Positions 1 through 64,000 of a stretch of DNA of 64,000 nucleotides are shown one piece after another. Numbering within the stretch: position 1 is the first letter of the stretch; every line of letters begins with the position of its first letter. Origin of the DNA: Porphyrobacter sp. SLTP (GTDB taxonomy: Bacteria; Pseudomonadota; Alphaproteobacteria; Sphingomonadales; Sphingomonadaceae); the NCBI RefSeq assembly GCF_009905735.1, contig NZ_JAAALE010000010.1, positions 1 through 64,000 on the forward strand, in the 5' to 3' direction. The translations under genes were made by a program, and so were the position numbers. The notes under the pieces are model-generated. The model was not told where the DNA came from. It saw nothing but the letters and a program-made list of their open reading frames with translations, and did no database searches.

Positions 1-232
1 GCCCAATCACCGCGCCGCCGATGACACCCGCCAGAAAGCAGGCGATCAACCCCAGCGGTGCGAGGGCCAGCGTTGGCCGTTCGACCAGCTCCACGCCCAT
101 CCGGGTCGTGTTCCCCGACATGAAGCTGGTGAAGTAGCCCCCCGCGACCACAAACCCCGTCGCATCCACCAGCCCCGCCAATCCGGCAAGGCCGAGCGCG
201 AGGCGTTGGCGGGCGGGGTCGTAGCGGTGCAT
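1..232 (-). CDS. DUF1275 (YoaK-like) membrane protein, N-terminal fragment
   Basis: Only the first 77 codons lie in the window; the gene runs off the left edge. I translated it by hand from an ATG at 230-232. It begins MHRYDPARQRLALGLAGLAG, then shows GLVDATGF, GGYFTSFMSGN and further hydrophobic stretches. A GxxDAxxF motif followed by F-x(3)-MSGN is characteristic of the DUF1275/YoaK family of small multi-pass inner-membrane proteins, whose function is not established. The start lies one base after the stop of the DUF1993 gene upstream on the same strand, so the two are probably cotranscribed. Confidence 0.8.
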   Translation of the reverse strand, partial: MHRYDPARQRLALGLAGLAGLVDATGFVVAGGYFTSFMSGNTTRMGVELVERPTLALAPLGLIACFLAGVIGGAVIG

Positions 233-233
233 C

Positions 234-743
234 TCAGGCGGGTTGCTTAAGATATTTCATCATATAGCCGACATAGTCGATCTTGCCGATCGCCAGCCCC
301 TCGGCACGCAGGATCGCATAGGCCGTCATCAGGTGGAAATAGAACTGCGGCGTCGCCCAATCGCGGCAATATTCATGCGCTTGCATCACGAAGCCCATGC
401 CGTTGGGCAGATCGAACTCCACCACGTCGTTCGCGCCCGGCCAAGTGGCGGGATCGGTCGCGGCGACCATGTCTTTCGCCTTGGCGATCCGGGCGCGGGC
501 ATCGGCGAAGCTGGTGATGTCGCTCTCGTTCGAGGCCAGTCCGAGATCGCCGAGCCGGTTGAGCGCGGTGGTGACCTGGTCGAGGGTAAAGCGGATCTGC
601 GTGGAGAGCGGGAACATGTCCTCAGCAAGCCGCACTTGCAGCAGTGCCTCGCCCTTCGGATGCGCGCCGGCCTTCGCGACGAGGTTGTCGAGCGTGCCCA
701 GCATGTTGGCATAAGTGGCAAGGGCGGCGGTGGCGTAGGACAT
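234..743 (-). CDS. DUF1993 family protein
   Basis: 169 aa, soluble, no signal peptide. The C-terminal part has the family pattern F-Y-F-H-x-x-T-A-Y-x-I-L-R followed by G-x-x-I-G-K-x-D-Y. DUF1993 proteins resemble DinB-type four-helix bundles; their biochemical role is unknown. I chose the ATG at 741-743 because GGGAGA lies just upstream; the open frame continues to 851, but that part lies largely in a palindromic repeat. The gene is followed one base later by the DUF1275 gene. Confidence 0.8.
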   Translation of the reverse strand: MSYATAALATYANMLGTLDNLVAKAGAHPKGEALLQVRLAEDMFPLSTQIRFTLDQVTTALNRLGDLGLASNESDITSFADARARIAKAKDMVAATDPATWPGANDVVEFDLPNGMGFVMQAHEYCRDWATPQFYFHLMTAYAILRAEGLAIGKIDYVGYMMKYLKQPA

Positions 744-810
744 AGGTCTCTCCCGATGGTGTGAGGGTGAGGTAGGCCGCGGCCCGTCCTTTATCAATGC
801 ACCCTCCGCC

Positions 811-923
811 CTCGTCATTGCGAGCGGAGCAGCCGCGCGGCAATCCATCAACCGCAGCGTCCCGCTTGGCGCAATGGCATGCCATGGGTTGCTTCGTCGC
901 CTTCGGCTCCTCGCAATGACGAG
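811..923. repeat. Intergenic palindromic repeat (CGTCATTGCGAGCG class)
   Basis: The left arm reads CTCGTCATTGCGAGCGGAGC (811-830) and the right arm contains GGCTCCTCGCAATGACGAG (905-923), its near-perfect reverse complement. The two arms enclose about 75 bases. It fills the gap between the DUF1993 gene and the DNA ligase. This arm sequence is a recurrent intergenic palindrome type in sphingomonad genomes (general knowledge); no coding function is apparent. Confidence 0.75.
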
Positions 924-931
924 GTTCTGGC

Positions 932-2530
932 TTAGTCCTTCACCAGCGCCCGCAGCGCTTCGATCCGGTCGGCCTCGTGCGCGGGCTTGTCCCAGCGGAT
1001 GCGGTGGATGCGGGGGAAGCGCATGGCGAGGCCGCTCTTGTGGCGTTTGCTGGTGTGGACCGAATCGAACGCCACCTCGAACACCAGCTCACGCTTCACC
1101 TCCCGCACGGGGCCGAAGCGGTTCAGCGTGTTCTGGCGCACGAATTTGTCGAGCTGTTTCAGCTCCGCATCGGTGAAGCCGGTATAGGCCTTGCCCACCG
1201 GCAGCAGCTCCGCGCCCGCATCGGGATCACCGTCCCAGCAGCCAAAGGTGAAATCCGAATGGAAGCTCGACCGCTTGCCGCTGCCGCGCTGGGCATACAT
1301 CACCACACAATCCACCAGCAGCGGATCGCGCTTCCACTTGTACCACAGCGCGACCTTGCGGCCGGCCACATAGGGGCTCTCCCGATGCTTGAGCATCAGG
1401 CCTTCGATCGCTTCGTCGCGCGCGGTGTCGCGGATGGCGGCCAGCGCGGCGAAGTCTTCGGCCTCGACCAGTTGGGACAGGTCGAAATGGCTGGCGGGCA
1501 GGCGCGGCATCAGGCCTTCCAAAGTCGCGCGGCGCGACTTCCACGGGTGCTCGCGCCAATCGATGCCGTCCAGCAGCAGCACATCATAGAGCCGTACGAA
1601 GGCGGGGGCCTCCTTGAGCATCTTGCCCGACACGGTCTTGCGCCCAAGCCGCTGTTGCAGCGCATTGAAACTGGCGGCACCGCCAGCCTCGCCGCCTTGC
1701 GCCGATCCGCGCACCAGCAATTCGCCGTCCAGGACAGCGTCCATCGGCAGCACAGTGAGCATTTCGGGGAAACTCGCCGAGATATCGTCGCCTGAACGGG
1801 AGTAGACCCGCGTTTCCCCGCCTGCGCGCACCAGTTGGACCCGGATGCCGTCCCACTTCCACTCGGCGGCGTAGTCGGCCAAGTCGACTTCGCCATCTTC
1901 GAGTGGGTGGGCCAGCATGAAAGGGCGGAAGCGTGGTACCCCGGCGAGATCGGGCGCAGGGCCTCCGTCTGCGGCCCATTGGAACAGCTCGGTATAGGGC
2001 GGGGTGAGGGCGTGCCAATATTCCTCGACCTCCTCCACCGACACATCGAAGGCGAGTGCAAAGGCCGTCTTGGCGAGCCGGGCCGAGACGCCGACGCGCA
2101 TCCCGCCGGTGGCGAGCTTGATCAGGGCATAGCGGCCCTTGGCATCCATCCGGTCGAACAGCAGCGGCAGTTCTTTCGGGGCGGTCGCGCGGGTGAGGGC
2201 GGCGAGCCGCTCGACCACCTCGGCCAGGGTGAGCGGCGGTTGCGCTGCGGCATCCTCGGGCTCGGGCCACAGCAGGCTCGCCGTTTCCGCCGTATCGCCC
2301 ACGAAATCGCGGGAGAGCGCCCACAGCACCGGATCGACCCGTTCCATCATCAGATTGCGCACGGTCGATGACTTCACGGCCGGGAAATCCAGCCCCTCGG
2401 TCAAGCCCGCCAAGGCCCAGCCGCGATCAGGATCGGGGGCTTGGCGCAAATAGGCCGCAATCAGCGCCAGCTTGCGGTTGCGACTGGTGGTGTAGACCAG
2501 CGCGTCGAGCAGGGCGGCAAACTCCTCCAT
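932..2530 (-). CDS. ATP-dependent DNA ligase (ligase-associated DNA damage response)
   Basis: 532 aa. The N-terminal ~200 residues form the DNA-binding domain of LigB/LigC-type bacterial ATP-dependent ligases. Motif I, EWKWDGIR, lies at residues 223-230, with K225 the lysine that becomes adenylated. Motif IV EGLMLKHR and motif V YKWKRD follow, then the OB-fold domain ending in a basic tail. Length and architecture match the family found beside an MBL-fold exonuclease and often an Lhr-type helicase and PdeM-like phosphoesterase; the exonuclease is present here at 3140-4144. It probably seals breaks during DNA repair. The ATG start has GGAG about 8 bases upstream. Three 12-nt tandem repeats lie just upstream of the start. 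Confidence 0.93.
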   Translation of the reverse strand: MEEFAALLDALVYTTSRNRKLALIAAYLRQAPDPDRGWALAGLTEGLDFPAVKSSTVRNLMMERVDPVLWALSRDFVGDTAETASLLWPEPEDAAAQPPLTLAEVVERLAALTRATAPKELPLLFDRMDAKGRYALIKLATGGMRVGVSARLAKTAFALAFDVSVEEVEEYWHALTPPYTELFQWAADGGPAPDLAGVPRFRPFMLAHPLEDGEVDLADYAAEWKWDGIRVQLVRAGGETRVYSRSGDDISASFPEMLTVLPMDAVLDGELLVRGSAQGGEAGGAASFNALQQRLGRKTVSGKMLKEAPAFVRLYDVLLLDGIDWREHPWKSRRATLEGLMPRLPASHFDLSQLVEAEDFAALAAIRDTARDEAIEGLMLKHRESPYVAGRKVALWYKWKRDPLLVDCVVMYAQRGSGKRSSFHSDFTFGCWDGDPDAGAELLPVGKAYTGFTDAELKQLDKFVRQNTLNRFGPVREVKRELVFEVAFDSVHTSKRHKSGLAMRFPRIHRIRWDKPAHEADRIEALRALVKD

Positions 2531-2542
2531 CAGCCGTGCTCC

Positions 2543-2578
2543 ATCCGTTCATCGATCCGTTCGTCGATCCGTTCATTG
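2543..2578. repeat. Three tandem 12-nt repeats upstream of the ligase
   Basis: Three consecutive 12-base units, ATCCGTTCATCG, ATCCGTTCGTCG and ATCCGTTCATTG, occupy 2543-2578, starting 13 bases upstream of the ligase start codon. They differ at one to two positions. The period is close to one helical turn, so they could be a stacked protein-binding site or simply a slippage product. No function is known. Confidence 0.7.
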
Positions 2579-2652
2579 CAGTGCCATATGGATCGGCTAA
2601 AGCGCGTCGCTGACGCCGCATGGGTGCGCGTCTTCAACGAGGATTCGCTGTT

Positions 2653-2967
2653 ATGAAGTTTGCTCCGCTTGCTGCTCTGGGCCTGACCGTTGCTGCCCTG
2701 ACGATCCCGGCTTTCGCCGATGACAGCGTGCCCACCACCGCTCCTGCCACGGCCTTCAGCATCGACACCCCCATCGAAGTGCTGATGGCGGACGAACGTG
2801 CCAAGGCGGCAGTCGCCAAGCATTTCAACGGGATGGATCTGACGCAGCACCCGGCTTACGAACAGTTCAAATCGCTCAGCCTCAAGGCGGTCGCACCCTT
2901 CTCGCAGGGGATGATCACGGACGAGATGCTGGCCAAGATCGCTGCCGATCTGGCCGAGATCAAGTAA
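2653..2967 (+). CDS. Small secreted alpha-helical protein, unknown function
   Basis: 104 aa. Residues 1-22 form a clear Sec signal peptide ending in AFA. The mature part has a short Thr/Ala/Pro linker and then a compact, probably helical domain of about 65 residues with the pattern DTPIEVLMADERAKAAV, HPAYEQFKSLSLKAVAPFS, ITDEMLAKI. I believe similar modules also occur as C-terminal tails of secreted hydrolases in sphingomonads, but this is recollection. The ATG at 2653 gives a good signal peptide; the frame is open further upstream. It sits between the divergently oriented ligase and exonuclease genes that are usually adjacent. Confidence 0.75.
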   Translation: MKFAPLAALGLTVAALTIPAFADDSVPTTAPATAFSIDTPIEVLMADERAKAAVAKHFNGMDLTQHPAYEQFKSLSLKAVAPFSQGMITDEMLAKIAADLAEIK

Positions 2968-2983
2968 GCGCGGCGGATCAAGT

Positions 2984-3118
2984 CCCTCCCCGTACGCTTG
3001 CGAATGGGGAGGTGGCAGCCCACAGGGCTGACGGAGAGGTTGGTTCCGGCCGCAGGACCCCTCCACCACTCGCCTCGCGGCGAGCGGTCCCCCTCCCCAT
3101 TGCTTCGCAACGGGGAGG
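2984..3118. repeat. Intergenic palindromic repeat (CCCTCCCC...GGGGAGG class)
   Basis: Several inverted arms overlap here. CCCTCCCC followed by GCTTGCGAATGGGGAGG (2984-3012) is mirrored by CCCCCTCCCCATTGCTTCGC then AACGGGGAGG (3089-3118). CTCGCCTCGCGGCGAG (3069-3084) forms an inner hairpin. The element fills nearly the whole gap between the small secreted gene and the exonuclease end. Confidence 0.7.
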
Positions 3119-3139
3119 CACTCTCGATCCACCACCACC

Positions 3140-4144
3140 TCAGTCATCCTCGTCCTCGTAGCCCACCAGCGCCAGCGCCCGCGCGCGGCGCTGGGATAGC
3201 TCGCACCAGCGCAGCAGCGCTTCCTCGCGGCCGTGGGTGATCCAGGTTTCCTGCGGGTTTACCTGCGCGATGGTGCGGGTGAGTTCGTTCCAGTCCGCAT
3301 GGTCGGAGATCACCAGCGGCAATTCGACCCCCCGCTGCCGGGCACGGGCACGCACGCGCATCCAGCCGCTCGCCATCGCGGTGATTGGATCAGGCAGACG
3401 GCGGCTCCAGCGGTCGTTGAGCGCTGAGGGCGGGGCGACCACGATCGCGCCGCGCATCTCATCCTTGGTGGCATCGCTGACGAGACGCAGATCGCCCAGC
3501 GCCACGCCATGTTCCTCATACAACCGGCACATCGCTTCCATCGCGCCGTGGAGCCAGATCGTGTCCGTGTGCCCCGCCGCGCGCAATTCCGCGATCACCC
3601 GCTGCGCCTTGCCCAGCGCATAGGCGCCGACGAGGATGCAGGCGTCGGGGTTTTCCCTGCGCGCGTCGAGCAGCTTGCCGATCTCCTCGCCGATGGGCGG
3701 GTGGGTGAAGACCGGGAGGCCGAAGGTCGCCTCGGTGATGAAGATGTCGCAGGGCGTGACTTCAAACGGCGCGCAGGTCGGATCGGGCGCGCGTTTGTAA
3801 TCGCCGGTGATGATGACCCGCTCGCCCGCGTGTTCGAGCAGGATTTGCGCCGAGCCGAGCACATGACCCGCGGGCAGGAAGGTTGCGGAAACGCCGCCGC
3901 CGAGGGCGATGCTCTCCCCATACGCGACCGGCACCGCACCGTCCGAAGTTGCGTAGCGCAACTTCATGATCGCCAGCGTTGCCGGGGTCGCGATGGTCTC
4001 CCCATGCCCGCCGCGCGCGTGGTCGGCATGGCCGTGGGTCACCAAAGCCCGCGGCACGGCGCGCGAGGGATCGACCCAGATGTCGGCAGGGACGACATGG
4101 ATGCCGTGCGGCTCGGGCCGGATCCAGGAGAATGGGGCGGTCAT
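3140..4144 (-). CDS. Ligase-associated DNA damage response exonuclease (MBL fold)
   Basis: 334 aa metallo-beta-lactamase/beta-CASP-type nuclease. The metal-binding motif THGHADHARGGH lies near residues 36-47 (H37, H39, D41, H42), followed by AGHVLGSAQI and TGDYKRAPDP, then a C-terminal ISDHADW and WITHGREEALLRW. This set is typical of the 'ligase-associated DNA damage response exonuclease' family related to SNM1/Pso2 and CPSF73. It should process DNA ends for the ATP-dependent ligase at 932-2530. Here the two genes share a strand but are separated by a small secreted-protein gene and a palindromic repeat. A strong terminator at 4155-4198 isolates it from clpA. Confidence 0.92.
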   Translation of the reverse strand: MTAPFSWIRPEPHGIHVVPADIWVDPSRAVPRALVTHGHADHARGGHGETIATPATLAIMKLRYATSDGAVPVAYGESIALGGGVSATFLPAGHVLGSAQILLEHAGERVIITGDYKRAPDPTCAPFEVTPCDIFITEATFGLPVFTHPPIGEEIGKLLDARRENPDACILVGAYALGKAQRVIAELRAAGHTDTIWLHGAMEAMCRLYEEHGVALGDLRLVSDATKDEMRGAIVVAPPSALNDRWSRRLPDPITAMASGWMRVRARARQRGVELPLVISDHADWNELTRTIAQVNPQETWITHGREEALLRWCELSQRRARALALVGYEDEDD

Positions 4145-4154
4145 TGTGCACTAA

Positions 4155-4198
4155 ACAAAAAGGGCGCGGGAGATGTTCCTCTCCCGCGCCCCGTTTTT
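4155..4198 (-). terminator. Rho-independent terminator of clpA, possibly bidirectional
   Basis: A perfect 12-bp stem, GGGCGCGGGAGA (4162-4173) with TCTCCCGCGCCC (4180-4191), and a six-base loop. It is flanked by five A on the left and five T on the right after CG, so it has a U-tract when read on either strand. It lies 15 bases after the clpA stop and just upstream of the exonuclease start. Confidence 0.9.
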
Positions 4199-4212
4199 CA
4201 TTTCGGTTGGCC

Positions 4213-6573
4213 TCAGCCTTCGTCCGTCTCGGTCGCAGGCTTCTTTGCGGGCGCCTTTTTCTTGGTCGAGACCTTCTTCACCGGCTTCACCTTCGGCGGG
4301 GCCGGGGTCATTTCGAAGGACGGCTTGTTGTCCTTGATGCTGACATGCACCTCGCCGCCTTCGGCCAGCTTGCCGAACAGCAGTTCTTCGGCGAGCGGCT
4401 GCTTGATCTTGTCCTGGATCAGGCGGGACATCGGGCGGGCGCCGTAGAGCTTGTCGTAACCCTTGTCCCCCAGCCACGCACGGGCGTCGCTGTCGAACTG
4501 GATGTGGACGTTCTGTTCGGCCAACTGGAGTTCCAGCTGGAGGATGAACTTGTCGACCACGCGGGCCACGATGCTCTTGCCGAGATAGGCAAAGGGCACG
4601 ATCGCATCCAGACGGTTGCGGAATTCGGGGGTGAACATCTTGTTCACCGCCTCGGTCCCGGCATCGGCCTTCGACACGTCGCCAAACCCGATCCCGCTGC
4701 GCGCCATGTCGGACGCACCGGCATTGGTGGTCATGATCAGCACCACATTGCGGAAATCGACTGTCTTGCCGTGGTGATCGGTCAGACGGCCATTATCCAT
4801 CACCTGCAACAGAATATTGAACAGGTCAGGGTGGGCCTTCTCGATCTCGTCGAGCAGCAGCACGCAATGCGGGTTCTGGTCGACGGCATCGGTGAGCAGA
4901 CCGCCCTGATCATAACCGACATAGCCCGGAGGCGCGCCGATCAGCCGGGAGACCGAGTGCCGCTCCATATATTCCGACATGTCGAACCGCTTGAGCTCGA
5001 TCCCCATGATGTTCGCAAGCTGGCGCGCGACCTCGGTCTTGCCGACGCCGGTGGGGCCGGAGAACAGGAACGAGCCAATCGGCTTGTCGGGATCGCGCAG
5101 GCCCGCACGGCTCAGTTTCATGGCGGTGGCGAGGCGGGTGATCGCCTCGTCCTGCCCGAAGACGACGTGCTTCAGATCGCGTTCGAGGTTTTCGAGCGCT
5201 TTCTTATCGTCCTTGCTGACCGACTTGGGTGGGATGCGCGCCATCGTTGCGATGACCTGCTCGATCTCGCGCGCGGTAATGGTTTTCTTGCGGCGGCTCG
5301 GCGGGACGAGCATCTGCATCGCGCCGACCTCGTCGATCACGTCGATCGCCTTGTCCGGCAGCTTGCGGTCATTGATGTAACGCGCCGACAGCTCCACCGC
5401 GGTCTTGATCGCGTCCGGCGTGTACTTGACCTTGTGGTGTTCTTCGAAGGCCGAGCGCAGACCTTTGAGGATCTTGATCGTGTCCTCGATGGTGGGCTCG
5501 TTCACGTCGATCTTCTGGAACCGGCGCAGCAGCGCGCGGTCCTTTTCGAAGTGGTTGCGGAATTCCTTGTAGGTGGTCGACCCGATGCAGCGGATCGCGC
5601 CGCTCGACAGGGCAGGCTTGAGCAGGTTCGAGGCATCCATTGCCCCGCCGCTGGTCGCGCCAGCGCCGATGACCGTGTGGATCTCGTCGATGAACAGTAC
5701 CGCATTGGGCATGGCTTCAAGCTCGGTCACGACCTGCTTCAAGCGTTCTTCAAAATCGCCGCGATAGCGCGTGCCGGCCAGCAGCGCGCCCATGTCGAGC
5801 GAGTAGATCACCGCGGGCAGCAGCACTTCGGGCACATCGCCTTCGATGATCTTGCGCGCCAGACCTTCGGCAATCGCGGTTTTCCCCACGCCGGGATCGC
5901 CGACATAGAGCGGGTTGTTCTTGGAACGGCGGCACAGGATCTGGATCGTCCGGTCAACCTCCGGCCCGCGCCCGATCAGCGGATCAATCTTGCCGCTTTC
6001 GGCCTTGGCGTTGAGGTTGACGGTGAACTGGTCGAGCGCGGTTTCCTTCTTGTTGCCGCCGCCCGCTTCCTTGGTCTGCGCAGGCTCATCCGCCTTGTCG
6101 GTGCCCTGCGGTGTCTTGGGCTCCATCTGGCGGCCGCCCTTGCCGATGCCGTGGCTGATAAAGCTCACCGCATCCAGGCGGCTCATATCCTGCTGCTGGA
6201 GGAAATAGACCGCGTAGCTATCGCGTTCCGAAAACAGCGCGACCAGCACATTGGCGCCGGTGACCGTATCCTTGCCCGAGGACTGGACGTGAAGGATCGC
6301 GCGCTGGATCACCCGCTGGAAACCAGCGGTCGGCTGCGGATCGGCGCCGTCTTCGGTCTTGAGCGACTGATATTCCTGATCGAGATACTGCTTCACGACC
6401 TCGCCAAGCTCGGCCAAATCGACACCGCAGGCGGCCATGACAGCGGCGGCGTCCTCATCGTCGATCAGCGCCAAGAGCAGGTGTTCGAGCGTGGCATATT
6501 CATGCCGCCGTTCGGACGCATTGCCGAGTGCGTTGTGCAGCGTGCGTTCGAGGTTCTGGGCGAAGCTGGGCAT
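4213..6573 (-). CDS. clpA: ATP-dependent Clp protease ATP-binding subunit ClpA
   Basis: 786 aa Hsp100 unfoldase. The N-terminal Clp-N repeats (HEYATLEHLLLALIDD) are followed by a first AAA+ module with Walker A GDPGVGKTA and Walker B VLFIDEIH, and a second with Walker A GPTGVGKTE and LLLDEIEKAHPD. The ClpP-docking IGF loop is visible in RSGIGFGD. The C-terminal end is a Lys/Ala/Pro-rich tail of about 35 residues. It feeds tagged or N-degron substrates to ClpP. The start at 6571-6573 matches the family MPSFAQNLE N-terminus; the open frame extends upstream but is not family-like. I see no clpS immediately upstream. Confidence 0.97.
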   Translation of the reverse strand: MPSFAQNLERTLHNALGNASERRHEYATLEHLLLALIDDEDAAAVMAACGVDLAELGEVVKQYLDQEYQSLKTEDGADPQPTAGFQRVIQRAILHVQSSGKDTVTGANVLVALFSERDSYAVYFLQQQDMSRLDAVSFISHGIGKGGRQMEPKTPQGTDKADEPAQTKEAGGGNKKETALDQFTVNLNAKAESGKIDPLIGRGPEVDRTIQILCRRSKNNPLYVGDPGVGKTAIAEGLARKIIEGDVPEVLLPAVIYSLDMGALLAGTRYRGDFEERLKQVVTELEAMPNAVLFIDEIHTVIGAGATSGGAMDASNLLKPALSSGAIRCIGSTTYKEFRNHFEKDRALLRRFQKIDVNEPTIEDTIKILKGLRSAFEEHHKVKYTPDAIKTAVELSARYINDRKLPDKAIDVIDEVGAMQMLVPPSRRKKTITAREIEQVIATMARIPPKSVSKDDKKALENLERDLKHVVFGQDEAITRLATAMKLSRAGLRDPDKPIGSFLFSGPTGVGKTEVARQLANIMGIELKRFDMSEYMERHSVSRLIGAPPGYVGYDQGGLLTDAVDQNPHCVLLLDEIEKAHPDLFNILLQVMDNGRLTDHHGKTVDFRNVVLIMTTNAGASDMARSGIGFGDVSKADAGTEAVNKMFTPEFRNRLDAIVPFAYLGKSIVARVVDKFILQLELQLAEQNVHIQFDSDARAWLGDKGYDKLYGARPMSRLIQDKIKQPLAEELLFGKLAEGGEVHVSIKDNKPSFEMTPAPPKVKPVKKVSTKKKAPAKKPATETDEG

Positions 6574-6703
6574 GGGAGAGGCCTCTATCTGCGGGAGGAT
6601 GCTCGTGGCGAAGGAGCGGGGGAAGCCAGTTTCCGACAATATGGGATGGGCGGCGCAAATTGCGAATCCCCTAAGGGTGATACGCTGAAGAATACCGCGC
6701 GGA

Positions 6704-6907
6704 TCATCCGCCGCCCTTCCCGAACAGCGCATCAGCCGCGGCGCGGTGGGCGGCAGCCTTGTCGCGGTGGGCCGTCACCCGGGCAATCTCGGTCTCGAGC
6801 AGGGCGATCCGTTCATCCAGTTCGGCCTGCGAATAGGGGGCGAGGTCCTCGTGTCCGAGGCGACTCGCCGCGTCTCCGCTGGGCCGGGGGCGATCGGGTT
6901 CTTCCAT
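6704..6907 (-). CDS. DUF1192 family protein
   Basis: 67 aa, acidic-basic, with a predicted coiled coil over SQAELDERIALLETEIARV (about residues 26-44) and an Ala/Arg-rich end AHRAAADALF. This pattern and size match DUF1192, a small family largely confined to Alphaproteobacteria and of unknown function. It lies upstream of clpA on the same strand with a 130-base gap and is divergent from the quinone oxidoreductase gene, an arrangement common in related genomes. Confidence 0.85.
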   Translation of the reverse strand: MEEPDRPRPSGDAASRLGHEDLAPYSQAELDERIALLETEIARVTAHRDKAAAHRAAADALFGKGGG

Positions 6908-7007
6908 TGCGCCGCAGCATCAGGCCCAAGCGGCTTGCTGTCAATCGGCGAGACGGTTATTCGCACATGCGAGATAGTTAACTGCGGTGGATTGGGGGCA
7001 GATTGTG

Positions 7008-8030
7008 ATGGTTGCAAGCAGCGAGGTCGACTTGCCGGAGACCATGCAATCGATTGGCTTCGACGCGCCGGGCGGGCCGGAGGTGCTGCGGTTGCAAACC
7101 AGCCCGCTGCCGCGCCTGCGGCCGGACGATGTGCTGATCCGTGTCGCCTATGCCGGGGTCAACCGGCCCGATTGCCTGCAACGCGCGGGCGCCTATCCGC
7201 CGCCGCCGGGGGCCTCGCCGTTGCTGGGGCTGGAAGTCGCGGGCGAAATCGTGGCGGTCGGCACCGAAGTCCCGCGCGAGATGATCGGGCAATATGTCGC
7301 AGCGCTCACGCCGGGCGGAGGCTACGCCGAATATTGCGCGGCGCACTGGCAGCACTGCCTGCCGGTGCCCGAAGGGATGCTGCTGGCCGAAGCCGCCGCA
7401 CTCCCCGAAACCCTGTTCACTGTGTGGCACAACCTGTTCGAGCGCGGCCTGGCCCGTGATGGCGAGCGGGTGCTCATCCACGGCGGTACGTCCGGCATCG
7501 GCACCATGGCGATCATGCTCGCCAAGGCGTTCGGGCTTGAGGTGATCGTGACCTGCGGCGACACCGCCAAATGCGCTGCCGCGACCCGGATCGGCGCGGA
7601 TCTCGCGATCAATTACCGCGAGACCGACTATGTCGAGGCGGTCATGGCCCATACCGAGGGCAAGGGCGTCCACGTGGTGCTCGACATGGTCTCGGGCGAC
7701 TATGTCGCGCGCAATCTCAAGTGTCTGGCCGAAGATGGCCGCCACGTCACCATCGCGGTGCTGGGCGGGGCGAAGGCCGACATCAACATGGCGGTGGTGA
7801 TGATGCGCCGCCTGACCCTGACCGGATCGACCCTGCGACCGCGCTCCGACAGCTTCAAATCCGCGCTCGCGGACGAGATCGCCGACAATGCCTGGCCGCT
7901 GTTCGCCGATGGCGAGCTGGCGCCGGTGATGGACATGACCTTCCCCCTCGCCGAAGCCGCTGCCGCCCACGCGCGGATGGAAAAGGGCGACCACATCGGC
8001 AAGATCGTGCTGGAAGTGGCCGGCGGCTAA
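7008..8030 (+). CDS. NAD(P)H-quinone oxidoreductase, PIG3/QOR type (zinc-free MDR)
   Basis: 340 aa medium-chain dehydrogenase/reductase. It begins with PGGPEVLRL, then AYAGVNRPDCLQRAGAYPPP and GLEVAGEIVAVG, with the Rossmann motif HGGTSGIGTMAIMLAK about mid-protein, and ends in HIGKIVLEV. There are no zinc-binding cysteines, as expected for the quinone oxidoreductase (TP53I3/PIG3) branch. It probably reduces quinones or alpha,beta-unsaturated carbonyls with NADPH. Possible starts are 6987, 7008 and 7044; I prefer 7008 because family members carry a short LPxTM-type N-terminus before the first strand. It ends by overlapping the convergent regulator stop by two bases. Confidence 0.9.
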   Translation: MVASSEVDLPETMQSIGFDAPGGPEVLRLQTSPLPRLRPDDVLIRVAYAGVNRPDCLQRAGAYPPPPGASPLLGLEVAGEIVAVGTEVPREMIGQYVAALTPGGGYAEYCAAHWQHCLPVPEGMLLAEAAALPETLFTVWHNLFERGLARDGERVLIHGGTSGIGTMAIMLAKAFGLEVIVTCGDTAKCAAATRIGADLAINYRETDYVEAVMAHTEGKGVHVVLDMVSGDYVARNLKCLAEDGRHVTIAVLGGAKADINMAVVMMRRLTLTGSTLRPRSDSFKSALADEIADNAWPLFADGELAPVMDMTFPLAEAAAAHARMEKGDHIGKIVLEVAGG

Positions 8031-9016
8031 GCCCCCGGCGCGGGAACCGGCATACCGGTGAAGTTGCGACGGTAGGCGGTCGGCGCGCATCCCAGCTGGC
8101 GCCGGAAGTTCTGCTGTAGGCTGGTTGCCGAACCGAACCCGGCGAGCTGCGCGACCCGTTCGATCGGCAGGCCCGTCGTCTCCAGCAATTCGCGCGCGCG
8201 GGCGATCCGCGCCTTCAGGACATAGGTGCCTGGTGCGCATCCGGCCCGGGCGGTGAAGGCGCGCGCGACGCTGCGCAGGCTCATCCCGGCTTCGTCCGCG
8301 AGGCGGCTGACAGGCCAGTCCTCGTCAGGCTGGGCGAGAATCCGGGTCATCAGCGCGGCCAGCCGGTCTGACGGGAGCGGGGCGCGCAGCGAATCGTCGA
8401 ACTGGCGCTGATCGCCCTCGCGCTGAGCGGGCAGCACCAGCCGCTTCGCCACCGCATTCGCCCGCGCCACGCCGTAATCGCCGCGCACGATGTGGAGCAG
8501 CAGATCGATCCCCGCCGCCGATCCCGCCGAGGTCAGCACGTCGCCGCTATCGGCGAACAGGATGTCCGATGCGACTGCGACCCGCGGATAGCGCTGGGCG
8601 AGCCGCGGGGCGTGGAGCCAGTGCGTGGTCGCCCGCCGTCCGTCGAGCAGGCCGAGTTCGGCGAGCAGGAAGGCCCCTGAACAGATCGAGGCAAAGCGGG
8701 CTCCGCGGGTATGGGCGGCAAGACAGGCCGCGCGCAGGGCATCGGGAAGCGCGGGGTCGGCGGGTCGCCAGCCGGGAATGACGATCAGATCGGCGCGGTC
8801 AAACAGTGACAGGTCGCCATCGACCGAAAGCTGCCAACCGTGGCTGGTGCGCACCGGCGCGCCATCGATTGAGGCAAGCGCGAAGCGATACCAATCCGCG
8901 CCGAAATCCGGGCGCGGCAGGCCGAAAATCTCGGCCGGGATGCTCAGTTCGAACATCGGTGCCCCGTCAAAGGCGAGCGCGACGACGGACGGCCCGCAGG
9001 GCGGTTCGGACGGCAT
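8027..9016 (-). CDS. GlxA family transcriptional regulator (DJ-1/PfpI plus AraC HTH)
   Basis: 329 aa. The N-terminal DJ-1/PfpI-like domain contains FEISIPAEIFGLPRP-type sequence and FASICSGAFLLAELGLLDGRR, where the Cys of ASICSGAF corresponds to the nucleophile elbow. The C-terminal AraC HTH includes MSLRSVARAFTARAG and IERVAQLAGFGSATSLQQNF. GlxA regulators respond to small ligands and usually control adjacent genes. It is divergent from the glutathione S-transferase at 9115, with a 98-base shared promoter region, so that gene is its likely target. The ATG at 9016 is preceded by AGGAAGGA. Confidence 0.9.
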   Translation of the reverse strand: MPSEPPCGPSVVALAFDGAPMFELSIPAEIFGLPRPDFGADWYRFALASIDGAPVRTSHGWQLSVDGDLSLFDRADLIVIPGWRPADPALPDALRAACLAAHTRGARFASICSGAFLLAELGLLDGRRATTHWLHAPRLAQRYPRVAVASDILFADSGDVLTSAGSAAGIDLLLHIVRGDYGVARANAVAKRLVLPAQREGDQRQFDDSLRAPLPSDRLAALMTRILAQPDEDWPVSRLADEAGMSLRSVARAFTARAGCAPGTYVLKARIARARELLETTGLPIERVAQLAGFGSATSLQQNFRRQLGCAPTAYRRNFTGMPVPAPGA

Positions 9017-9040
9017 TGGCAGAATCCTTCCTGTAAATGG

Positions 9041-9055
9041 CAATTCGGCCAATTG
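9041..9055. promoter_or_regulatory. Short inverted repeat between the GlxA regulator and GST genes
   Basis: CAATT-CGGCC-AATTG forms an inverted repeat about 25 bases from the regulator start and 60 bases from the GST start. Its position in the divergent promoter region makes it a candidate operator. There is no experimental or family-specific support, and short palindromes arise by chance. Confidence 0.3.
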
Positions 9056-9114
9056 TCACGCGGCGGGCATCGAAGCAACAGACAGTCTCGACGCACAAAC
9101 ACCGGAGCATGTTC

Positions 9115-9741
9115 ATGGCCCCCCTCACCCTCCACGAAGACCCCCGCAGCGGGAATTGCTTCAAGATCAAGCTCACCGCTGCGCTGCTCGGCCTGCCGCT
9201 GGCAACGCGGGGCTATGACATCATGAAGGGCGAGACCCGGACGCCGGCGTTTCTCGCCAACGTCAACGCCAATGGCCGCATTCCGGTGCTTCAGATCGGT
9301 GAGGGGGCTGATGCGCGCTTCCTGCCGGAGAGCAACGCCGCCTGCTGGTATCTCGCGCATGGTTCTGCGCTGATCCCGGAGGATCGCTTCGCCCAGGCCG
9401 ACATGCTGCGCTGGATGTTCTTCGAACAATACAACCACGAGCCCAATATCGCGACGCTCCGCTTCTGGCTGCACTTCGTCGGCGAGGCGAACCTTTCGGA
9501 GCAGCAGAGCGCGCAGATCATCGCCAAACGCACGGCGGGCTGCGCGGCGCTCGATCTGATGAACACGCATCTGGCGAACCACGCATTTTTCTGCGGCAAG
9601 GGCGCGACGCTCGCGGACATTGCCCTGTTCCCGTACACCCATGTCGCGGAGGAAGGCGGCTTCGGTCTGCGCGATTACCCGCACATCCTCAGCTGGATCG
9701 CGCGGGTGCAGGCTCTCCCGGGGTTCATCGCGATGCAGTGA
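9115..9741 (+). CDS. Glutathione S-transferase family protein
   Basis: 208 aa. The N-terminal thioredoxin-like domain contains CFKIKLTAALLGLP and the glutathione-binding turn NGRIPVLQI plus LPESNAACWYLA (ESNA in place of the usual ES-A-I). The C-terminal helical domain contains MLRWMFFEQYNHEPNIA and the N-capping box GATLADIALFPYTHVAEEGG. Cytosolic GSTs conjugate glutathione to electrophiles or act as reductases. The start at 9115 leaves seven bases after GGAG; 9109 is an alternative. It is divergently transcribed from a GlxA-type regulator. Confidence 0.92.
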   Translation: MAPLTLHEDPRSGNCFKIKLTAALLGLPLATRGYDIMKGETRTPAFLANVNANGRIPVLQIGEGADARFLPESNAACWYLAHGSALIPEDRFAQADMLRWMFFEQYNHEPNIATLRFWLHFVGEANLSEQQSAQIIAKRTAGCAALDLMNTHLANHAFFCGKGATLADIALFPYTHVAEEGGFGLRDYPHILSWIARVQALPGFIAMQ

Positions 9742-9826
9742 CGCGAAACCGTCACCAGTCTGTGAGTCGGCTGTAACATTTCCCTGCCAAGGGGTTGCAA
9801 GCGAACCACGATCTGCGGGATTGCCC

Positions 9827-10735
9827 ATGACCAGCGCCGACCTTTCCGACCTGATCAATGACAACATCACGAGCCTGCCGCTCAGCCCGCCGCGGGTGCC
9901 CGAACCGGTCGGCGGCGAACGACGCTCCTATCGCACGATCTGGATCAGCGATGTTCACCTCGGCACCAAGGGCTGCAATGCCGAGCTGCTGATCGACTTC
10001 CTCGACCATACTGACAGCGAGACGATGTACCTGGTCGGCGACATTATCGATGGCTGGCGGCTGAAGAAAAAGTTCTACTGGCCCGCCGCACACAATGACA
10101 TCGTCTGGCGCATTCTGAAGCGCGCGCATCGCGGGACCCGGATCGTCTATATCCCGGGCAACCACGACGAGATGTTCCGCCAGTTCACCGGATTGAACTT
10201 CGGCGGCATCGAAATCCGCCGCGCCGCCTTCCATGACACCGCCGATGGCCGCCGGTTGATGGTCCTGCATGGTGACGAGTTTGATGCCGTGATGCTGTCG
10301 CACCGCTGGCTCGCCTTCGTGGGTGACCATGCCTATCACCTGATGATGAAGTGCAACATCGCGGTGAACACCGTGCGGCGCTGGCTGGGCAAGCCCTATT
10401 GGTCGCTGTCCAAGGCGGCCAAGCACAAGGTCAAGAACGCGGTCGAATTCATCGGCAAGTACGAGGAAGCCGTCGCCCGCGCGGCTGGCGAGCGTGGGGT
10501 CGATGGCGTCGTGTGCGGCCACATCCACACCGCTGAATTCCGTGAGTTCCAACATAACGGTAAGCCGGTCGAATATTGGAACGATGGTGACTGGGTCGAA
10601 GGCTGCAACGCGCTGGTCGAGCATCATGACGGGCGGATGGAGATTCTCCATTGGCCCGAAGAGATGAAGCGGCGGGAGCGTGCCGCAGCGTTGGTCGATA
10701 CCTCCGCCGATACCCCTGCGCGTGTGGCGGCGTGA
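9827..10735 (+). CDS. UDP-2,3-diacylglucosamine diphosphatase-like metallophosphoesterase (LpxH family)
   Basis: 302 aa calcineurin-like phosphoesterase. The five metal-binding blocks are present in order: SDVHLGTKG, GDIIDGW, GNHDE, HGDEFD and CGHIHTAEF. The KKKFYW and YHLMMKCN segments are typical of the LpxH-related proteins of Alphaproteobacteria. LpxH-type enzymes cleave UDP-2,3-diacylglucosamine in lipid A synthesis, but the exact substrate of this branch is not certain. The stop overlaps the GTG start of the glycosyltransferase by four bases (GTGA), so the two are translationally coupled and probably act on the same envelope lipid or glycolipid. Confidence 0.85.
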   Translation: MTSADLSDLINDNITSLPLSPPRVPEPVGGERRSYRTIWISDVHLGTKGCNAELLIDFLDHTDSETMYLVGDIIDGWRLKKKFYWPAAHNDIVWRILKRAHRGTRIVYIPGNHDEMFRQFTGLNFGGIEIRRAAFHDTADGRRLMVLHGDEFDAVMLSHRWLAFVGDHAYHLMMKCNIAVNTVRRWLGKPYWSLSKAAKHKVKNAVEFIGKYEEAVARAAGERGVDGVVCGHIHTAEFREFQHNGKPVEYWNDGDWVEGCNALVEHHDGRMEILHWPEEMKRRERAAALVDTSADTPARVAA

Positions 10736-11784
10736 CGCCAGCTTCGATCGCCATCATCACTGATGCCTGGCATCCGCAAACCAATGGCGTGGTGCGCACG
10801 CTTTCGACCACGTGCGAGGTGCTGCGCGGTTGGGGCCATCAGGTCACGGTGATCTCGCCCGAGGGCTACCCCTCGATCCCGGCGCCGACCTATCCCGAAA
10901 TTCGCCTGGCGCTGACGGCCCCTGGCGCGGTCGGGCGGCGGTTGGCGCGAATCTCGCCTGACGCAGTGCATATCGCCACCGAAGGCCCGCTCGGGCTGGC
11001 GGCGCGGCGCTATTGCCTGCGGCGAAGGGTGCCGTTCACCACCGCCTACCACACCCAGTTCCCCGATTACCTCGCGCGGCGCACCGGCCTGCCGGCGCGC
11101 ACCTTCTGGCCCTATATCCGCTGGTTCCACCGCCCGGCACAGCGGATCATGGTCGCGACCGAGACGATCCGCACCCAGCTGCGCGAACAGGGTCTCACCC
11201 AGCTCACCCATTGGAGCCGCGGTGTCGATCTCGCCTGCTTTTCGCCCAAGGCCCCGCCGCCACCCGAATATGCCGGGATCGCCGGGCCGATCCTGCTCTA
11301 TGTCGGACGGGTCGCGGTCGAGAAGAACATCGAAGCCTTCCTCGCCTGCCCCTATCCCGGCACCAAGGTCGTGGTGGGCGATGGCCCGGCCCGCGCGGCG
11401 CTGGCGGCTAAATTTCCGCAAGCGCTGTTCCTCGGCAAGCGATCGGGGGTTGACCTGGCGGGCTGCTATGCCGGAGCGGATGTGTTCGTCTTCCCCAGCC
11501 GCACCGACACCTTCGGCCTCGTCATGATCGAAGCACTTGCCTGCGGGACGCCGGTGGCCGCTTTCCCGGTGGCAGGGCCGCTCGACATCATCACCGATGC
11601 CGTAGGCGCGATGTCCGAAGACCTCACCCGCGCGATCGACGCCGCCCGCTATTGCGACCGTGCCGCCTGCGCCGCCTATGCCGCCGGCTATTCGTGGGAA
11701 GCGGCCACGCGCCAGTTCCTCGCCGGTCTGGTCGCGCTGGAAGAGGAGGAAGCGGTTTCGCTGCAAGCGATGCCCGCTTTCTGA
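10732..11784 (+). CDS. GT4 family glycosyltransferase
   Basis: 350 aa GT-B fold glycosyltransferase. It opens with SIAIITDAWHPQTNGVVRT, the N-terminal signature of GT4 enzymes such as MgtA/PimB-like mannosyltransferases. It then has TAYHTQFPDY, LLYVGRVAVEKNIEAFL and the nucleotide-binding FPSRTDTFGLVMIEALACG. I chose the GTG at 10732 because it gives the family N-terminus and overlaps the preceding stop as GTGA; the ATG at 10651 lies far inside the upstream gene. The product is probably a membrane-associated glycolipid glycosyltransferase. Donor and acceptor cannot be told from sequence. Confidence 0.88.
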   Translation: MTPASIAIITDAWHPQTNGVVRTLSTTCEVLRGWGHQVTVISPEGYPSIPAPTYPEIRLALTAPGAVGRRLARISPDAVHIATEGPLGLAARRYCLRRRVPFTTAYHTQFPDYLARRTGLPARTFWPYIRWFHRPAQRIMVATETIRTQLREQGLTQLTHWSRGVDLACFSPKAPPPPEYAGIAGPILLYVGRVAVEKNIEAFLACPYPGTKVVVGDGPARAALAAKFPQALFLGKRSGVDLAGCYAGADVFVFPSRTDTFGLVMIEALACGTPVAAFPVAGPLDIITDAVGAMSEDLTRAIDAARYCDRAACAAYAAGYSWEAATRQFLAGLVALEEEEAVSLQAMPAF

Positions 11785-11793
11785 ATCCATTCC

Positions 11794-11822
11794 TTGCCGT
11801 TTTCGCGGCATTCGCCTATTTA
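11794..11822 (+). promoter_or_regulatory. Predicted sigma-70-type promoter of trcR
   Basis: TTGCCG (11794-11799), a 17-base spacer and TATTTA (11817-11822). It lies immediately after the glycosyltransferase stop and about 60 bases before the trcR ATG, so trcR has its own promoter. The call rests only on match and spacing. Confidence 0.5.
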
Positions 11823-11834
11823 GGAATCCAAGGC

Positions 11835-11857
11835 GGCCGCTCCGAAAGGGGCGGCCC
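11835..11857 (+). terminator. Hairpin with GAAA tetraloop in the trcR leader
   Basis: GGCCGCTCC (11835-11843), loop GAAA, and GGGGCGGCC (11848-11856) form a 9-bp stem with one T-G pair, followed by CTTTCATTTT. It may terminate glycosyltransferase transcripts. Because it lies just downstream of the predicted promoter, it would also be the first structure in the trcR 5' UTR. Confidence 0.6.
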
Positions 11858-11883
11858 TTTCATTTTCAACGGAGATTCCCACC

Positions 11884-12621
11884 ATGGCGATCAAGGATCA
11901 GCCCAAGCCGCTGATGCCGCATGCCACCGCGACCTGGCTAGTGGACAACACCGCGCTCTCGTTCGAGCAGATTGCCGAGTTCTGCGGACTTCACATCCTC
12001 GAAGTGCAGGCAATGGCCGATGACCTTGCAGGCAGCAAGTACACCGGGCGCGATCCGGTTCACTCGGGCGAGCTGACGCAGGCCGAGATTGAAAAGGGTC
12101 AGGCCGACGCGACCTATTCGCTGCGGATGCACAAGGCTCCGGTCGAAGTGACCCGCACCAAGGGCCCGCGCTACACCCCCGTGTCGAAGCGGCAGGACAA
12201 GCCGGATGGCATCGCGTGGATCCTGCGCAACCATCCCGAAGTGTCGGACGCGCAGATTTCTAAGCTGATCGGCACGACCCGCAACACCATCGGTGCCCTG
12301 CGCGACCGGACCCACTGGAACATCCAGAACATCACCCCGAAAGACCCGGTGACGCTGGGCCTGTGTTCGCAGCGTGAGCTTGACGCGATGGTCGCCAAGG
12401 CGGCCAAGCGCGCCGGGATCACCGAAGACGTCGATGCCCCGGTCAAGTCGGATCGCAATGATCGCGAGAACCTGATCGCGGAACTGCGCGCCGAGCGCGA
12501 CGCCAACGTCAAGGCCGCCGGGCAAGCCGCGCAGGAAGCCGAGGCCGAAGCCTGGCTCGCCGCGCGCCGCGCCGCCGAAGCCGCCGAGCAGAAGATCGAT
12601 CCGGAAAGCGGGTTCATCTAA
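11884..12621 (+). CDS. trcR: Cell cycle transcriptional regulator TrcR (DUF1013)
   Basis: 245 aa. It contains the DUF1013 signature: TATWLVDNTALSFEQIAEFCG near the N-terminus, LRMHKAPVEV, then SKRQDKPDGIAWILRNHPE and ISKLIGTTRNTI, which reads as a helix-turn-helix. The last ~60 residues are Ala/Glu-rich and probably helical. TrcR is an alphaproteobacterial RNA-polymerase-associated transcription factor. Together with SciP at 34123 it places CtrA-network components in this window. The ATG follows GGAG by about seven bases. Confidence 0.93.
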   Translation: MAIKDQPKPLMPHATATWLVDNTALSFEQIAEFCGLHILEVQAMADDLAGSKYTGRDPVHSGELTQAEIEKGQADATYSLRMHKAPVEVTRTKGPRYTPVSKRQDKPDGIAWILRNHPEVSDAQISKLIGTTRNTIGALRDRTHWNIQNITPKDPVTLGLCSQRELDAMVAKAAKRAGITEDVDAPVKSDRNDRENLIAELRAERDANVKAAGQAAQEAEAEAWLAARRAAEAAEQKIDPESGFI

Positions 12622-12649
12622 GAGACTATTGCCCTCGTAAATCTCACAT

Positions 12650-12738
12650 CGTCGCCCCGTGCTTGAAACGGGGCTTGGCTATCTTCTGTCTCATGACCTG
12701 ATGAAGAAGCCGAGCCTCGGATCAAGTCCGGGGCGACG
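12650..12738. repeat. Intergenic palindromic repeat (CGTCGCCCCG class)
   Basis: The arms CGTCGCCCCGTGCTTGAA (12650-12667) and ATCAAGTCCGGGGCGACG (12721-12738) are imperfect reverse complements around a 50-base spacer. A matching single arm, CGTCGCCCCGTGCTTGACAC, occurs at 57999-58018. The remaining 12622-12817 sequence holds no gene that I can see. Confidence 0.75.
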
Positions 12739-12817
12739 TTGTTTTGATGTGGCAAAAACCTGCGCCTCCCCCGACTTTCGCTTGTGCGCCGTGTGATTGT
12801 CAGCCAGTATTATTGAC

Positions 12818-14479
12818 ATGCCTGTCAGTAACGCTGCCTATCACCACCCCACGCCCCTCAACACCCGGTTCGCGCCGATGAGCTTGCCCGCGATGCTGGA
12901 ACGCAGCGTTCGCGCCAATCCGGACGCCCCGTTCCTGCATTTCCTGGGGCGGACCTACAGCTACCAGCAGATCTTCACGCAGGCGCAGGCCTTTGCGCTG
13001 GGGCTGAGCGCAATGGGGATCACCAAGGGCGACCGTGTCGGCCTGTTTCTCCCCAATGTCCCGATCTATGCCGCCGCCTATTACGGGGCGATGATGGCAG
13101 GCGCCGTAGTGGTGAACTTCTCGCCGCTCTATTCGGTCGAGGAGTTGAGCTGGCAGGTCGGCGATTCCGGCACGCGGGTGCTGGTGACGCTGGACGTGCC
13201 GGAACTCTACAAGACCGCGCACAAGGTGCTCGAAGGAACGGCGCTGGAGACGCTGGTGGTGGGGTCACTTTCCGCCATGCTGCCGTGGTACAAGGGGCTG
13301 GCGCTGAAGCTGCTCAAGCGCAGCCAGATCGCCGATGTCGCCTATGGTACAAAGGTGCGGCGCTGGACGGATATGACGCCGAACGGCCCGCCTCCTTCTG
13401 TCGAAGTCACCGCGCAAGACCTCGCGCTGCTGCAATACACCGGCGGCACCACCGGACGGCCCAAGGGCGCTATGTTGGGGCATGACCAACTGAGCGTGAA
13501 CGCTCAGCAGGTCGCCGCGATCAATCCCTTCGGCAATGCGCGGGACGAGGTGTTCATGGGGGCGCTGCCGTTCTTCCACGTCTTCGCCAACACCGCCCTG
13601 CTCAATCACGCCTGCGTCACCGGTGCCTCGATTGCGATGGTGCCGCGGTTCGAGACCAAGCAGGTGCTCCAGACGATCCAGCAATATCGCTGCACCGGCT
13701 TTCCCGGCGTGCCGACGATGTTTCAGGCGATGCTCGATCATCCTGACCTCGCCAAGACTGACCTTTCCAGCCTCAAGATCTGCATTTCGGGCGGCGCGCC
13801 GATGCCCGGCCCCGTCCATGTCCGCTTCGAAGAGGCGACCGGCGTGCGGCTGGTCGAAGGCTACGGCCTGACCGAAAGCGCAGGCGTGGTCTCGGCCAAT
13901 CCCTATGACGGCACCCGCAAGCGCGGCACGATCGGGCAATTGGTGCCGGGGACCGAAGTGATTCTGCTCGACAAGGAGCACCCCGAAAATCTCGCCCCTG
14001 AAGGCGAACCGGGCGAGCTTGCCGTCCACGGCCCGCAGGTGATGCGGGGTTACTGGAACCGGCCGGAAACCGACGCCGAAACTTTCGTGGAGCGGGACGG
14101 CAAGCGCTACCTGCGCACCGGCGATGTCGCGCGGGTGGACGAGGATGGGTTCCTCGAAATCGTCGACCGCATCAAGGACATGATCGCCGTGGGCGGCTTC
14201 AAGGTCTTCCCGAGCGTGGTCGAAGACGTGATTCTCGAACATCCGGCGGTGAAGGAAGCGCTGGTGATTGGTGTGCCCGAGGAATATCGCGGCGAAGTGC
14301 CGCGCGCCTATGTCACGCTGAACGATGGCGCCTCAGCCACCGGCGAGGAGCTGGCAAGCTGGCTCAATGCCCGGATCGGCAAGCACGAACGCGTCGATCA
14401 GGTGGTGGTGCGCGAAAGCCTGCCCAAGACGATCATCGGCAAGCTCGACCGCAAGACGCTGCGGGCCGAGGTGCTGTAA
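12818..14479 (+). CDS. Long-chain fatty acid--CoA ligase (FadD-like)
   Basis: 553 aa ANL-superfamily enzyme that activates fatty acids via an acyl-adenylate. The AMP-binding P-loop YTGGTTGRPKGAMLGH, the GYGLTES motif, YLRTGDVARVDEDGF and the C-terminal lysine motif LPKTIIGKLDRKTLR are all present in order. The ATG at 12818 gives MPVSNAAYHHPTPLN; a TTG at 12797 is also in frame. No convincing Shine-Dalgarno precedes it. It probably acts at the inner membrane, feeding beta-oxidation. It stands alone, without other beta-oxidation genes nearby. Confidence 0.92.
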   Translation: MPVSNAAYHHPTPLNTRFAPMSLPAMLERSVRANPDAPFLHFLGRTYSYQQIFTQAQAFALGLSAMGITKGDRVGLFLPNVPIYAAAYYGAMMAGAVVVNFSPLYSVEELSWQVGDSGTRVLVTLDVPELYKTAHKVLEGTALETLVVGSLSAMLPWYKGLALKLLKRSQIADVAYGTKVRRWTDMTPNGPPPSVEVTAQDLALLQYTGGTTGRPKGAMLGHDQLSVNAQQVAAINPFGNARDEVFMGALPFFHVFANTALLNHACVTGASIAMVPRFETKQVLQTIQQYRCTGFPGVPTMFQAMLDHPDLAKTDLSSLKICISGGAPMPGPVHVRFEEATGVRLVEGYGLTESAGVVSANPYDGTRKRGTIGQLVPGTEVILLDKEHPENLAPEGEPGELAVHGPQVMRGYWNRPETDAETFVERDGKRYLRTGDVARVDEDGFLEIVDRIKDMIAVGGFKVFPSVVEDVILEHPAVKEALVIGVPEEYRGEVPRAYVTLNDGASATGEELASWLNARIGKHERVDQVVVRESLPKTIIGKLDRKTLRAEVL

Positions 14480-14482
14480 GCC

Positions 14483-14848
14483 CTATTCCGCAGCCTCGAC
14501 GCTGCTGGGCACAGCCTTCACCGCGGTCCGCGCGTTGGGTGCGAAGCGGCCATCCACCGCCGCGCCCTGTTCGATCGTCAGCGCGTCATAATGCACGTCG
14601 CCTTCGATATGCGCGGTCTTGAGGATTACCAGCTCACGCGCCTTGATCGAGCCCGAGACCTTACCCGCCAGCCGCGCGCTTTCGGCAACGACGGCGCCGT
14701 GGATGCTGCTCTTTTCGCCCTGCACGAGGCTGGAGCAGGTAATGTCGCCTTCGACCGTACCGTCGATATGCAGGTCGGCCGAAGCGCTGACATTGCCGGT
14801 GATGGTCACATCCGCGCCGATCACGGAAAAGGTCGAACCCGAGGCCAT
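14483..14848 (-). CDS. Bactofilin family polymer-forming protein
   Basis: 121 aa. It starts MASGSTFSVIGADVTITG and continues with regularly spaced Gly/Val/Ile repeats (GTVEGDITC, GAVVAESARLAGKVSGSIKA, HIEGDVHYDAL) that fold into the bactofilin beta-helix. Bactofilins polymerise without nucleotides and scaffold envelope growth. The gene starts 10 bases after the stop of the M23 peptidase on the same strand, with AGGAG upstream, a peptidase-bactofilin pairing seen widely in Proteobacteria. I infer that it helps to localise that peptidase. Confidence 0.92.
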   Translation of the reverse strand: MASGSTFSVIGADVTITGNVSASADLHIDGTVEGDITCSSLVQGEKSSIHGAVVAESARLAGKVSGSIKARELVILKTAHIEGDVHYDALTIEQGAAVDGRFAPNARTAVKAVPSSVEAAE

Positions 14849-14858
14849 GGTGCTGCTC

Positions 14859-16034
14859 CTATTTGCGGGCCGCGAGGGCGGCGGTGCGGTCAGGTCGGCC
14901 GCTGCGGACTTCCTTGAGAACATCGGGGGCAGCCTCCAGAAACGGGCGCGGATTGACCGCGCGGTCATTGATGCGGACTTCGAAATGCAGGTGCGGCCCC
15001 GTCGAGCGCCCGGTGCTGCCGAGCCCGCCGATGGTGGCGCCGGCAGCAACCGGCTGGCCGACCTTCACGTCGATCCGCGACAAGTGGGCATAGCGGGTCA
15101 ACATCCCGTTACCATGGGTGATTTCGATCGCCTGACCATAGCCCGATTTCCATCCAGCAAAGGTCACGCGGCCTTCCGCCGCGGCGAAGATTGGCGAACC
15201 CATCGCGCCCTTGAAGTCGATCCCGGCGTGCATGGCGCCGTGGCCGTTGAAGGGGTCGCGGCGGTAGCCGAAACCTGACGTGATATTCTCGACACTGGCG
15301 GGCACGACCTGCGGGATGCCGTCGAGCGCGCGTTCGAGCACCGCCATGCGCGCGAGGCTGAGGCCCAGGCGTTCGAACCGCGGGTCGATGTCGTCTCCGC
15401 CGCTGATCGCTTCGAAGGGACCACCCATCGCCTGCTGCGTGTCGCGGCTCATGGCTTTGGGGTCGAGGTCCAGTTTGCGCATTGCGCTCTCGGCGCGGCG
15501 AGCACGGGCATCGGCGAAGCGGGTCAAGCGTTCCACGAAGGCAAGCTGGCGGGCTTCGATTTCAGCAAGGCCGCGCGCCTGCGGGATCATCGCGCCGACC
15601 TTTTGCACGGTCTTTGCCGCTTCGGTCGACGAATCGGAGACAGTGCCGCTCGCTGCACCTTCGGCGACGATATCCTCGGGCAGCATCCGCGCCATCTCGT
15701 CGAGGAATTCCTGGCGCTGCTTGAGATCATCGACGACCTTGTCGAGATTGCCGCCATAGGCCTTGATCCGCTCATCCGTAGTGGCGACCCGCGCCTTTTC
15801 CTCGGCGAAGGAGGCGAGATCAGCCTCGGCCCGGTATTGGCCCCAGGCCATCACGGCGAGCGCGACAAGCCACAGCAGCACCATCGCGACCACGCCGACA
15901 GCGACGCGAATCTGGAGTTTCGATGAGACTTTGATGAAGCGCACCTGCCCATCGGCGCGCATGAAAAATTCGCGGTCAGGGAACCACTGGCGCAGCCGTT
16001 CTCCCCACGATTTCGCGGCAATTTTGTCTGACAA
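14859..16034 (-). CDS. M23 family peptidoglycan DD-metalloendopeptidase, membrane-anchored
   Basis: 391 aa bitopic protein. A cytoplasmic N-terminus of ~42 residues precedes one transmembrane segment (about 43-65), then a long coiled-coil region (EEKARVATTDERI, LKQRQEFLDEMARM) and a C-terminal LytM domain. The zinc ligands appear intact: GAMHAGIDFKG and the HLHFEVR motif. It probably cleaves peptide cross-links during cell elongation or division. It forms an operon with the downstream bactofilin. The upstream gap holds six GANTC sites. Confidence 0.93.
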   Translation of the reverse strand: MSDKIAAKSWGERLRQWFPDREFFMRADGQVRFIKVSSKLQIRVAVGVVAMVLLWLVALAVMAWGQYRAEADLASFAEEKARVATTDERIKAYGGNLDKVVDDLKQRQEFLDEMARMLPEDIVAEGAASGTVSDSSTEAAKTVQKVGAMIPQARGLAEIEARQLAFVERLTRFADARARRAESAMRKLDLDPKAMSRDTQQAMGGPFEAISGGDDIDPRFERLGLSLARMAVLERALDGIPQVVPASVENITSGFGYRRDPFNGHGAMHAGIDFKGAMGSPIFAAAEGRVTFAGWKSGYGQAIEITHGNGMLTRYAHLSRIDVKVGQPVAAGATIGGLGSTGRSTGPHLHFEVRINDRAVNPRPFLEAAPDVLKEVRSGRPDRTAALAARK

Positions 16035-16101
16035 ACTGCGGCCCCGATTTTGTTATCTATGCCCCACGATTGCGCCGCTATCAGCGCGTTAACCTGTGGT
16101 C

Positions 16102-16284
16102 GAATCCTATGTGGCGCTCCCAGATGAATCGAACGGGAATCACGACGAAGTGAAGGTGCTCTGGTTTCGCAGCGTTAACGGCGGGGCCTAACCGCTGCGA
16201 ATCGACTAAGCCGCAGGTGATTCGCCCCTCTGGCGATGGGCCTGACAGGGGGGCTGCGTGGTGCTAGACCGCACCGCATGAATC
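16102..16284. promoter_or_regulatory. Cluster of six GANTC (CcrM-type) sites with a hairpin in the M23/proA divergent region
   Basis: GANTC occurs at 16102, 16126, 16137, 16199, 16219 and 16280. Between them, TTCGCAGCGTTA (16166-16177) and TAACCGCTGCGAA (16189-16201) form an inverted repeat with one bulge. Two GTTAAC half-sites lie at about 16088 and 16174. The gap 16035-16277 holds no gene. GANTC methylation by CcrM modulates cell-cycle promoters in Alphaproteobacteria; that it does so here is inference. Confidence 0.5.
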
Positions 16285-17567
16285 GCATGACCGTAATCTC
16301 GCCGGGCGCTGAAACCGCCGATCCCGCCGCGCTGGTGACGCGCCTTGCCGAGGCCGCGCGCCTCGCGCAGCGCACGCTTGCGGCGATGCCGAGCGCTGCG
16401 CGCGCCGCCGCGCTACACCGTGCGGCCGATGCCTTGCGGGCCGCCGCTCCGGCGGTTCTGGAGGCGAACGCCAAGGACCTTGCAGCAGGCAAGGCGAACG
16501 GGCTGTCAGGCGCGATGCTCGACCGCCTGGCGCTGGATGACGCGCGCATTGCTGCGATTGCCAACGCGGTCGCTGCCGTCGCCGATCTGCCCGATCCGGT
16601 GGGGCAGATCATCGACCAGTCCGAGCAGCCCAACGGGTTGAAATTTCAGCGAATCCGGGTGCCGATCGGGGTGATCGGGATCATCTACGAAAGCCGCCCC
16701 AACGTCACCGCCGATGCCACCGCGCTGTGCGTGCGCGCCGGTAATGCGGCGCTGCTGCGCGGGGGGAGCGAGGCGGTGCATTCCAATCGCGCGATCCACG
16801 CCGCTCTGGTCGAAGGACTTGTGGCGGGCGGGGTTCCGGCTGAGGCTGTGACGCTCATCCCTTCGCAAGATCGCGCCTGTGTCGGTGCGATGCTGACCGC
16901 GAGTGGCCTCATCGACATGATCGTCCCGCGCGGGGGCAAGAGTCTCGTCGCGCGGGTGCAGGCCGATGCGCGCGTACCGGTGCTGGCGCATCTCGACGGC
17001 ATCAATCACACCTTTGTCCACGCTGCCGCCGAGCCTGCCATGGCCGAGGCCATCGCGGTCAACGCCAAGCTGCGCCGCACCGGCATCTGCGGGTCGATGG
17101 AGACGCTGCTGATCGATTCGGCCTATCCCAAGGCCGCCGCGCTGGTCGCCGCGTTGATCGATGCGGGCTGCGAAGTGCGCGGTGACGGGCGGGCGCAGGC
17201 GCTTGACCGCCGGGTGATCCCGGCCAGCGCCAATGACTGGGACACCGAATATCTCGACGCCATCCTGTCTGTGGCCGTGGTGGACGGGCTGGAAGCGGCG
17301 CTGGCGCATATCGCGCGGCATTCCTCGGCTCACACCGATGTGATCGTGACAGCGGACGCGGCGGCAGCGGAACGCTTCCTCGCCGAGGTCGACAGCGCCA
17401 TCGTGATGCACAACGCTTCCTCGCAATATGCCGACGGGGGCGAGTTTGGCCTCGGCGCAGAAATCGGGATCGCCACTGGGCGGCTGCACGCACGCGGACC
17501 CGTCGCGCTGGAGGGACTGACGACCTACAAGTGGCAGGTGCGCGGGAGCGGGCAAACGCGCCCGTGA
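16278..17567 (+). CDS. proA: Gamma-glutamyl phosphate reductase ProA
   Basis: 429 aa. It catalyses the NADPH-dependent reduction of L-glutamyl 5-phosphate to glutamate semialdehyde in proline synthesis. Family blocks are visible: VPIGVIGIIYESRPNVTADA, LRGGSEAVHSN, DRACVGAMLTASGLIDMIVP, the active-site Cys region RRTGICGSMETLL, and the C-terminal EFGLGAEIGIATGRLHARGP. The start could be the ATG at 16278 or 16287. It heads the run proA-nadD-rsfS-rlmH-envC-like-ctpA. proB is not in the window. Confidence 0.96.
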   Translation: MNRMTVISPGAETADPAALVTRLAEAARLAQRTLAAMPSAARAAALHRAADALRAAAPAVLEANAKDLAAGKANGLSGAMLDRLALDDARIAAIANAVAAVADLPDPVGQIIDQSEQPNGLKFQRIRVPIGVIGIIYESRPNVTADATALCVRAGNAALLRGGSEAVHSNRAIHAALVEGLVAGGVPAEAVTLIPSQDRACVGAMLTASGLIDMIVPRGGKSLVARVQADARVPVLAHLDGINHTFVHAAAEPAMAEAIAVNAKLRRTGICGSMETLLIDSAYPKAAALVAALIDAGCEVRGDGRAQALDRRVIPASANDWDTEYLDAILSVAVVDGLEAALAHIARHSSAHTDVIVTADAAAAERFLAEVDSAIVMHNASSQYADGGEFGLGAEIGIATGRLHARGPVALEGLTTYKWQVRGSGQTRP

Positions 17568-17586
17568 GAATCAGGGCCTGACACCC

Positions 17587-18270
17587 TTGCGTTCGCGCCC
17601 TCAACTCACGGGACTGCTCGGCGGCAGCTTCAACCCGGCGCATGGTGGGCATCGGCGGATCACGCTGTTCGCGATGGACGCGCTGGGTCTGGACGAGGCC
17701 TGGTGGCTGGTCTCCCCCGGCAACCCGCTGAAACCGCAGGCGGGCATGGCGCCGCTGGCTGCGCGGCTCAAATCGGCGCGGAATCAGGCACGGCGCGCGG
17801 CCATCGTGCCGACCGCTATCGAGCAGCAACTTGGCACCCGTTACACCGTGGACACGCTCGCCAGGCTCACCCGGCGTTACCCCAGACGCCGGTTCATCTG
17901 GCTGATGGGGAGCGATAATCTCGCCCAGTTGCACCGTTGGAAAGACTGGCGCCGGATCGCCCGGACAATGCCGATTGCGGTTATTGCCCGTCCGGGCTAT
18001 GATGCGGATGCCATGACGAGCCCCGCCATGGCCTGGCTCAGGCGCTATCGTGTGCCCGCCGCCAGCATTCGGAAACGGGGGCAATGGAGCGCACCAGCCC
18101 TGGTGTTATTGCGTTTCGATCCGGACTACCGCTCGGCCACGGCCATTCGCCGTGCCCATGCCGGGTGGGCCGATGCTTTGCTTGGCAAGGGATCGGACAG
18201 TCAGGAACGAGGGGCAAAGGTGCGTGACCGGCTGACATTCCGTAAGCTCAGGCAAGAGGACAAGGCATGA
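17587..18270 (+). CDS. nadD: Nicotinate-nucleotide adenylyltransferase NadD
   Basis: 227 aa. The nucleotidyltransferase HxGH motif lies in GGSFNPAHGGH (H19 and H22 counted from the TTG start), and LMGSDNLAQLHRWKDW is the second family block. It adenylates nicotinate mononucleotide in NAD synthesis. The only plausible in-frame start that leaves the N-terminal strand intact is a TTG at 17587, 19 bases after the proA stop. The C-terminal ISSTxxR motif is altered to RSATAIRR. Confidence 0.92.
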   Translation: MRSRPQLTGLLGGSFNPAHGGHRRITLFAMDALGLDEAWWLVSPGNPLKPQAGMAPLAARLKSARNQARRAAIVPTAIEQQLGTRYTVDTLARLTRRYPRRRFIWLMGSDNLAQLHRWKDWRRIARTMPIAVIARPGYDADAMTSPAMAWLRRYRVPAASIRKRGQWSAPALVLLRFDPDYRSATAIRRAHAGWADALLGKGSDSQERGAKVRDRLTFRKLRQEDKA

Positions 18271-18357
18271 GACGCGTCAGCGTTTCGGCCCGGTGTTCTG
18301 CCCGCTTGCGTCATGTGGCCTGCATTGACCTCAAACTCTGGAGATACCCGATTGCCG

Positions 18358-18792
18358 ATGACCGAGGCCCTTGTCGCTTCCCTTCCGCTTGGCGCGGTGC
18401 AAGCCGCCGCCACCACAGCCACGTCGCTGGGCAAGCCTGAAATGGCTACCGATGCCCTGCACCAGCTGGTGCTCGCGCAGCTTGACGATGATCAGGCGCA
18501 GGAGATTGTCTCCATCCCGCTTGAGGGCAAGAGCTCGATTGCTGATCACATGGTGATCGCCAGCGGCCGCTCGACCCGGCAGGTGGCGTCGATGGCGCAG
18601 AAGCTGGCCGAAGAGATCAAGAAAGCTGGTTTCGGCCATGCGCGTGTCGAAGGCCTGCCGGCTGCCGACTGGGTGCTGATCGACGCGGGCGATGTTGTCG
18701 TCCACCTGTTCCGCCCCGAAGTGCGCACCTTCTACAACCTTGAACGCATGTGGTCGTTCGAGGGTGGTGAGCCGACACAGGGCAGAGCGTAA
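18358..18792 (+). CDS. rsfS: Ribosome silencing factor RsfS
   Basis: 144 aa. The RsfS/Iojap domain spans most of the protein: SIADHMVIASGRSTRQV, HARVEGLPAADWVLIDAGDVVVHLF and RTFYNLERMW. It binds ribosomal protein L14 and blocks subunit joining when nutrients are limiting. The ATG at 18358 is preferred; 18313 is possible but gives an unusual N-terminus. It follows nadD as in most bacteria. A dispersed hairpin element begins 10 bases after its stop. Confidence 0.94.
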   Translation: MTEALVASLPLGAVQAAATTATSLGKPEMATDALHQLVLAQLDDDQAQEIVSIPLEGKSSIADHMVIASGRSTRQVASMAQKLAEEIKKAGFGHARVEGLPAADWVLIDAGDVVVHLFRPEVRTFYNLERMWSFEGGEPTQGRA

Positions 18793-18802
18793 TCTGTTTT
18801 TC

Positions 18803-18908
18803 GCTCGCCCCTCCGGGCGAGCGTCCTCGGTGCGGTTCCGTCGCTTTGCGACGGAGCACCTGCGGGCGGGCGGTCGCCCTTGCGGTCGCTGCGCGACCGT
18901 TTGGCTCC
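18803..18908 (+). repeat. Dispersed hairpin element, copy A
   Basis: The first hairpin, GCTCGCC-CCTCC-GGGCGAGC, begins 10 bases after the rsfS stop. It is followed by the conserved spacer GTCCTCG, a second stem (CCGTCGC-TTT-GCGACGG), CTGCGGGCGGGCGGTCG, CCTTGCGG and a third stem GGTCGCTGCGCGACC. Copies B-E share the spacers but have different stems. The frame is open through the element into rlmH, but this is not evidence of coding. Confidence 0.8.
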
Positions 18909-18934
18909 GCTTCTTTTGGGGGCGTGTCATCCTT

Positions 18935-19351
18935 TTGCACATCATCGCGCGTGGGAAAATCGGCCGGTCGCCTGAGGGTGAGCTGGTGGATCGCTATGCC
19001 AAGCGCATGACCTGGCCGTTCAAGCTCACCGAATGGCCCGATACCGGCGCGGGCAAGGTGGCTGATGCGCTGACCCCCTGCCGGACCGTGCTGCTGGATG
19101 AGCGCGGCAAGGCCATGACGTCGGAGGATTTCGCCCATCTTCTGGGCCGCTGGCGGGACGAAGGCGTGCGCGAGACGCGCTTCATGCTCGGCGCGGCGGA
19201 TGGGCATTCTGACGCCGAGCGCGCCTCGGCTGACCTGCTGCTCGCCTTTGGCCCGGCAACCTGGCCGCATATGCTCGCCCGGGCGATGCTGATCGAACAG
19301 CTCTATCGCGCCACCACGATCCTTGCAGGGCATCCCTATCATCGGGCATGA
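18935..19351 (+). CDS. rlmH: 23S rRNA (pseudouridine(1915)-N3)-methyltransferase RlmH
   Basis: 138 aa SPOUT methyltransferase acting on helix 69 of 23S rRNA. It starts with HIIARGKIGRSPEGELVDRY, has VLLDERGKAMTSEDFA, then RFMLGAADGH and the knot-region end LIEQLYRATTILAGHPYHRA. No ATG is available at the proper position. The best start is a TTG at 18935 immediately before HIIARG. The position immediately downstream of rsfS is conserved, but here a 106-base hairpin element separates them. Confidence 0.92.
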   Translation: MHIIARGKIGRSPEGELVDRYAKRMTWPFKLTEWPDTGAGKVADALTPCRTVLLDERGKAMTSEDFAHLLGRWRDEGVRETRFMLGAADGHSDAERASADLLLAFGPATWPHMLARAMLIEQLYRATTILAGHPYHRA

Positions 19352-19358
19352 CACCGCC

Positions 19359-20585
19359 ATGCCGCGGCCGACCATCCTCACCCTGCTTGCCATGCTCGGC
19401 GTCGGCGGAGCGCTGGCGCTGGCTTTGCCCGAAACACAGGCCGCGCCGTCGATTGCTATGCTCGCACCAGACGAGGCCGAAGCCGCGCTCGCCCGCGCCA
19501 CCCGTGAAAGCCGCTTGGCCGAGGGCCGCGCCGCACGCCTGACCCGCGAGGCCGAAGCCGCGACCGAAGCCGCCGCCCGCACCGCGAGCGAGGCCGCCGC
19601 ACTCGCCGCCCGCATCCAGCAAGCGGAAGCCGATATCGAAGTCGCCCGCGCGCAGCTCACCATCGCGCGGCTGGCCCGCGCCACGCTGACGGCGCGGTTG
19701 GCCAAGAAGCAGGAGCCGACCGCCCGCCTCGCCGCCGCGCTCCAGACCGCTGCCCGCCGCCCGCTGGCGCTTGCCGCGTTGCAGCCGGGATCGCTCAAGG
19801 ACGTGGTCCATGTCCGTGCGGTGCTCGATAGCGCCGTGCCGCAGATCCGCGCCCGCACCACCGCGTTGCGCAGCGAGCTTGATCGCGGCCGCGCGCTTGA
19901 GGCGCAGGCAGCACGCGCGCTCGATCAGATGCGCAGCGGCGAAAGCGCCCTGCGCCAGCGCCGCACTGAACTCGCCACGCTTGAAAACCAGCAGCGCCTC
20001 GCCTCGCGCAATGCGCGCGGGGCGGCCCTGCGTGAAGGCGAGCGCGCGCTGGCGCTGGCCGAGGAAGCGCGCGACCTTGATGGGTTGGTGGACAAATTGG
20101 GCGAGGTGGCGGCGCTGCGTCAGGAACTCGCCGCGCTGCCCGGACCGGTGCTGCGTCCTGCCGATCTCGCCACTGCGCTCCCCGCTGCCCCGGCTCCTGC
20201 TCCCAGCGCGAGCATTCCGCCGCCGCGCGATTTCCAGCTTCCCGTGCAGGGTCGCACGCTGACCGGCTTCGGGGCCAAGCGCGCCAGCGGCATCGCCAGC
20301 ACCGGATTGAGCCTCGCCCCGGCCAAGGGTGCGCAGGTGGTGGCCCCTGCCCGCGGGCGGATTGCCTTTGCCGGTGCCTATCGCGGGTTTGGACGAATCA
20401 TCATCATCGAGCATGACGGCGGCTGGACCAGCCTTGTCACCGGGCTTGCGCAGGTCGAGGTCGCAGTGGGCGATCTCGTCATCGGCGGCAGCCCGATGGG
20501 CCGGGCGAGCGGCGGGACGGACCCGGTGACGATCGAATTGCGGCGCGAGGGGGTTCCGGTCAACCCTCTGCAATATATGCGATAA
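19359..20585 (+). CDS. EnvC-like murein hydrolase activator (degenerate M23 domain)
   Basis: 408 aa. A signal peptide-like N-terminus (about residues 1-28) is followed by a long Ala/Arg/Glu-rich coiled coil (about 30-250), then a Pro-rich linker and a C-terminal LytM-like domain (LPVQGRTLTGFG, VVAPARGRIAFAGAYRGFG, EHDGG). The zinc ligands are missing: the HxxxD position reads ASTGLSLAP and the HxH position reads DPVTIELR. EnvC proteins are catalytically dead and activate amidases at the septum, so loss of ligands fits this role. It lies between rlmH and ctpA, a common alphaproteobacterial order. Confidence 0.9.
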   Translation: MPRPTILTLLAMLGVGGALALALPETQAAPSIAMLAPDEAEAALARATRESRLAEGRAARLTREAEAATEAAARTASEAAALAARIQQAEADIEVARAQLTIARLARATLTARLAKKQEPTARLAAALQTAARRPLALAALQPGSLKDVVHVRAVLDSAVPQIRARTTALRSELDRGRALEAQAARALDQMRSGESALRQRRTELATLENQQRLASRNARGAALREGERALALAEEARDLDGLVDKLGEVAALRQELAALPGPVLRPADLATALPAAPAPAPSASIPPPRDFQLPVQGRTLTGFGAKRASGIASTGLSLAPAKGAQVVAPARGRIAFAGAYRGFGRIIIIEHDGGWTSLVTGLAQVEVAVGDLVIGGSPMGRASGGTDPVTIELRREGVPVNPLQYMR

Positions 20586-20718
20586 TTGTTGTCGTCCGAA
20601 CGGGGCGACGTCCCAAGCTGTCCCGCGTGGACACGCTTGGCGCGGCGCACTCGCTCTCATCTGGTGTTCAGACCGGCAATCCTATACCTTGCCCCTTCAA
20701 AGGAGCCTTGCAACGTCC

Positions 20719-22080
20719 ATGAAAATCGCCGCTCTCCTGCGCAGCGCTGCGCTTGTCACCGCAGTCGCCCTGATCCCCGCCACCACCGCCACCATGGCCC
20801 AGGTCGATGGCCGCGCCGGCCCCGAATTTGCCAAGCTCTTCGCGGTCTTCCAGCGGGTGAAGTCCAGCTATGTCGAGCCGGTCGAGGATGACGTGCTGAT
20901 CCGCGGCGCGATTGACGGGATGCTGGCGGCGCTCGATCCGCATTCGGCCTATCTCGATGGCAGCGATCTCCAACGGCTGGAGACGATGATCGACGGGCAG
21001 TATTCGGGCCTTGGCCTGTCGGTGGTGATGGAAGACGGCGCGGTTAAGGTCGTCTCGCCGTTCCGGGGTAGCCCGGCTGAAACCGCCGGTATCAAGGCGG
21101 GCGATTTCATCACGCACCTCAATGGGAAGCTGATCGTCGATACCAAGCTCGACGATGCCGTCGCGCAGATGCGTGGGCCGAAGGGGACTTCGATCCAGCT
21201 GACGATCTTCCGTCCGGGTCGCGAAGAACCGCTTGAGGTCAATGTGACCCGCGGCGTGATCGAGCTTGAGCCTGTCACGCACGAAGTCGCGGCCGGCAAT
21301 ATCGGCATCATCACGGTCAACGAATTCTCCGCCAATGTCGGCGCGGACGTCTATGCCGCGTGGCAGGACATCAAGAAGAAGGCACCGGGCGGACGCGTGA
21401 GCGGGCTGGTGCTCGACCTGCGCAACAATCCGGGCGGGAGCCTGGATGAATCGGTCGCGCTGTCCGACCTGTTCCTCAGCGATGGCCGGATCGTCAGCCA
21501 GCGCGGCCGCGCGCGGGGCGAAACGATGCTCTACGATGCCGAAAGCGTCTATCGCGGTGACATGGCCGAAGGCGTGCCGATGATCGTGCTGATCAACGCC
21601 GGTTCTGCTTCGGCGAGCGAGATCGTTGCGGGGGCGTTGCAGGATCATCGCCGGGCGCTTGTCATGGGTGAGCGCAGTTTCGGCAAGGGAAGCGTGCAAT
21701 CGCTCCTCCCGCTCGGCCCCGATGCCGCGCTCAAACTGACCACCGCGCGGTATTTCACCCCGGCGGGTAAATCGGTGCAGGAGGGCGGCATCCGCCCCGA
21801 CATCGCCGTGCCGCAGATCTCCGACCCGGATTACATGCTGCGGATGAAGTACCAGACCCGCGAGAGCGATCTGCGCGGCCACCTGATCAACGAACTCGCG
21901 GTCAAGGACGAGGAGATGGAGGCGGACAAGATCGGCGATCCGCGCTTCCAATTGACCTCCGCGCAGCTTGAACAGCAGGGCGTGAAGGACTTCCAGCTGC
22001 ATTACGCGATGGAAACCCTGCGCCGCACCACCAAGAGCACCGTCGCGCTTCGCCCGGCACCCCGACCGGCCAAACCGTAA
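20719..22080 (+). CDS. ctpA: S41 family carboxy-terminal processing protease CtpA
   Basis: 453 aa, with a signal peptide (about residues 1-27). A PDZ domain (GLGLSVVMEDGAVKVVSPF, GIKAGDFITHLNGK) is followed by the S41 peptidase fold: LDLRNNPGGSLDESV, the nucleophile serine in INAGSASASEIVAGALQD, and the lysine of the dyad in RSFGKGSVQSL. It is probably periplasmic and removes C-terminal tails from envelope proteins. The ATG at 20719 gives the signal peptide. It ends 12 bases before dsbB. Confidence 0.95.
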   Translation: MKIAALLRSAALVTAVALIPATTATMAQVDGRAGPEFAKLFAVFQRVKSSYVEPVEDDVLIRGAIDGMLAALDPHSAYLDGSDLQRLETMIDGQYSGLGLSVVMEDGAVKVVSPFRGSPAETAGIKAGDFITHLNGKLIVDTKLDDAVAQMRGPKGTSIQLTIFRPGREEPLEVNVTRGVIELEPVTHEVAAGNIGIITVNEFSANVGADVYAAWQDIKKKAPGGRVSGLVLDLRNNPGGSLDESVALSDLFLSDGRIVSQRGRARGETMLYDAESVYRGDMAEGVPMIVLINAGSASASEIVAGALQDHRRALVMGERSFGKGSVQSLLPLGPDAALKLTTARYFTPAGKSVQEGGIRPDIAVPQISDPDYMLRMKYQTRESDLRGHLINELAVKDEEMEADKIGDPRFQLTSAQLEQQGVKDFQLHYAMETLRRTTKSTVALRPAPRPAKP

Positions 22081-22092
22081 GGGCGACGTGTT

Positions 22093-22545
22093 ATGGACAA
22101 TCTGGGTAAGGCCCGCGCGCTTGCCGTGCTGGTCCCGGCAGCATTGCTGGGCGGGGCCTATGTGGCGCAATATGGCTTCGGCCTGCCGCCGTGCGAGATG
22201 TGCTGGTGGCAGCGCTATCCCCATTTTGCCGCAGTCGGCATCGGGCTGCTCGCCTATGTGATGAAGCCGCCGCAGGTGTGGACGGCACTGGCGGGGCTGG
22301 CGATCCTGACCTCCGGGCTGATCGGCGGCTTTCATGCCGGGGTCGAATATGGCTGGTGGGAGGGCATCACCGCCTGCACCGCGCCGATGGCGGGGGCCAA
22401 CGTGCTGGACTTCAATGCCGCACCGCTGATCCGCTGCGATGTGGCCCCGTGGACCCTTTGGGGCATCTCGCTCGCCGGGTTCAATTTCCTGATTTCCAGC
22501 GTCAGCGGTGCGGCCATTGTGGCGCTCGCGGCGTATAGGAAGTAG
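22093..22545 (+). CDS. dsbB: Disulfide bond formation protein DsbB
   Basis: 150 aa, four hydrophobic segments. The first periplasmic loop carries the redox motif CEMC (C34, C37) and the second loop carries C95 and C115, the two pairs needed for electron transfer from DsbA to quinone. It is somewhat short but complete. It starts 12 bases after ctpA and is followed 23 bases later by coq7, so redox folding and quinone synthesis are adjacent. Confidence 0.93.
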   Translation: MDNLGKARALAVLVPAALLGGAYVAQYGFGLPPCEMCWWQRYPHFAAVGIGLLAYVMKPPQVWTALAGLAILTSGLIGGFHAGVEYGWWEGITACTAPMAGANVLDFNAAPLIRCDVAPWTLWGISLAGFNFLISSVSGAAIVALAAYRK

Positions 22546-22568
22546 GGATTCGAACGAAGGAGCCGACA

Positions 22569-23090
22569 ATGCAGCGCGATGAACTCCACCGCATGATCCG
22601 GGTCGATCAGGCCGGCGAATTCGGCGCGACCCGCATCTATGAAGGCCAGCTCGCCGTGATGGGCGATCGCGGGCCGCATTCGGCGGAAATCCGCCACATG
22701 GCCGCGCAGGAGGCCGAACACCGCGCCAAATTCGATGCGCTGCTGACCCGGCGCGGCGTGCGTCCGACGGCGCTGCATCCGTTCTGGTCGGCGGCGGGTT
22801 ACGGGCTGGGGGCCTTTACCGCGCTGCTCGGCCCGGAAGCGGCAATGGCCTGCACGGCGGCGGTCGAAACCGAGATCGACAAGCATTACACCGAACAGCT
22901 CGAAAAGCTGGAGGCTTCCGGAGTTGACCCGGAACTGGCTGAAATGATCGAAGCCTTCCGCGCGGACGAGCGCGATCACCTCGATGCAGCGATGGCCAAC
23001 GGCGCGGAGCGTGCGCCTGCCTATCCATTGCTGGCGGGAGCGATCCGGCTCGGATGCCGGTTTGCGATCAAGGTGAGTGAGCGCCTTTGA
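22569..23090 (+). CDS. coq7: Demethoxyubiquinone hydroxylase COQ7
   Basis: 173 aa di-iron hydroxylase that catalyses the C6 hydroxylation of the quinone ring in ubiquinone synthesis. The iron ligands are visible in two repeats: DQAGEFGATRIYEGQL with QEAEH, and VETEIDKHY with DERDH. The GAFTALLG segment is the membrane-interacting helix. AAGGAG lies upstream of the ATG. A dispersed hairpin element (copy B) begins five bases after the stop. Confidence 0.95.
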   Translation: MQRDELHRMIRVDQAGEFGATRIYEGQLAVMGDRGPHSAEIRHMAAQEAEHRAKFDALLTRRGVRPTALHPFWSAAGYGLGAFTALLGPEAAMACTAAVETEIDKHYTEQLEKLEASGVDPELAEMIEAFRADERDHLDAAMANGAERAPAYPLLAGAIRLGCRFAIKVSERL

Positions 23091-23095
23091 TGTTC

Positions 23096-23199
23096 GCACC
23101 GGCCTCCGCCGGTGCGTCCTCGGCGCTGTTTCAAGCCCTTCGGGCTTGAGCGCCTGCGGGCGGCCGGTCGGCCTTGCGGCCCTTCGGGCCGTTTGGCCA
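23096..23199 (+). repeat. Dispersed hairpin element, copy B
   Basis: The first hairpin GCACCGGC-CTCC-GCCGGTGC begins five bases after the coq7 stop and is followed by GTCCTCG. A second stem CAAGCC-CTTC-GGGCTTG follows, then GCGCCTGCGGGCGGCCGGTC, CCTTGCGG and a third stem GGCCCTTCGGGCC. The spacers match copy A while the stems differ yet still pair. Confidence 0.8.
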
Positions 23200-23213
23200 A
23201 CATCGATAGGTCC

Positions 23214-24503
23214 TTACAAACTCCAGTAAACCAATTCGGTTGGCAGCCCTTCGCGGTCCAACGCGCTCTTCACATCCACCAGCACGCCGCCGCTCCGCAC
23301 GCGGGCGATCAGGTCGATGGGGTTGGCGATGTAGTCCGCGTGGTTCACCGCCAGCACCAGCGCATCCAGTTGCACCATCTCATCCGAAGGGCTGAGCGTG
23401 ATGCCATATTCGTGCTGCGCCGCCACCGGATCGGCCAGCGGATCGCTCACCAGCGCTTCGATCCCATATTCGCGCAGTTCGGTGAGGATATCGGGCACCT
23501 TGGAATTGCGGATATCGGGCACGTCCTGCTTGAAGGTCAGCCCCATGACCCCAACCCGCGCGCGGCAGGGGGAGACGCCGCCCGCGATCAGCAGCTTCAC
23601 CACCTTTTGCGCGATTGCCTGCCCCATCGCATCATTGATCCGCCGCCCAGCCAGAATCACCTCGGGGCGGTAGCCGAGCTTTTCCGCTGCGGCCGTGAGG
23701 TAGAAGGGGTCGACCCCGATGCAATGCCCGCCGACCAGGCCGGGGGTGAAGGTCAGGAAGTTCCACTTTGTCCCCGCCGCCGCCAGCACATCGCGCGTGG
23801 CAAGGCCCATGCGGTCGAAGATCAGCGCAATTTCGTTCATCAGCGCGATGTTGAGATCGCGCTGGGTGTTCTCGATCACCTTGGCGGCCTCGGCCACCTT
23901 GATCGAGGGCGCTTCGTGCAGCCCCGCATCGACCACCGCACCGTAGACTGCGCGCATCCGCGCGAGCGCTTCGGGGCTGTCGGCAGCGATGATCTTGGTG
24001 ATGGTCTCGAGCCGGTGGACGGTGTCACCCGGGTTGATCCGTTCGGGGCTGTAACCGAGCGCGAAGTCCTCGCCCTGCGTGAGGCCCGAATGCGCGGCGA
24101 GCCAGGGGCCGCAGATGTCCTCGGTCACGCCGGGGAAGACGGTCGATTCGAACACCACCAGCGCGCCCTTGGACAGGCGCGGGCCGATGGTTTCGCAGGC
24201 GCGCTCTAGCGGGGTGAGATCGGGACGGCGTTCGTCGGTGATCGGGGTCGGTACGGTGACGATGATCAGGCTTGCGTCTTCCAGCACTGCTGGATCATCG
24301 CTGACGGCAAGGCCGCATGACGTCAGCCGCGCGTCATCAATCTCGCGGGTCGCATCATGCCCTGCGCGCAATTGGGCGATGCGCTGAGCGGCGATGTCGA
24401 AGCCCGTAACTTGAACGCCGCGCGCGCCGAGCCGCTCCGCCAGCGCCACGGCGACCGGCAGGCCGACATAGCCCAAGCCCACGACTGCAATTTTCCCGTC
24501 CAT
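23214..24503 (-). CDS. Nucleotide-sugar dehydrogenase (TviB/WbpA-like UDP-HexNAc or UDP-Glc dehydrogenase)
   Basis: 429 aa. It has the N-terminal Rossmann motif VVGLGYVGLPVAVALAERLG, then VPTPITD, FESTVFPGVTED, GYSPERINPGD, the catalytic cysteine in GLVGGHCIGVDPFY, and the C-terminal GLTFKQDVPDIRNSKV. The long GYSPERINPGD form and the CIGVDP block are typical of the TviB/WbpA group, which makes UDP-HexNAc uronic acids, more than of plain Ugd, but the substrate is not certain. The epimerase at 25228 is its likely partner in surface polysaccharide precursor synthesis. Confidence 0.88.
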   Translation of the reverse strand: MDGKIAVVGLGYVGLPVAVALAERLGARGVQVTGFDIAAQRIAQLRAGHDATREIDDARLTSCGLAVSDDPAVLEDASLIIVTVPTPITDERRPDLTPLERACETIGPRLSKGALVVFESTVFPGVTEDICGPWLAAHSGLTQGEDFALGYSPERINPGDTVHRLETITKIIAADSPEALARMRAVYGAVVDAGLHEAPSIKVAEAAKVIENTQRDLNIALMNEIALIFDRMGLATRDVLAAAGTKWNFLTFTPGLVGGHCIGVDPFYLTAAAEKLGYRPEVILAGRRINDAMGQAIAQKVVKLLIAGGVSPCRARVGVMGLTFKQDVPDIRNSKVPDILTELREYGIEALVSDPLADPVAAQHEYGITLSPSDEMVQLDALVLAVNHADYIANPIDLIARVRSGGVLVDVKSALDREGLPTELVYWSL

Positions 24504-24657
24504 GCGCCTGCATAGCGCGAGAGATTTCAATTTTTCGCTAACCACGCGGGCTTTGCGGCTTCACCGCGGGTTCAGCCCCGTCGGACTAGACAAGCGGCCC
24601 CGGTCGCGGGCATTGCTAGCCTTCGATTTTCCGCGCACCGACAAAGGATCACGCGCC

Positions 24658-25224
24658 ATGAAGCATCTGCTTGCCCCCGCCGCCGCTCTCGCCGCCTTTG
24701 CTGCCGCGTCGGCCCCTGCCGCCGCGCAGAGCGCGGATGAGAAGATCAACATGGTGATCGCCTATAGCGAGGCTGAATGCCCTGTCGCGCAGCCCGGCGA
24801 AGTGGTGGTGTGCGAGATCCTGGTCGAGGAGGAGCGGTACCGTATCCCCTCCAACCTGCGCTACAGCGACAACCCCGCCAACCAGTCGCTCGCCCGGCAG
24901 GTCGATCAGATCAAATATGTCGGTGATTTCGGCGCGATGAGCTGTAGCCCGGCCGGCGCGGGCGGGTTCACCGGCTGCACCCAGAAGTTCATCGAAGCCG
25001 CCTACAAGGACAAGGCCGAGGAAGATGGCGTGCGCTTTGGCCAGCTGATCGAAAAGGCACGCGCCGAGCGTCTCTCCACCATCGACGCTGATGCGGCTGC
25101 CGAGCAGGAGCGGGTCGAAATGATCGAGCGCGAATACATGCAGCGGCTCGAGCGGGAACGGCAGGGCGATCTGCCCGGCGAAGGCACGCTGCCCCAACCC
25201 GCAACACAAACGCCGCCGAAGTAA
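24658..25224 (+). CDS. Secreted protein, sphingomonad conserved, unknown function
   Basis: 188 aa with a signal peptide (about residues 1-23, ending AAAQ). The mature part carries EAECPVAQPGEVVVCEILVE and EERYRIPSNLRY, a motif that recurs in several small secreted sphingomonad proteins ((E/D)IVVC...YRIP..LR; recollection). A Cys pair, SCSPAGAGGFTGC, follows, and the C-terminal 60 residues are charged and helical. It lies between two nucleotide-sugar genes on the opposite strand, and I see no functional link to them. Confidence 0.75.
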   Translation: MKHLLAPAAALAAFAAASAPAAAQSADEKINMVIAYSEAECPVAQPGEVVVCEILVEEERYRIPSNLRYSDNPANQSLARQVDQIKYVGDFGAMSCSPAGAGGFTGCTQKFIEAAYKDKAEEDGVRFGQLIEKARAERLSTIDADAAAEQERVEMIEREYMQRLERERQGDLPGEGTLPQPATQTPPK

Positions 25225-25227
25225 GCC

Positions 25228-26241
25228 TCAAACGCGGTAATAATCCCGGTACCACGCGACAAACCGCGCCACCCCTTCGCGGAACGGGGTCTGCGGGGCG
25301 TAGCCGGTGAGGGCTTTGAGCAGCGACGCATCGGCCCAGGTCGCGGGCACATCGCCCTGCTGCATCGGCATGAAGTTCTTCACCGCCTCACGCCCGCATT
25401 CGGCCTCGATCGCGGTGATGAAGTCCATCAGCCGCACCTTGTCGCCATTGCCGATATTGACCACCCGGAACGGGGCAACGGGGGAGAGGCTGTCGCCCTC
25501 CGCAATGTCCTCGGGCGCATCGGGCCGCACCGGTGCTGCGTCGATCAGAAGGCGGATGCCGCGCACCAGATCAGAGACGTAAGTGAAATCGCGGTACATC
25601 TCGCCATCATTGTAGATGTCGATCGGCGTGCCTTCGAGAATCCCGCGGGTGAACTTGAACAGCGCCATGTCGGGCCGTCCCCACGGGCCATAGACGGTGA
25701 AGAACCGGAACATCGTCGTCGGCAGGTTCCACAGATGGGCATAGGAATGCGCCATCGCCTCGTTCGCCTTCTTGGTCGCAGCGTAGAGGGTGAGGGGGGT
25801 GTCGCACTTCTGGTCTTCACCGAAGGGCATCTCGGTATTGGCGCCGTAGACCGATGAGGTAGACGCCATCAGCAGATGATCCACGCTCAGCTCGCGCGCG
25901 CATTCCATCACATTGAAGGTGCCGATGAGGTTCGCGTCGATATAGGCGCGCGGGTTTTCGAGGCTGTACCGCACCCCCGCCTGCGCGGCGAGGTGCACGA
26001 TCACATCGGGTTTTTCCGCCATCGCGAGCGCGTGCAGCGACTCGAAATCCTCGAGCATCCCCTCGGTGCAGGAGAAATGCGGGTGTTGCAGCAGCATCTG
26101 GTGGCGCCGCTGCTTGATGCGCACGTCATAGTAATCGGTCATCCCGTCGAAGCCGACGACGCGGAAACCCTCCTCCAGCAGCAATTGTGCAAGGTGGAAG
26201 CCGATGAACCCGGCAGAGCCAGTGACAAGAACGGTGCGCAT
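25228..26241 (-). CDS. NAD-dependent epimerase, UDP-glucuronate 4-epimerase type
   Basis: 337 aa extended SDR. It shows TGSAGFIGFHLAQLLLEEG at the N-terminus, DGMTDYYDVRIKQRR (typical of UDP-GlcA epimerases), HLAAQAGVRYSLENP, the active-site SSVYGANTEMPF with YAATKKA (YxxxK), and RFFTVYGPWGRPDMALFKF. It should convert UDP-glucuronate to UDP-galacturonate or act on a related sugar. Its stop is three bases from the stop of the secreted protein gene. Together with the dehydrogenase at 23214 it could supply an acidic sugar for an exopolysaccharide. Confidence 0.9.
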   Translation of the reverse strand: MRTVLVTGSAGFIGFHLAQLLLEEGFRVVGFDGMTDYYDVRIKQRRHQMLLQHPHFSCTEGMLEDFESLHALAMAEKPDVIVHLAAQAGVRYSLENPRAYIDANLIGTFNVMECARELSVDHLLMASTSSVYGANTEMPFGEDQKCDTPLTLYAATKKANEAMAHSYAHLWNLPTTMFRFFTVYGPWGRPDMALFKFTRGILEGTPIDIYNDGEMYRDFTYVSDLVRGIRLLIDAAPVRPDAPEDIAEGDSLSPVAPFRVVNIGNGDKVRLMDFITAIEAECGREAVKNFMPMQQGDVPATWADASLLKALTGYAPQTPFREGVARFVAWYRDYYRV

Positions 26242-26266
26242 GGGCGCGCTCCCTACGCTGCCAAGC

Positions 26267-27088
26267 TTAAGAAAGCGCGATATCCGGCGCGTCTTCCTGC
26301 TTCATGCCGACCACGTGGTAGCCTGCATCGACATGATGGGTCTCTCCCGTGACGCCCGAGGACAGGTCGGACAAGAGATAGAGCCCCGCCCCGCCGACAT
26401 CGTCGATAGTGACATTGCGGCGCAGCGGCGCGTTCAATTCGTTCCACTTGAGGATGTAGCGGAAATCGCCGATCCCGCTGGCGGCGAGGGTCTTGATCGG
26501 CCCGGCGCTGATCGCGTTGACGCGGATATTGCGCGGGCCGAGGTCATTGGCGAGATACTTGACGCTGGTTTCCAGCGCCGCCTTGGCGACGCCCATCACG
26601 TTGTAATGCGGCACCACCTTTTCGGCGCCGTAATAGCTCAGCGTCAGGATCGCGCCGCCACCTTCCGGCATCATCGCCGCCGCGCGCTGGGTGATCGCCA
26701 CCAGCGAATAGGCCGATATGTTCATGGTCATCAGGAAGTTGTCGAGGCTGGTATCGACATAGTGGCCGCGCAGCTCGTTCTTGTCCGAATAGCCGATCGC
26801 ATGGACCACAAAGTCGAGGCTGTCCCAGCGCTCTTTCAGGGTCGCGAAGGCAGCGTCCAGCGACTCCATCTTCGATACGTCGCACTCGAAGGTGAAATCG
26901 CTGCCCAATTCGGCGGCGAGTGGCTTGACCCGCTTGGCCAGCGCGTCGCCCTGATAGGAGAACGCCAGTTCCGCGCCATGCTCGGCCAGCTTCCTGGCAA
27001 TGCCCCACGCCAGCGACTTGTCATTGGCCAGCCCCATGATCAGCCCGCGTTTGCCCGCCATCAGCCCGGATCCAGCGTTACCATTCAT
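26267..27088 (-). CDS. fabI: Enoyl-[acyl-carrier-protein] reductase (NADH) FabI
   Basis: 273 aa. The cofactor region LIMGLANDKSLAWGIA and the FabI active site are present: Y152, Y162, M165 and K169 within SYYGAEKVVPHYNVMGVAK. It reduces trans-2-enoyl-ACP in the last step of fatty acid elongation. The ATG overlaps the stop of the BrkB-family gene by four bases. The first nine residues before MAGKRG may be non-native if translation starts at the internal ATG. Confidence 0.96.
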   Translation of the reverse strand: MNGNAGSGLMAGKRGLIMGLANDKSLAWGIARKLAEHGAELAFSYQGDALAKRVKPLAAELGSDFTFECDVSKMESLDAAFATLKERWDSLDFVVHAIGYSDKNELRGHYVDTSLDNFLMTMNISAYSLVAITQRAAAMMPEGGGAILTLSYYGAEKVVPHYNVMGVAKAALETSVKYLANDLGPRNIRVNAISAGPIKTLAASGIGDFRYILKWNELNAPLRRNVTIDDVGGAGLYLLSDLSSGVTGETHHVDAGYHVVGMKQEDAPDIALS

Positions 27089-28080
27089 CCTGTTGTCTCC
27101 TCTGCGGGCCTGCCCGCCAGCTTTTCAGGCTCGGCCAGCGCTGCGTTCAATTGCGCTCCGATAACGAGGCCAAGGCCGACGAGCCAGAAAAAGAACAGCG
27201 TCACCATCGTGCCGGCCAGGCTTCCATAGGTGACATCATAACTGAAAACATCGCGCAGCACGACCGGGAGCGCCGCGGTGACCGCAACCCACCACGCCGT
27301 CGTAAACATCGCGCCAGGCCATTTCGGAAAGGCCTTGCCGCGATAGGAACGGGGGGTCAGGGTTACGAACAGCACCCACAGCGACCCACCAAGGCCCAGC
27401 GCGGGGACGATCCGCGAATAGCGCAGCCACGCGATCAGCTCGCCGAGTTGCGGCAAACGCGCTTCAATCACCTGTTGCGCCGCGCCGATCACCACCTGCG
27501 AAAACAGCGAGATCATCAAGAGCACCACCGCGCCCAGGATCAGGCCCGCCGACAGCAGGCGATACCGCCAGAACGCCAGCCGCGCCTTGGTGCCATAGGC
27601 GCGGCGCAGGATGTCGCGGATCGTCTCGATCAGGCTCGTTACCGTCCATAGCGCGACCAAGGCGCCAAGGCCCAGCAGCCAGCCCGAGCGCGCGTTCATC
27701 ACGGTTTCGGCCACCGGGGCGATGACTTCGGCAACGGTGGGCGGCAGGGCGAGGCCGATTGCCGCGATCATGCCCTGCGCGCTCTCGCGCCCGCCGATCA
27801 GTTCAAACAGCGCTGCACCCAGCACAAAAAACGGGAAGATCGCCACCATCGACAGATAGGCGAGGTTGCCGGCGTGGATGAAGCCTTCATTATAGGTGCC
27901 CGCGAGCACGCGGCCGGCCACTTCAAATACGCGGCTGCCCGGCCCGAGCACCCGTTTGAGGCGCGCCATGATCCCGCTGCGAGGTTCGCGTTCGCCGTGA
28001 CGCGCACGCTGCTTGCGCGCTTCGGGCGAGAGCGAGCGGACTTCGCGTTCTTGGGGCTGCGCGCGGCTGTCTGCGCTCAT
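27085..28080 (-). CDS. YihY/BrkB family inner-membrane protein
   Basis: 331 aa. A basic N-terminal tail of about 55 residues is followed by six hydrophobic segments. Family blocks: NLAYLSMVAIFPFFVLGAAL, WLLGLGALVALWTV, SLIETIRDILRRAYG, ALGLGGSLWVLFVTLTPR, YGSLAGTMVTLFFFWLVGLG. YihY/BrkB proteins were once called RNase BN, a misassignment; their function is unknown. The gene is in an operon with fabI (4-base overlap) and lies 23 bases after the DnaJ-like gene. Confidence 0.92.
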   Translation of the reverse strand: MSADSRAQPQEREVRSLSPEARKQRARHGEREPRSGIMARLKRVLGPGSRVFEVAGRVLAGTYNEGFIHAGNLAYLSMVAIFPFFVLGAALFELIGGRESAQGMIAAIGLALPPTVAEVIAPVAETVMNARSGWLLGLGALVALWTVTSLIETIRDILRRAYGTKARLAFWRYRLLSAGLILGAVVLLMISLFSQVVIGAAQQVIEARLPQLGELIAWLRYSRIVPALGLGGSLWVLFVTLTPRSYRGKAFPKWPGAMFTTAWWVAVTAALPVVLRDVFSYDVTYGSLAGTMVTLFFFWLVGLGLVIGAQLNAALAEPEKLAGRPAEETTG

Positions 28081-28103
28081 ATCGGGCTCCTTGCGCGCCC
28101 GGC

Positions 28104-29084
28104 CTAGAGGCCGAACTTCTCGCGCGGGCGGGCCGTGTCTACCCAGCCTTCAAGCCGTTGTTCCAGTGCCTCCAGATCGGCGGGCAACTGGATTGCGATC
28201 GTCACCAGCTGGTCGCCGCGTTCGGGCTTCCCGTCGACCGTCTTGCCGTTCTTGCGCGTCCAGCCCTTGCCACCCAGCCGCAGCACGGTTCCGGACGACG
28301 AGCCCGGCTTGACCGTCAACATCACCGCGCCATCGACCGTGGGACATTTGACCTTGGCCCCGCGCACCGCTTCATCGAGGGTGATCGGCAGGTCCATGCG
28401 GATATTGTCGCCTTCGCGCCGGAAGAACGGGTGGCTGCCGACTTCGACCATCACGATCCCGTCGCCATGGCCGCCGGTGCCCGGTTGGCCCTTGTCCTTG
28501 AGCCGCATCATTGTGCCGTCTTCGACACCTGCGGGCAGCTTCAGGTTGATCGCCTTGCCATCGGCCAGCGTGATGCGCTGATCGCGCCCGGCGGCGGCTT
28601 CGACGAACGGCACGGCGAGCCGGTAATGGATGTCCGCGCCGCGCTTGGGCGGGGGTGGCGGGGGCTGGCGGCCGAAGCCGCGCTTGGGCGGTGCCTGCTG
28701 CTGGCGAGCGCGCCCGCCGAACAGGCCTTCGAACAGGTCGCCGAGATCGACATCATCCGCGCCGAAGCCTGCAAAGTCGGCCGCGCCCGGCCCACCGGCG
28801 CCATAGGTGCCGCCCCGACCATAGCCCGGCCGCGCGCCCATCCCGGCAAAGGGATTGGCCGGGTTGCCATCCGCATCAATTTCGCCCCGGTCATATTGCG
28901 CGCGCTTCGCCTTGTCCGACAGTAGATCATAGGCGCGGGTGGCATCGGAAAACTTCTCCGATGCCTGGGGATTGTCCTTGTTGCGGTCGGGGTGCAGCTC
29001 CTTGGCGAGCTTGCGATAGGCGCTCTTGATGTCCGCCTCGGACGCCGTGCGGGCAATGCCAAGAGTGCTGTAGGGATCGCGCAT
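28104..29084 (-). CDS. DnaJ-class co-chaperone (CbpA/DjlA-like, no zinc finger)
   Basis: 326 aa. The J-domain (residues 1-65) has HPD at 31-33. A Gly/Phe-rich linker follows (about 78-145), including a Pro run, then the two beta-sandwich substrate-binding domains (ADIHYRLAVPFVEAAAG, LPAGVEDGTMMRLKDKG, HPFFRREGDNIRMDLPITL). There are no CxxCxGxG repeats, so it is type II. It should stimulate DnaK ATPase. It starts the operon leading to fabI and is divergent from pdxH. Confidence 0.94.
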   Translation of the reverse strand: MRDPYSTLGIARTASEADIKSAYRKLAKELHPDRNKDNPQASEKFSDATRAYDLLSDKAKRAQYDRGEIDADGNPANPFAGMGARPGYGRGGTYGAGGPGAADFAGFGADDVDLGDLFEGLFGGRARQQQAPPKRGFGRQPPPPPPKRGADIHYRLAVPFVEAAAGRDQRITLADGKAINLKLPAGVEDGTMMRLKDKGQPGTGGHGDGIVMVEVGSHPFFRREGDNIRMDLPITLDEAVRGAKVKCPTVDGAVMLTVKPGSSSGTVLRLGGKGWTRKNGKTVDGKPERGDQLVTIAIQLPADLEALEQRLEGWVDTARPREKFGL

Positions 29085-29224
29085 GGCGTATTAGCTAGGT
29101 GAGACAGTCGCGGTGTGCAAGCTTGCGGGTGATGCCGGGGCAACGGGAAATTTACGATACGCGCCTTTTCCCGCTGCGCGCGCATAACTATGTGCTGCCC
29201 CAGCCACCAAGGAACTCAGCGCCC

Positions 29225-29893
29225 ATGTCCGATGCAACCCCTCTCGACGACGCCCAGTTGGCGGATAGCGTGCTGCCTGCGGGCGGCGATCCCTTTGATC
29301 TGTTCGAGGAGTGGTTTGCCGCTGCGCAAGTGGGCGAAATCAACGATCCCAACGCCATGGCCCTCGCCACCGCGACCGCGGATGCGGCGCCAGCGGTGCG
29401 GATGGTGCTGCTGAAGGGTCACGGCAAGGACGAAAATCCCGAAGGCATGGGCGGCGGGGGCTTCACCTTCTTCACCAACGCCGAAAGCCGCAAAGGCCAG
29501 CACATCCGCGCCAATATGCAGGCCGCCGTGCTGTTCCACTGGAAAAGCCTGCGCCGCCAGATCCGCATTGAAGGCCCGCTGATCGAGGTCTCGCCTGCTC
29601 GCGCCGACGCCTATTTCCACTCGCGCCCCTACAAGAGCCAGGTTGGCAGTGCGGCGAGCGACCAGTCCCGTCCGCTGGCCGAGCGGCAGACCTATCTCGA
29701 CCGGGTGCAGGAATTGTGGGCCGCGCACGAAGCCGAAGGCAAAGTGCCGCGCCCGCCGCATTGGACAGGTTTCACCTTGAGCCCGCGCCGGATCGAATTC
29801 TGGATCGACCGCGACAACCGGCTGCATGACCGCCGCGAATTCATCCGCGAGGCGGCCGATGCGCCGTGGTCCGACACACTGCTCTACCCCTGA
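29225..29893 (+). CDS. pdxH: Pyridoxamine 5'-phosphate oxidase PdxH
   Basis: 222 aa FMN enzyme that makes pyridoxal 5'-phosphate. Key blocks: PNAMALATATADAAPAVRMV, FFTNAESRKGQHI, SRPYKSQVGSAASDQSRPLA, and the C-terminal HWTGFTLSPRRIEFWIDRDN with RLHDR. A glycine-rich insertion of a few residues (GKDENPEGMGGGG) lies before the FMN-binding strand. The ATG at 29225 fits family length. It is followed 11 bases later by the PhzF gene. Confidence 0.95.
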   Translation: MSDATPLDDAQLADSVLPAGGDPFDLFEEWFAAAQVGEINDPNAMALATATADAAPAVRMVLLKGHGKDENPEGMGGGGFTFFTNAESRKGQHIRANMQAAVLFHWKSLRRQIRIEGPLIEVSPARADAYFHSRPYKSQVGSAASDQSRPLAERQTYLDRVQELWAAHEAEGKVPRPPHWTGFTLSPRRIEFWIDRDNRLHDRREFIREAADAPWSDTLLYP

Positions 29894-29904
29894 GGATTGC
29901 CCCG

Positions 29905-30720
29905 ATGACGCAGAAAATTCCCTATTGGCACGTCGATGCCTTCGCCGCACAGCCCTTCGGCGGGAACCAGGCGGCGGTGATGGTGCTCGATGCGTGGCTC
30001 CCCGATGATGTGCTGGTGAAGATCGGGGGCGAAAATCTCTTCGCTGAGACTGCCTTTGTGGTGCGTGACGCCACAGGGGAGGCCGATTGGGAACTGCGCT
30101 GGTGCACGCCGACCTATGAAATCGCGCTGTGCGGTCATGCCACCTTGGCCAGCGGTCATGTGCTGCTCACGCGCGATGCCGAAGGTCAGGCGCTTGATCG
30201 CGTTACCTTCCGCACGCGAAAATCCGGCGTGCTGGAAGTGGCGCGCGTGGGGGATGCCTATGAACTGGCGCTCCCGGCGATTGCGACCGAGGTCGATACC
30301 CGTGAGAATCAGGCCGAAGCGATCCGCCTGCTCGGGGCCGAGCCGCTGGAAGTCTATCGCTCGGGCTTGGGCTACAATGTCTACCTTTATGAAGACGAGG
30401 CGGCGGTTCGCGGGCTTTCGCCGGATATTCGCGGGCTGGAAAAGCTTGGCAAAGACCAGTTTATCGTCACCGCGCCCGGAGAGAACACCGACATCGTCAG
30501 CCGCGTGTTCGTCCCCGGCGGCGGGGTGGACGAGGACAGCGTGACCGGCTCGGCCCATGCGGTGCTGACGCCCTATTGGGCGAAGCGGCTGGGACGCGAC
30601 AGCTTCACCGCGCATCAGGCAAGCACGCGCGGCGGCGATCTGACGCTGCGGCTTGACGGCGACAAGGCATGGCTCGGTGGGCCATGTGTCACTGTCGTCG
30701 AGGGTAGCTTCTACCTCTAA
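29905..30720 (+). CDS. PhzF family isomerase/epimerase
   Basis: 271 aa. It starts WHVDAFAAQPFGGNQAAVM, the PhzF N-terminal signature with the catalytic acid in the ETAFV segment (NLFAETAFV). TYEIALCGHATLASGH and the C-terminal GSAHAVLTPYWAKRLGR (DEDSVTGSAH) complete the two-lobed diaminopimelate-epimerase-like fold. Most members outside phenazine clusters have unknown substrates. GAGGA lies upstream of the ATG. It may be cotranscribed with pdxH. Confidence 0.9.
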   Translation: MTQKIPYWHVDAFAAQPFGGNQAAVMVLDAWLPDDVLVKIGGENLFAETAFVVRDATGEADWELRWCTPTYEIALCGHATLASGHVLLTRDAEGQALDRVTFRTRKSGVLEVARVGDAYELALPAIATEVDTRENQAEAIRLLGAEPLEVYRSGLGYNVYLYEDEAAVRGLSPDIRGLEKLGKDQFIVTAPGENTDIVSRVFVPGGGVDEDSVTGSAHAVLTPYWAKRLGRDSFTAHQASTRGGDLTLRLDGDKAWLGGPCVTVVEGSFYL

Positions 30721-30721
30721 T

Positions 30722-30814
30722 CGGGCGCGAAGCGACCGCAAGGGCGACTGCCCGCCCGCAGCGGGCGCAGCTTGCTGCGCGTCTAGCGAGGACCGCACGC
30801 CGGATGGCGTGCGG
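30722..30814 (-). repeat. Dispersed hairpin element, copy C
   Basis: Read on the minus strand, hairpin CCGCACGCC-ATCC-GGCGTGCGG begins four bases (TTTT) after the stop of the serine hydrolase. It is followed by TCCTCG, a second stem GCGCAGC-AA-GCTGCGC, CTGCGGGCGGGCAGTCG and CCTTGCGG. Spacer sequences match copies A and B; stems differ. Confidence 0.8.
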
Positions 30815-30818
30815 AAAA

Positions 30819-31964
30819 CTAAGGTGCGGGATACAGTTCGAGAATATCCGCGGCCTGCTGCAACATTGGCGGGCGCTCGGTGCTGTCCGAATGGCCGAGC
30901 CGCACCAGCGTCACCCGCTGACTGGGTGAGACCAGCACATATTGCCCCATGTGCCCGATCAGCGAGAACAGGCTTTGCGGCGAGCGGTCGGGGAATAGCG
31001 GGTGTTCGCTCGCCGGTGTGCCGGGGATCGGACGGTTGAGCCAGGTCTGGAACCCGTAATGCGGGCTGCGGGGGGAAGGGGTCACCATCGCCTCGACCCA
31101 GCGCTGCGGCACCAATTGCTCGCCGCCGGGCGCGCGGCCTTTCAGACGCAGGAACTCGCCCAGCTTCGCCCAGTCGCGTGCCGTGGCGTGCATCAGGCTG
31201 CCGCCGATCAGCGTGCCGCTCGCATCGAACTCGGGCACCATTGACGTCATGCCGAGCGGGCCGAACAACCGTTCCTGCAAATACCCCGCCACCGCCTTGC
31301 GCCGCGCATCGGGCGCGGTGCTGGCGGTCAGCGCCCGCGCGGCGATATCGGCGAGGATCACGCTGGTGTTTGAGGAATATTCGAACTGCTTGCCCGGCTC
31401 GGCTTCGAGCGGCTGCTCCTCCGCCCACTTCGCCATGTTGTCGCGCCCGTCGAGGAACAGCATCCTGACCTCGCTCGATTCGTAGGGCGGATCGCCCGCT
31501 TCGGTGTGGCGCAGCCCGCTGCGCATCTGGAGCAATTGGCGCAAGGTAATCTCGGAGCGCGGATCGCCGGGGCGCTGCCATAGCGGGACGGGCGCGGGGG
31601 CATCGAGGCTCAGCTTGCCGTCAGCGACCAGCATCCCGATCAGCACGCCGGTGACCGTCTTGGCCATCGACCAACTGATGAAGCGGGTGTCCTTGTCATA
31701 GCCCGGGCCATAGCGTTCGGCAGCGAGCTTCCCGTTCGCCATCAACACCACGGCGCGGGTTTCGCCGAGGCCCGGCATCGTGAACAGATCGTCGATCGAG
31801 CGGGCAAGCTGGTCCTTCGGCGCGCCCGCATCCGCGGTCACAGCGGCGAGCGCGGCTTCGGACAGGGGGGCTTGTCCCGGCGGTGTCGATCCGCAGGCGG
31901 CGAGCATCAGCAGGGCTGGTGCTAGCAGGGCCGCGCGATTATGGGCAGGCGATCCAAGGGTCAT
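30819..31964 (-). CDS. Serine hydrolase, class C beta-lactamase-like lipoprotein
   Basis: 381 aa. The signal peptide ends in a lipobox LAAC with C24 as the acylated residue. The SxxK motif is SMAK (S99, K102) in FISWSMAKTVTG, and the YxN motif appears as YSSN. The fold continues through LQMRSGLRHTEAGDP and LFGPLGMTSMVPEFD. These proteins are usually esterases or peptidases rather than true beta-lactamases, and the substrate is unknown. It would sit in the periplasm on the inner or outer membrane. The start at 31964 gives the lipoprotein signal. It is divergent from the small Cys-rich membrane protein. Confidence 0.9.
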   Translation of the reverse strand: MTLGSPAHNRAALLAPALLMLAACGSTPPGQAPLSEAALAAVTADAGAPKDQLARSIDDLFTMPGLGETRAVVLMANGKLAAERYGPGYDKDTRFISWSMAKTVTGVLIGMLVADGKLSLDAPAPVPLWQRPGDPRSEITLRQLLQMRSGLRHTEAGDPPYESSEVRMLFLDGRDNMAKWAEEQPLEAEPGKQFEYSSNTSVILADIAARALTASTAPDARRKAVAGYLQERLFGPLGMTSMVPEFDASGTLIGGSLMHATARDWAKLGEFLRLKGRAPGGEQLVPQRWVEAMVTPSPRSPHYGFQTWLNRPIPGTPASEHPLFPDRSPQSLFSLIGHMGQYVLVSPSQRVTLVRLGHSDSTERPPMLQQAADILELYPAP

Positions 31965-31998
31965 GCGGCCCCAATTCCCGATGCGCGAAGGCTTGGCA

Positions 31999-32349
31999 AT
32001 GGCGAAATCATCCCCCCGCACAGCGATCCGTCGTCCCCGCTACGGGCTGTGGTTGCTGGCGATCATCGCGCTGGGTGTGGGCGGCGCTGCCTGGGCGTTT
32101 CGCGAGCCGATCAACGGCTATGGCAGCATCGCGTCGGCCTACTCGGCGCGCGTCGCCTGTTCGTGCCGCTTTGTCGCGGGTCGGAGCCTTGAGGATTGCC
32201 GCAAGGACAAGCTCGCCGGAATGGAAGCCGTGACCTTGCGCGACAATCCCGAAGCGAAGAGCGTCACCGCCCGCTTCCCCTTGGTGGCCGAGGCAACCGC
32301 GACCTACCGTGAAGGATACGGCTGCGTGCTGGAGCCTTACGAGGGTTAA
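31999..32349 (+). CDS. Small membrane-anchored Cys-rich protein, unknown function
   Basis: 116 aa. A basic N-terminus precedes one hydrophobic segment (about residues 17-36), then a periplasmic domain with four cysteines: [20 protein letters not shown] and [11 protein letters not shown]. The CSCRFV...GRSLEDC pattern seems conserved in sphingomonads beside the class C hydrolase (recollection). GAAGG precedes the ATG at 31999; 31981 is an alternative. Its stop overlaps the convergent mnmA stop. Confidence 0.7.
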
Positions 32350-33515
32350 GCGGCGACTTTTTCGGTCGAATCGATCCATCCGCCGCCGATCACCCGGTCA
32401 CCGGCGTAGATCACCGCCGCCTGACCCGGCGCGACACCGAACTCAGGCGCGGCAAAGCGGATCGTCACTGCTGCGCCGTCGCCCAGCGCGCCTTCCAGAG
32501 TCACCGGCACCGGCTTGGCGAGGCTGCGGACCTTGGCCGTCAGCGGTTCGTCACCCAAAGGCCCGATGCGGTTGGTTTCGGTCACGCGCGCGGCGTTGAC
32601 CGCCAGCATCCGCTTCGGCCCGACCCGGACTTCGCGCGCTGCCGCATCGAGGCCGATCACATAGAGCGGCTCAGGCTGGCCGCCGATCTCCAGACCCTTG
32701 CGCTGGCCAACGGTGAAGTGGACGATGCCCTTGTGTGTCCCGAGCGTCTCGCCGGTGGCGGCGTGGACGATCGCGCCGGGGGCCGCGCCTTCGGGGCGCA
32801 CCTTGGTGACGATCTTGGCGTAATTGCCATCGGGCACGAAGCAGATGTCCTGCGAATCCGGCTTGGCCGCGTTGCGCAGCCCCGCCGCTTCGGCGAGTTC
32901 GCGCACCTGCGGCTTGGGCATCCCGCCCAGCGGAAAGCGCAGGTAATCGAGCTGCGCTTCGGTGGTGCCGTAAAGGAAGTAGGACTGATCGCGCGCCGGA
33001 TCGAAGGCGCGGTGCAATTGCGGGCCGTCCGCCGTCATCACCCGCCGGACATAATGCCCGGTGGCAAGGCAATCCGCGCCCAATTCGCGCGCCATGCGGA
33101 ACAGATCGGTGAACTTCGGGCCCATATTGCAGCGAATGCAGGGGACCGGCGTGCGTCCCGCGAGATATTCGTCGGCAAACTGTTCGACGACCTCTTCGCG
33201 GAAGGCGCTTTCGTGGTCGAAGACGTAATGCGCGATCCCGAGCCGATCAGCCACGGCGCGGGCATCGCGAATATCGTCGCCCGCGCAGCACGCGCCCTTG
33301 CGGCCGGTGGCGGCACCATAATCATAAAGCTGGAGTGTGATGCCGATCACCTCCGCCCCGCTGGCATGGGCGAGGGCGGCGACCACCGAGCTGTCCACCC
33401 CGCCGCTCATGGCGACGACGATCCGGCATTGGCTCGCGGCGCGCGGCAGATCGAACAGAGCAGCGGCGTCAGCAGGGGCCATCAGGCCGGTGTCGAGAAG
33501 GGCAGGGGTGTCCAT
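32346..33515 (-). CDS. mnmA: tRNA 2-thiouridine(34) synthase MnmA
   Basis: 389 aa. The PP-loop SGGVDS lies at residues 37-42. The catalytic Cys pair is in [11 protein letters not shown] and [10 protein letters not shown], with [13 protein letters not shown] and [10 protein letters not shown] as further family blocks. It thiolates U34 of tRNA Lys, Glu and Gln. The start at 33515 gives a 35-residue extension before the PP-loop, slightly longer than E. coli MnmA. Confidence 0.96.
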
Positions 33516-33676
33516 GGGCGGGCCGCGATATAGCGAGCCTTGGCCTGTTTCGCCAGTGGCGCCCATCCCGTGCGCGATTCCGGCAAGATAATCTTGCCCG
33601 ATCCGCCAGCACTATTCCTAAGCCGGGGTAAATGCCCCTTTTACCGGATTTTGACGCACTCGGGTTAGGAAGGGCG

Positions 33677-34126
33677 ATGATGTTTGAGAAAGCCCAGCCT
33701 TTCAATGCGCACCGTGGTGCGCTTTCCGGTGGTCGTCCCGCCGAAGAACGCACCCGCGTGCGGACCTCGGCCTCCGCTGGGGCTGAGGAGCGATTCGCCC
33801 AGCGACCGGCGCGGCGCGCGGGTGAGGCCCTGCGCGCGCTCGAATGGAGCGAGCTGACCGCTCGGCTCAACGCAGCGCGCGATCTGCGGCTGTTGCTGCG
33901 AACCGAATCGCATGCGCCGATCGAGCAGGCCGCCGCCAGCTTCGGCGATGCGGCTGCAAGTTACTTTGCGCTTCTCGACGATAGCGAACCGGGTGTTAAC
34001 CTTGATGCTTTAGGGCAATCTAAAGCCTTGGGTGCAATGGTTGGCTCCGACGAAGCCAACCGCCCGGGCGACGCGAAAGGATTACCCTCCGACGCACCCT
34101 GCGGCGATGCGAGAGACAAGCAATGA
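33677..34126 (+). CDS. Unknown protein translationally coupled to sciP
   Basis: 149 aa, soluble, with no recognised domain. The first 50 residues are low in hydrophobics and rich in Arg/Ala/Glu; the middle has a helical segment EWSELTARLNAARDLRLLLR, and the tail is polar. AGGAAGG precedes tandem ATGs at 33677 and 33680. The stop overlaps the sciP start as ATGA, so translation is coupled. I infer a role in or near the CtrA/SciP pathway only from this coupling. It could also be a fast-evolving flagellar or motility gene. Confidence 0.65.
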   Translation: MMFEKAQPFNAHRGALSGGRPAEERTRVRTSASAGAEERFAQRPARRAGEALRALEWSELTARLNAARDLRLLLRTESHAPIEQAAASFGDAAASYFALLDDSEPGVNLDALGQSKALGAMVGSDEANRPGDAKGLPSDAPCGDARDKQ

Positions 34127-34422
34127 TTGAGAACCAGGACATCCGCCCCGCACAGGTTATCGGCCCGCTTGGCGAGCCGCTGACGCTTGCCGACCTGCCT
34201 TCTCCCCAGACCAAGCGTTGGGTGGTGCGGCGCAAGGCCGAGGTCGTGGCTGCCGTGAATGGCGGGCTGCTGACGCTCGACGAAGCGCTCGCGCGGTATG
34301 GCCTGACGCTGGAGGAGTTTGCTTCGTGGCAGCGTGCGGTCGATCGTTCGGGCATGCACGGCCTGCGCGTCACCAAGATCCAGCACTATCGCGACCTCTA
34401 CGAGCGCCAGCTCAAGTACTGA
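34123..34422 (+). CDS. sciP: CtrA inhibitor SciP (DUF1153)
   Basis: 99 aa. It has the SciP domain: GEPLTLADLPSPQTKRWVVR, KAEVVAAVNGGLLTLDEALA and YGLTLEEFASWQ, then VTKIQHYRDLYER. The helix-turn-helix region spans about residues 38-75. In Caulobacter SciP binds CtrA or its target promoters and blocks CtrA-activated transcription in G1. The start overlaps the upstream stop by four bases. No ctrA gene is in the window. Confidence 0.95.
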   Translation: MIENQDIRPAQVIGPLGEPLTLADLPSPQTKRWVVRRKAEVVAAVNGGLLTLDEALARYGLTLEEFASWQRAVDRSGMHGLRVTKIQHYRDLYERQLKY

Positions 34423-34556
34423 CGCCAGCCTCGATTCGTCCCGCCGGAAGCCCGCTCTGCCCGTAAGGCGTTGCGGGCTGTCGTCGTTTGGCGGCACTCC
34501 TTGTCCACGGCAGCGCGCATATCTCGTGTACCAGCTGCCGGTATGGGAGACACTTT

Positions 34557-34823
34557 ATGGGATGGATTATCGCGTTGATTGTTGGCGGTGTGGCGGGCTG
34601 GCTGGCCAGCCTCCTGATGAATCGCGATGCATCAATGGGCGTCGTCCTCAACATCGTGGTCGGCTGCGTCGGCTCGGTGATTGGCAATTTGATTGCCGGC
34701 CCCCTGCTCGGCATCAGCGGCAGCGTGCAGGAATTCTCGCTCCGAGGGTTGATCGTTGCCGTGATCGGCGCGGTGGTGTTGCTCGGGATCGTCAACCTGA
34801 TCCAGCGCGGCCGCGTGCGCTGA
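34557..34823 (+). CDS. GlsB/YeaQ/YmgE family stress-associated membrane protein
   Basis: 88 aa with three hydrophobic segments. GWIIALIVGGVAGWLASLLM, the NIVVGCVGSVIGNLIAG block and the final VIGAVVLLGIVNLIQRGRVR are the family pattern of transglycosylase-associated (Tag) proteins. They are induced by envelope or osmotic stress; the mechanism is unknown. GGGAGA lies 10 bases upstream of the ATG. Confidence 0.9.
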   Translation: MGWIIALIVGGVAGWLASLLMNRDASMGVVLNIVVGCVGSVIGNLIAGPLLGISGSVQEFSLRGLIVAVIGAVVLLGIVNLIQRGRVR

Positions 34824-34932
34824 CGCGATAGCCTTCCCTCGCTCGGAACCGATGAGCCGCGCCTTTCGTCTAGGCTGAAAGTCATCGGTCGATGCAGTCA
34901 TTGCAGCCCAACGCCCGACAATCTATGAGGCG

Positions 34933-34961
34933 TTGCAGTTGGTGACTTATGCGAGTAATAC
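34933..34961 (+). promoter_or_regulatory. Predicted sigma-70-type promoter of the RND efflux operon
   Basis: TTGCAG (34933-34938), a 17-base spacer and TAATAC (34956-34961). It lies 54 bases before the adaptor start at 35016. The 34824-35015 gap contains no gene, and I see no clear operator palindrome within the promoter. Confidence 0.5.
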
Positions 34962-35015
34962 ACTTCGTGGCCGGAGTGTCCGCTGCGCGGAACCGGTCCG
35001 AGTGAGGGAATGGCG

Positions 35016-36206
35016 ATGAATTACGAGACGACAATCAGGGCCGAGGCCGCCGACGGAGTGACCACCGAGTATGCCGGTGCGCGCACGCTTGCCGCGCCCG
35101 CGCTCCCGCGCTGGCTGATTGTCGGCGGTCTTGGCGTATTCGGGCTGCTGTTGGCAGTCGCGGCGTGGTTTGCGCTGGCCGGCGGTGAGCCGGTGGCGGT
35201 TGACGATGACAATTCGCAGGCTCCTTCGGTCACCGTTGTCACGCCCGGTATGACGACGGTCGCAGGCGAGATTGAGGCGCCCGGCACACTGGCGGCACGC
35301 CGCCCCATGCCGGTTGGCGTCGTGGGTGAAGGCGGGCAGGTCCTGCGCGTCACCGTCGATGCGGGCGATTGGGTCCAGCAGGGCCAGGTGCTGGCGGTGA
35401 TCGACCGTTCGGTGCAGGTCCAGCAGGCCGCCGCGCAATCCGCGCAGATCGATGTCGCCAAGGCTGACGCCAATCTGGCGCAGGCCAATCTTGATCGCGC
35501 CTCGCAGCTGGTGGCGCGAGGGTTTGTGTCCAAGGCCGATATCGACCGGTTGACCGCCGTGCGCGATTCCGCCGTCGCCCGCGTGAAGGTCGCGCAGGCG
35601 CAGTTCGGCGAACAGCGCGCGCGGAACGAGCGGCTCAATATCTATGCGCCCGCCACCGGCTATGTTCTCGCCCGCAATGTCGAGCCCGGCCAGACGGTCG
35701 GCGCAGGCTCTCCGGCGCTGTTCACCGTTGCCAGCGGCGGCGAGATGGAAATGCTCGCCCAGCTTTCCGAAGAACAGCTGTCGAAGCTGTCGGTCGGCAC
35801 GATGGCGACCATCACTCCGACCGGATCGGACAAGAGCTTCTCGGGTCAGATCTGGCAGGTCGCTCCGGTGATCGACGCGACGACCCGGCAGGGCACGGCG
35901 CGGATCGCGCTGTCCTTCGCGCCCGAGCTGCGCCCCGGCGGCTTTGCCACGGCGCGGATCAATGCGGGCAGCTTCAGCGCGACGGTGCTTCCCGAAAGCG
36001 CTGTGCTCGCCGATAGTCAGGGCAGCTTCGTCTACGTCATCGGCAAGGACAAGAAGGCGGTGCGTCGCCCGGTGAAGACCGGCGCAGTGACCGCCAACGG
36101 CCTTGCCATCACCGAAGGCCTCACCGGCTCCGAGCAGGTGGTGCTGCGCGCCGGCGGGTTCCTCAACCCCGGTGAAACCGTCAACCCCCAGCCCCTCAAG
36201 AAGTAA
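35016..36206 (+). CDS. RND efflux periplasmic adaptor (membrane fusion protein)
   Basis: 396 aa. A cytoplasmic N-terminal stretch of ~32 residues precedes one membrane anchor (about 33-54). Then come the lipoyl half-motif GQVLRVTVDAGDWVQQGQVL, a coiled-coil hairpin (QQAAAQSAQIDVAKADANL through RVKVAQAQFGEQRARNERL), the second lipoyl half IYAPATGYVLARNVEPGQTV, and beta-barrel and membrane-proximal domains. It links the inner-membrane pump at 36287 to an outer-membrane factor, which is not encoded here. GAGGGA sits six bases before the ATG at 35016; an ATG at 35010 is too close to it. Confidence 0.92.
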   Translation: MNYETTIRAEAADGVTTEYAGARTLAAPALPRWLIVGGLGVFGLLLAVAAWFALAGGEPVAVDDDNSQAPSVTVVTPGMTTVAGEIEAPGTLAARRPMPVGVVGEGGQVLRVTVDAGDWVQQGQVLAVIDRSVQVQQAAAQSAQIDVAKADANLAQANLDRASQLVARGFVSKADIDRLTAVRDSAVARVKVAQAQFGEQRARNERLNIYAPATGYVLARNVEPGQTVGAGSPALFTVASGGEMEMLAQLSEEQLSKLSVGTMATITPTGSDKSFSGQIWQVAPVIDATTRQGTARIALSFAPELRPGGFATARINAGSFSATVLPESAVLADSQGSFVYVIGKDKKAVRRPVKTGAVTANGLAITEGLTGSEQVVLRAGGFLNPGETVNPQPLKK

Positions 36207-36286
36207 TCGCGTCCATCCCCGCGGCGGTTTGCCGCGTAACTGACGGGGAGTGGGCGCAGCACCGGCGAAACACAGGCAGGAATATC

Positions 36287-39200
36287 ATGGCTCTACGCGA
36301 CATCTCGGCCTGGTCGATCCGCAATCCGGTGATCCCTCTGGTGTTCTTCACCGGCCTGCTGTTTGCCGGGATCGTCAGCTTCCTGCAAATGGACGTGACC
36401 AACAACCCGGACGTCGATTTCCCGGCGGTCACGGTCAACATCTCTCAGCCCGGCGCCTCGCCGACCGAGATCGAGAACCAGATCACCCAGCGCGTGGAAA
36501 GTGCGCTGCGTTCGATCAGCGGGGTCAATTCGATCCAGTCGACTGCGCGTGAGGGCAGTTCCAACACCTTCGTCGAATTCGAAATCGGCACCAACCTGAT
36601 CGAAGCGGTGAACGAGGTCGAAACCGCGATCGATTCGGTGCGCGGCAGCCTGCCCGACGGCATTCTCGAACCGCAGGTCTCCAAGGTCGACGTGGTGGGT
36701 GAACCGATCGGCTATGTCGCGGTCGAAGCCAATGACATGACGCTGGAGCAACTGAGCTGGTTCATCGACGATACGGTCGCCAAGCGGCTGCTGAAGATCG
36801 AAGGCATGGCCGAAGTCCAGCGTTTCGGTGGGGTCGACCGGCAGATCGAAGTGATCCTCGATCCCGCGCGGATGCAGTCGTTCGGCGTCACCGCGTCCCA
36901 GATCAACGCCGCGCTGCGTCAGGGCAATCTCGATGCCGCAGGCGGCCTTGCCGAGATTGGCGGCACCCGCCAGTCGCTGCGCGTGCTCGGCAATTCGGAC
37001 ACGGCCTTTGCCTTGTCCCAGACCCAGATTCAGCTGGGCGGCGGACGCACCGTGCGCCTCGCTGATATCGCCAAGGTGCGGGACGGCTTTTCCGAACGCA
37101 CCTCGATTTCCGAAGTCAATAGCAAGGAAGTCGTGAACTTCATGATGAACCGCGCGCGCGGTGCATCGGACCTTGCGGTCTATGACGCGGCGCTGGCCGA
37201 GATGGACAAGATCGAGGCCGAGAACGAAGGCGTGAAGTTCATCAAGCTGTCGACCAGCACGACCTATACGCGCGGCCAGTACAAGTCCTCGATGTGGGCG
37301 CTGGTCGAAGGCGCGGTGCTCGCGGTGGTCGTGGTGTTCCTGTTCCTGCGCGATTGGCGCGCGACCTTTATTTCGGCGGTCGCAATCCCGCTGTCGGCGA
37401 TCCCGACCTTCTGGTTCATGGATCTCCTCGGCTTCAACCTCAACTTCCTGTCACTGCTGGCACTGGCGCTGGTGGCAGGGGTGCTGGTCGACGATGCGAT
37501 CGTGGAGATCGAGAATATCGTGCGCCATATGCGCATGGGCAAATCGGCCTATCAGGCGAGCATCGACGCGGCGGATGAAATCGGCTTGCCGGTGGTCGCT
37601 ACCAGCTTCTGCATCGTTGCCGTGTTCCTGCCCGTGGGCCTGATGCCGGGCGTGTCGGGCCAGTTCTTCCAGAACTTCGGCATCACCGTGGTGATTGCGG
37701 TGCTCATGTCGCTGGCCGTCGCGCGGATGGTCACGCCGCTGATGGCGGCCTATTTCCTGAAGTCCAAGGGCCACGCCGAACATGGCGAGGGGCCGATGAT
37801 CGACGCCTATATGCGGGTGCTGGCCTGGACGCTCGATACCGGGCGTATGGCAGCGCGCCGCGCCGGGCTCGACGGCCCGCGCCACCGCGCAGTCTATGTG
37901 CTGACGCTGCTCTTGGCGGTGATCGTGCTGCTGATCGTCCCGGCGCTGGCGATGTTCGAACTGGCAAGCGGTTCGATCTCGGCCATGTTCGCAGGAGGCA
38001 TGGGGGTTGCGCCGCCGTGGAAGGGCCTCATCGGGCTCGACGTGCACAAGCAGATCGCCGCGGCAGTCTCCGCCGATCCCAACACCACCGCGCACAAGAT
38101 TGTCGCCAAGGTATTCGAAGTGGTGATCGTGCTGTTGGTCTCGCTGCTGTCCTTCTTTGCGACCTTCGCCGCGTTCAAGGCGATCGAGGCGCCTGCGGGC
38201 GGCGACAGCAGATTTGCCCGCAGCATCCGCTGGATGACGGCGCGGTTCTACGATCACCGCATTTGGATGCTCGGCATCGGCTGGTTTTCGCTGCTGGTGA
38301 CGATCCTGCTGTTCGGCCAGATCCCGGGTCAGTTCCAGCCCACCATCGATGACGAAAACAGCCGCGTCGAAATCGAGATGGTGCCCGGCACCACGCTCGC
38401 CGAAACCAAGCGGGTGGTGAACACCGTGGCCGATCGCCTGCGCCAGGAGCCGGAGGTCGAACGCCTGTTGGAACGCATCCGGCTGGGTGAAAGCTCGTCG
38501 ATCTTCGTCAAGTTGAAGGAAGATCGTCAGCGCACCTCGGTCGAGTTCGAGCGTGAGCTTGCGCCCGATCTCGCCAAGTTCCCCGATGCCCGCGTGCGGT
38601 TCCAGTCGCAGTCCGGCGGGTTCGGCTCGGGCCGTGACATGACCGTGATGCTGGCGGGTTCCGATCCGGTGCTGCTCGATCAGACCGCCGCGCGGCTGGT
38701 GGAGGAGATGCGCGGACTCAAGTCGCTCGTCGCCCCGCGCATCAGCGCTGACCTCAACCGTCCTGAAATCATCATCACCCCGCGTGACAAGATCGCCGCT
38801 GAGCTCGGGATCACCACGGTGGCCCTGTCGCAAACGATCCGCATCGCGACACTGGGTGAGATCGAACAGAACGCCGCGCGCTTCTCGCTGTCGGATCGCC
38901 AGATCCCGATCGTGGTGCGCCTGTCGGAAGCCGCCCGCGCCGATTTCCGCACGATCGAAAACCTGCCGGTGCCGCTGCCCAATGGCGGTTCCGTGCCGCT
39001 GAGCCGGGTTGCCGATATCACCTTCGGGTCCGGCCCGACCGCGATCCAGCGCTACAACCAGAACCGCCGCGTGCTGGTGGGGGCGGACTTGGCCGCAGGC
39101 GTGCTGAAGGGCGAGGCGCAGGCGCAGATCGACGCGCTGCCGGTGTTGCAGGAGCTTCCGGTCGGCGTGATTCGCGACGTGGTCGGCGAAGAGGAATGGC

Positions 39201-39838
39201 AGGCCGAACTGGTCACCAACCTCATCATCGCGATCATCGCGGGCGTGATGCTGGTGTTTGCGGTGCTAGTGCTGCTCTACAAGCGGCTCATGAGCCCGCT
39301 GGTCAACATGACTTCGCTCGCTCTGGCACCACTCGGCGGGATCCTGCTGATCTGGCTGCTGGGCCAGCCGCAGTCCATGCCGGTCTATATCGGCATCCTG
39401 CTGCTGCTCGGCATCGTCTCGAAGAACTCGATCCTGCTGATCGACTTCGCGATCGAGGAGATGAACAAGGGCGTCGGCAAGCTCGAAGCAATCATGGACG
39501 CCGGGCACAAGCGTGCGCAGCCGATCGTGATGACCACGGTTGCGATGACTGCAGGGATGGTGCCGGTGGCGCTCTCGCTATCGGGCGACGGGGCGTGGCG
39601 TCAGCCGATGGGCATCGTGGTGATCGGCGGGCTGGTGCTCTCGACGCTGCTGACCTTGCTGATCGTGCCCGCGGGCTTCAGTCTGGCGGACAGCTTCGAA
39701 AAGCGGGTTGGACCGTGGCTCCGGGCGCGGATGCTGACCTACAAGCCGGGCGACGAGAACAGCTTCGATGGCGCGCAGGATCGGCCGTTCCCCGGCCTTG
39801 CCAAGCTGTCGCCACCGGGCAGCGAACCGGCTGAGTGA
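36287..39838 (+). CDS. RND efflux pump permease (AcrB/HAE1-like) with an extra membrane insertion
   Basis: 1183 aa, about 100-150 longer than typical HAE1 pumps. It begins LRDISAWSIRNPVIPLVFFT. The proton-relay helix 4 reads GVLVDDAIVEIENIVRH, followed by the MVTPLMAAYFLK block, and the C-terminal half ends with GIVSKNSILLIDFAIEEM and VPVALSLSGDGAWRQPMG. Between YMRVLAWTLD (from ~508) and YDHRIWMLGIGW (from ~655) lies an insertion of about 135 residues with two extra hydrophobic segments (VYVLTLLLAVIVLLIVPALA and VFEVVIVLLVSLLSFFATFA). It is proton-driven and trimeric by family. Substrates are unknown. It is cotranscribed with the adaptor (80-base gap). Confidence 0.93.
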   Translation: MALRDISAWSIRNPVIPLVFFTGLLFAGIVSFLQMDVTNNPDVDFPAVTVNISQPGASPTEIENQITQRVESALRSISGVNSIQSTAREGSSNTFVEFEIGTNLIEAVNEVETAIDSVRGSLPDGILEPQVSKVDVVGEPIGYVAVEANDMTLEQLSWFIDDTVAKRLLKIEGMAEVQRFGGVDRQIEVILDPARMQSFGVTASQINAALRQGNLDAAGGLAEIGGTRQSLRVLGNSDTAFALSQTQIQLGGGRTVRLADIAKVRDGFSERTSISEVNSKEVVNFMMNRARGASDLAVYDAALAEMDKIEAENEGVKFIKLSTSTTYTRGQYKSSMWALVEGAVLAVVVVFLFLRDWRATFISAVAIPLSAIPTFWFMDLLGFNLNFLSLLALALVAGVLVDDAIVEIENIVRHMRMGKSAYQASIDAADEIGLPVVATSFCIVAVFLPVGLMPGVSGQFFQNFGITVVIAVLMSLAVARMVTPLMAAYFLKSKGHAEHGEGPMIDAYMRVLAWTLDTGRMAARRAGLDGPRHRAVYVLTLLLAVIVLLIVPALAMFELASGSISAMFAGGMGVAPPWKGLIGLDVHKQIAAAVSADPNTTAHKIVAKVFEVVIVLLVSLLSFFATFAAFKAIEAPAGGDSRFARSIRWMTARFYDHRIWMLGIGWFSLLVTILLFGQIPGQFQPTIDDENSRVEIEMVPGTTLAETKRVVNTVADRLRQEPEVERLLERIRLGESSSIFVKLKEDRQRTSVEFERELAPDLAKFPDARVRFQSQSGGFGSGRDMTVMLAGSDPVLLDQTAARLVEEMRGLKSLVAPRISADLNRPEIIITPRDKIAAELGITTVALSQTIRIATLGEIEQNAARFSLSDRQIPIVVRLSEAARADFRTIENLPVPLPNGGSVPLSRVADITFGSGPTAIQRYNQNRRVLVGADLAAGVLKGEAQAQIDALPVLQELPVGVIRDVVGEEEWQAELVTNLIIAIIAGVMLVFAVLVLLYKRLMSPLVNMTSLALAPLGGILLIWLLGQPQSMPVYIGILLLLGIVSKNSILLIDFAIEEMNKGVGKLEAIMDAGHKRAQPIVMTTVAMTAGMVPVALSLSGDGAWRQPMGIVVIGGLVLSTLLTLLIVPAGFSLADSFEKRVGPWLRARMLTYKPGDENSFDGAQDRPFPGLAKLSPPGSEPAE

Positions 39839-39884
39839 TTGTAAGGGCGTGACGAACGACCCCGAAGCGGGCTAAGGCCACAGG

Positions 39885-41189
39885 ATGGCAACGCGCTCTC
39901 TGAGGCCCCTCACGCTCGGCGGCCAGCCGCTCACGGTCGATCGTGCCCGGCGGATGCGCTGGACGGCGACCGGCATGCTGGCGGCGATGGCGCTGATCTT
40001 CATCGCCACCCACGGTCTGGCAACCACCGGCCACCCCGCCTGGGCCTATCTCAACGCCTTTGCCGAAGCGGCGATGGTGGGCGGTCTGGCGGACTGGTTC
40101 GCGGTGACGGCGCTGTTCCGCCACCCGCTTGGCCTGCCGATCCCGCACACCGCGATCATTCCCGAAAACAAGGACCGCATCGCCGACACCATGGCGCAGT
40201 TCCTGCGGGAGAATTTCCTAACCCCCGCCGTGGTCGCGCGGCGGATGTCGGCGATGAACGTCGCCAAGGCAGCAGGCGAGTTCCTCGCGGCCTCGCCCGA
40301 ACGGGGCCCCAAAGGCGAGATGGTGGACGAACGCTCGCGGATCACGTCCGGCGCGGCGGAATTGCTGGCGGAGGTGCTGGAATCGCTCGACCCCGACCGG
40401 CTCGGCAATCAGGTGCGTGCGGGCCTCGCAGGCCAGTTGGCGAAGCTCGACATCGCGCCGCTTGCAGGCCGCATGATCGAGACAACGATGGCGGACAAGC
40501 GCCACCAGCCGCTGATCGACGGCTTCGTGCGCTGGGCGGGCCTCACCATTGAGGACAATGAGGAAACCCTGCGCGACATCATCCACCAGCGTGTCGCAGG
40601 TGTGCTGCGCTGGGCGGGGATCGACAAGACCATCTCCTCCAGCGTGCTCGACGGGCTCTACAAGCTGCTCGCCGAGGTGCTGGTGAACCCTGATCACCCC
40701 CTGCGCGGCAAGATCGAGGAAGGCCTCGCCAAGCTCGGTCAGGATTTGCAGCACGATCCCGAGACCCGCGCCAAGGTCGAAGACATGAAGCGCGATCTGA
40801 TCGCTAACCCCGCCGTGGCGGTGTGGTGGACCGGGGTGTGGGAGCGCATCCGTCGTTCGCTGATCACCCGCGCCCGCGACCCCGAAAGCAGCATGGGCGA
40901 GGAAATGCGCAACATGCTCTCCGAACTCGGACAGGCCTTACAGGCGGACGAGCGGCTACAGCTCCAGATCAACCGCTTTGCCCGCCGCACCATGGTCGGC
41001 GTGGCCACCCGTTATGGCGACCAGATCGTTCGACTCGTGTCAGAAACGGTCAAGCGCTGGGACGCGACCACTATCACGGACCGCGTCGAAGGCGCCGTGG
41101 GCCGCGACCTTCAGTTCATCCGCATTAACGGCACGCTGGTCGGCGGGCTGGTGGGGATGACACTGCACTTTATCACGACGGTGCTTTAG
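39885..41189 (+). CDS. DUF445 family membrane protein (YjiN-like)
   Basis: 434 aa. N-terminal hydrophobic segments (TGMLAAMALIFIATHGLA, EAAMVGGLADWFAVTALFR) precede HPLGLPIPHTAIIPENKDRI, the DUF445 hallmark. A long helical region follows, and the protein ends GRDLQFIRINGTLVGGLVGM with a final hydrophobic helix. Function is unknown. A decayed copy of its 3' end lies at 42116-42288, evidence of a local tandem duplication. Confidence 0.93.
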   Translation: MATRSLRPLTLGGQPLTVDRARRMRWTATGMLAAMALIFIATHGLATTGHPAWAYLNAFAEAAMVGGLADWFAVTALFRHPLGLPIPHTAIIPENKDRIADTMAQFLRENFLTPAVVARRMSAMNVAKAAGEFLAASPERGPKGEMVDERSRITSGAAELLAEVLESLDPDRLGNQVRAGLAGQLAKLDIAPLAGRMIETTMADKRHQPLIDGFVRWAGLTIEDNEETLRDIIHQRVAGVLRWAGIDKTISSSVLDGLYKLLAEVLVNPDHPLRGKIEEGLAKLGQDLQHDPETRAKVEDMKRDLIANPAVAVWWTGVWERIRRSLITRARDPESSMGEEMRNMLSELGQALQADERLQLQINRFARRTMVGVATRYGDQIVRLVSETVKRWDATTITDRVEGAVGRDLQFIRINGTLVGGLVGMTLHFITTVL

Positions 41190-41220
41190 GGAGCGACGCG
41201 CCCCCCACAGACCCGCCCGC

Positions 41221-42078
41221 TCAGCGGGTGCCGCGCTGCGCCTCGTAGGCGGTGGCCGCGTAGCTCACCCGCGCCTTCCAAAAGGAGGCGACCGGCGCGC
41301 CTGCGGCATCGCGCGCGGGGTTGTAGCGCGCTTTGGTCATTGCCGCGCAGGTGGCGGCATCAATATCAGCGTGACCCGATGAGATGATGATCTGGCAATC
41401 GGTCGCCTTGCCCGCCGCATCGACCAGCGCAACCGCCTCGACCGGCCCGCTGCGCAGGTTGCGCGCAGCGATCCTCGGATATTCGAACTTCGCTTCGTCC
41501 GCCGTCACCGCTTGGCTGAGGGCGTACTGCACCGCGGGATCAAGACCCCAGCCGCGCATGATCTGCGCAGTGCAGTCATTGAGGTCACGGGCAGCATCGG
41601 CGAGCGATCCGGTGGCGAAAGTCACCGCGTCACCGCCCTGGGACACAGTGATTTGCTCCACGCCCTCAGCGGTGGCGGTATCGATACGGCCACTGCCAGC
41701 GGTGGGATCGGGCTTGTTCGTGTCGAGCCACACGCCCTGAAGAATAGCGACGTTGCCGTATTCGCGGTTCGGCTCGATCCGGGCCTTCTTCTCGAATCCG
41801 CCGTGGTCGGCGGCGAAGCTAACGCGCAGCGGGCTATCGGAGCGCAGGTCGCCAAGCGAGGGTCCTGCCAGCGCGATACCGACCGCCGGGCCCGGGGCGT
41901 TCTGCTCGAGAATGATAAGGTGTGGCTTGCCACCGGCCTCGAAGCTGCGCTGCACTCGGCACACCCCGCCCTCGCTTGAGGCCTCCCAAGGCGCGGCAGG
42001 CGTAGCGATATGAGCTGGCGCGGCGAGTGCAGGGGTGGCGGTGGAGAGGGCAGCAAGCGCAAGGAGGGGGAAACGCAT
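41221..42078 (-). CDS. Secreted TonB-C-like protein, paralogue 1
   Basis: 285 aa. A signal peptide (residues 1-19, ending ALA) is followed by a N-terminal half with conserved C-x-V/L-x-R, then HLIILEQNAPGP and a C-terminal domain resembling TonB-C: VEAVALVDAAGKATDCQIII, DAATCAAMTKARYNPARDAA, GAPVASFW. The two Cys of that domain are conserved in TonB-like secreted proteins. There is no N-terminal transmembrane anchor, so it is not a classical TonB. It is paralogous to 42285-43193: both have LILEQ-type motifs, a C-terminal G-P/AG-K-x-x-SFW and equal order. Function unknown. Confidence 0.8.
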   Translation of the reverse strand: MRFPLLALAALSTATPALAAPAHIATPAAPWEASSEGGVCRVQRSFEAGGKPHLIILEQNAPGPAVGIALAGPSLGDLRSDSPLRVSFAADHGGFEKKARIEPNREYGNVAILQGVWLDTNKPDPTAGSGRIDTATAEGVEQITVSQGGDAVTFATGSLADAARDLNDCTAQIMRGWGLDPAVQYALSQAVTADEAKFEYPRIAARNLRSGPVEAVALVDAAGKATDCQIIISSGHADIDAATCAAMTKARYNPARDAAGAPVASFWKARVSYAATAYEAQRGTR

Positions 42079-42115
42079 TGGGCAAGTCCTTTCTTCGGGG
42101 ACCGCCAAGCTGCCG

Positions 42116-42288
42116 AGCGAATCCTGCAGTTTCAAGTCGATATGCGACGAGCGGAGGCGGATGGGCGAGCTCTCGGAGACCGTCCTGAGGGAGTGATGGG
42201 CCGCGACCTCCAGTTCATCCGCATCAGCGGCACGCTGGTCGGCGGGCTGGTGGGCACGACGCTGCACGCCTTGGGGGCGGTGCTCTAA
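42116..42288 (+). pseudogene. Decayed duplicate of the DUF445 gene 3' end
   Basis: The last 93 bases match the end of the DUF445 gene (41097-41189) at roughly 80% by eye, including an identical 27-base run at 42228-42254 versus 41129-41155. The encoded end is GRDLQFIRISGTLVGGLVG. Upstream, CTGCAGTTTCAAGTCGAT (42124-42141) resembles CTACAGCTCCAGATCAAC of the intact gene, followed by deletions and frame shifts. It has no start of its own and overlaps the stop of the paralogue at 42285. Confidence 0.85.
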
Positions 42289-43193
42289 CCGGGGATCCGG
42301 ATAACGCGCGGGGCGGTCATCGTCACGTAGATGGTCACTGGCCAGAACGACCGCATCGGTTTGCCCGCCGCGTCCAGAGCAGGCTCCAGCTGTGCCCGCG
42401 CCACGCCCTTGCACACTTCCGTTTCCAGCTTGGCGTCGGTGTTGTCGACCAGCGAGCAGCTTTCCACGCCGCCATCTGGCCCGACAATGGCCCGGATCCG
42501 CATGGCGTCCATTCCTCCGGATTTGTTGAGCCGTTCCCACGGGACCGCAGAGTATATCTTGCCCATGGCTTTTTCGGTGTTTTGCGGCTGGGCGGCGCGC
42601 GTCATGGTGCGATGCTGCTCCGCATCGAGACCCCAAGAGCCTACCAGATCGATCAGGCATTCGTTCATCACCTTGACCGGGCCGTCGAGCGGTCCGGTCA
42701 TCAGGCGCACCTGATTGTTCGAATCGGCGATCTCGACAGACCTGACCCCCGCGCCGACCGCGGGGTCGAGCCTCTGGGGGGGCTTGGGTGGCGCATTTCT
42801 TCCGAGTTTTGCCTCTAACGGGTCATCTCCGCTCAGGCTGACCCACGTGAAGTAGAGCGCCCGGCCGTAACCATCCAGCGGCCCGACCAAAGGCTCCTGC
42901 ACGGTTGGCGGGCGATCGGGGAGAAACCGGACAGTGTTGCCTTTCGCCGACCATTTGATCGCGTCGAACGCAGGCCCAGCGAGCGCCAGACTGAAGTGCT
43001 CTCCCGGAAAATACTGCTCAAGGATCATCACATTGCGACTGCTCTCGGGCCCGAACAGGCGAATCAGCCGGCACTTGTCCTTGTCGAAATCGACGCTCCA
43101 CTTGCTGCCCGGCTCGAGCACGACGGGCTCGGCCGCAGCAGCAGGCGTGATTGCGGTCGCAAGGGCGGCGAGGGCAAGAGCGGCACGACGCAT
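42285..43193 (-). CDS. Secreted TonB-C-like protein, paralogue 2
   Basis: 302 aa with a signal peptide (about 1-21). The N-terminal half contains KCRLIRLFG and [20 protein letters not shown], matching CRVQRSF and LIILEQNAPGPAVGIALAG of the paralogue at 41221. The C-terminal half has [37 protein letters not shown] and SFWPVTIYV, a TonB-C-like fold. No TonB box partner or ExbBD gene is near. Its GGAGG Shine-Dalgarno lies inside the 3' arm of the etfA terminator hairpin, with a seven-base spacer to the ATG. Function unknown. Confidence 0.8.
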
Positions 43194-43194
43194 G

Positions 43195-43229
43195 AAAAAA
43201 CCTCCGGCGAGCGCGCAGGCTGCCGGAGG
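43195..43229 (-). terminator. etfA terminator overlapping the ribosome binding site of the next gene
   Basis: On the minus strand, CCTCCGGC and GCCGGAGG pair (8 bp) around a 13-base loop and are followed directly by TTTTTT. The terminator lies 36-71 bases after the etfA stop. The GGAGG of its 3' arm is also the Shine-Dalgarno of the TonB-C-like gene whose ATG is at 43193. Confidence 0.85.
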
Positions 43230-43265
43230 CTTCTTTCATTTTCAAGTTTTTGCGCGTTCCGCGCC

Positions 43266-44195
43266 TTACAGCGCCGCAGTCAGCTCCGGCACCGCCGTGA
43301 ACAGGTCAGCGACCAGCCCAATATCCGCGACCTGGAAGATCGGCGCATCGTCGTCCTTGTTGATGGCGATGATGACCTTGGAGTCCTTCATGCCGGCAAG
43401 GTGCTGGATCGCGCCCGAGATGCCGATGGCGAAGTACGCTTCCGGGGCCACGATCTTGCCGGTCTGGCCGACCTGATAGTCATTGGGGACATAGCCCGCG
43501 TCGACCGCCGCACGGCTCGCGCCGATGGCGGCGCCGAGCTTGTCGGCGAGCGGGGTGATGGTCGCCTCGAAGGTTTCCGCATCCTTCAGCGCGCGGCCGC
43601 CCGAGACGATGATCTTGGCGCTGGTCAGTTCGGGACGCTCGCTCTTGGCGATTTCCGAGCTGACGAAGCTGGAGATGCCGGCATCGCCTGCGCCGCCAAC
43701 GGCTTCGACGGTGCCCGAGCCGCCTTCGGTCGCGGCCTTTTCGAACGCGGTGCCGCGCACGGTGATCACCAGCTTGGCATCGGTCGATTCGACGGTGGCG
43801 ATGGCATTGCCGGCGTAGATCGGGCGGGTGAAGGTCTTGGGGCCTTCAACCGACAGGATCTCGCTGACCTGCATCACATCGAGGTGCGCCGCAACGCGCG
43901 GGGCGACGTTCTTGCCCTGCGTGGTGGCAGCGGCGAGGAACGCGTCATGGTGGCCCATCAGCTCGGCAGCGAGCGGAGCGACGTTTTCGGCCAGCCCGTT
44001 GGCATAGGCAGCATCATCCGCGACGTGGACCTTGCCCACGCCTGCGATCTTGGCCGCAGCTTCGGCAACCGAACCGCAGTTGTGACCGGCGACGAGCAGG
44101 TGCACTTCGCCCAGCTTGGATGCAGCCGTGACGACCGCGAGGGTCGCATCGTGCACCTTTGTGTTGTCATGTTCGACGAGAACCAGAGTCTTCAT
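43266..44195 (-). CDS. etfA: Electron transfer flavoprotein subunit alpha
   Basis: 309 aa. The N-terminal domain starts [20 protein letters not shown]. The C-terminal FAD domain has [36 protein letters not shown] and [30 protein letters not shown], the canonical ETF-alpha fingerprint. With EtfB it passes electrons from acyl-CoA dehydrogenases to ETF-ubiquinone oxidoreductase. It follows etfB after a 108-base gap that contains a palindromic repeat. Confidence 0.97.
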
Positions 44196-44217
44196 TGAAC
44201 TTACCTCTCACTTGAAA

Positions 44218-44289
44218 CCCGTTCGCTTCGAGCGAAGTCGAGAAGCCTGTCTCGACCACGGGCTGCGCCCTCCGCTCGACACGAACGGG
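44218..44289. repeat. Palindromic repeat between etfB and etfA
   Basis: CCCGTTCGCTTCGAGCG (44218-44234) and its partner CGCTCGACACGAACGGG (44273-44289) form imperfect inverted arms, with AGTCGAGA and TCTCGAC as inner arms. It sits inside an otherwise tight operon and could stabilise the upstream or block readthrough. Confidence 0.7.
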
Positions 44290-44303
44290 GGCGGGGTTAA
44301 TCC

Positions 44304-45050
44304 TTACGCGATGCCGAGCGCCTTGACCTTTTCGACCAGCGCGGCGACGTCGGCGACCTTTTCGCCCGCCTGACGCACCGGCGGCTCGGCGACCTTGAGG
44401 GTCTTGAGGCGCGGGGTCAGATCGACGCCGTAATCGGCAGCGGTCTTGGTCGCGAGCGGCTTCTGCTTGGCCTTCATGATGTTCGGCAGCGAGGCGTAGC
44501 GCGGTTCGTTCAGACGCAGGTCGGTGGTGACGATCGCGGGCATGGCGAGCTTCACGGTCTGCAAGCCGCCATCGACTTCGCGCTTCACGATCACGCTGTC
44601 ACCATCCACCTCAACGGTGTTGGCGAAGGTGCCCTGCGGACGGCCCATGAGGGCTGCGAGCATCTGGCCGGTCTGGTTCGAATCGTCCGAAATCGACTGC
44701 TTGCCGAGGATGACGAGGCCGGGGGCTTCTTCATCGGCAATCGCCTTGAGGATCTTGGCGACCGCCAGCGGTTCCACGTCCTCGTCGGTCTCGATCAGGA
44801 TCGCCCGGTCGGCGCCCATTGCAAGCGCGGTGCGGAGCGTTTCCTGCGCCTTGGCCGGCCCGACGCTGACAGCGACGATCTCGGTGGCCGCGCCCTTTTC
44901 CTTGAGGCGGATGGCTTCCTCGACCGCGATCTCGTCGAACGGGTTCATGCTCATCTTGACGTTGGCAAGGTCAACGCCCGTGCCGTCGGCCTTGACCCGC
45001 GGCTTGACGTTGTAATCGATCACCCGCTTGACGGGGACGAGGATCTTCAT
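44304..45050 (-). CDS. etfB: Electron transfer flavoprotein subunit beta
   Basis: 248 aa. It starts [20 protein letters not shown] and contains [19 protein letters not shown], the AMP-binding motif segment [20 protein letters not shown], and the ETF-beta signature [21 protein letters not shown] plus [19 protein letters not shown] with the recognition loop. It pairs with EtfA. A LiuR-like palindrome lies about 80-90 bases upstream of the start. Confidence 0.97.
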
Positions 45051-45124
45051 GGGGCGTTCCTTCCTCTCACAAAATCACTGGCCCAGAATCACTGGAACTG
45101 AAGCCTTGGCCGCCGCGTAGCTTG

Positions 45125-45143
45125 CGTTTACGTAAACGTCAAG
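45125..45143. promoter_or_regulatory. LiuR-like operator upstream of etfB
   Basis: CGTTTACGTAAACG (45125-45138) is a perfect palindrome extended by TCAAG. Read on the minus strand it contains TTGACGTTTACGTAAA, which resembles the operator of the MerR-family regulator LiuR of branched-chain amino acid and fatty acid degradation as I recall it. Control of etfBA by LiuR-type regulators is known in other proteobacteria. No liuR gene is in the window. Confidence 0.5.
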
Positions 45144-45204
45144 CGAGGCGGCGGCGCGTAGGACCGGGCGAAATTGATACGCGATCAACGCCGCCCGGGA
45201 TGTA

Positions 45205-46404
45205 TCAGGCGGCCTTCTTAACCTCGGCGACGATCTTCTGTGCGGCATCGCCCAGATTGTCGGCGCTGACGATGGCGAGGCCCGAATTCTCGAGGATCGC
45301 CTTGCCTTCCGCGACATTGGTGCCTTCGAGGCGGACGACCAGCGGAACCTGAAGGTTCACGTCCTTGGCTGCCTGCACGATCCCGTTGGCGATCACGTCG
45401 CACTTCATGATCCCGCCGAAGATGTTGACGAGGATGCCCTCGACCGCAGGGTCCTTGAGGATGATCTTGAAGGCCGCGGTGACCTTCTCGGTGGTGGCAC
45501 CGCCGCCCACGTCGAGGAAGTTGGCCGGGAAGGCGCCGTTCAGCTTGATGATGTCCATCGTCGCCATGGCGAGGCCCGCGCCGTTCACCATGCAGCCGAT
45601 GTTGCCATCAAGCTTGATGTAGGCGAGGTCATATTCGCTGGCTTCGACTTCCGCCGGGTCTTCTTCGGTCTCGTCGCGCAGGGCTTCGATATCGGGGTGG
45701 CGGTAGAGCGCGTTGCCGTCGAAGCTCATCTTGGCGTCGAGCACCAGCAGCTTGCCGTCTTCGCTTTCGACCAGCGGGTTGATTTCCAGCATCTCGCAAT
45801 CGGTGGCGAGGAAGGCGTCATAGAGCTGCTTGGCAAGCTTCTGGGCCTGCTTATTGAGATCGCCGGTCAGCTTGAGCGCGAAGGCCACGGCGCGGCCGTG
45901 ATGCGGCTGGAAGCCCTGCGCGGGATCGACGCTAAAGGTGGTGATCAGCTCGGGCGTATCATGCGCCACGGTCTCGATATCCATCCCGCCCTCGGTCGAA
46001 ACCACGAAGGCGACGCGCCCGGTGGCACGGTCAACCAGCAGCGAGAGGTAGTATTCCTTGGCGATGTCGACGCCGTCGGTGATGTAGAGCCGGTTCACCT
46101 GCTTGCCCGCATCCCCCGTCTGGATGGTGACCAGCGTGTTGCCGAGCATTTCCTTGGCGTGGGCTTCCACTTCCTCAAGGCTCTTGGCGAGGCGCACGCC
46201 GCCCTTGCCATCGGGGCCGAGTTCCTTGAACTTGCCCTTGCCGCGGCCGCCCGCATGGATCTGCGCCTTCACGACATAGAGCGGCCCGGGCAGCTTCTTG
46301 GCAGCTTCCACCGCTTCTTCGACGGTCAGCGCGGCGTGGCCGGCCGGGATGGCAAGCCCGTGCTGGGCGAGCAGTTCCTTGGCCTGGTATTCATGGACGT
46401 TCAT
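45205..46404 (-). CDS. sucC: Succinate--CoA ligase [ADP-forming] subunit beta
   Basis: 399 aa. The ATP-grasp domain starts [20 protein letters not shown], with [54 protein letters not shown] and the CoA-ligase domain [49 protein letters not shown]. It forms succinyl-CoA or succinate plus ATP in the TCA cycle. The start at 46404 is family-like. sucD does not follow; the next gene on this strand is etfB. Confidence 0.97.
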
Positions 46405-46528
46405 GGCGTATCGATCCCTTTGATGCGTATTCTGGGCGTATCCTGACGAGAGGTCGTCTGGCGGGGGCCTAAGCACGGATCGACCCTCTTGAAAAGTGCT
46501 TGCGGCACGGCCAACACGGATGCCTCTC

Positions 46529-47305
46529 ATGATTGACAGGGATCACCTTCTGGCCATCGTCCGCGAGGCGGGCCGCATCGCCCACTCGCGTTGGCCGGGG
46601 GCAGGGCATGACCTGCACAGCTGGGACAAGACCCCAGGCAACCCGGTGAGCGAGGCTGACCTTGAGGTTGACCGCTTTCTCAAGCGCGAGCTGCACCGTT
46701 TGTTGCCGTCGGCGGCGTGGCTGTCCGAGGAAACCGCCGATGACAAGGCGCGCACGCAGAGCGGCCTCATCTGGTTGGTCGATCCGATCGACGGCACGCG
46801 CGATTTTGTCGGCGGGCGGCCGGGCTGGGCGGTGTCGGTGGCGCTGGTGAGTTCGGGCCGACCGCTGATCGGGATGCTCGCCGCACCCGCAAGGCGCGAG
46901 GAATGGGTGGCGGTCGCTGGGCAAGGCGCGACATTGAACGGCATCATGATCCGGGCGAGCCAGCGTACCGAATTCTCCGGCGCGCGAGTGCCGACTCTCA
47001 GCCTCCCCAACGATGACAGCGATCTGGTCATGGTCGATCAGCCCAACTCGATTGCGCTCAGGATCGCGATGGTCGCCGCCGATCAGGCCGATCTGGTGGC
47101 GACATTGCGCTGGGGCTACGAGTGGGACATCGCCGCTGCGACTCTCATAGCGCGCGAGGCAGGGGCTGAGGTGACGGACGCGTTCGGCGGACCGCTTGCC
47201 TATAACAAGCACGATCCACGCGATTTCGGGGTGCTGGTGTGCTCCCCGGCCATTCACGCCGCTGCTGTCGAGCGGTTGGCGGAGCGGGCCGCAGCGCTGC
47301 GCTGA
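46529..47305 (+). CDS. 3'(2'),5'-bisphosphate nucleotidase / inositol monophosphatase family (CysQ-like)
   Basis: 258 aa lithium-sensitive phosphatase fold. Metal-binding motifs: [29 protein letters not shown] (DPIDGT) and [21 protein letters not shown]. The pattern favours CysQ, which removes PAP during sulfate assimilation, over IMPase, but the substrate is not certain. The ATG at 46529 is preferred; GTG 46496 and ATG 46520 are in frame. It is divergent from sucC. Confidence 0.88.
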
Positions 47306-47314
47306 AACGCAATC

Positions 47315-47404
47315 GGGCTGTCCCGCTAGGGCAGCCCGCAAGCGCGACCGCGCGCCCGCAGCGACTGAAGGGAGCGAGGATTTCGCGCGCCGGATGGCGT
47401 GCGG
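47315..47404 (-). repeat. Dispersed hairpin element, copy D
   Basis: On the minus strand it begins with CGCACGCC-ATCC-GGCGCGCG and is followed by TCCTCG, a short second region, CTGCGGGCGCGCGGTCG and CTTGCGG, then a third stem GGGCTGCCCTAGCGGGACAGCCC. It lies 16 bases after the ompA terminator rather than directly after a stop. Confidence 0.75.
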
Positions 47405-47411
47405 AACGCAT

Positions 47412-47444
47412 AAACGCAAACGGGCCGCCCCGAGGGACGGCCCG
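47412..47444 (-). terminator. Terminator of the OmpA lipoprotein gene
   Basis: On the minus strand CGGGCCGTCCC-TCGG-GGCGGCCCG forms a GC-rich stem with one mismatch and a small loop, followed by TTTGCGTTT. It lies 22 bases after the stop at 47467. Confidence 0.75.
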
Positions 47445-47466
47445 CCGCTATGCCTGTGTCAGACCA

Positions 47467-48162
47467 TCAATTCCCGCGAGCGGCGCTCACGTCGGCTTGG
47501 CTGACCGGGATGATCTTGATCTCAACCCGACGGTTGAGCGCTTCGCTGATGTTGTCGCCGGTCTTCACGCGCAAATAGTCATACTGCTCGCCAAAGCCCT
47601 GCGTCGCCATCCGCGCCCGCGCCACGCCGCGTGCGGCGAGATAATCGGCAACCGCCTGTGCGCGCTGTTCGGACAGACGCTGGTTGGTGGCGGGCGACCC
47701 GGTCGTGTCGGTGAAGCCATAGACGTCGATCAGGCTGTTCGGATACTTGATCAGCGTTTCAGCGACGCTGTTCAGGGTATCGAGGAAGCCCGGGTTGATC
47801 GCCGCAGAACCGGTGGCGAAGGTCACGCCGTCGGGCAGACGCACGAGAATGGCGTCCTGATCGCCGACTTCTTCCACGTCCACACCGCTGCCGGCGGTCT
47901 GTTCCTTCAGTTCCTTGATCTGGTCGTCATACTGCTTGCCGATCACTGCGCCGGCCGAGCCGCCGATGCCTGCGCCGATGATGCGGCCCGTATCGCCGCC
48001 GATGGCGCCGCCGAGCAGGTAGCCGAGCGTGCCGCCAAGGCCGGTGCCGATGGCCGTGCGCGAGATCTTCTTTTCGCCGGTGTTGGGGTCAGTGACGCAG
48101 GCGCTGGTGCCCAGCAAGGCAAGTGCAGCTGTGCCTGACAGCAGAATACGCGAGATAGTCAT
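47467..48162 (-). CDS. OmpA family lipoprotein with glycine zipper
   Basis: 231 aa. The signal peptide ends GTSAC with C22 as the probable lipidated Cys, although the lipobox is not ideal. A glycine-zipper region follows (GTGLGGTLGYLLGGAIGGDTGR, GAGIGGSAGAVIGKQ), then an OmpA C-terminal peptidoglycan-binding domain: GVTFATGSAAINPGF, IDVYGFTDTTGS, NQRLSEQRAQAVADYL, NRRVEIKIIP. It probably tethers the outer membrane to peptidoglycan. GGGAGA precedes the ATG. A terminator follows the stop. Confidence 0.93.
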   Translation of the reverse strand: MTISRILLSGTAALALLGTSACVTDPNTGEKKISRTAIGTGLGGTLGYLLGGAIGGDTGRIIGAGIGGSAGAVIGKQYDDQIKELKEQTAGSGVDVEEVGDQDAILVRLPDGVTFATGSAAINPGFLDTLNSVAETLIKYPNSLIDVYGFTDTTGSPATNQRLSEQRAQAVADYLAARGVARARMATQGFGEQYDYLRVKTGDNISEALNRRVEIKIIPVSQADVSAARGN

Positions 48163-48271
48163 AAGCAATTTCTCCCTCTTGTGTGACGCTAAAAGTGCCA
48201 TGCAACCGGAACGGCAGCAAGGGTTCAGCCCACTGAGACAATAGGGCCCTTGACCCCTCGCGCATTGACCC

Positions 48272-49654
48272 ATGTTGAACAGAATGCCGCCAAGCGATGA
48301 TGTTGCAAGGCTGGCAACACCGCCCGTTTGTGCTAGCGCAGAAGGCGTGACCCCGTTTCCCTGGACCGATCTTGCCACCATTGTGGCGCTTGTTGTGATC
48401 AATGGCGTCTTCGCCATGTCCGAGCTGGCGATTGTGTCAGCCAAGACCAGCACGCTCGAAGCCAAGGCCGAAGCCGGGTCCAAAGCGGCGCGAACGGCGA
48501 TTGCGCTGGCCGCCCATCCGGGCAAGTTCCTCTCGACCGTGCAGATCGGCATCACGCTGATCGGGATTGTCGCTGGCGCCTATTCCGGGGCGAGCCTCGG
48601 CGGGCCGGTGGGTGAGCGGATGGAAGCGCTGGGCCTGCCGCCCGAATATGCTGACGAGGCCGGATTTGCCGTCGTGATCGCGCTGACCACCTATCTCAGC
48701 GTCGTCGTGGGTGAGCTGGTGCCCAAGCAATTGGCGCTGCGCAGCGCGGTACCGCTGGCTTTGGTGATGGCGCTGCCGATGGCGATGCTCTCGCGGATCG
48801 GCGCGCCGCTGGTGTGGCTGCTCGATTCGAGCTCGGCGGTCATCTTCAACCTGTTCGGCCTGCGCCGCACCGACGAGGCGACAGTCACCGCCGAGGAATT
48901 GCGGATGATCTTTGCCGAGGCGACCCGGTCGGGCGTGATCGAGGCCGAACAGCGCCAGATCCTCACCGGCGTGGTCCGCTTGGCCGAGCGTCCGGTGCGC
49001 GAGATGATGACGCCGCGCACGGATATCGACTGGATCGAGGCCGATGCCGACGTCGCCGAAATCCGCGAAACGATCGAGGAAAGCTCGCATTCGCTGCTGC
49101 CGGTCGCCGAAGGCTCGCCCGACACGATCCTTGGCGTGGTCAAAGTCCGCGATGTGCTGGCGGCGATGGTCAGCGGCGAGGCGGTCTCGATCCGCGCGAT
49201 GATGCGCAAGGTCGAGGTGGTGCCCGACCAGCTCGACGCGATGGACGCGCTGCGCGTGCTGCAATCGGCTGAAGTGGCAATGGCGGTGGTGCACGACGAA
49301 TACGGGCACTTCGAAGGGATCGTCACGCCGGTCGACCTGCTGACCGCGATTGTCGGCAACTTCGCGAGTGACAGCGATGATGGCGATTTGCCGTCGGTGG
49401 TGGAGCGCGAGGATGGCTCGCTGCTGGTATCGGGTTCGCTATCGGCCGATGCGCTGGCAGACCGGCTGGGCATCGAATATGGCGAGGACCGGGAATTCGG
49501 CACAGCGGCAGGCTATGCGCTGTCGGTGATGAAGAAACTGCCGGGCGAAGGTGAGCACTTCACCGACCAAGGCTGGCGCTTTGAGGTCGTCGACATGGAT
49601 GGTCGCCGGATCGACAAGCTGCTGGTGAGCCGCGAGGTTGAGGGCAGGGAATAA
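48272..49654 (+). CDS. CNNM/CorC-HlyC family transporter (hemolysin family protein)
   Basis: 460 aa from the first ATG. The DUF21/CNNM membrane domain has VVINGVFAMSELAIVSAKTS, FLSTVQIGITLIGIVAGAYSG and TTYLSVVVGELVPKQLALR. Two CBS domains follow (MMTPRTDIDWIEADAD, VVHDEYGHFEGIVTPVDLLTAI) and a C-terminal CorC/HlyC domain ends the protein. Family members mediate magnesium or cobalt efflux. Relatives often start near TPFPWTDLATI, so the GTG at 48347 is a serious alternative start. A hairpin element (copy E) lies between its stop and the next gene. Confidence 0.92.
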   Translation: MLNRMPPSDDVARLATPPVCASAEGVTPFPWTDLATIVALVVINGVFAMSELAIVSAKTSTLEAKAEAGSKAARTAIALAAHPGKFLSTVQIGITLIGIVAGAYSGASLGGPVGERMEALGLPPEYADEAGFAVVIALTTYLSVVVGELVPKQLALRSAVPLALVMALPMAMLSRIGAPLVWLLDSSSAVIFNLFGLRRTDEATVTAEELRMIFAEATRSGVIEAEQRQILTGVVRLAERPVREMMTPRTDIDWIEADADVAEIRETIEESSHSLLPVAEGSPDTILGVVKVRDVLAAMVSGEAVSIRAMMRKVEVVPDQLDAMDALRVLQSAEVAMAVVHDEYGHFEGIVTPVDLLTAIVGNFASDSDDGDLPSVVEREDGSLLVSGSLSADALADRLGIEYGEDREFGTAAGYALSVMKKLPGEGEHFTDQGWRFEVVDMDGRRIDKLLVSREVEGRE

Positions 49655-49664
49655 AGCGCAATTG

Positions 49665-49750
49665 CGGTCACACGCCGACCGCAAGGCCGACCGGAGCGAT
49701 GCGGCCTTCAGACTGCGTGAGCGAGGACGTCGCGGGCCTGAGGGCCCGCG
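49665..49750 (-). repeat. Dispersed hairpin element, copy E
   Basis: On the minus strand hairpin CGCGGGCC-CTCA-GGCCCGCG begins four bases (TTTG) after the DUF3035 lipoprotein stop, followed by ACGTCCTCG, a region CTCACGCAGTCTGAAG, then CGGTCGGCCTTGCGGTCGG. The CTGCGGGCGG block of copies A-D is altered here. Confidence 0.75.
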
Positions 49751-49754
49751 CAAA

Positions 49755-50168
49755 TCACGAAGGGATCACCGTCGTTGCCGCCTGCCCGTCACCTTCGGGC
49801 GCGGCAATGATGTCGCGGGTCACGCGGCCCTTGGCGACCGTGTTGGTTTCGGTATCGCCAACCTGGCTACGGATGCTCGGCGCGGCGGCACCAGCGCGGT
49901 CGATCACGCTCGCTTCCACGCGGCTGCGCGGCGCAGGGCCACCGAACAGGGCGTCGAGCGCCTGTTCGGCCGCGGTGCCTTCGGACGGACGCGGGGCGCC
50001 GGGGGCCGGCGGGGTGAGCGTGAAATCGGGCGGAACCACCAGCGGCGCCTGACGCTGCACAGCGAATTCGTCGGGCCGCTCGCGGTTGAACACCCCGCCG
50101 CCGCCGCCACAGGCCGCCAGCATCGCCGAAGCGCCGGTCAGCAGGATCAGGGGTGCAAACTTACGCAT
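49755..50168 (-). CDS. DUF3035 lipoprotein
   Basis: 137 aa. The signal peptide ends MLAAC with C20 as the lipidated residue, followed by Gly5. The family motif RPDEFAVQRQAPLVVPPDF and a Pro-rich stretch follow, and the rest is disordered. DUF3035 proteins are short alphaproteobacterial lipoproteins of unknown function encoded after lspA. Here the start overlaps the lspA end by eight bases. Confidence 0.9.
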   Translation of the reverse strand: MRKFAPLILLTGASAMLAACGGGGGVFNRERPDEFAVQRQAPLVVPPDFTLTPPAPGAPRPSEGTAAEQALDALFGGPAPRSRVEASVIDRAGAAAPSIRSQVGDTETNTVAKGRVTRDIIAAPEGDGQAATTVIPS

Positions 50169-50697
50169 CTTGGGTCTCTCCACGGGGCGCTTCCCCGGTT
50201 TCGGTGTCGTCCTTGTCGCGCACCAGCAGGCTGCGGGCAAGGATTATGACGACGCCGATGGTGATGGCGGCGTCGGCAATGTTGAAGATCAGGAACGGGC
50301 GGAAGGTCTCGATGTGGAAATCGGCATAGTCGATGACATAACCCAGTTCATAGCGATCGCGGATATTCCCCAGCGCTCCGCCAAGGATCAGCGACAGGCC
50401 GAGAATCTCGCCCAGCTTGCGCTCGCGCATCATCCACACCAGCACCACCAGCGCGATCACCCCGGTGAGCAGCACCAGCAGCCAGCGGGTTTCCATGTCA
50501 TTGGCCTGGAACATCCCGAGCGAGATGCCCTTGTTCTCGGTATAGGTAAGGTCGAAGAACGGCAGCAGGTCGATATGCAGCACCTGACGCAGTTGCAGCG
50601 GGCCGATCACGTACCACTTCACCACCTGGTCGATGATGGCGACCAGCGCCGCCAGCGCCAGGCCAATCAGCCGGTTGCGGGTGAACAACCCGCTCAT
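50161..50697 (-). CDS. lspA: Lipoprotein signal peptidase LspA
   Basis: 178 aa, four transmembrane helices. The two catalytic Asp blocks are present: GALGNIRDRYELGYVIDYADF and FNIADAAITIGVV. It removes signal peptides from prolipoproteins, such as the DUF3035 protein encoded directly downstream. The ATG overlaps the ileS stop as ATGA; the open frame upstream lies inside ileS. Confidence 0.96.
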   Translation of the reverse strand: MSGLFTRNRLIGLALAALVAIIDQVVKWYVIGPLQLRQVLHIDLLPFFDLTYTENKGISLGMFQANDMETRWLLVLLTGVIALVVLVWMMRERKLGEILGLSLILGGALGNIRDRYELGYVIDYADFHIETFRPFLIFNIADAAITIGVVIILARSLLVRDKDDTETGEAPRGETQDA

Positions 50698-53540
50698 GAT
50701 CCGACAACTGCATCGCAACGACCGCACAACGCCCCGTCTTCCGCCACGTCAGGCAGGAGCCGCCAGCAACGGCCGCATTTGTGGTGGGAGGTCTTGGTGA
50801 CGATCACCGCATCGCCCTGCCCGCGCGTCACTGTCGCGGTGATGAACAGCTCGGCGAGTTGTTCGTCCGAAACGCCTTCGGGCACCGCGCTGTCAGGAAC
50901 GACCACTTCGGCTTCGAGGCTGGAGCGGATCGTCTTGTCGCGCCGCAGCGGCTCGATCGCTTCGTTGACCTGATCCCGCAGCGCGCGCAGCATGTCCCAG
51001 CGGGCATTGTCGACCACGACGCCCGGCACGGCGGGCCATTCGAGCAGGTGGACAGACCCGCGCTGCCCGTTGTCGTCCGCCTCGCCATCCTCGGGATAGC
51101 GGCTGAGCCATACTTCCTCCGCCGTGAACACCAGCACCGGCGCGGCATAGCGGATCAGCGCGTGGAACAGGAGGTCGAGCACCGTGCGATAGGCGTTGCG
51201 CGTGGTCGAATCCGGCCCGTCGCAGTACAGCGAGTCCTTGCGGATATCGAAGTAGAACGCGGACAGATCCTCGTTGCAGAAATCCACCAGCAGGCGGGTG
51301 TAGAGGTTGAAGTCGTAGGCTTCCGCCGCGGCTTTCAGCTTTCGGTCGAGATCGGCCAGCAGCGACAGCACGTAAACTTCCAGCTCCGGCAAGGCCCCGC
51401 CATCGCCCATGTCGCCCACAAAGCCGTCGAGCGCACCCAGAAGGTAGCGGAAGGTGTTGCGCAGCTTGCGATACTGGTCGCCGACGCCCTTGAGGATCTC
51501 GTCGCCGATGCGGTGATCTTCGGTGAAATCGACGCTCAGCGCCCACAACCGGATGATGTCGGCGCCGTATTCCTCCATCACCTTGATCGGGCTGATGGTG
51601 TTGCCCTCGCTCTTGGACATCTTGCGGCCCTTGGCGTCCATGGTGAAGCCATGGGTCAGCACCTGGTCGTAAGGCGCGCGGCCGCGCGTGGCGCAGGATT
51701 GCAGCAGCGAGGACTGGAACCAGCCGCGATGCTGGTCGGAGCCTTCAAGATAGAGGTTGGCGGGCCATGTCAGGTCCGGCCAACGCCCGCTTTCGAGCAC
51801 GAAGGCATGGGTGCAGCCCGAATCGAACCAGACGTCGAGAATGTCGGTGACCATTTCGTAGTCGTCGGGATTGTGCGCGCTGCCGAGATATTCCGCCTTG
51901 CGCGCTTCCTCCCACGCATCGACGCCTTCCTCACGCACGGCGGCAACGATGCGGGCGTTGACTTCGGGGTCTTGTAGGTACGAGCCATCCGGCCGCACGA
52001 ATAACGTGATTGGCACGCCCCACGCGCGCTGGCGGGAGAGCACCCAGTCGGGCCGCCCTTCGACCATCGCACCGATCCGGTTGCGGCCCTTTTCGGGGAT
52101 GAAGTCGACGCGGGCGATTTCGGAGAGGGCGACGTCGCGCAGAGTCCCGCCTTCGCCGAGGACCTTATCCATCGGCACGAACCACTGCGGGGTGCAGCGG
52201 AAGATCACCTTGGCCTTGGAGCGCCACGAATGCGGGTAGGAGTGGGCGTAATCCGCGCTTGCGGCGAGCAGCGCGCCGGTTTCGCGCAGGTCCGAACAGA
52301 TCGGGCCATCGGGCGCGTTGAACTTGGGGTTGATGACGCTCATGCGGCGCTCGTCGGCAGCGCCCAGCCATGGCCAGTCGTCGCGGTAGCGCCCGTCATC
52401 CATCACCGCGAAAACGGGGTTGATGCCGTTCGCCTTGCAGAGGTCAAAGTCGTCCTCGCCATGATCGGGCGCCATGTGGACGAGGCCAGTACCAGAGTCG
52501 GTGGTGACGAAGTCGCCGGGCAGCAGCGGGCGCGGGGTCGCGTAGAACCCGCCGAGGTGGTGCATCGGATGGCGGGCGAGGGTGCCGGCGAGGTCTGCGC
52601 CTTTGATCAGCTTGCCGGTGTCGTTCCACCGCTTCTGCGGCTCATTGTCCTGAATGACACCGTCAATAACGGTGAATCCCACTCTCCGGTAGAACTCAAG
52701 GACTTGCTGCTGCGCGACCAAGTAGCGTTCGCCATCGAGAGTGAGGATCACATACTCAACCTCCGGCCCATAGGCCAAAGCCTGGTTCACCGGGATCGTC
52801 CAAGGTGTCGTGGTCCAGATGATCGCGAACGCTCCGACAAGGCTTGGATCATTGGGGCACTCAACAATCTCGAAGGCCACGTCGATCTGGGTCGAGGTGA
52901 TGTCCTCGTATTCGACTTCCGCTTCGGCCAGCGCGGTCTTTTCGACCGGGGACCACATCACCGGCTTGGCCCCGCGATAGACGTTGCCCGCCTCGGCAAA
53001 CTTCATCAGCTCGGCGACAATCGTCGCTTCGGCCTGAAAATCCATGGTGAGATAGGGATGGTCCCAATCGCCCATGATGCCGAGCCGCTTCAGCTGCTCG
53101 CGCTGCACATCCACCCATTGCTGGGCATAGGCGCGGCATTCGGCGCGGAATTCCTTGGGCGGAACCTCGTCCTTGTTCTTCTTGGCCTTGCGGTAGGCTT
53201 CTTCGACCTTCCACTCGATCGGCAACCCGTGGCAATCCCAGCCCGGCACGTAAGGCGCATCGCGGCCCAAGAGGTTCTGGGTGCGACAGACCATGTCCTT
53301 GAGGATATGGTTCAGCGCATGGCCGATATGCATGTCGCCATTGGCATAGGGCGGGCCATCGTGGAGGATGAACTTCTCGCGGCCCCGGCGGGCATCCCGC
53401 AGGGCGTTGTAGAGCCCGATCTGCTCCCAGCGCGCGGCAATGCCCGGCTCCTTCTGCGGGAGGCCGGCCTTCATGGGGAAATCGGTCTTCGGCAGGAAGA
53501 CGGTGTCCCGGTAATCGCGCTTGGTGCTTTCGTCAGACAT
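50694..53540 (-). CDS. ileS: Isoleucine--tRNA ligase
   Basis: 948 aa class I synthetase. The HIGH motif reads HIGH in DGPPYANGDMHIGHALNH, and KMSKS in GRKMSKSEGN. The CP1 editing domain (IWTTTPWTIPVNQAL) is complete. The C-terminal zinc ribbon has CGRCWRLLPDVAEDGALCGRC. It charges tRNA-Ile with isoleucine and edits valine. The operon ileS-lspA-DUF3035 is conserved in Alphaproteobacteria. Confidence 0.98.
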   Translation of the reverse strand: MSDESTKRDYRDTVFLPKTDFPMKAGLPQKEPGIAARWEQIGLYNALRDARRGREKFILHDGPPYANGDMHIGHALNHILKDMVCRTQNLLGRDAPYVPGWDCHGLPIEWKVEEAYRKAKKNKDEVPPKEFRAECRAYAQQWVDVQREQLKRLGIMGDWDHPYLTMDFQAEATIVAELMKFAEAGNVYRGAKPVMWSPVEKTALAEAEVEYEDITSTQIDVAFEIVECPNDPSLVGAFAIIWTTTPWTIPVNQALAYGPEVEYVILTLDGERYLVAQQQVLEFYRRVGFTVIDGVIQDNEPQKRWNDTGKLIKGADLAGTLARHPMHHLGGFYATPRPLLPGDFVTTDSGTGLVHMAPDHGEDDFDLCKANGINPVFAVMDDGRYRDDWPWLGAADERRMSVINPKFNAPDGPICSDLRETGALLAASADYAHSYPHSWRSKAKVIFRCTPQWFVPMDKVLGEGGTLRDVALSEIARVDFIPEKGRNRIGAMVEGRPDWVLSRQRAWGVPITLFVRPDGSYLQDPEVNARIVAAVREEGVDAWEEARKAEYLGSAHNPDDYEMVTDILDVWFDSGCTHAFVLESGRWPDLTWPANLYLEGSDQHRGWFQSSLLQSCATRGRAPYDQVLTHGFTMDAKGRKMSKSEGNTISPIKVMEEYGADIIRLWALSVDFTEDHRIGDEILKGVGDQYRKLRNTFRYLLGALDGFVGDMGDGGALPELEVYVLSLLADLDRKLKAAAEAYDFNLYTRLLVDFCNEDLSAFYFDIRKDSLYCDGPDSTTRNAYRTVLDLLFHALIRYAAPVLVFTAEEVWLSRYPEDGEADDNGQRGSVHLLEWPAVPGVVVDNARWDMLRALRDQVNEAIEPLRRDKTIRSSLEAEVVVPDSAVPEGVSDEQLAELFITATVTRGQGDAVIVTKTSHHKCGRCWRLLPDVAEDGALCGRCDAVVGS

Positions 53541-53603
53541 AGGCTCGGGCCGTTAGGGCAATTGCGGCTCGCGATAAAGTGTTTGCGCGCACCACGTCCC
53601 AAA

Positions 53604-53697
53604 CTCGTCATGCTGAACTCGTTTCAGCATCCATTCTTCGGCTTCGAGCAGCGGTGCTTGTGACGCAATGGATCCTGAAACAAGTTCAGGATGACGA
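53604..53697. repeat. Palindromic repeat that supplies the ribF stop codon
   Basis: Arms CTCGTCATGCTGAACTCG then TTTCAGCATCC (53604-53632) and GGATCCTGAAACAAGTTCAG then GATGACGA (53670-53697) are imperfect reverse complements, the REP-type TGCTGAAC/GTTCAG palindrome common in sphingomonads. The right arm runs into the 3' end of ribF and contains its last codons and TGA stop. Confidence 0.75.
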
Positions 53698-54620
53698 AGA
53701 GAGCAACCGCCGCGCTTCGGCGCAATCCTTGTCCATCTGTGCGATCAGCGCGTCGAGCGAGTCAAACTTCGCCTCGCCGCGAAGGAAGTGGTGGAAGGCC
53801 ACCTCGATCTCCTGCCCATACAGGTCGCCGGAGAAGTCGAAGAAATAGGGCTCCAGCAGCTCCTTGGGCGGTTCGAACTGCGGGCGGATGCCGATATTGG
53901 CCGCGCCGTGGAGCACCTGGCCGGTGGCGAGCAGGCGGCCTGTCACGGCATAGATGCCGTATTTGGGGCGCAGGTAGTTGTCGATTGTGACGTTGGCGGT
54001 GGGGTAGCCGATGGTGCGCCCGCGCTTGTCGCCATGTTCGACGATGCCCCGGATCGCGAAGGGTCGGGTGAGCAGGCGCGCGGCCAGCTGCGGGTCGCCG
54101 TCGCGCAAGGCTTGCCGGATGCGGCTGGAGGAGACGACCTCGTCTCCCTCACTCACCGCTGCGACCACGCGCGATTGCAGGCCCAATTCGCTGCCAAGGG
54201 TGCGCAGCAGCTCGACATTGCCCTTCGCGCCCTTGCCGAAGGTGAAATCGCCGCCGGTGACCACCCCGTGCGCGCCAAAGCGCTCGATCAGGATGGCGCG
54301 GATGAAGTCCTCGGCGCTCGTCCCCGCCAGATCGGCATCGAAGTGGAACACCAGCATCGCGGTCGCGCCCGCCGCCAGATACAATTCCTGTCGTTGCTCC
54401 AAGGTCGTCAACCGGAAGGGTGACACATCGGGCTTGAAGAAGCGCACCGGATGCGGATCGAAGGTGGCGATGATCGAGGGGCGGCCCTCGGCCTGCGCCC
54501 AGCGGATCGCCTCGCCCGCCACGGCCTGATGGCCCGCGTGGAACCCGTCAAAATTGCCGAGCGCGATGATGGCACCGCGCAGCGCCTCGGGCATGGAATC
54601 GCGGTGATCGAGCCAGCGCA

Positions 54621-54621
<1 letters not shown>
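53686..54621 (-). CDS. ribF: Bifunctional riboflavin kinase / FAD synthetase
   Basis: 311 aa. The N-terminal FAD synthetase domain has ALGNFDGFHAGHQAVAGE (HAGH nucleotidyltransferase motif), VVTGGDFTFGKGAKG, and SSSRIRQALRDGD. The C-terminal flavokinase domain has RTIGYPTANVTIDNYLRPKYGIYAV. It makes FMN and FAD. It shares one base with folA upstream. Its C-terminal SSSS and stop codon fall within a palindromic repeat arm, so the end may have been reshaped by repeat insertion. Confidence 0.96.
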
Positions 54622-56187
<1,566 letters not shown>

Positions 56188-56191
<4 letters not shown>

Positions 56192-56682
56192 TCCTCCGGC
56201 ACCTCGGCAACGCCAGCGCTGTTGGCGGCGCGCCAGTCTTGCAGGCGTTCGGACAGATCTTCGTCGCCCAGCGCCAGGATCGCGGCGGCGAGGAGCCCGG
56301 CGTTCTTCGCGCCTGCCTCACCAATCGCCAGCGTGCCGACGGGAACGCCGCCCGGCATCTGCACGATGGAGAGCAGGCTATCCATGCCGCTCAAGGCTTT
56401 CGACTGCACCGGCACGCCCAGCACCGGCAGATGCGTCATGCTGGCGATCATGCCGGGCAAGTGCGCCGCGCCGCCCGCGCCGGCGATAATGACGCTGAAG
56501 CCCTCGCCCTCCGCACCCTTGGCAAAGGCGACCATCCGGTCCGGTGTGCGGTGGGCCGAGGTGATTCGCGCCTCGTAAGCCACTTCCAGCTCGCTCAGCA
56601 CGTCGGCGGCGGCTTTCATGGTCGGCCAGTCGGACTGGCTCCCCATCACGATCGCGACCTTCCCCCCGGTGGCTTCCATCAT
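56188..56682 (-). CDS. purE: 5-(carboxyamino)imidazole ribonucleotide mutase PurE
   Basis: 164 aa. [20 protein letters not shown] and [10 protein letters not shown] are the PurE signatures, followed by [14 protein letters not shown] and [20 protein letters not shown]. It converts N5-CAIR to CAIR. It overlaps gpmA upstream and purK downstream by four bases. Confidence 0.97.
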
Positions 56683-57365
56683 GCGTCCTTCAGATAGTAC
56701 CGCGCGCCGGGCACCATATCGGCGTCAAAGTCGTAGATGATCGGCTGGCCGGTGGGAATCTCGAGATCGGTGATGTCCGCATCGGAAATGCCCGAGAGAT
56801 GCTTGACCAGCGCGCGCAAGCTGTTGCCGTGGGCGGCGATAATCACCGTCTCGCCGCGCGCCAGCACCGGCAGGATCGCCTCCTGCCAATAGGGCAGCAC
56901 GCGCTCGATCGTCAGCTTGAGGCTTTCGGTAGTGGGGATAGCGATCCCGGCATAGCGCGGGTCGGCGGCGAGATCGAATTCGCTCGCGGCCTCAAGCTCC
57001 GGCGGCGGGACATCGAAGCTGCGGCGCCAGATCAGCACCTGTTCGTCACCGTGCTTGTCCCGCGTCTCCTGCTTGTCGAGGCCGGTCAGCCCGCCATAGT
57101 GGCGTTCGTTGAGGTGCCAGTCCTTCGTCTCGGGAATCCACAAGCGTCCGGCCGCTTCCAGCGCCAGATGCAGCGTCTTGATCGCGCGGGTCTGGAGCGA
57201 GGTGAAGGCGTAGGTCGGCAGCACGCCCTTCTCGCGCAGCAGCACGCCCGCTGAGGTCGCCTCGGCCACGCCCTGCGGCGTCAGATCGACATCCCACCAG
57301 CCGGTGAAGCGGTTTTCAAGGTTCCACTGGCTCTGGCCGTGGCGGACAAGGATGAGCTTGGGCAT
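56679..57365 (-). CDS. gpmA: 2,3-bisphosphoglycerate-dependent phosphoglycerate mutase
   Basis: 228 aa histidine phosphatase. [20 protein letters not shown] holds the phospho-acceptor His, and [20 protein letters not shown] and [19 protein letters not shown] follow. It interconverts 2- and 3-phosphoglycerate. It heads the run gpmA-purE-purK-folA-ribF. Confidence 0.96.
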
Positions 57366-57428
57366 TCTTACTCCGTATTACCGCGCCGCGAGCGGCCCGA
57401 TCCCCTCACTGCGTCAGAGCGCGCGGGG

Positions 57429-57599
57429 TTAGCTTTCGCGCGCGGGATTGGGAAGCGATTCCGTTGCATTTGCCGCATCCGAATCGCGCGCAAGGCCACC
57501 CGCGGCCCGCGCCTGCGCCTTCCTGCGCCGCAGATTCTCGCGCAGCTTGGCCGCGAGCCGTTCCTCGCGCGACATATTCTTGCGGGAGCCTTCACCCAT
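57429..57599 (-). CDS. Small basic protein, sphingomonad conserved
   Basis: 56 aa. It carries a highly charged helix SREERLAAKLRENLRRRKAQ followed by a polar tail. Small proteins with this LAAKLRENLRRRKAQ core are common in sphingomonad genomes (recollection), with no known function; the helix could bind nucleic acid. The ATG at 57597-57599 follows GGGTTTCG without a clear Shine-Dalgarno; a longer frame starts at 57635. Confidence 0.65.
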   Translation of the reverse strand: MGEGSRKNMSREERLAAKLRENLRRRKAQARAAGGLARDSDAANATESLPNPARES

Positions 57600-57675
57600 G
57601 CGAAACCCTTTGGCCTGAGTGGTCGCCAGCTTCAAGCCTGCGCACGGCTACCGCAGCGTTAGCGCAATAAGGGCG

Positions 57676-57704
57676 TTGACAAGACGAGGCCGCGCGACAA
57701 TAGC
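57676..57704 (+). promoter_or_regulatory. Predicted promoter of tRNA-Thr
   Basis: A consensus -35 TTGACA (57676-57681), a 17-base spacer and a weaker -10 AATAGC (57699-57704). It ends 16 bases before the tRNA. Confidence 0.55.
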
Positions 57705-57720
57705 GCCCGCCCATACCGGC

Positions 57721-57795
57721 GCTGCTGTAGCTCAGTGGTAGAGCGCACCCTTGGTAAGGGTGAGGTCGGGAGTTCAATCCTCCCCAGCAGCACCA
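57721..57795 (+). tRNA. tRNA-Thr (anticodon GGT)
   Basis: The acceptor stem GCTGCTG (57721-57727) pairs with CAGCAGC (57785-57791), then A and encoded CCA. The D-arm contains AGCTCAGTGGTAGAGC. The anticodon stem CACCC/GGGTG encloses the loop TTGGTAA, anticodon GGT, reading ACC/ACT. The T-arm GGGAGTTCAATCCTCCC is complete. A perfect hairpin TTTCCGCCC/GGGCGGAAA follows directly at 57796-57818, without a T-run. Confidence 0.95.
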
Positions 57796-57818
57796 TTTCC
57801 GCCCATGCGGGGCGGAAA
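57796..57818 (+). terminator. Hairpin directly after tRNA-Thr
   Basis: TTTCCGCCC (57796-57804), loop ATGCG, GGGCGGAAA (57810-57818) form a 9-bp perfect stem immediately after the CCA end. It lacks a T-run, so it may act in 3' processing or as a weak terminator. The rest of 57819-58040 is noncoding, with a possible degenerate copy of the dispersed hairpin element (about 57836-57955). Confidence 0.55.
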
Positions 57819-57997
57819 TGAGCCTTTGGCGTTTTGCCGGCCCAGCCGGGCCGACGCCTTCAGCGCTATTCTTCCCCTTCGCTGCGCTACGTTCCGGGCA
57901 CCTGCGCGCGCGTCTTTGTGCGCCCTATCGCTGCGCTACTTGAGGGCGACTGCGATTGGGGTCGCTATGGGACCGGTTGAGGTCAGGCCTGACGGAC

Positions 57998-58027
57998 TCG
58001 TCGCCCCGTGCTTGACACAGGGTTTGA
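57998..58027. repeat. Single arm of the CGTCGCCCCG-class repeat
   Basis: CTCGTCGCCCCGTGCTTGAC (57998-58017) matches the left arm of the palindrome at 12650. The second arm is missing here. It abuts the 3' end of the sterol desaturase-like gene. Confidence 0.55.
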
Positions 58028-58040
58028 CTCACTTCGATGC

Positions 58041-58901
58041 TCAGGCCGCGGTTTTGCGTTTCTCCAGCCACGGGCGCAGCGGGAACAGCCATTGCTCCTT
58101 GATCGAGAGCCGCTTGCGATCATCCTGCCCGACCACCTCGCTCTCACCCTCCTTGTAGGTGCCGAACACGCGGTCCCAGAAGATCACGCTGTTGCCGTAG
58201 TTGCAGCGAGTGTCCTCATAGCTCAGCGCCGTGTGGTGCAGGCTGTGGTTGCGGATGGTGGTGAAGAAATACCCGTACCAGATCGGCGGATCGGCGCGGA
58301 CATTGGCATGGGCATAGGTCGCGATCGCGCCGCCTGCCGTGATGGCGGCGAACAGGGCGTTGAGGTCCACATCCAGCAGCGCCGTTATGCCGAGGCTGAT
58401 CAGGAACAGTTCGATCGGATTGCCGATAAAGCCCTTCATCGCATTCAATTGCGTGATGTGATGATGCGGCGCGTGGGTCAGCCACAGGGGCGTCCAGTTG
58501 TGCATCGCGCGGTGCATCCAGTACTGGCCGAATTCGAACACGAACATCACCACCAGCACCTGCACCAGGAACGGACTGGCTGCGAGCCACGGGGTGCCGA
58601 TGCCCCAGGCCTCTTTCAATTCGCCCAGCGGGCCGTTGACCAGCGTGTCGCTGAGGAACCCGATCACGCCGTAGCCGAAGGCGACATAGAAAACGTCGGT
58701 CAACAGCTCTCGCCGGTTGATGCGCCAGCCTTCGTGCCGTTCGAACACCAGCTCAAGCAGCTGGACGAAGGCGAGGGTGCCAAGGCCCACCGCCATGATC
58801 GCCCACGGACCTTGGGTCCACGCGGCGGGCGCCAAGCCCCAGAAGGCCCAGATCGCCGCGACGGTGGCAGGCGGAAGCAGGTTGATAAGCGACTGTTTCA
58901 C
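58041..58901 (-). CDS. Sterol desaturase / fatty acid hydroxylase superfamily protein
   Basis: 286 aa integral membrane di-iron protein. Histidine boxes are in order: HRAMHN, HAPHHHITQLNAMKGF and HSLHHT (H-x2-HH forms). Hydrophobic segments precede and separate them. The family includes sterol, carotenoid and alkylglycerol hydroxylases; the bacterial substrate cannot be told from sequence. It is on the same strand as the E1/lipoyl operon, 103 bases downstream, and might share its regulation. Confidence 0.9.
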   Translation of the reverse strand: MKQSLINLLPPATVAAIWAFWGLAPAAWTQGPWAIMAVGLGTLAFVQLLELVFERHEGWRINRRELLTDVFYVAFGYGVIGFLSDTLVNGPLGELKEAWGIGTPWLAASPFLVQVLVVMFVFEFGQYWMHRAMHNWTPLWLTHAPHHHITQLNAMKGFIGNPIELFLISLGITALLDVDLNALFAAITAGGAIATYAHANVRADPPIWYGYFFTTIRNHSLHHTALSYEDTRCNYGNSVIFWDRVFGTYKEGESEVVGQDDRKRLSIKEQWLFPLRPWLEKRKTAA

Positions 58902-59004
58902 CGGATCGGCCCCATGTTGATTGCCGTCGCTCTATGGCGGCGTTCCGGGCCGAGAGAATACGCCATTCTGCGTAAGCGGTCGAGGGGATCGGTGAACCTG
59001 CGTT

Positions 59005-59391
59005 TTAAGCCCGCGCGGCGACTTCGGCGGCGTCGAAATAATGAATGCGCAATTCGCGCAGCAGCCCGTCCTCGAAGCACCCGGCCTCGCAGATTGTCTG
59101 GGTGAAGGGGGCGGATCCGTCCTTGGGGTGCATGGTCAGGCGGATCACCATCACCGCCCAGGTATCACCCCCGGTGCAATCGAGCATTTCGAGCTTGGTA
59201 TCGGCCCAGGTGCCATACATCGCCGCCGCGCAGCGTTGCAGCGCGTCCTTGCCGCGCCACTCGCCCGGAAAGGGGAGCGAATTGGCCTCGTAGAGCACGA
59301 AATCGGGGTGGATCAGCGCCTCCACCGCCGCCCAGTCGCGGGTGCCGGCGGTGGCGTAGACATTCGCCAACATTTCTCTGGGAGAAGCCAC
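59005..59391 (-). CDS. NTF2-like / SnoaL family protein
   Basis: 128 aa alpha+beta cone fold. It has MLANVYATAGTRDWAAVEAL, HPDFVLYEANSLPFPGEWRG and VMVIRLTMHPKDGSAPFTQT, the usual SnoaL-like distribution of aromatic and charged residues lining a pocket. Members include isomerases, hydratases and ligand-binding proteins. The GTG at 59391 lies four bases after the lipoyl-protein stop; ATG 59373 is an alternative. It is the last gene of the SDR-E1-lipoyl operon, so it may act on the same metabolite. Confidence 0.8.
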   Translation of the reverse strand: MASPREMLANVYATAGTRDWAAVEALIHPDFVLYEANSLPFPGEWRGKDALQRCAAAMYGTWADTKLEMLDCTGGDTWAVMVIRLTMHPKDGSAPFTQTICEAGCFEDGLLRELRIHYFDAAEVAARA

Positions 59392-59395
59392 ACCC

Positions 59396-59632
59396 TCAGC
59401 CCTCGTCGATGGTGCCGATCAGATCGCCGACCTTGTAGACCGCGCCTTCCTCGCCGGTGGGATGGATGATCCCGCTGGCCTGGGCTTCGATCTCGGTCGT
59501 GCTCTTGTCGGTTTCGACGGTGTAGATGATCTCGCCCTTCTCGACGCGTTCGCCTTCGCCGAACATCCATTCGACGAGAGTCATTTCGACCGCGCTCATG
59601 CCGAGCTTGGGGATGCGGATTTCTGATGCCAT
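59396..59632 (-). CDS. Stand-alone lipoyl-domain protein (E2-like carrier without acyltransferase)
   Basis: 78 aa. It is a single lipoyl domain: RIPKLGMSAVEMTLVEWMFG, the lipoylation site ETDKST with K43, and GAVYKVGDLIGTI. There is no peripheral subunit-binding or catalytic acyltransferase domain. Its ATG directly follows the E1-beta stop (no gap). It should serve as the substrate for reductive acylation by the adjacent E1. The acyl acceptor and the E3 that reoxidises the lipoyl group are not in the window. Confidence 0.9.
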   Translation of the reverse strand: MASEIRIPKLGMSAVEMTLVEWMFGEGERVEKGEIIYTVETDKSTTEIEAQASGIIHPTGEEGAVYKVGDLIGTIDEG

Positions 59633-60619
59633 TTAGAGTTTGCCCACACTTGCTTTGATTTGTGCGATGAGGTCCGATTTTTGCGGAATCCATGCCTGTT
59701 CGAGGTGACTGGCGAAGGGCACGGCCGAGAACGTCCCGCCAATGCGCCGCACCGGGCCCTTGAGGCTGTCCCAGCACTTTTCCTGAATGTTGGCCGCGAT
59801 TTCCGCGCCGGTGCCGAACGGGCGAACGGCTTCGTGCAGGGTGATTGCGCGGCCAGTCTTGCGGACGGACGCCAGCACGGTCGCCTCATCGTAGGGGGCG
59901 ATGGTGCGCAGGTCGATAACCTCGACCGAGATGCCTTCCTTCGCCAGATCATCCGCCACGGCCAGAGCGTCCAGCACGGTGCGGCCATAGGTGATGAGGC
60001 TGATGTCGGTCCCCTCGCGCGCAATCGCCGCCTTGCCGAGCGGCACGCGGTAACCCGGGCCGGGATCTTCCGCCTTGAGGCCGTAGCACAGGATGTTCTC
60101 GATGAAGATCACCGGGTCGTTCGCGTCAATCGAGGCGCGCATCAGCCCGCGCGCATCGGCGGGGTTGGAGGGCGTCACCACATGAATGCCCGCCACGTGG
60201 GCGAACCACGCTTCGAGCATGTCCGAGTGCTGCCCGCCGAAGCCCACGCCGACGCCGGTGGTGGTGCGGATCACCATCGGGCACGGGGTCTGCCCGCCCG
60301 ACATGAAGCGCAGCTTGGCCGCGTGGTTGACGATCTGGTCCATGCACACGCCGACGAAGTTCATCAGCATGATCTCGGCAATCGGGCGCTGCCCGGCGAG
60401 AGCGGCACCGACAGCCGCACCGATGATCGCGGTTTCCGAGATCGGCGTCGCGCGGATGCGGTGTTCGCCATATTTCTCGGTCAGGCCCGAGGTGACCTTG
60501 AACACCCCGCCGCCCTGCTTGGCGGAGACGTCCTCGCCGAGGCAGAACACGCCCGGATCGTCGGCCATCGCCTCGTCGATGGCGAGGTTCAGCGCCTGGG
60601 TCATGGTGATCTGGGCCAT
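59633..60619 (-). CDS. 2-oxoacid (acetoin-like) dehydrogenase E1 component, beta subunit
   Basis: 328 aa, AcoB/PdhB-like. ALNLAIDEAMADDPGVFCLGED, GGVFKVTSGLTEKYG, RATPISETAIIGAAVGAALA and HEAVRPFGTGAEIAA are family blocks. It forms the heterotetrameric thiamin diphosphate E1 with the alpha subunit. Its start overlaps the alpha-subunit stop by one base. Substrate cannot be decided from sequence. Confidence 0.93.
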   Translation of the reverse strand: MAQITMTQALNLAIDEAMADDPGVFCLGEDVSAKQGGGVFKVTSGLTEKYGEHRIRATPISETAIIGAAVGAALAGQRPIAEIMLMNFVGVCMDQIVNHAAKLRFMSGGQTPCPMVIRTTTGVGVGFGGQHSDMLEAWFAHVAGIHVVTPSNPADARGLMRASIDANDPVIFIENILCYGLKAEDPGPGYRVPLGKAAIAREGTDISLITYGRTVLDALAVADDLAKEGISVEVIDLRTIAPYDEATVLASVRKTGRAITLHEAVRPFGTGAEIAANIQEKCWDSLKGPVRRIGGTFSAVPFASHLEQAWIPQKSDLIAQIKASVGKL

Positions 60620-61596
60620 CAGGCGGTCTCCTCCAGCACGTCTTTGTAGATTTCGTCGGTATCGGGCAGCGGCGCATTCAGCGCGTGCTCGACCGCTGCG
60701 TTGATCTGCGCGTCAATGTCGGCAACGATCGCGTCCAGCTCCTCCTCGGTGAACTGGTAGTCGAGCATCACCTGCCGCAGCTTGGGCAACGGGTCTTCGG
60801 CCTTCATTTCGGCGATGTGCTCGGGCGGCATGTAGCTGAAGTCCGAGCCGAAGAAGTGGCCCATCATGCGGTAGCACATGGCTTCAACCAGCGTCGGCCC
60901 CTCACCGGCGCGGGCGCGGGCGACGGCTTCCTGCATCGCGGGGTAGATCTGGTGGACGTCGTTGCCGTCAACCGTCACGCCCTTCATCCCGTAACCTGCC
61001 GCGCGCGTGGCGATATTGGGGCTGTCGGTGTGATCGGCGTAGGCGGTGTGCTCGCCGTAGCGGTTGTTCTGGCACAGGAAGATGACCGGCAGCTTGTAGA
61101 GCTGGGCCATGTTCATCGCCTCGTGGAAGCCGCCGATATTGGCCGCGCCGTCGCCGAAGCTCACCAGCGTCACACGCCCGTCGCCATTGTTCTGGCTCGC
61201 CATGGCAAGGCCGTTGGCGATCGGGAGGCCCGAGCCGACGACGCCGGTCGTTACCATGATCCCCGTCTCGGGATCGGTGATGTGCATGGTGCCACCCTTG
61301 CCTTTGCAGGTGCCGGTCGCCTTGCCGAGGCATTCGCCCCACCACTTCTCCATCGGGATGCCCTTGGCGGTCTGTTCGCCCTGGCCGCGATAGGTGCAGA
61401 CGACGTAGTCTTCCTTCTCCAGCGCCGCCATGGCCGCTGCCGAGACCAGCTCCTGCCCGCGCACGCAGTAATACATCACCGCGACCTTGCCGCCCATCAG
61501 CAGCTCGCGGAACTTCTCGTCGGTGCGGTTCACCTTCATCGTGCGGGTGTAGATGTCGAGCAGCTTGTCGCGGTCGATCTCGGCCATTTGTGTCAC
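60619..61596 (-). CDS. 2-oxoacid (acetoin-like) dehydrogenase E1 component, alpha subunit
   Basis: 325 aa, AcoA/PdhA-like. The thiamin diphosphate motif is GDGAANIGGFHEAMNMAQ...QNNRYGEHT (GDG to NN). YRGQGEQTAKG, GKGGTMHITDPETGIMVTTG and RAAGYGMKGVTVDGNDV are further blocks. It decarboxylates the keto or acyloin substrate and hands the acyl group to a lipoyl domain. It starts 19 bases after the SDR stop. Confidence 0.93.
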   Translation of the reverse strand: MTQMAEIDRDKLLDIYTRTMKVNRTDEKFRELLMGGKVAVMYYCVRGQELVSAAAMAALEKEDYVVCTYRGQGEQTAKGIPMEKWWGECLGKATGTCKGKGGTMHITDPETGIMVTTGVVGSGLPIANGLAMASQNNGDGRVTLVSFGDGAANIGGFHEAMNMAQLYKLPVIFLCQNNRYGEHTAYADHTDSPNIATRAAGYGMKGVTVDGNDVHQIYPAMQEAVARARAGEGPTLVEAMCYRMMGHFFGSDFSYMPPEHIAEMKAEDPLPKLRQVMLDYQFTEEELDAIVADIDAQINAAVEHALNAPLPDTDEIYKDVLEETA

Positions 61597-61615
61597 CTTT
61601 GGAGGAGAGGGAAGA

Positions 61616-62380
61616 TTAGAATTGGACGCGCTGGGTGAACCCGCCGTCCACCACGATGTTCGCGCCGGTCATGTAGGGCACCGCCGGGCTCGCCACGAAG
61701 ACGATCGCCTTGGCGACCTCGACCGGCTCGCCGAAGCGGCCCGTGGGCATCTTGGCGAGGGTCGCATCGTAGAGCGGCTTCATGTGCTCCTCGATGATCT
61801 CCCAGTTGCCGCCCTTGTAATAGATTGCACCCGGCGAAACCGTGTTCACGCGGATGCCCTTGGCCGCATAGGCCTGGCTAAGCTGCGAGGCATAGGTGAT
61901 CAGCGCAGCCTTCAGCGCGTTGAACGGGTTGGGCGCGATGAAGGTTTCGAGCGCGGCGGTGCTCGACAACATCACGATCGAGCCGGTGCCAGACGCCTCA
62001 AGGTAAGGCGTCAGCGTCTCGACCGCATAGGCCGCGCCCTTGATGTCCATGTCGAGGCAGGCTTGCCAGTCACCCGCCCCGCCAGTGCCTGAGGCGCTCG
62101 CAGTGTGAACGAAGATATCGCAGCCGCCGAGTTCCTGCGCGGCCTTTTCCAGCCACGCCTGATAGGCCTCGGTGCCGGTCGCCATGTCGAACACTTCGGC
62201 AAACACCTTGCCCGGCCCGACGGCGTCGATTTCGGCGACAGCAGCGGCGATCTTGTCTTCCTTGCGCGAGAAGAACGCGACATCCGCGCCCTCGGCCGCG
62301 AACAGCTTGAGCGCTTGCAGGCCAAGGCCGTGCGCCCCGCCGTTCATGATGACTTTCTTGCCCTTAAGTCCCAGATCCAT
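61616..62380 (-). CDS. SDR family protein with altered active site
   Basis: 254 aa classical-SDR fold. Cofactor motif NGGAHGLG (13-20) matches GxxxGxG. Serines are present in VMLSSTAA (S139, S140) and the lysine is K157, but the catalytic Tyr position is F153 (NPFNALKAAL), and the usual NNAG motif reads HTAS. The C-terminal MTGANIVVDGGFTQ is normal. It may be a non-oxidoreductase member or use another acid. It is the first gene of the E1/lipoyl operon. Confidence 0.88.
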   Translation of the reverse strand: MDLGLKGKKVIMNGGAHGLGLQALKLFAAEGADVAFFSRKEDKIAAAVAEIDAVGPGKVFAEVFDMATGTEAYQAWLEKAAQELGGCDIFVHTASASGTGGAGDWQACLDMDIKGAAYAVETLTPYLEASGTGSIVMLSSTAALETFIAPNPFNALKAALITYASQLSQAYAAKGIRVNTVSPGAIYYKGGNWEIIEEHMKPLYDATLAKMPTGRFGEPVEVAKAIVFVASPAVPYMTGANIVVDGGFTQRVQF

Positions 62381-62479
62381 AGCGCACCTCTCCCTGGTCG
62401 CGGTTGTGGCCCAAGGGGATAGCCGAGCTAGGGGGCGGGGCGTATCGTCAATTTTGTTGGGATGGCCCGAAAGCTGCGC

Positions 62480-64000
62480 CTAGCTCGCGTCTGTGCCGCC
62501 GAGAATCGCGCAGCGGTGCCGCACATGCGCGTCCGCGATCAGATCGCCGGTCGGCGCGTCGAGGCGGCGGCGCCAGTTGGGATGCTCGGTGACGGTGCCG
62601 GGCAGGTTCGGCTGCTCCTCCAGCCCGAGCAAATCCTCCAGCGCCACCAGCGCGATGGCCGCAGGCGTGCGGGCGATGTGGGCCATGGCGGCATCGACCA
62701 CCGGCGCGGGATTGTCGGGCGCGGGGCGGGGGGCGGTGTGGTCGAGCGTTGACCACAAGAGCCCGCGGTCCCAGTCGCGGATCGCCTCGGCCTCGGCGCG
62801 GGTGGTGCCTTCGGGGAGGCGGCCCAGCTCCTCCGCCCAGTCGAGATCGCGCCCGCGCCACCATCCGGCGACAGTGACGGTATCATGCGTCCCGCTCATC
62901 GCGGCGCTGAGGGGCTCGTAATCAGCCGCGCCGATGAAGCCGTGATCGGCGGCGCGTTCGAACCACAGCACGCGCATGCCGAGCATCTGGCGCTCGGTCA
63001 CGGCCTGGGTGAAGCCGTAGGGCGCAGTGCCGAGGTCTTCGGCGATGATAAAGGCGTTGGCGCGGTGCGCTTCAAGTGTGGCGAGGCGGATCAGGTCTTC
63101 GAAGGGGTAGCTGAGGTAAGCGCCGTCGCGCGTCGCGCCGCCTGCGGGGATGACCCAGAGCCGGGCGATGCCGAAGGCGTGGTCGATCCTGAGCCCGCCG
63201 CCTGCGGCGAGGCCCGCGCGGATCATCGCGGTCCATGGCGCGTAGCCGCTCGCGCGCAGGCCCTCGGGCGAAAAGCCGGTGATCGACCAGTTCTGCCCCA
63301 GCGGCCCGAGCGGATCGGGCGGCGCGCCGATGGTCAGCCCGTCGAGCATCGCATGGCGCAGCGACCACGCATCGCTGCCCGCCGGATCGACGCCGACGGC
63401 AAGGTCGGCGATCAGACCGACGCCCATGCCCGCGTCCTTGGCTGCAGTCTGCGCCGCCGCAAGCCCCTGCCGCGCGAGCCATTGCAGGAACAGGTGGAAG
63501 GCGATCTCCTCCGGGTGTTCGGCAGCAAAGCGGCTGGCGGCGTTGCCTTGCGGATCGTGGAACGCGGCAGGCCAATCGCGCCAGCCATGCGCACCCGCCG
63601 GGCGGAAATGGCAATCGAGCGCGTCGAACAGCGCGTGGCGGCGCAGCATTGCGTCGTCCGCCGCGGTCATCCCCGCACGCTGCGCCGGGGTGAGCGCGGC
63701 GAAGACCTTGCGCAATTCGGCCAGGCGGCGCGGCAATGCGCCCGCCCAGTCGATCAGCGGCCCGGCCTCGACCGAAGGTGCGAGCGGAGGCAGGCCCGCC
63801 AGCGCGGGATCGCCCATCGCGCCGTTGAGGAACAACCGGCTGGAGGGCGAATAAGGGCTGTATCCCACCCCATGTCCCGGAAACAGCGCGTGCACCGGAT
63901 TGATTGCCAGTGCGTCCGCGCCCGCCGCGCCGAACTGCCGCGCGGCCTCGGCCAGCTCGCCAAAGGTGCCGAAGGGCGAAGGCTGCGCGCTGCGCAATGC
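62480..64000 (-). CDS. malQ: 4-alpha-glucanotransferase (GH77, amylomaltase), C-terminal part
   Basis: 507 codons are visible, and the open frame continues past the right edge, so the N-terminus is missing. Catalytic residues are in place: the nucleophile Asp in LRIDHAFGI, the acid/base Glu in IIAEDLGT, and the third acid in SGTHDTVTVAGWW. ALAINPVHALFPG and the ADAHVRHRCAILGG end complete it. It transfers alpha-1,4-glucan segments in glycogen or maltodextrin metabolism. It ends about 100 bases from the SDR start. Confidence 0.93.
   Translation of the reverse strand, partial: ALRSAQPSPFGTFGELAEAARQFGAAGADALAINPVHALFPGHGVGYSPYSPSSRLFLNGAMGDPALAGLPPLAPSVEAGPLIDWAGALPRRLAELRKVFAALTPAQRAGMTAADDAMLRRHALFDALDCHFRPAGAHGWRDWPAAFHDPQGNAASRFAAEHPEEIAFHLFLQWLARQGLAAAQTAAKDAGMGVGLIADLAVGVDPAGSDAWSLRHAMLDGLTIGAPPDPLGPLGQNWSITGFSPEGLRASGYAPWTAMIRAGLAAGGGLRIDHAFGIARLWVIPAGGATRDGAYLSYPFEDLIRLATLEAHRANAFIIAEDLGTAPYGFTQAVTERQMLGMRVLWFERAADHGFIGAADYEPLSAAMSGTHDTVTVAGWWRGRDLDWAEELGRLPEGTTRAEAEAIRDWDRGLLWSTLDHTAPRPAPDNPAPVVDAAMAHIARTPAAIALVALEDLLGLEEQPNLPGTVTEHPNWRRRLDAPTGDLIADAHVRHRCAILGGTDAS

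Follow-up and report, generated by a model that had tools for sequence, protein, structure and literature searches.

The closest published parallel to the locus described here is provided by the T6SS effector-immunity clusters of Vibrio cholerae and their orphan immunity arrays (PMC5361080). These are described as a fixed locus at which divergent alleles have moved between strains, with new modules stacked beside old ones and the 3′ end of the displaced gene remaining. The same work rejects duplication as the origin of the arrays, since their members do not cluster together, and proposes homology-facilitated illegitimate recombination with the displaced 3′ end as the mechanism.

A comparable arrangement is found in the window analysed here, a stretch of 64,000 nucleotides from Porphyrobacter sp. 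SLTP. The 3.4 Mb genome of this strain (G000; genomes are cited by survey label where needed) has its nearest relatives in Erythrobacter, including strains deposited as Porphyrobacter. As in the V. cholerae arrays, tandem genes at the locus and its counterparts are closer to genes of other genomes than to their neighbours (49/49, interval genes compared), and a displaced 3′ remnant lies between members in the window, in G022 and in E. oryzae (G073). Unlike in those arrays, the remnant derives from a conserved neighbour, a DUF445 gene, rather than a replaced toxin; unsystematic inspection of the interval showed no toxin or secretion system; the gene family is of a predicted IalB-TonB_C type; and the pattern spans a genus. 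Among the papers listed in searches of the open literature, none deals with a secreted-gene locus between DUF445 and etfA.

The locus is bounded on the left by an intact DUF445 gene (PF04286; 39885-41189, + strand; Pfam 383 bits), which is 97-99% identical to those of Porphyrobacter sp. UBA7686 (G084), E. ramosus (G074) and G001. On the right lies an etfA-like gene (43266-44195, - strand), 97.7-99.7% identical to those of the same three genomes. Between them are two genes of one secreted-protein family, both on the - strand: gene A (41221-42078), of allele lineage A, whose start is taken as the in-frame ATG at 42078 within a longer mechanical ORF, and gene B (42285-43193), of allele lineage B. 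A spacer upstream of gene A (42079-42156) leads to the putatively decaying remnant of a DUF445 3′ end (42157-42288, + strand), with about 43 codons and a stop (residues 392-434 by tblastn). The stop codons of this fragment and of gene B overlap. The order given in an earlier note on this DNA, with DUF445 (+), secreted gene (-), DUF445 fragment (+) and secreted gene (-), is borne out by these coordinates.

The two DUF445 ends form a direct repeat of 110 nt with 78% identity and a spacing of 1099 nt, its intact copy at 41079-41188 (+) and its second copy at 42178-42287. The longest exact run is the identical 27-base stretch noticed earlier, found at 41129 and 42228, and the similarity extends beyond it across the full 110 nt. 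The fragment's frame scores above the Pfam cut-off (36.6 vs 33.8 bits, profile positions 329-365 of 368). Its match to a profile of intact ends (nhmmer, E 4e-23, vs a best value of 0.0012 in 20 shuffled sets) is well above chance. A second DUF445 3′ end, as the earlier note had proposed, is therefore present and marks a junction.

The history built on this repeat was not supported. It was suggested that a unit of about 1.1 kb, containing the DUF445 end and the secreted gene, had been duplicated in tandem, and that the two secreted paralogues then diverged strongly, possibly under diversifying selection. The 1099-nt spacing and the repeated convergent arrangement agree with such a duplication, as does the homology of the A and B proteins, which extends over almost their full length at just 25-30% identity. 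The closest relatives of each gene, however, lie elsewhere: gene A shares about 61% identity with its counterparts in E. oryzae and E. colymbi (G025), and gene B about 60% with those in E. ramosus and G022. In a maximum-likelihood tree of the 104 family members from this interval in Erythrobacter, A groups with six genes (from G025, G102, G073, G077, Erythrobacter sp. WG (G104) and E. cryptus (G035)) with 100/100 support, and B, distant from the A clade, groups with three (G022, G074, G103), also with 100/100 support. This tree has some long end branches, and 22 of its 101 inner branches are poorly supported, the A and B clades not among them; both groups were picked from BLAST lists beforehand, so the tree tests their unity and is not a blind discovery of them. 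A and B as a locally duplicated paralogue pair were thus rejected, as they fall in separate clades and have their best matches elsewhere.

Other tandem loci behave in the same way. Two or three members are present at 23 loci, and for none of the 49 genes involved is the neighbour the best match, in a comparison that includes one locus from a contig left out of the copy count below and is confined to genes of the DUF445-etfA interval. Tandem neighbours are 22-41% identical, and their similarity lies below that obtained by random regrouping (mean 98 vs 122 bits; 29 of 2000 regroupings as low). This test supports the conclusion that tandem neighbours are different old alleles and not mutual duplicates.

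The wider picture comes from 114 genomes of the genus, searched with A, B, DUF445 and etfA. From these, 104 stretches running from DUF445 towards etfA were taken, belonging to 103 genomes (one is in two pieces). A family profile found 104 full-length members across the fetched stretches. Copy numbers omit four stretches (three genomes) whose two flanks are not fully joined; in the remaining 100, where a contig end sometimes truncates DUF445 or etfA on its outer side, no full-length member is present in 24, one in 54, two in 20 and three in 2. The earlier question of whether relatives carry one copy or two thus has a broader answer, with zero to three members per locus, and the nearest species by DUF445 have one gene each. 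At best, these single genes share 38% (G084), 60% (G074, B type) and 36% (G001) identity with A or B. The single-gene state is known for both lineages, for A in G104 and G035 and for B in G074 and G103.

Copies split between frames occur at five loci, four of them among the 24 without a full-length member. These loci (L144, L171, L150, L167 and L164, in G121, G122, G123, G127 and G091, respectively) appear, from their reading frames, as would be expected of decaying copies. In G101, G078, G021, G071 and G024, no member lies between DUF445 and etfA, and full-length or partial members are found elsewhere in the genome, so the family also relocates. Across the wider taxonomic family, the profile matches 194 of 199 genomes at E<=1e-10, many of the matches listed being to the TonB domain only. 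Tandem full-length members are also present outside the genus sample among the matches listed, for instance in G252 and G260.

The interval has other occupants as well. In more distant species, it holds a 221-aa sigma-70 region 2 protein (L148:1863-2525 (+), L149:1396-2058 (+)) or an ORF weakly like FlbT, below the cut-off (L151:1971-2453 (-), L156:1323-1838 (+)). Eight other ORFs from the interval were scanned; four have a Pfam match, with no toxin family among them. The DUF445-etfA interval may be a general insertion spot.

The divergence of A and B stands against well-preserved surroundings. In comparisons with G084, G074 and G001, the flanking DUF445 and etfA-like genes reach 97-99.7% identity, vs 26-58% for A and B. 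Relative to G084, nine of 13 other ORFs are 95-99.7% identical and four 86.5-93.7%, vs 27% for A and 37% for B. Relative to G074 and G001, other ORFs range from 74.5 to 99.5%, DUF445 and etfA being at 97-99%, vs 27% for A in both and 58% and 34%, respectively, for B; the ORFs in these comparisons come from mechanical calling, and probably not all of them are genes. For G000 and G084, where DUF445 is 99.3% and etfA 99.7% identical, the best allele match is 38%. Nine genome pairs have DUF445 at least 97% identical, and their alleles are at least 80% identical in four pairs and 23-60% in the other five.

In 20 of 22 genome pairs whose DUF445 genes are at least 95% identical, the best-matching alleles have a higher synonymous divergence (pS) than DUF445; these pairs have genomes in common and so are not independent. 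For example, gene B in G000 and G074 has a pS of 0.56, vs 0.25 for DUF445 and 0.24 for etfA. The two exceptions, and a third pair barely above equality, are same-allele pairs with pS level with the flanks, which indicates that synonymous change in the gene is not inherently fast. The raised divergence therefore makes the alleles older than the flanks. It is supported by these tests that the alleles predate the divergence recorded by the flanks, and that related alleles are found in different species and at different positions.

Diversifying selection does not fit as the main cause. The dN/dS ratio is 0.09-0.35 in 15 chosen pairs, in a gene-wide test that may miss a few sites, and synonymous divergence is raised too. 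The strong divergence of the alleles thus reflects their age and their exchange, not rapid protein change after duplication. Taken with the separate clades and the lack of any neighbour as best match, this makes local tandem duplication followed by fast divergence highly improbable.

The remnants carry their own record. In the window, the fragment is 77% identical to the intact end of the same genome over 105 nt. The intact end itself looks native, given its 91-93% identity with those of G074, G084 and G001. Counted against the consensus of 42 intact ends, differences at codon positions 1/2/3 amount to 6/6/8 in the window fragment vs 0/0/7 in its intact end, and to 5/7/5 in the G073 fragment. 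The near relatives G084, G074 and G001 (0/0/6, 0/0/6 and 0/0/7) are a fairer yardstick than the mean of all 42 ends (4.2/4.0/7.8), which is inflated by ends of different length that remain unaligned in an ungapped count. By these substitution patterns, the window and G073 fragments look like decay. Later homogenisation of the fragment with the intact end, the other explanation offered earlier, was rejected for the window on the 77% identity and the 6/6/8 changes. The G022 fragment matches the intact end of that genome at 98% identity, so it may be of recent formation or may have been homogenised.

A profile search of 26 between-gene spacers found DUF445 ends clearly in three (the window, G022 and G073), so remnants were rejected as a general rule of the arrays. 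Two further matches are weak: G106 at E 0.00036 and G031 at E 0.0069, the latter poorer than the best match in 20 shuffled sets (0.0012; the next is 0.17). The search gave no DUF445 trace in the other 21, which means that other junctions must occur. A profile of the etfA-proximal spacer, built from 24 single-gene loci, matches nine of the 26 inner spacers at E<0.01, against a best value of 0.039 in 20 shuffled sets, and this spacer thereby recurs upstream of inner genes. In G106 and G031, the etfA-proximal match precedes the weak DUF445 match, which is the order predicted if the break fell in the gene-etfA spacer on one chromosome and within the 3′ end of DUF445 on the other.

A direct repeat of a gene's 3′ end around a single gene also resembles attL/attR, and clear homology begins at a similar place in the DUF445 gene in three genomes. 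These features would suit site-specific integration at the DUF445 3′ end, with an element carrying gene A bringing a new 3′ end and leaving the old one as a direct repeat. However, the repeat-bounded unit contains gene A and leaves no room for a recombinase gene, and the repeat is absent from 21 of the 26 between-gene spacers. Searches of plasmids with gene A and of phages with gene B gave no match, and a plasmid-borne A or phage-borne B was rejected accordingly. Integration of this kind is very unlikely. Gene A could also have been imported from a distant donor, DUF445 homology being the sole anchor (one-sided homology-facilitated illegitimate recombination). This would produce the same final structure, and the mechanism is the one proposed for the V. 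cholerae arrays (PMC5361080). Against it, the six closest relatives of A that were found all lie in the same interval in the same genus (A was searched in the genus and in plasmids), and the intact 3′ end looks native; we regard distant import as unlikely.

The best reading, which we consider probable, is the stacking of swapped alleles by unequal exchange at a polymorphic DUF445-etfA locus. In Erythrobacter, this locus holds zero to three genes for the secreted protein of predicted IalB-like/TonB C-terminal type, and homologous recombination in the conserved flanks would usually swap one allele for another. An occasional crossover would be both unequal and illegitimate, one chromosome giving DUF445-A with the spacer beside etfA and the other giving the last ~100 bases of its DUF445, then B-etfA. 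In the product, DUF445-A-remnant-B-etfA, both flanking genes would be whole, and the stranded DUF445 3′ remnant would then decay.

Some evidence counts against unequal exchange. The left breakpoint lacks a spacer-profile match in the window's genome and in G022, as the spacers concerned have no match to the etfA-proximal profile among those listed (G073 reaches E 0.061). The 98% identical remnant of G022 is also expected from duplication of the end within one genome. No strain that could have served as the donor was seen. By local alignment, the spacer beside the remnant is common to the window (42079-42156) and to the spacer upstream of gene 1 in G073 (L102, about 2158-2270), yet their A genes do not pair as sisters in the tree, so an extra exchange is needed. 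The pattern suggests that the two share one junction and that exchange went on after it formed, which the model does not fully explain.

The gene product is predicted to combine two recognisable folds. In an AlphaFold2 model of gene A (mean pLDDT 91), the C-terminal domain resembles TonB C-terminal domains (9dc4_T, Z 12.0, rmsd 2.3, 85 aligned), and the N-terminal domain, residues 29-174, resembles IalB of Bartonella (3dtd, Z 10.5, rmsd 2.9, 126 aligned). Other structural matches of the N-domain are MotY (Z 7.7) and further rows below 5. Foldseek returned TonB at E 4.6e-4 and IalB at E 0.011. From the model, the predicted make-up of the secreted protein is an IalB-like domain joined to a TonB C-terminal domain. 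The predicted N-terminal domain shares the IalB fold and differs from IalB in its 11% identity, its fusion to TonB_C and its lack of a Pfam IalB match, IalB not being among the 13 Pfam families matched by the 104 members at E<=0.1. At the same threshold, 99 of the 104 members match PF03544, with gene A at 52 bits (cut-off 24.6) and gene B at 16.1 bits, below the cut-off.

The TonB energy transducer has an N-terminal membrane anchor and a long Pro-rich linker. The family shares the C-terminal fold of TonB C-terminal domain proteins (PF03544, TIGR01352) and is unlike them in that a predicted globular IalB-like domain precedes the TonB domain and in that gene B falls below the Pfam cut-off. In the model of gene A, a globular beta domain is predicted at about residues 24-175. 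The protein sequence opens with an alanine-rich, signal-like stretch, which may be a signal peptide or an anchor; a periplasmic location is probable. Five residues are invariant in the 104 members (W31, C40, G72, G223 and C228), and C169 and C244 are conserved in at least 90%. The two domains are about equally variable, with mean pairwise identities of 30% and 35%. The window's own genome has two more gene A matches, both to the TonB C-terminal part only (C12:77707-77937 and C23:156602-156850).

What looked like a duplication becomes evidence for a locus that is hypervariable across the genus although both of its neighbours are highly conserved, and that is occupied by a secreted gene family for which no assigned function was found beyond the TonB domain. 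The DUF445 remnant records how stacked alleles can arise with neither a toxin gene nor a recombinase in the unit, and this makes the unequal-exchange model testable in strain collections. That near-identical species differ so much in a TonB-like secreted protein suggests that selection favours variety at the envelope. The protein might work in the periplasm, its TonB-like domain perhaps in contact with TonB boxes or with other partners in the envelope, and diversity could be kept since a rare or extra allele helps, as in immunity or receptor-guarding proteins. More speculatively, and with considerable doubt on our part, the IalB-TonB_C genes could form a previously undescribed arms-race-type polymorphic locus that guards or imitates the TonB-receptor interface, its alleles old, swapped via the DUF445/etfA flanks and stacked for wider protection. 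Such guarding could, for example, act against toxins or phages entering via TonB-dependent receptors.

A further feature lies between etfA and gene B, where a strong hairpin is predicted at 43185-43262 (-) of the window (MFE -33.3 kcal/mol, z -2.98). The last bases of its 3′ arm are GGAGG, after which come a T-run and the gene B ATG. The hairpin is absent from the output of the terminator scan. It may be an etfA terminator that doubles as the ribosome-binding site of gene B, and a strict pattern of this terminator/GGAGG kind occurs in 22 of 74 etfA-proximal spacers.
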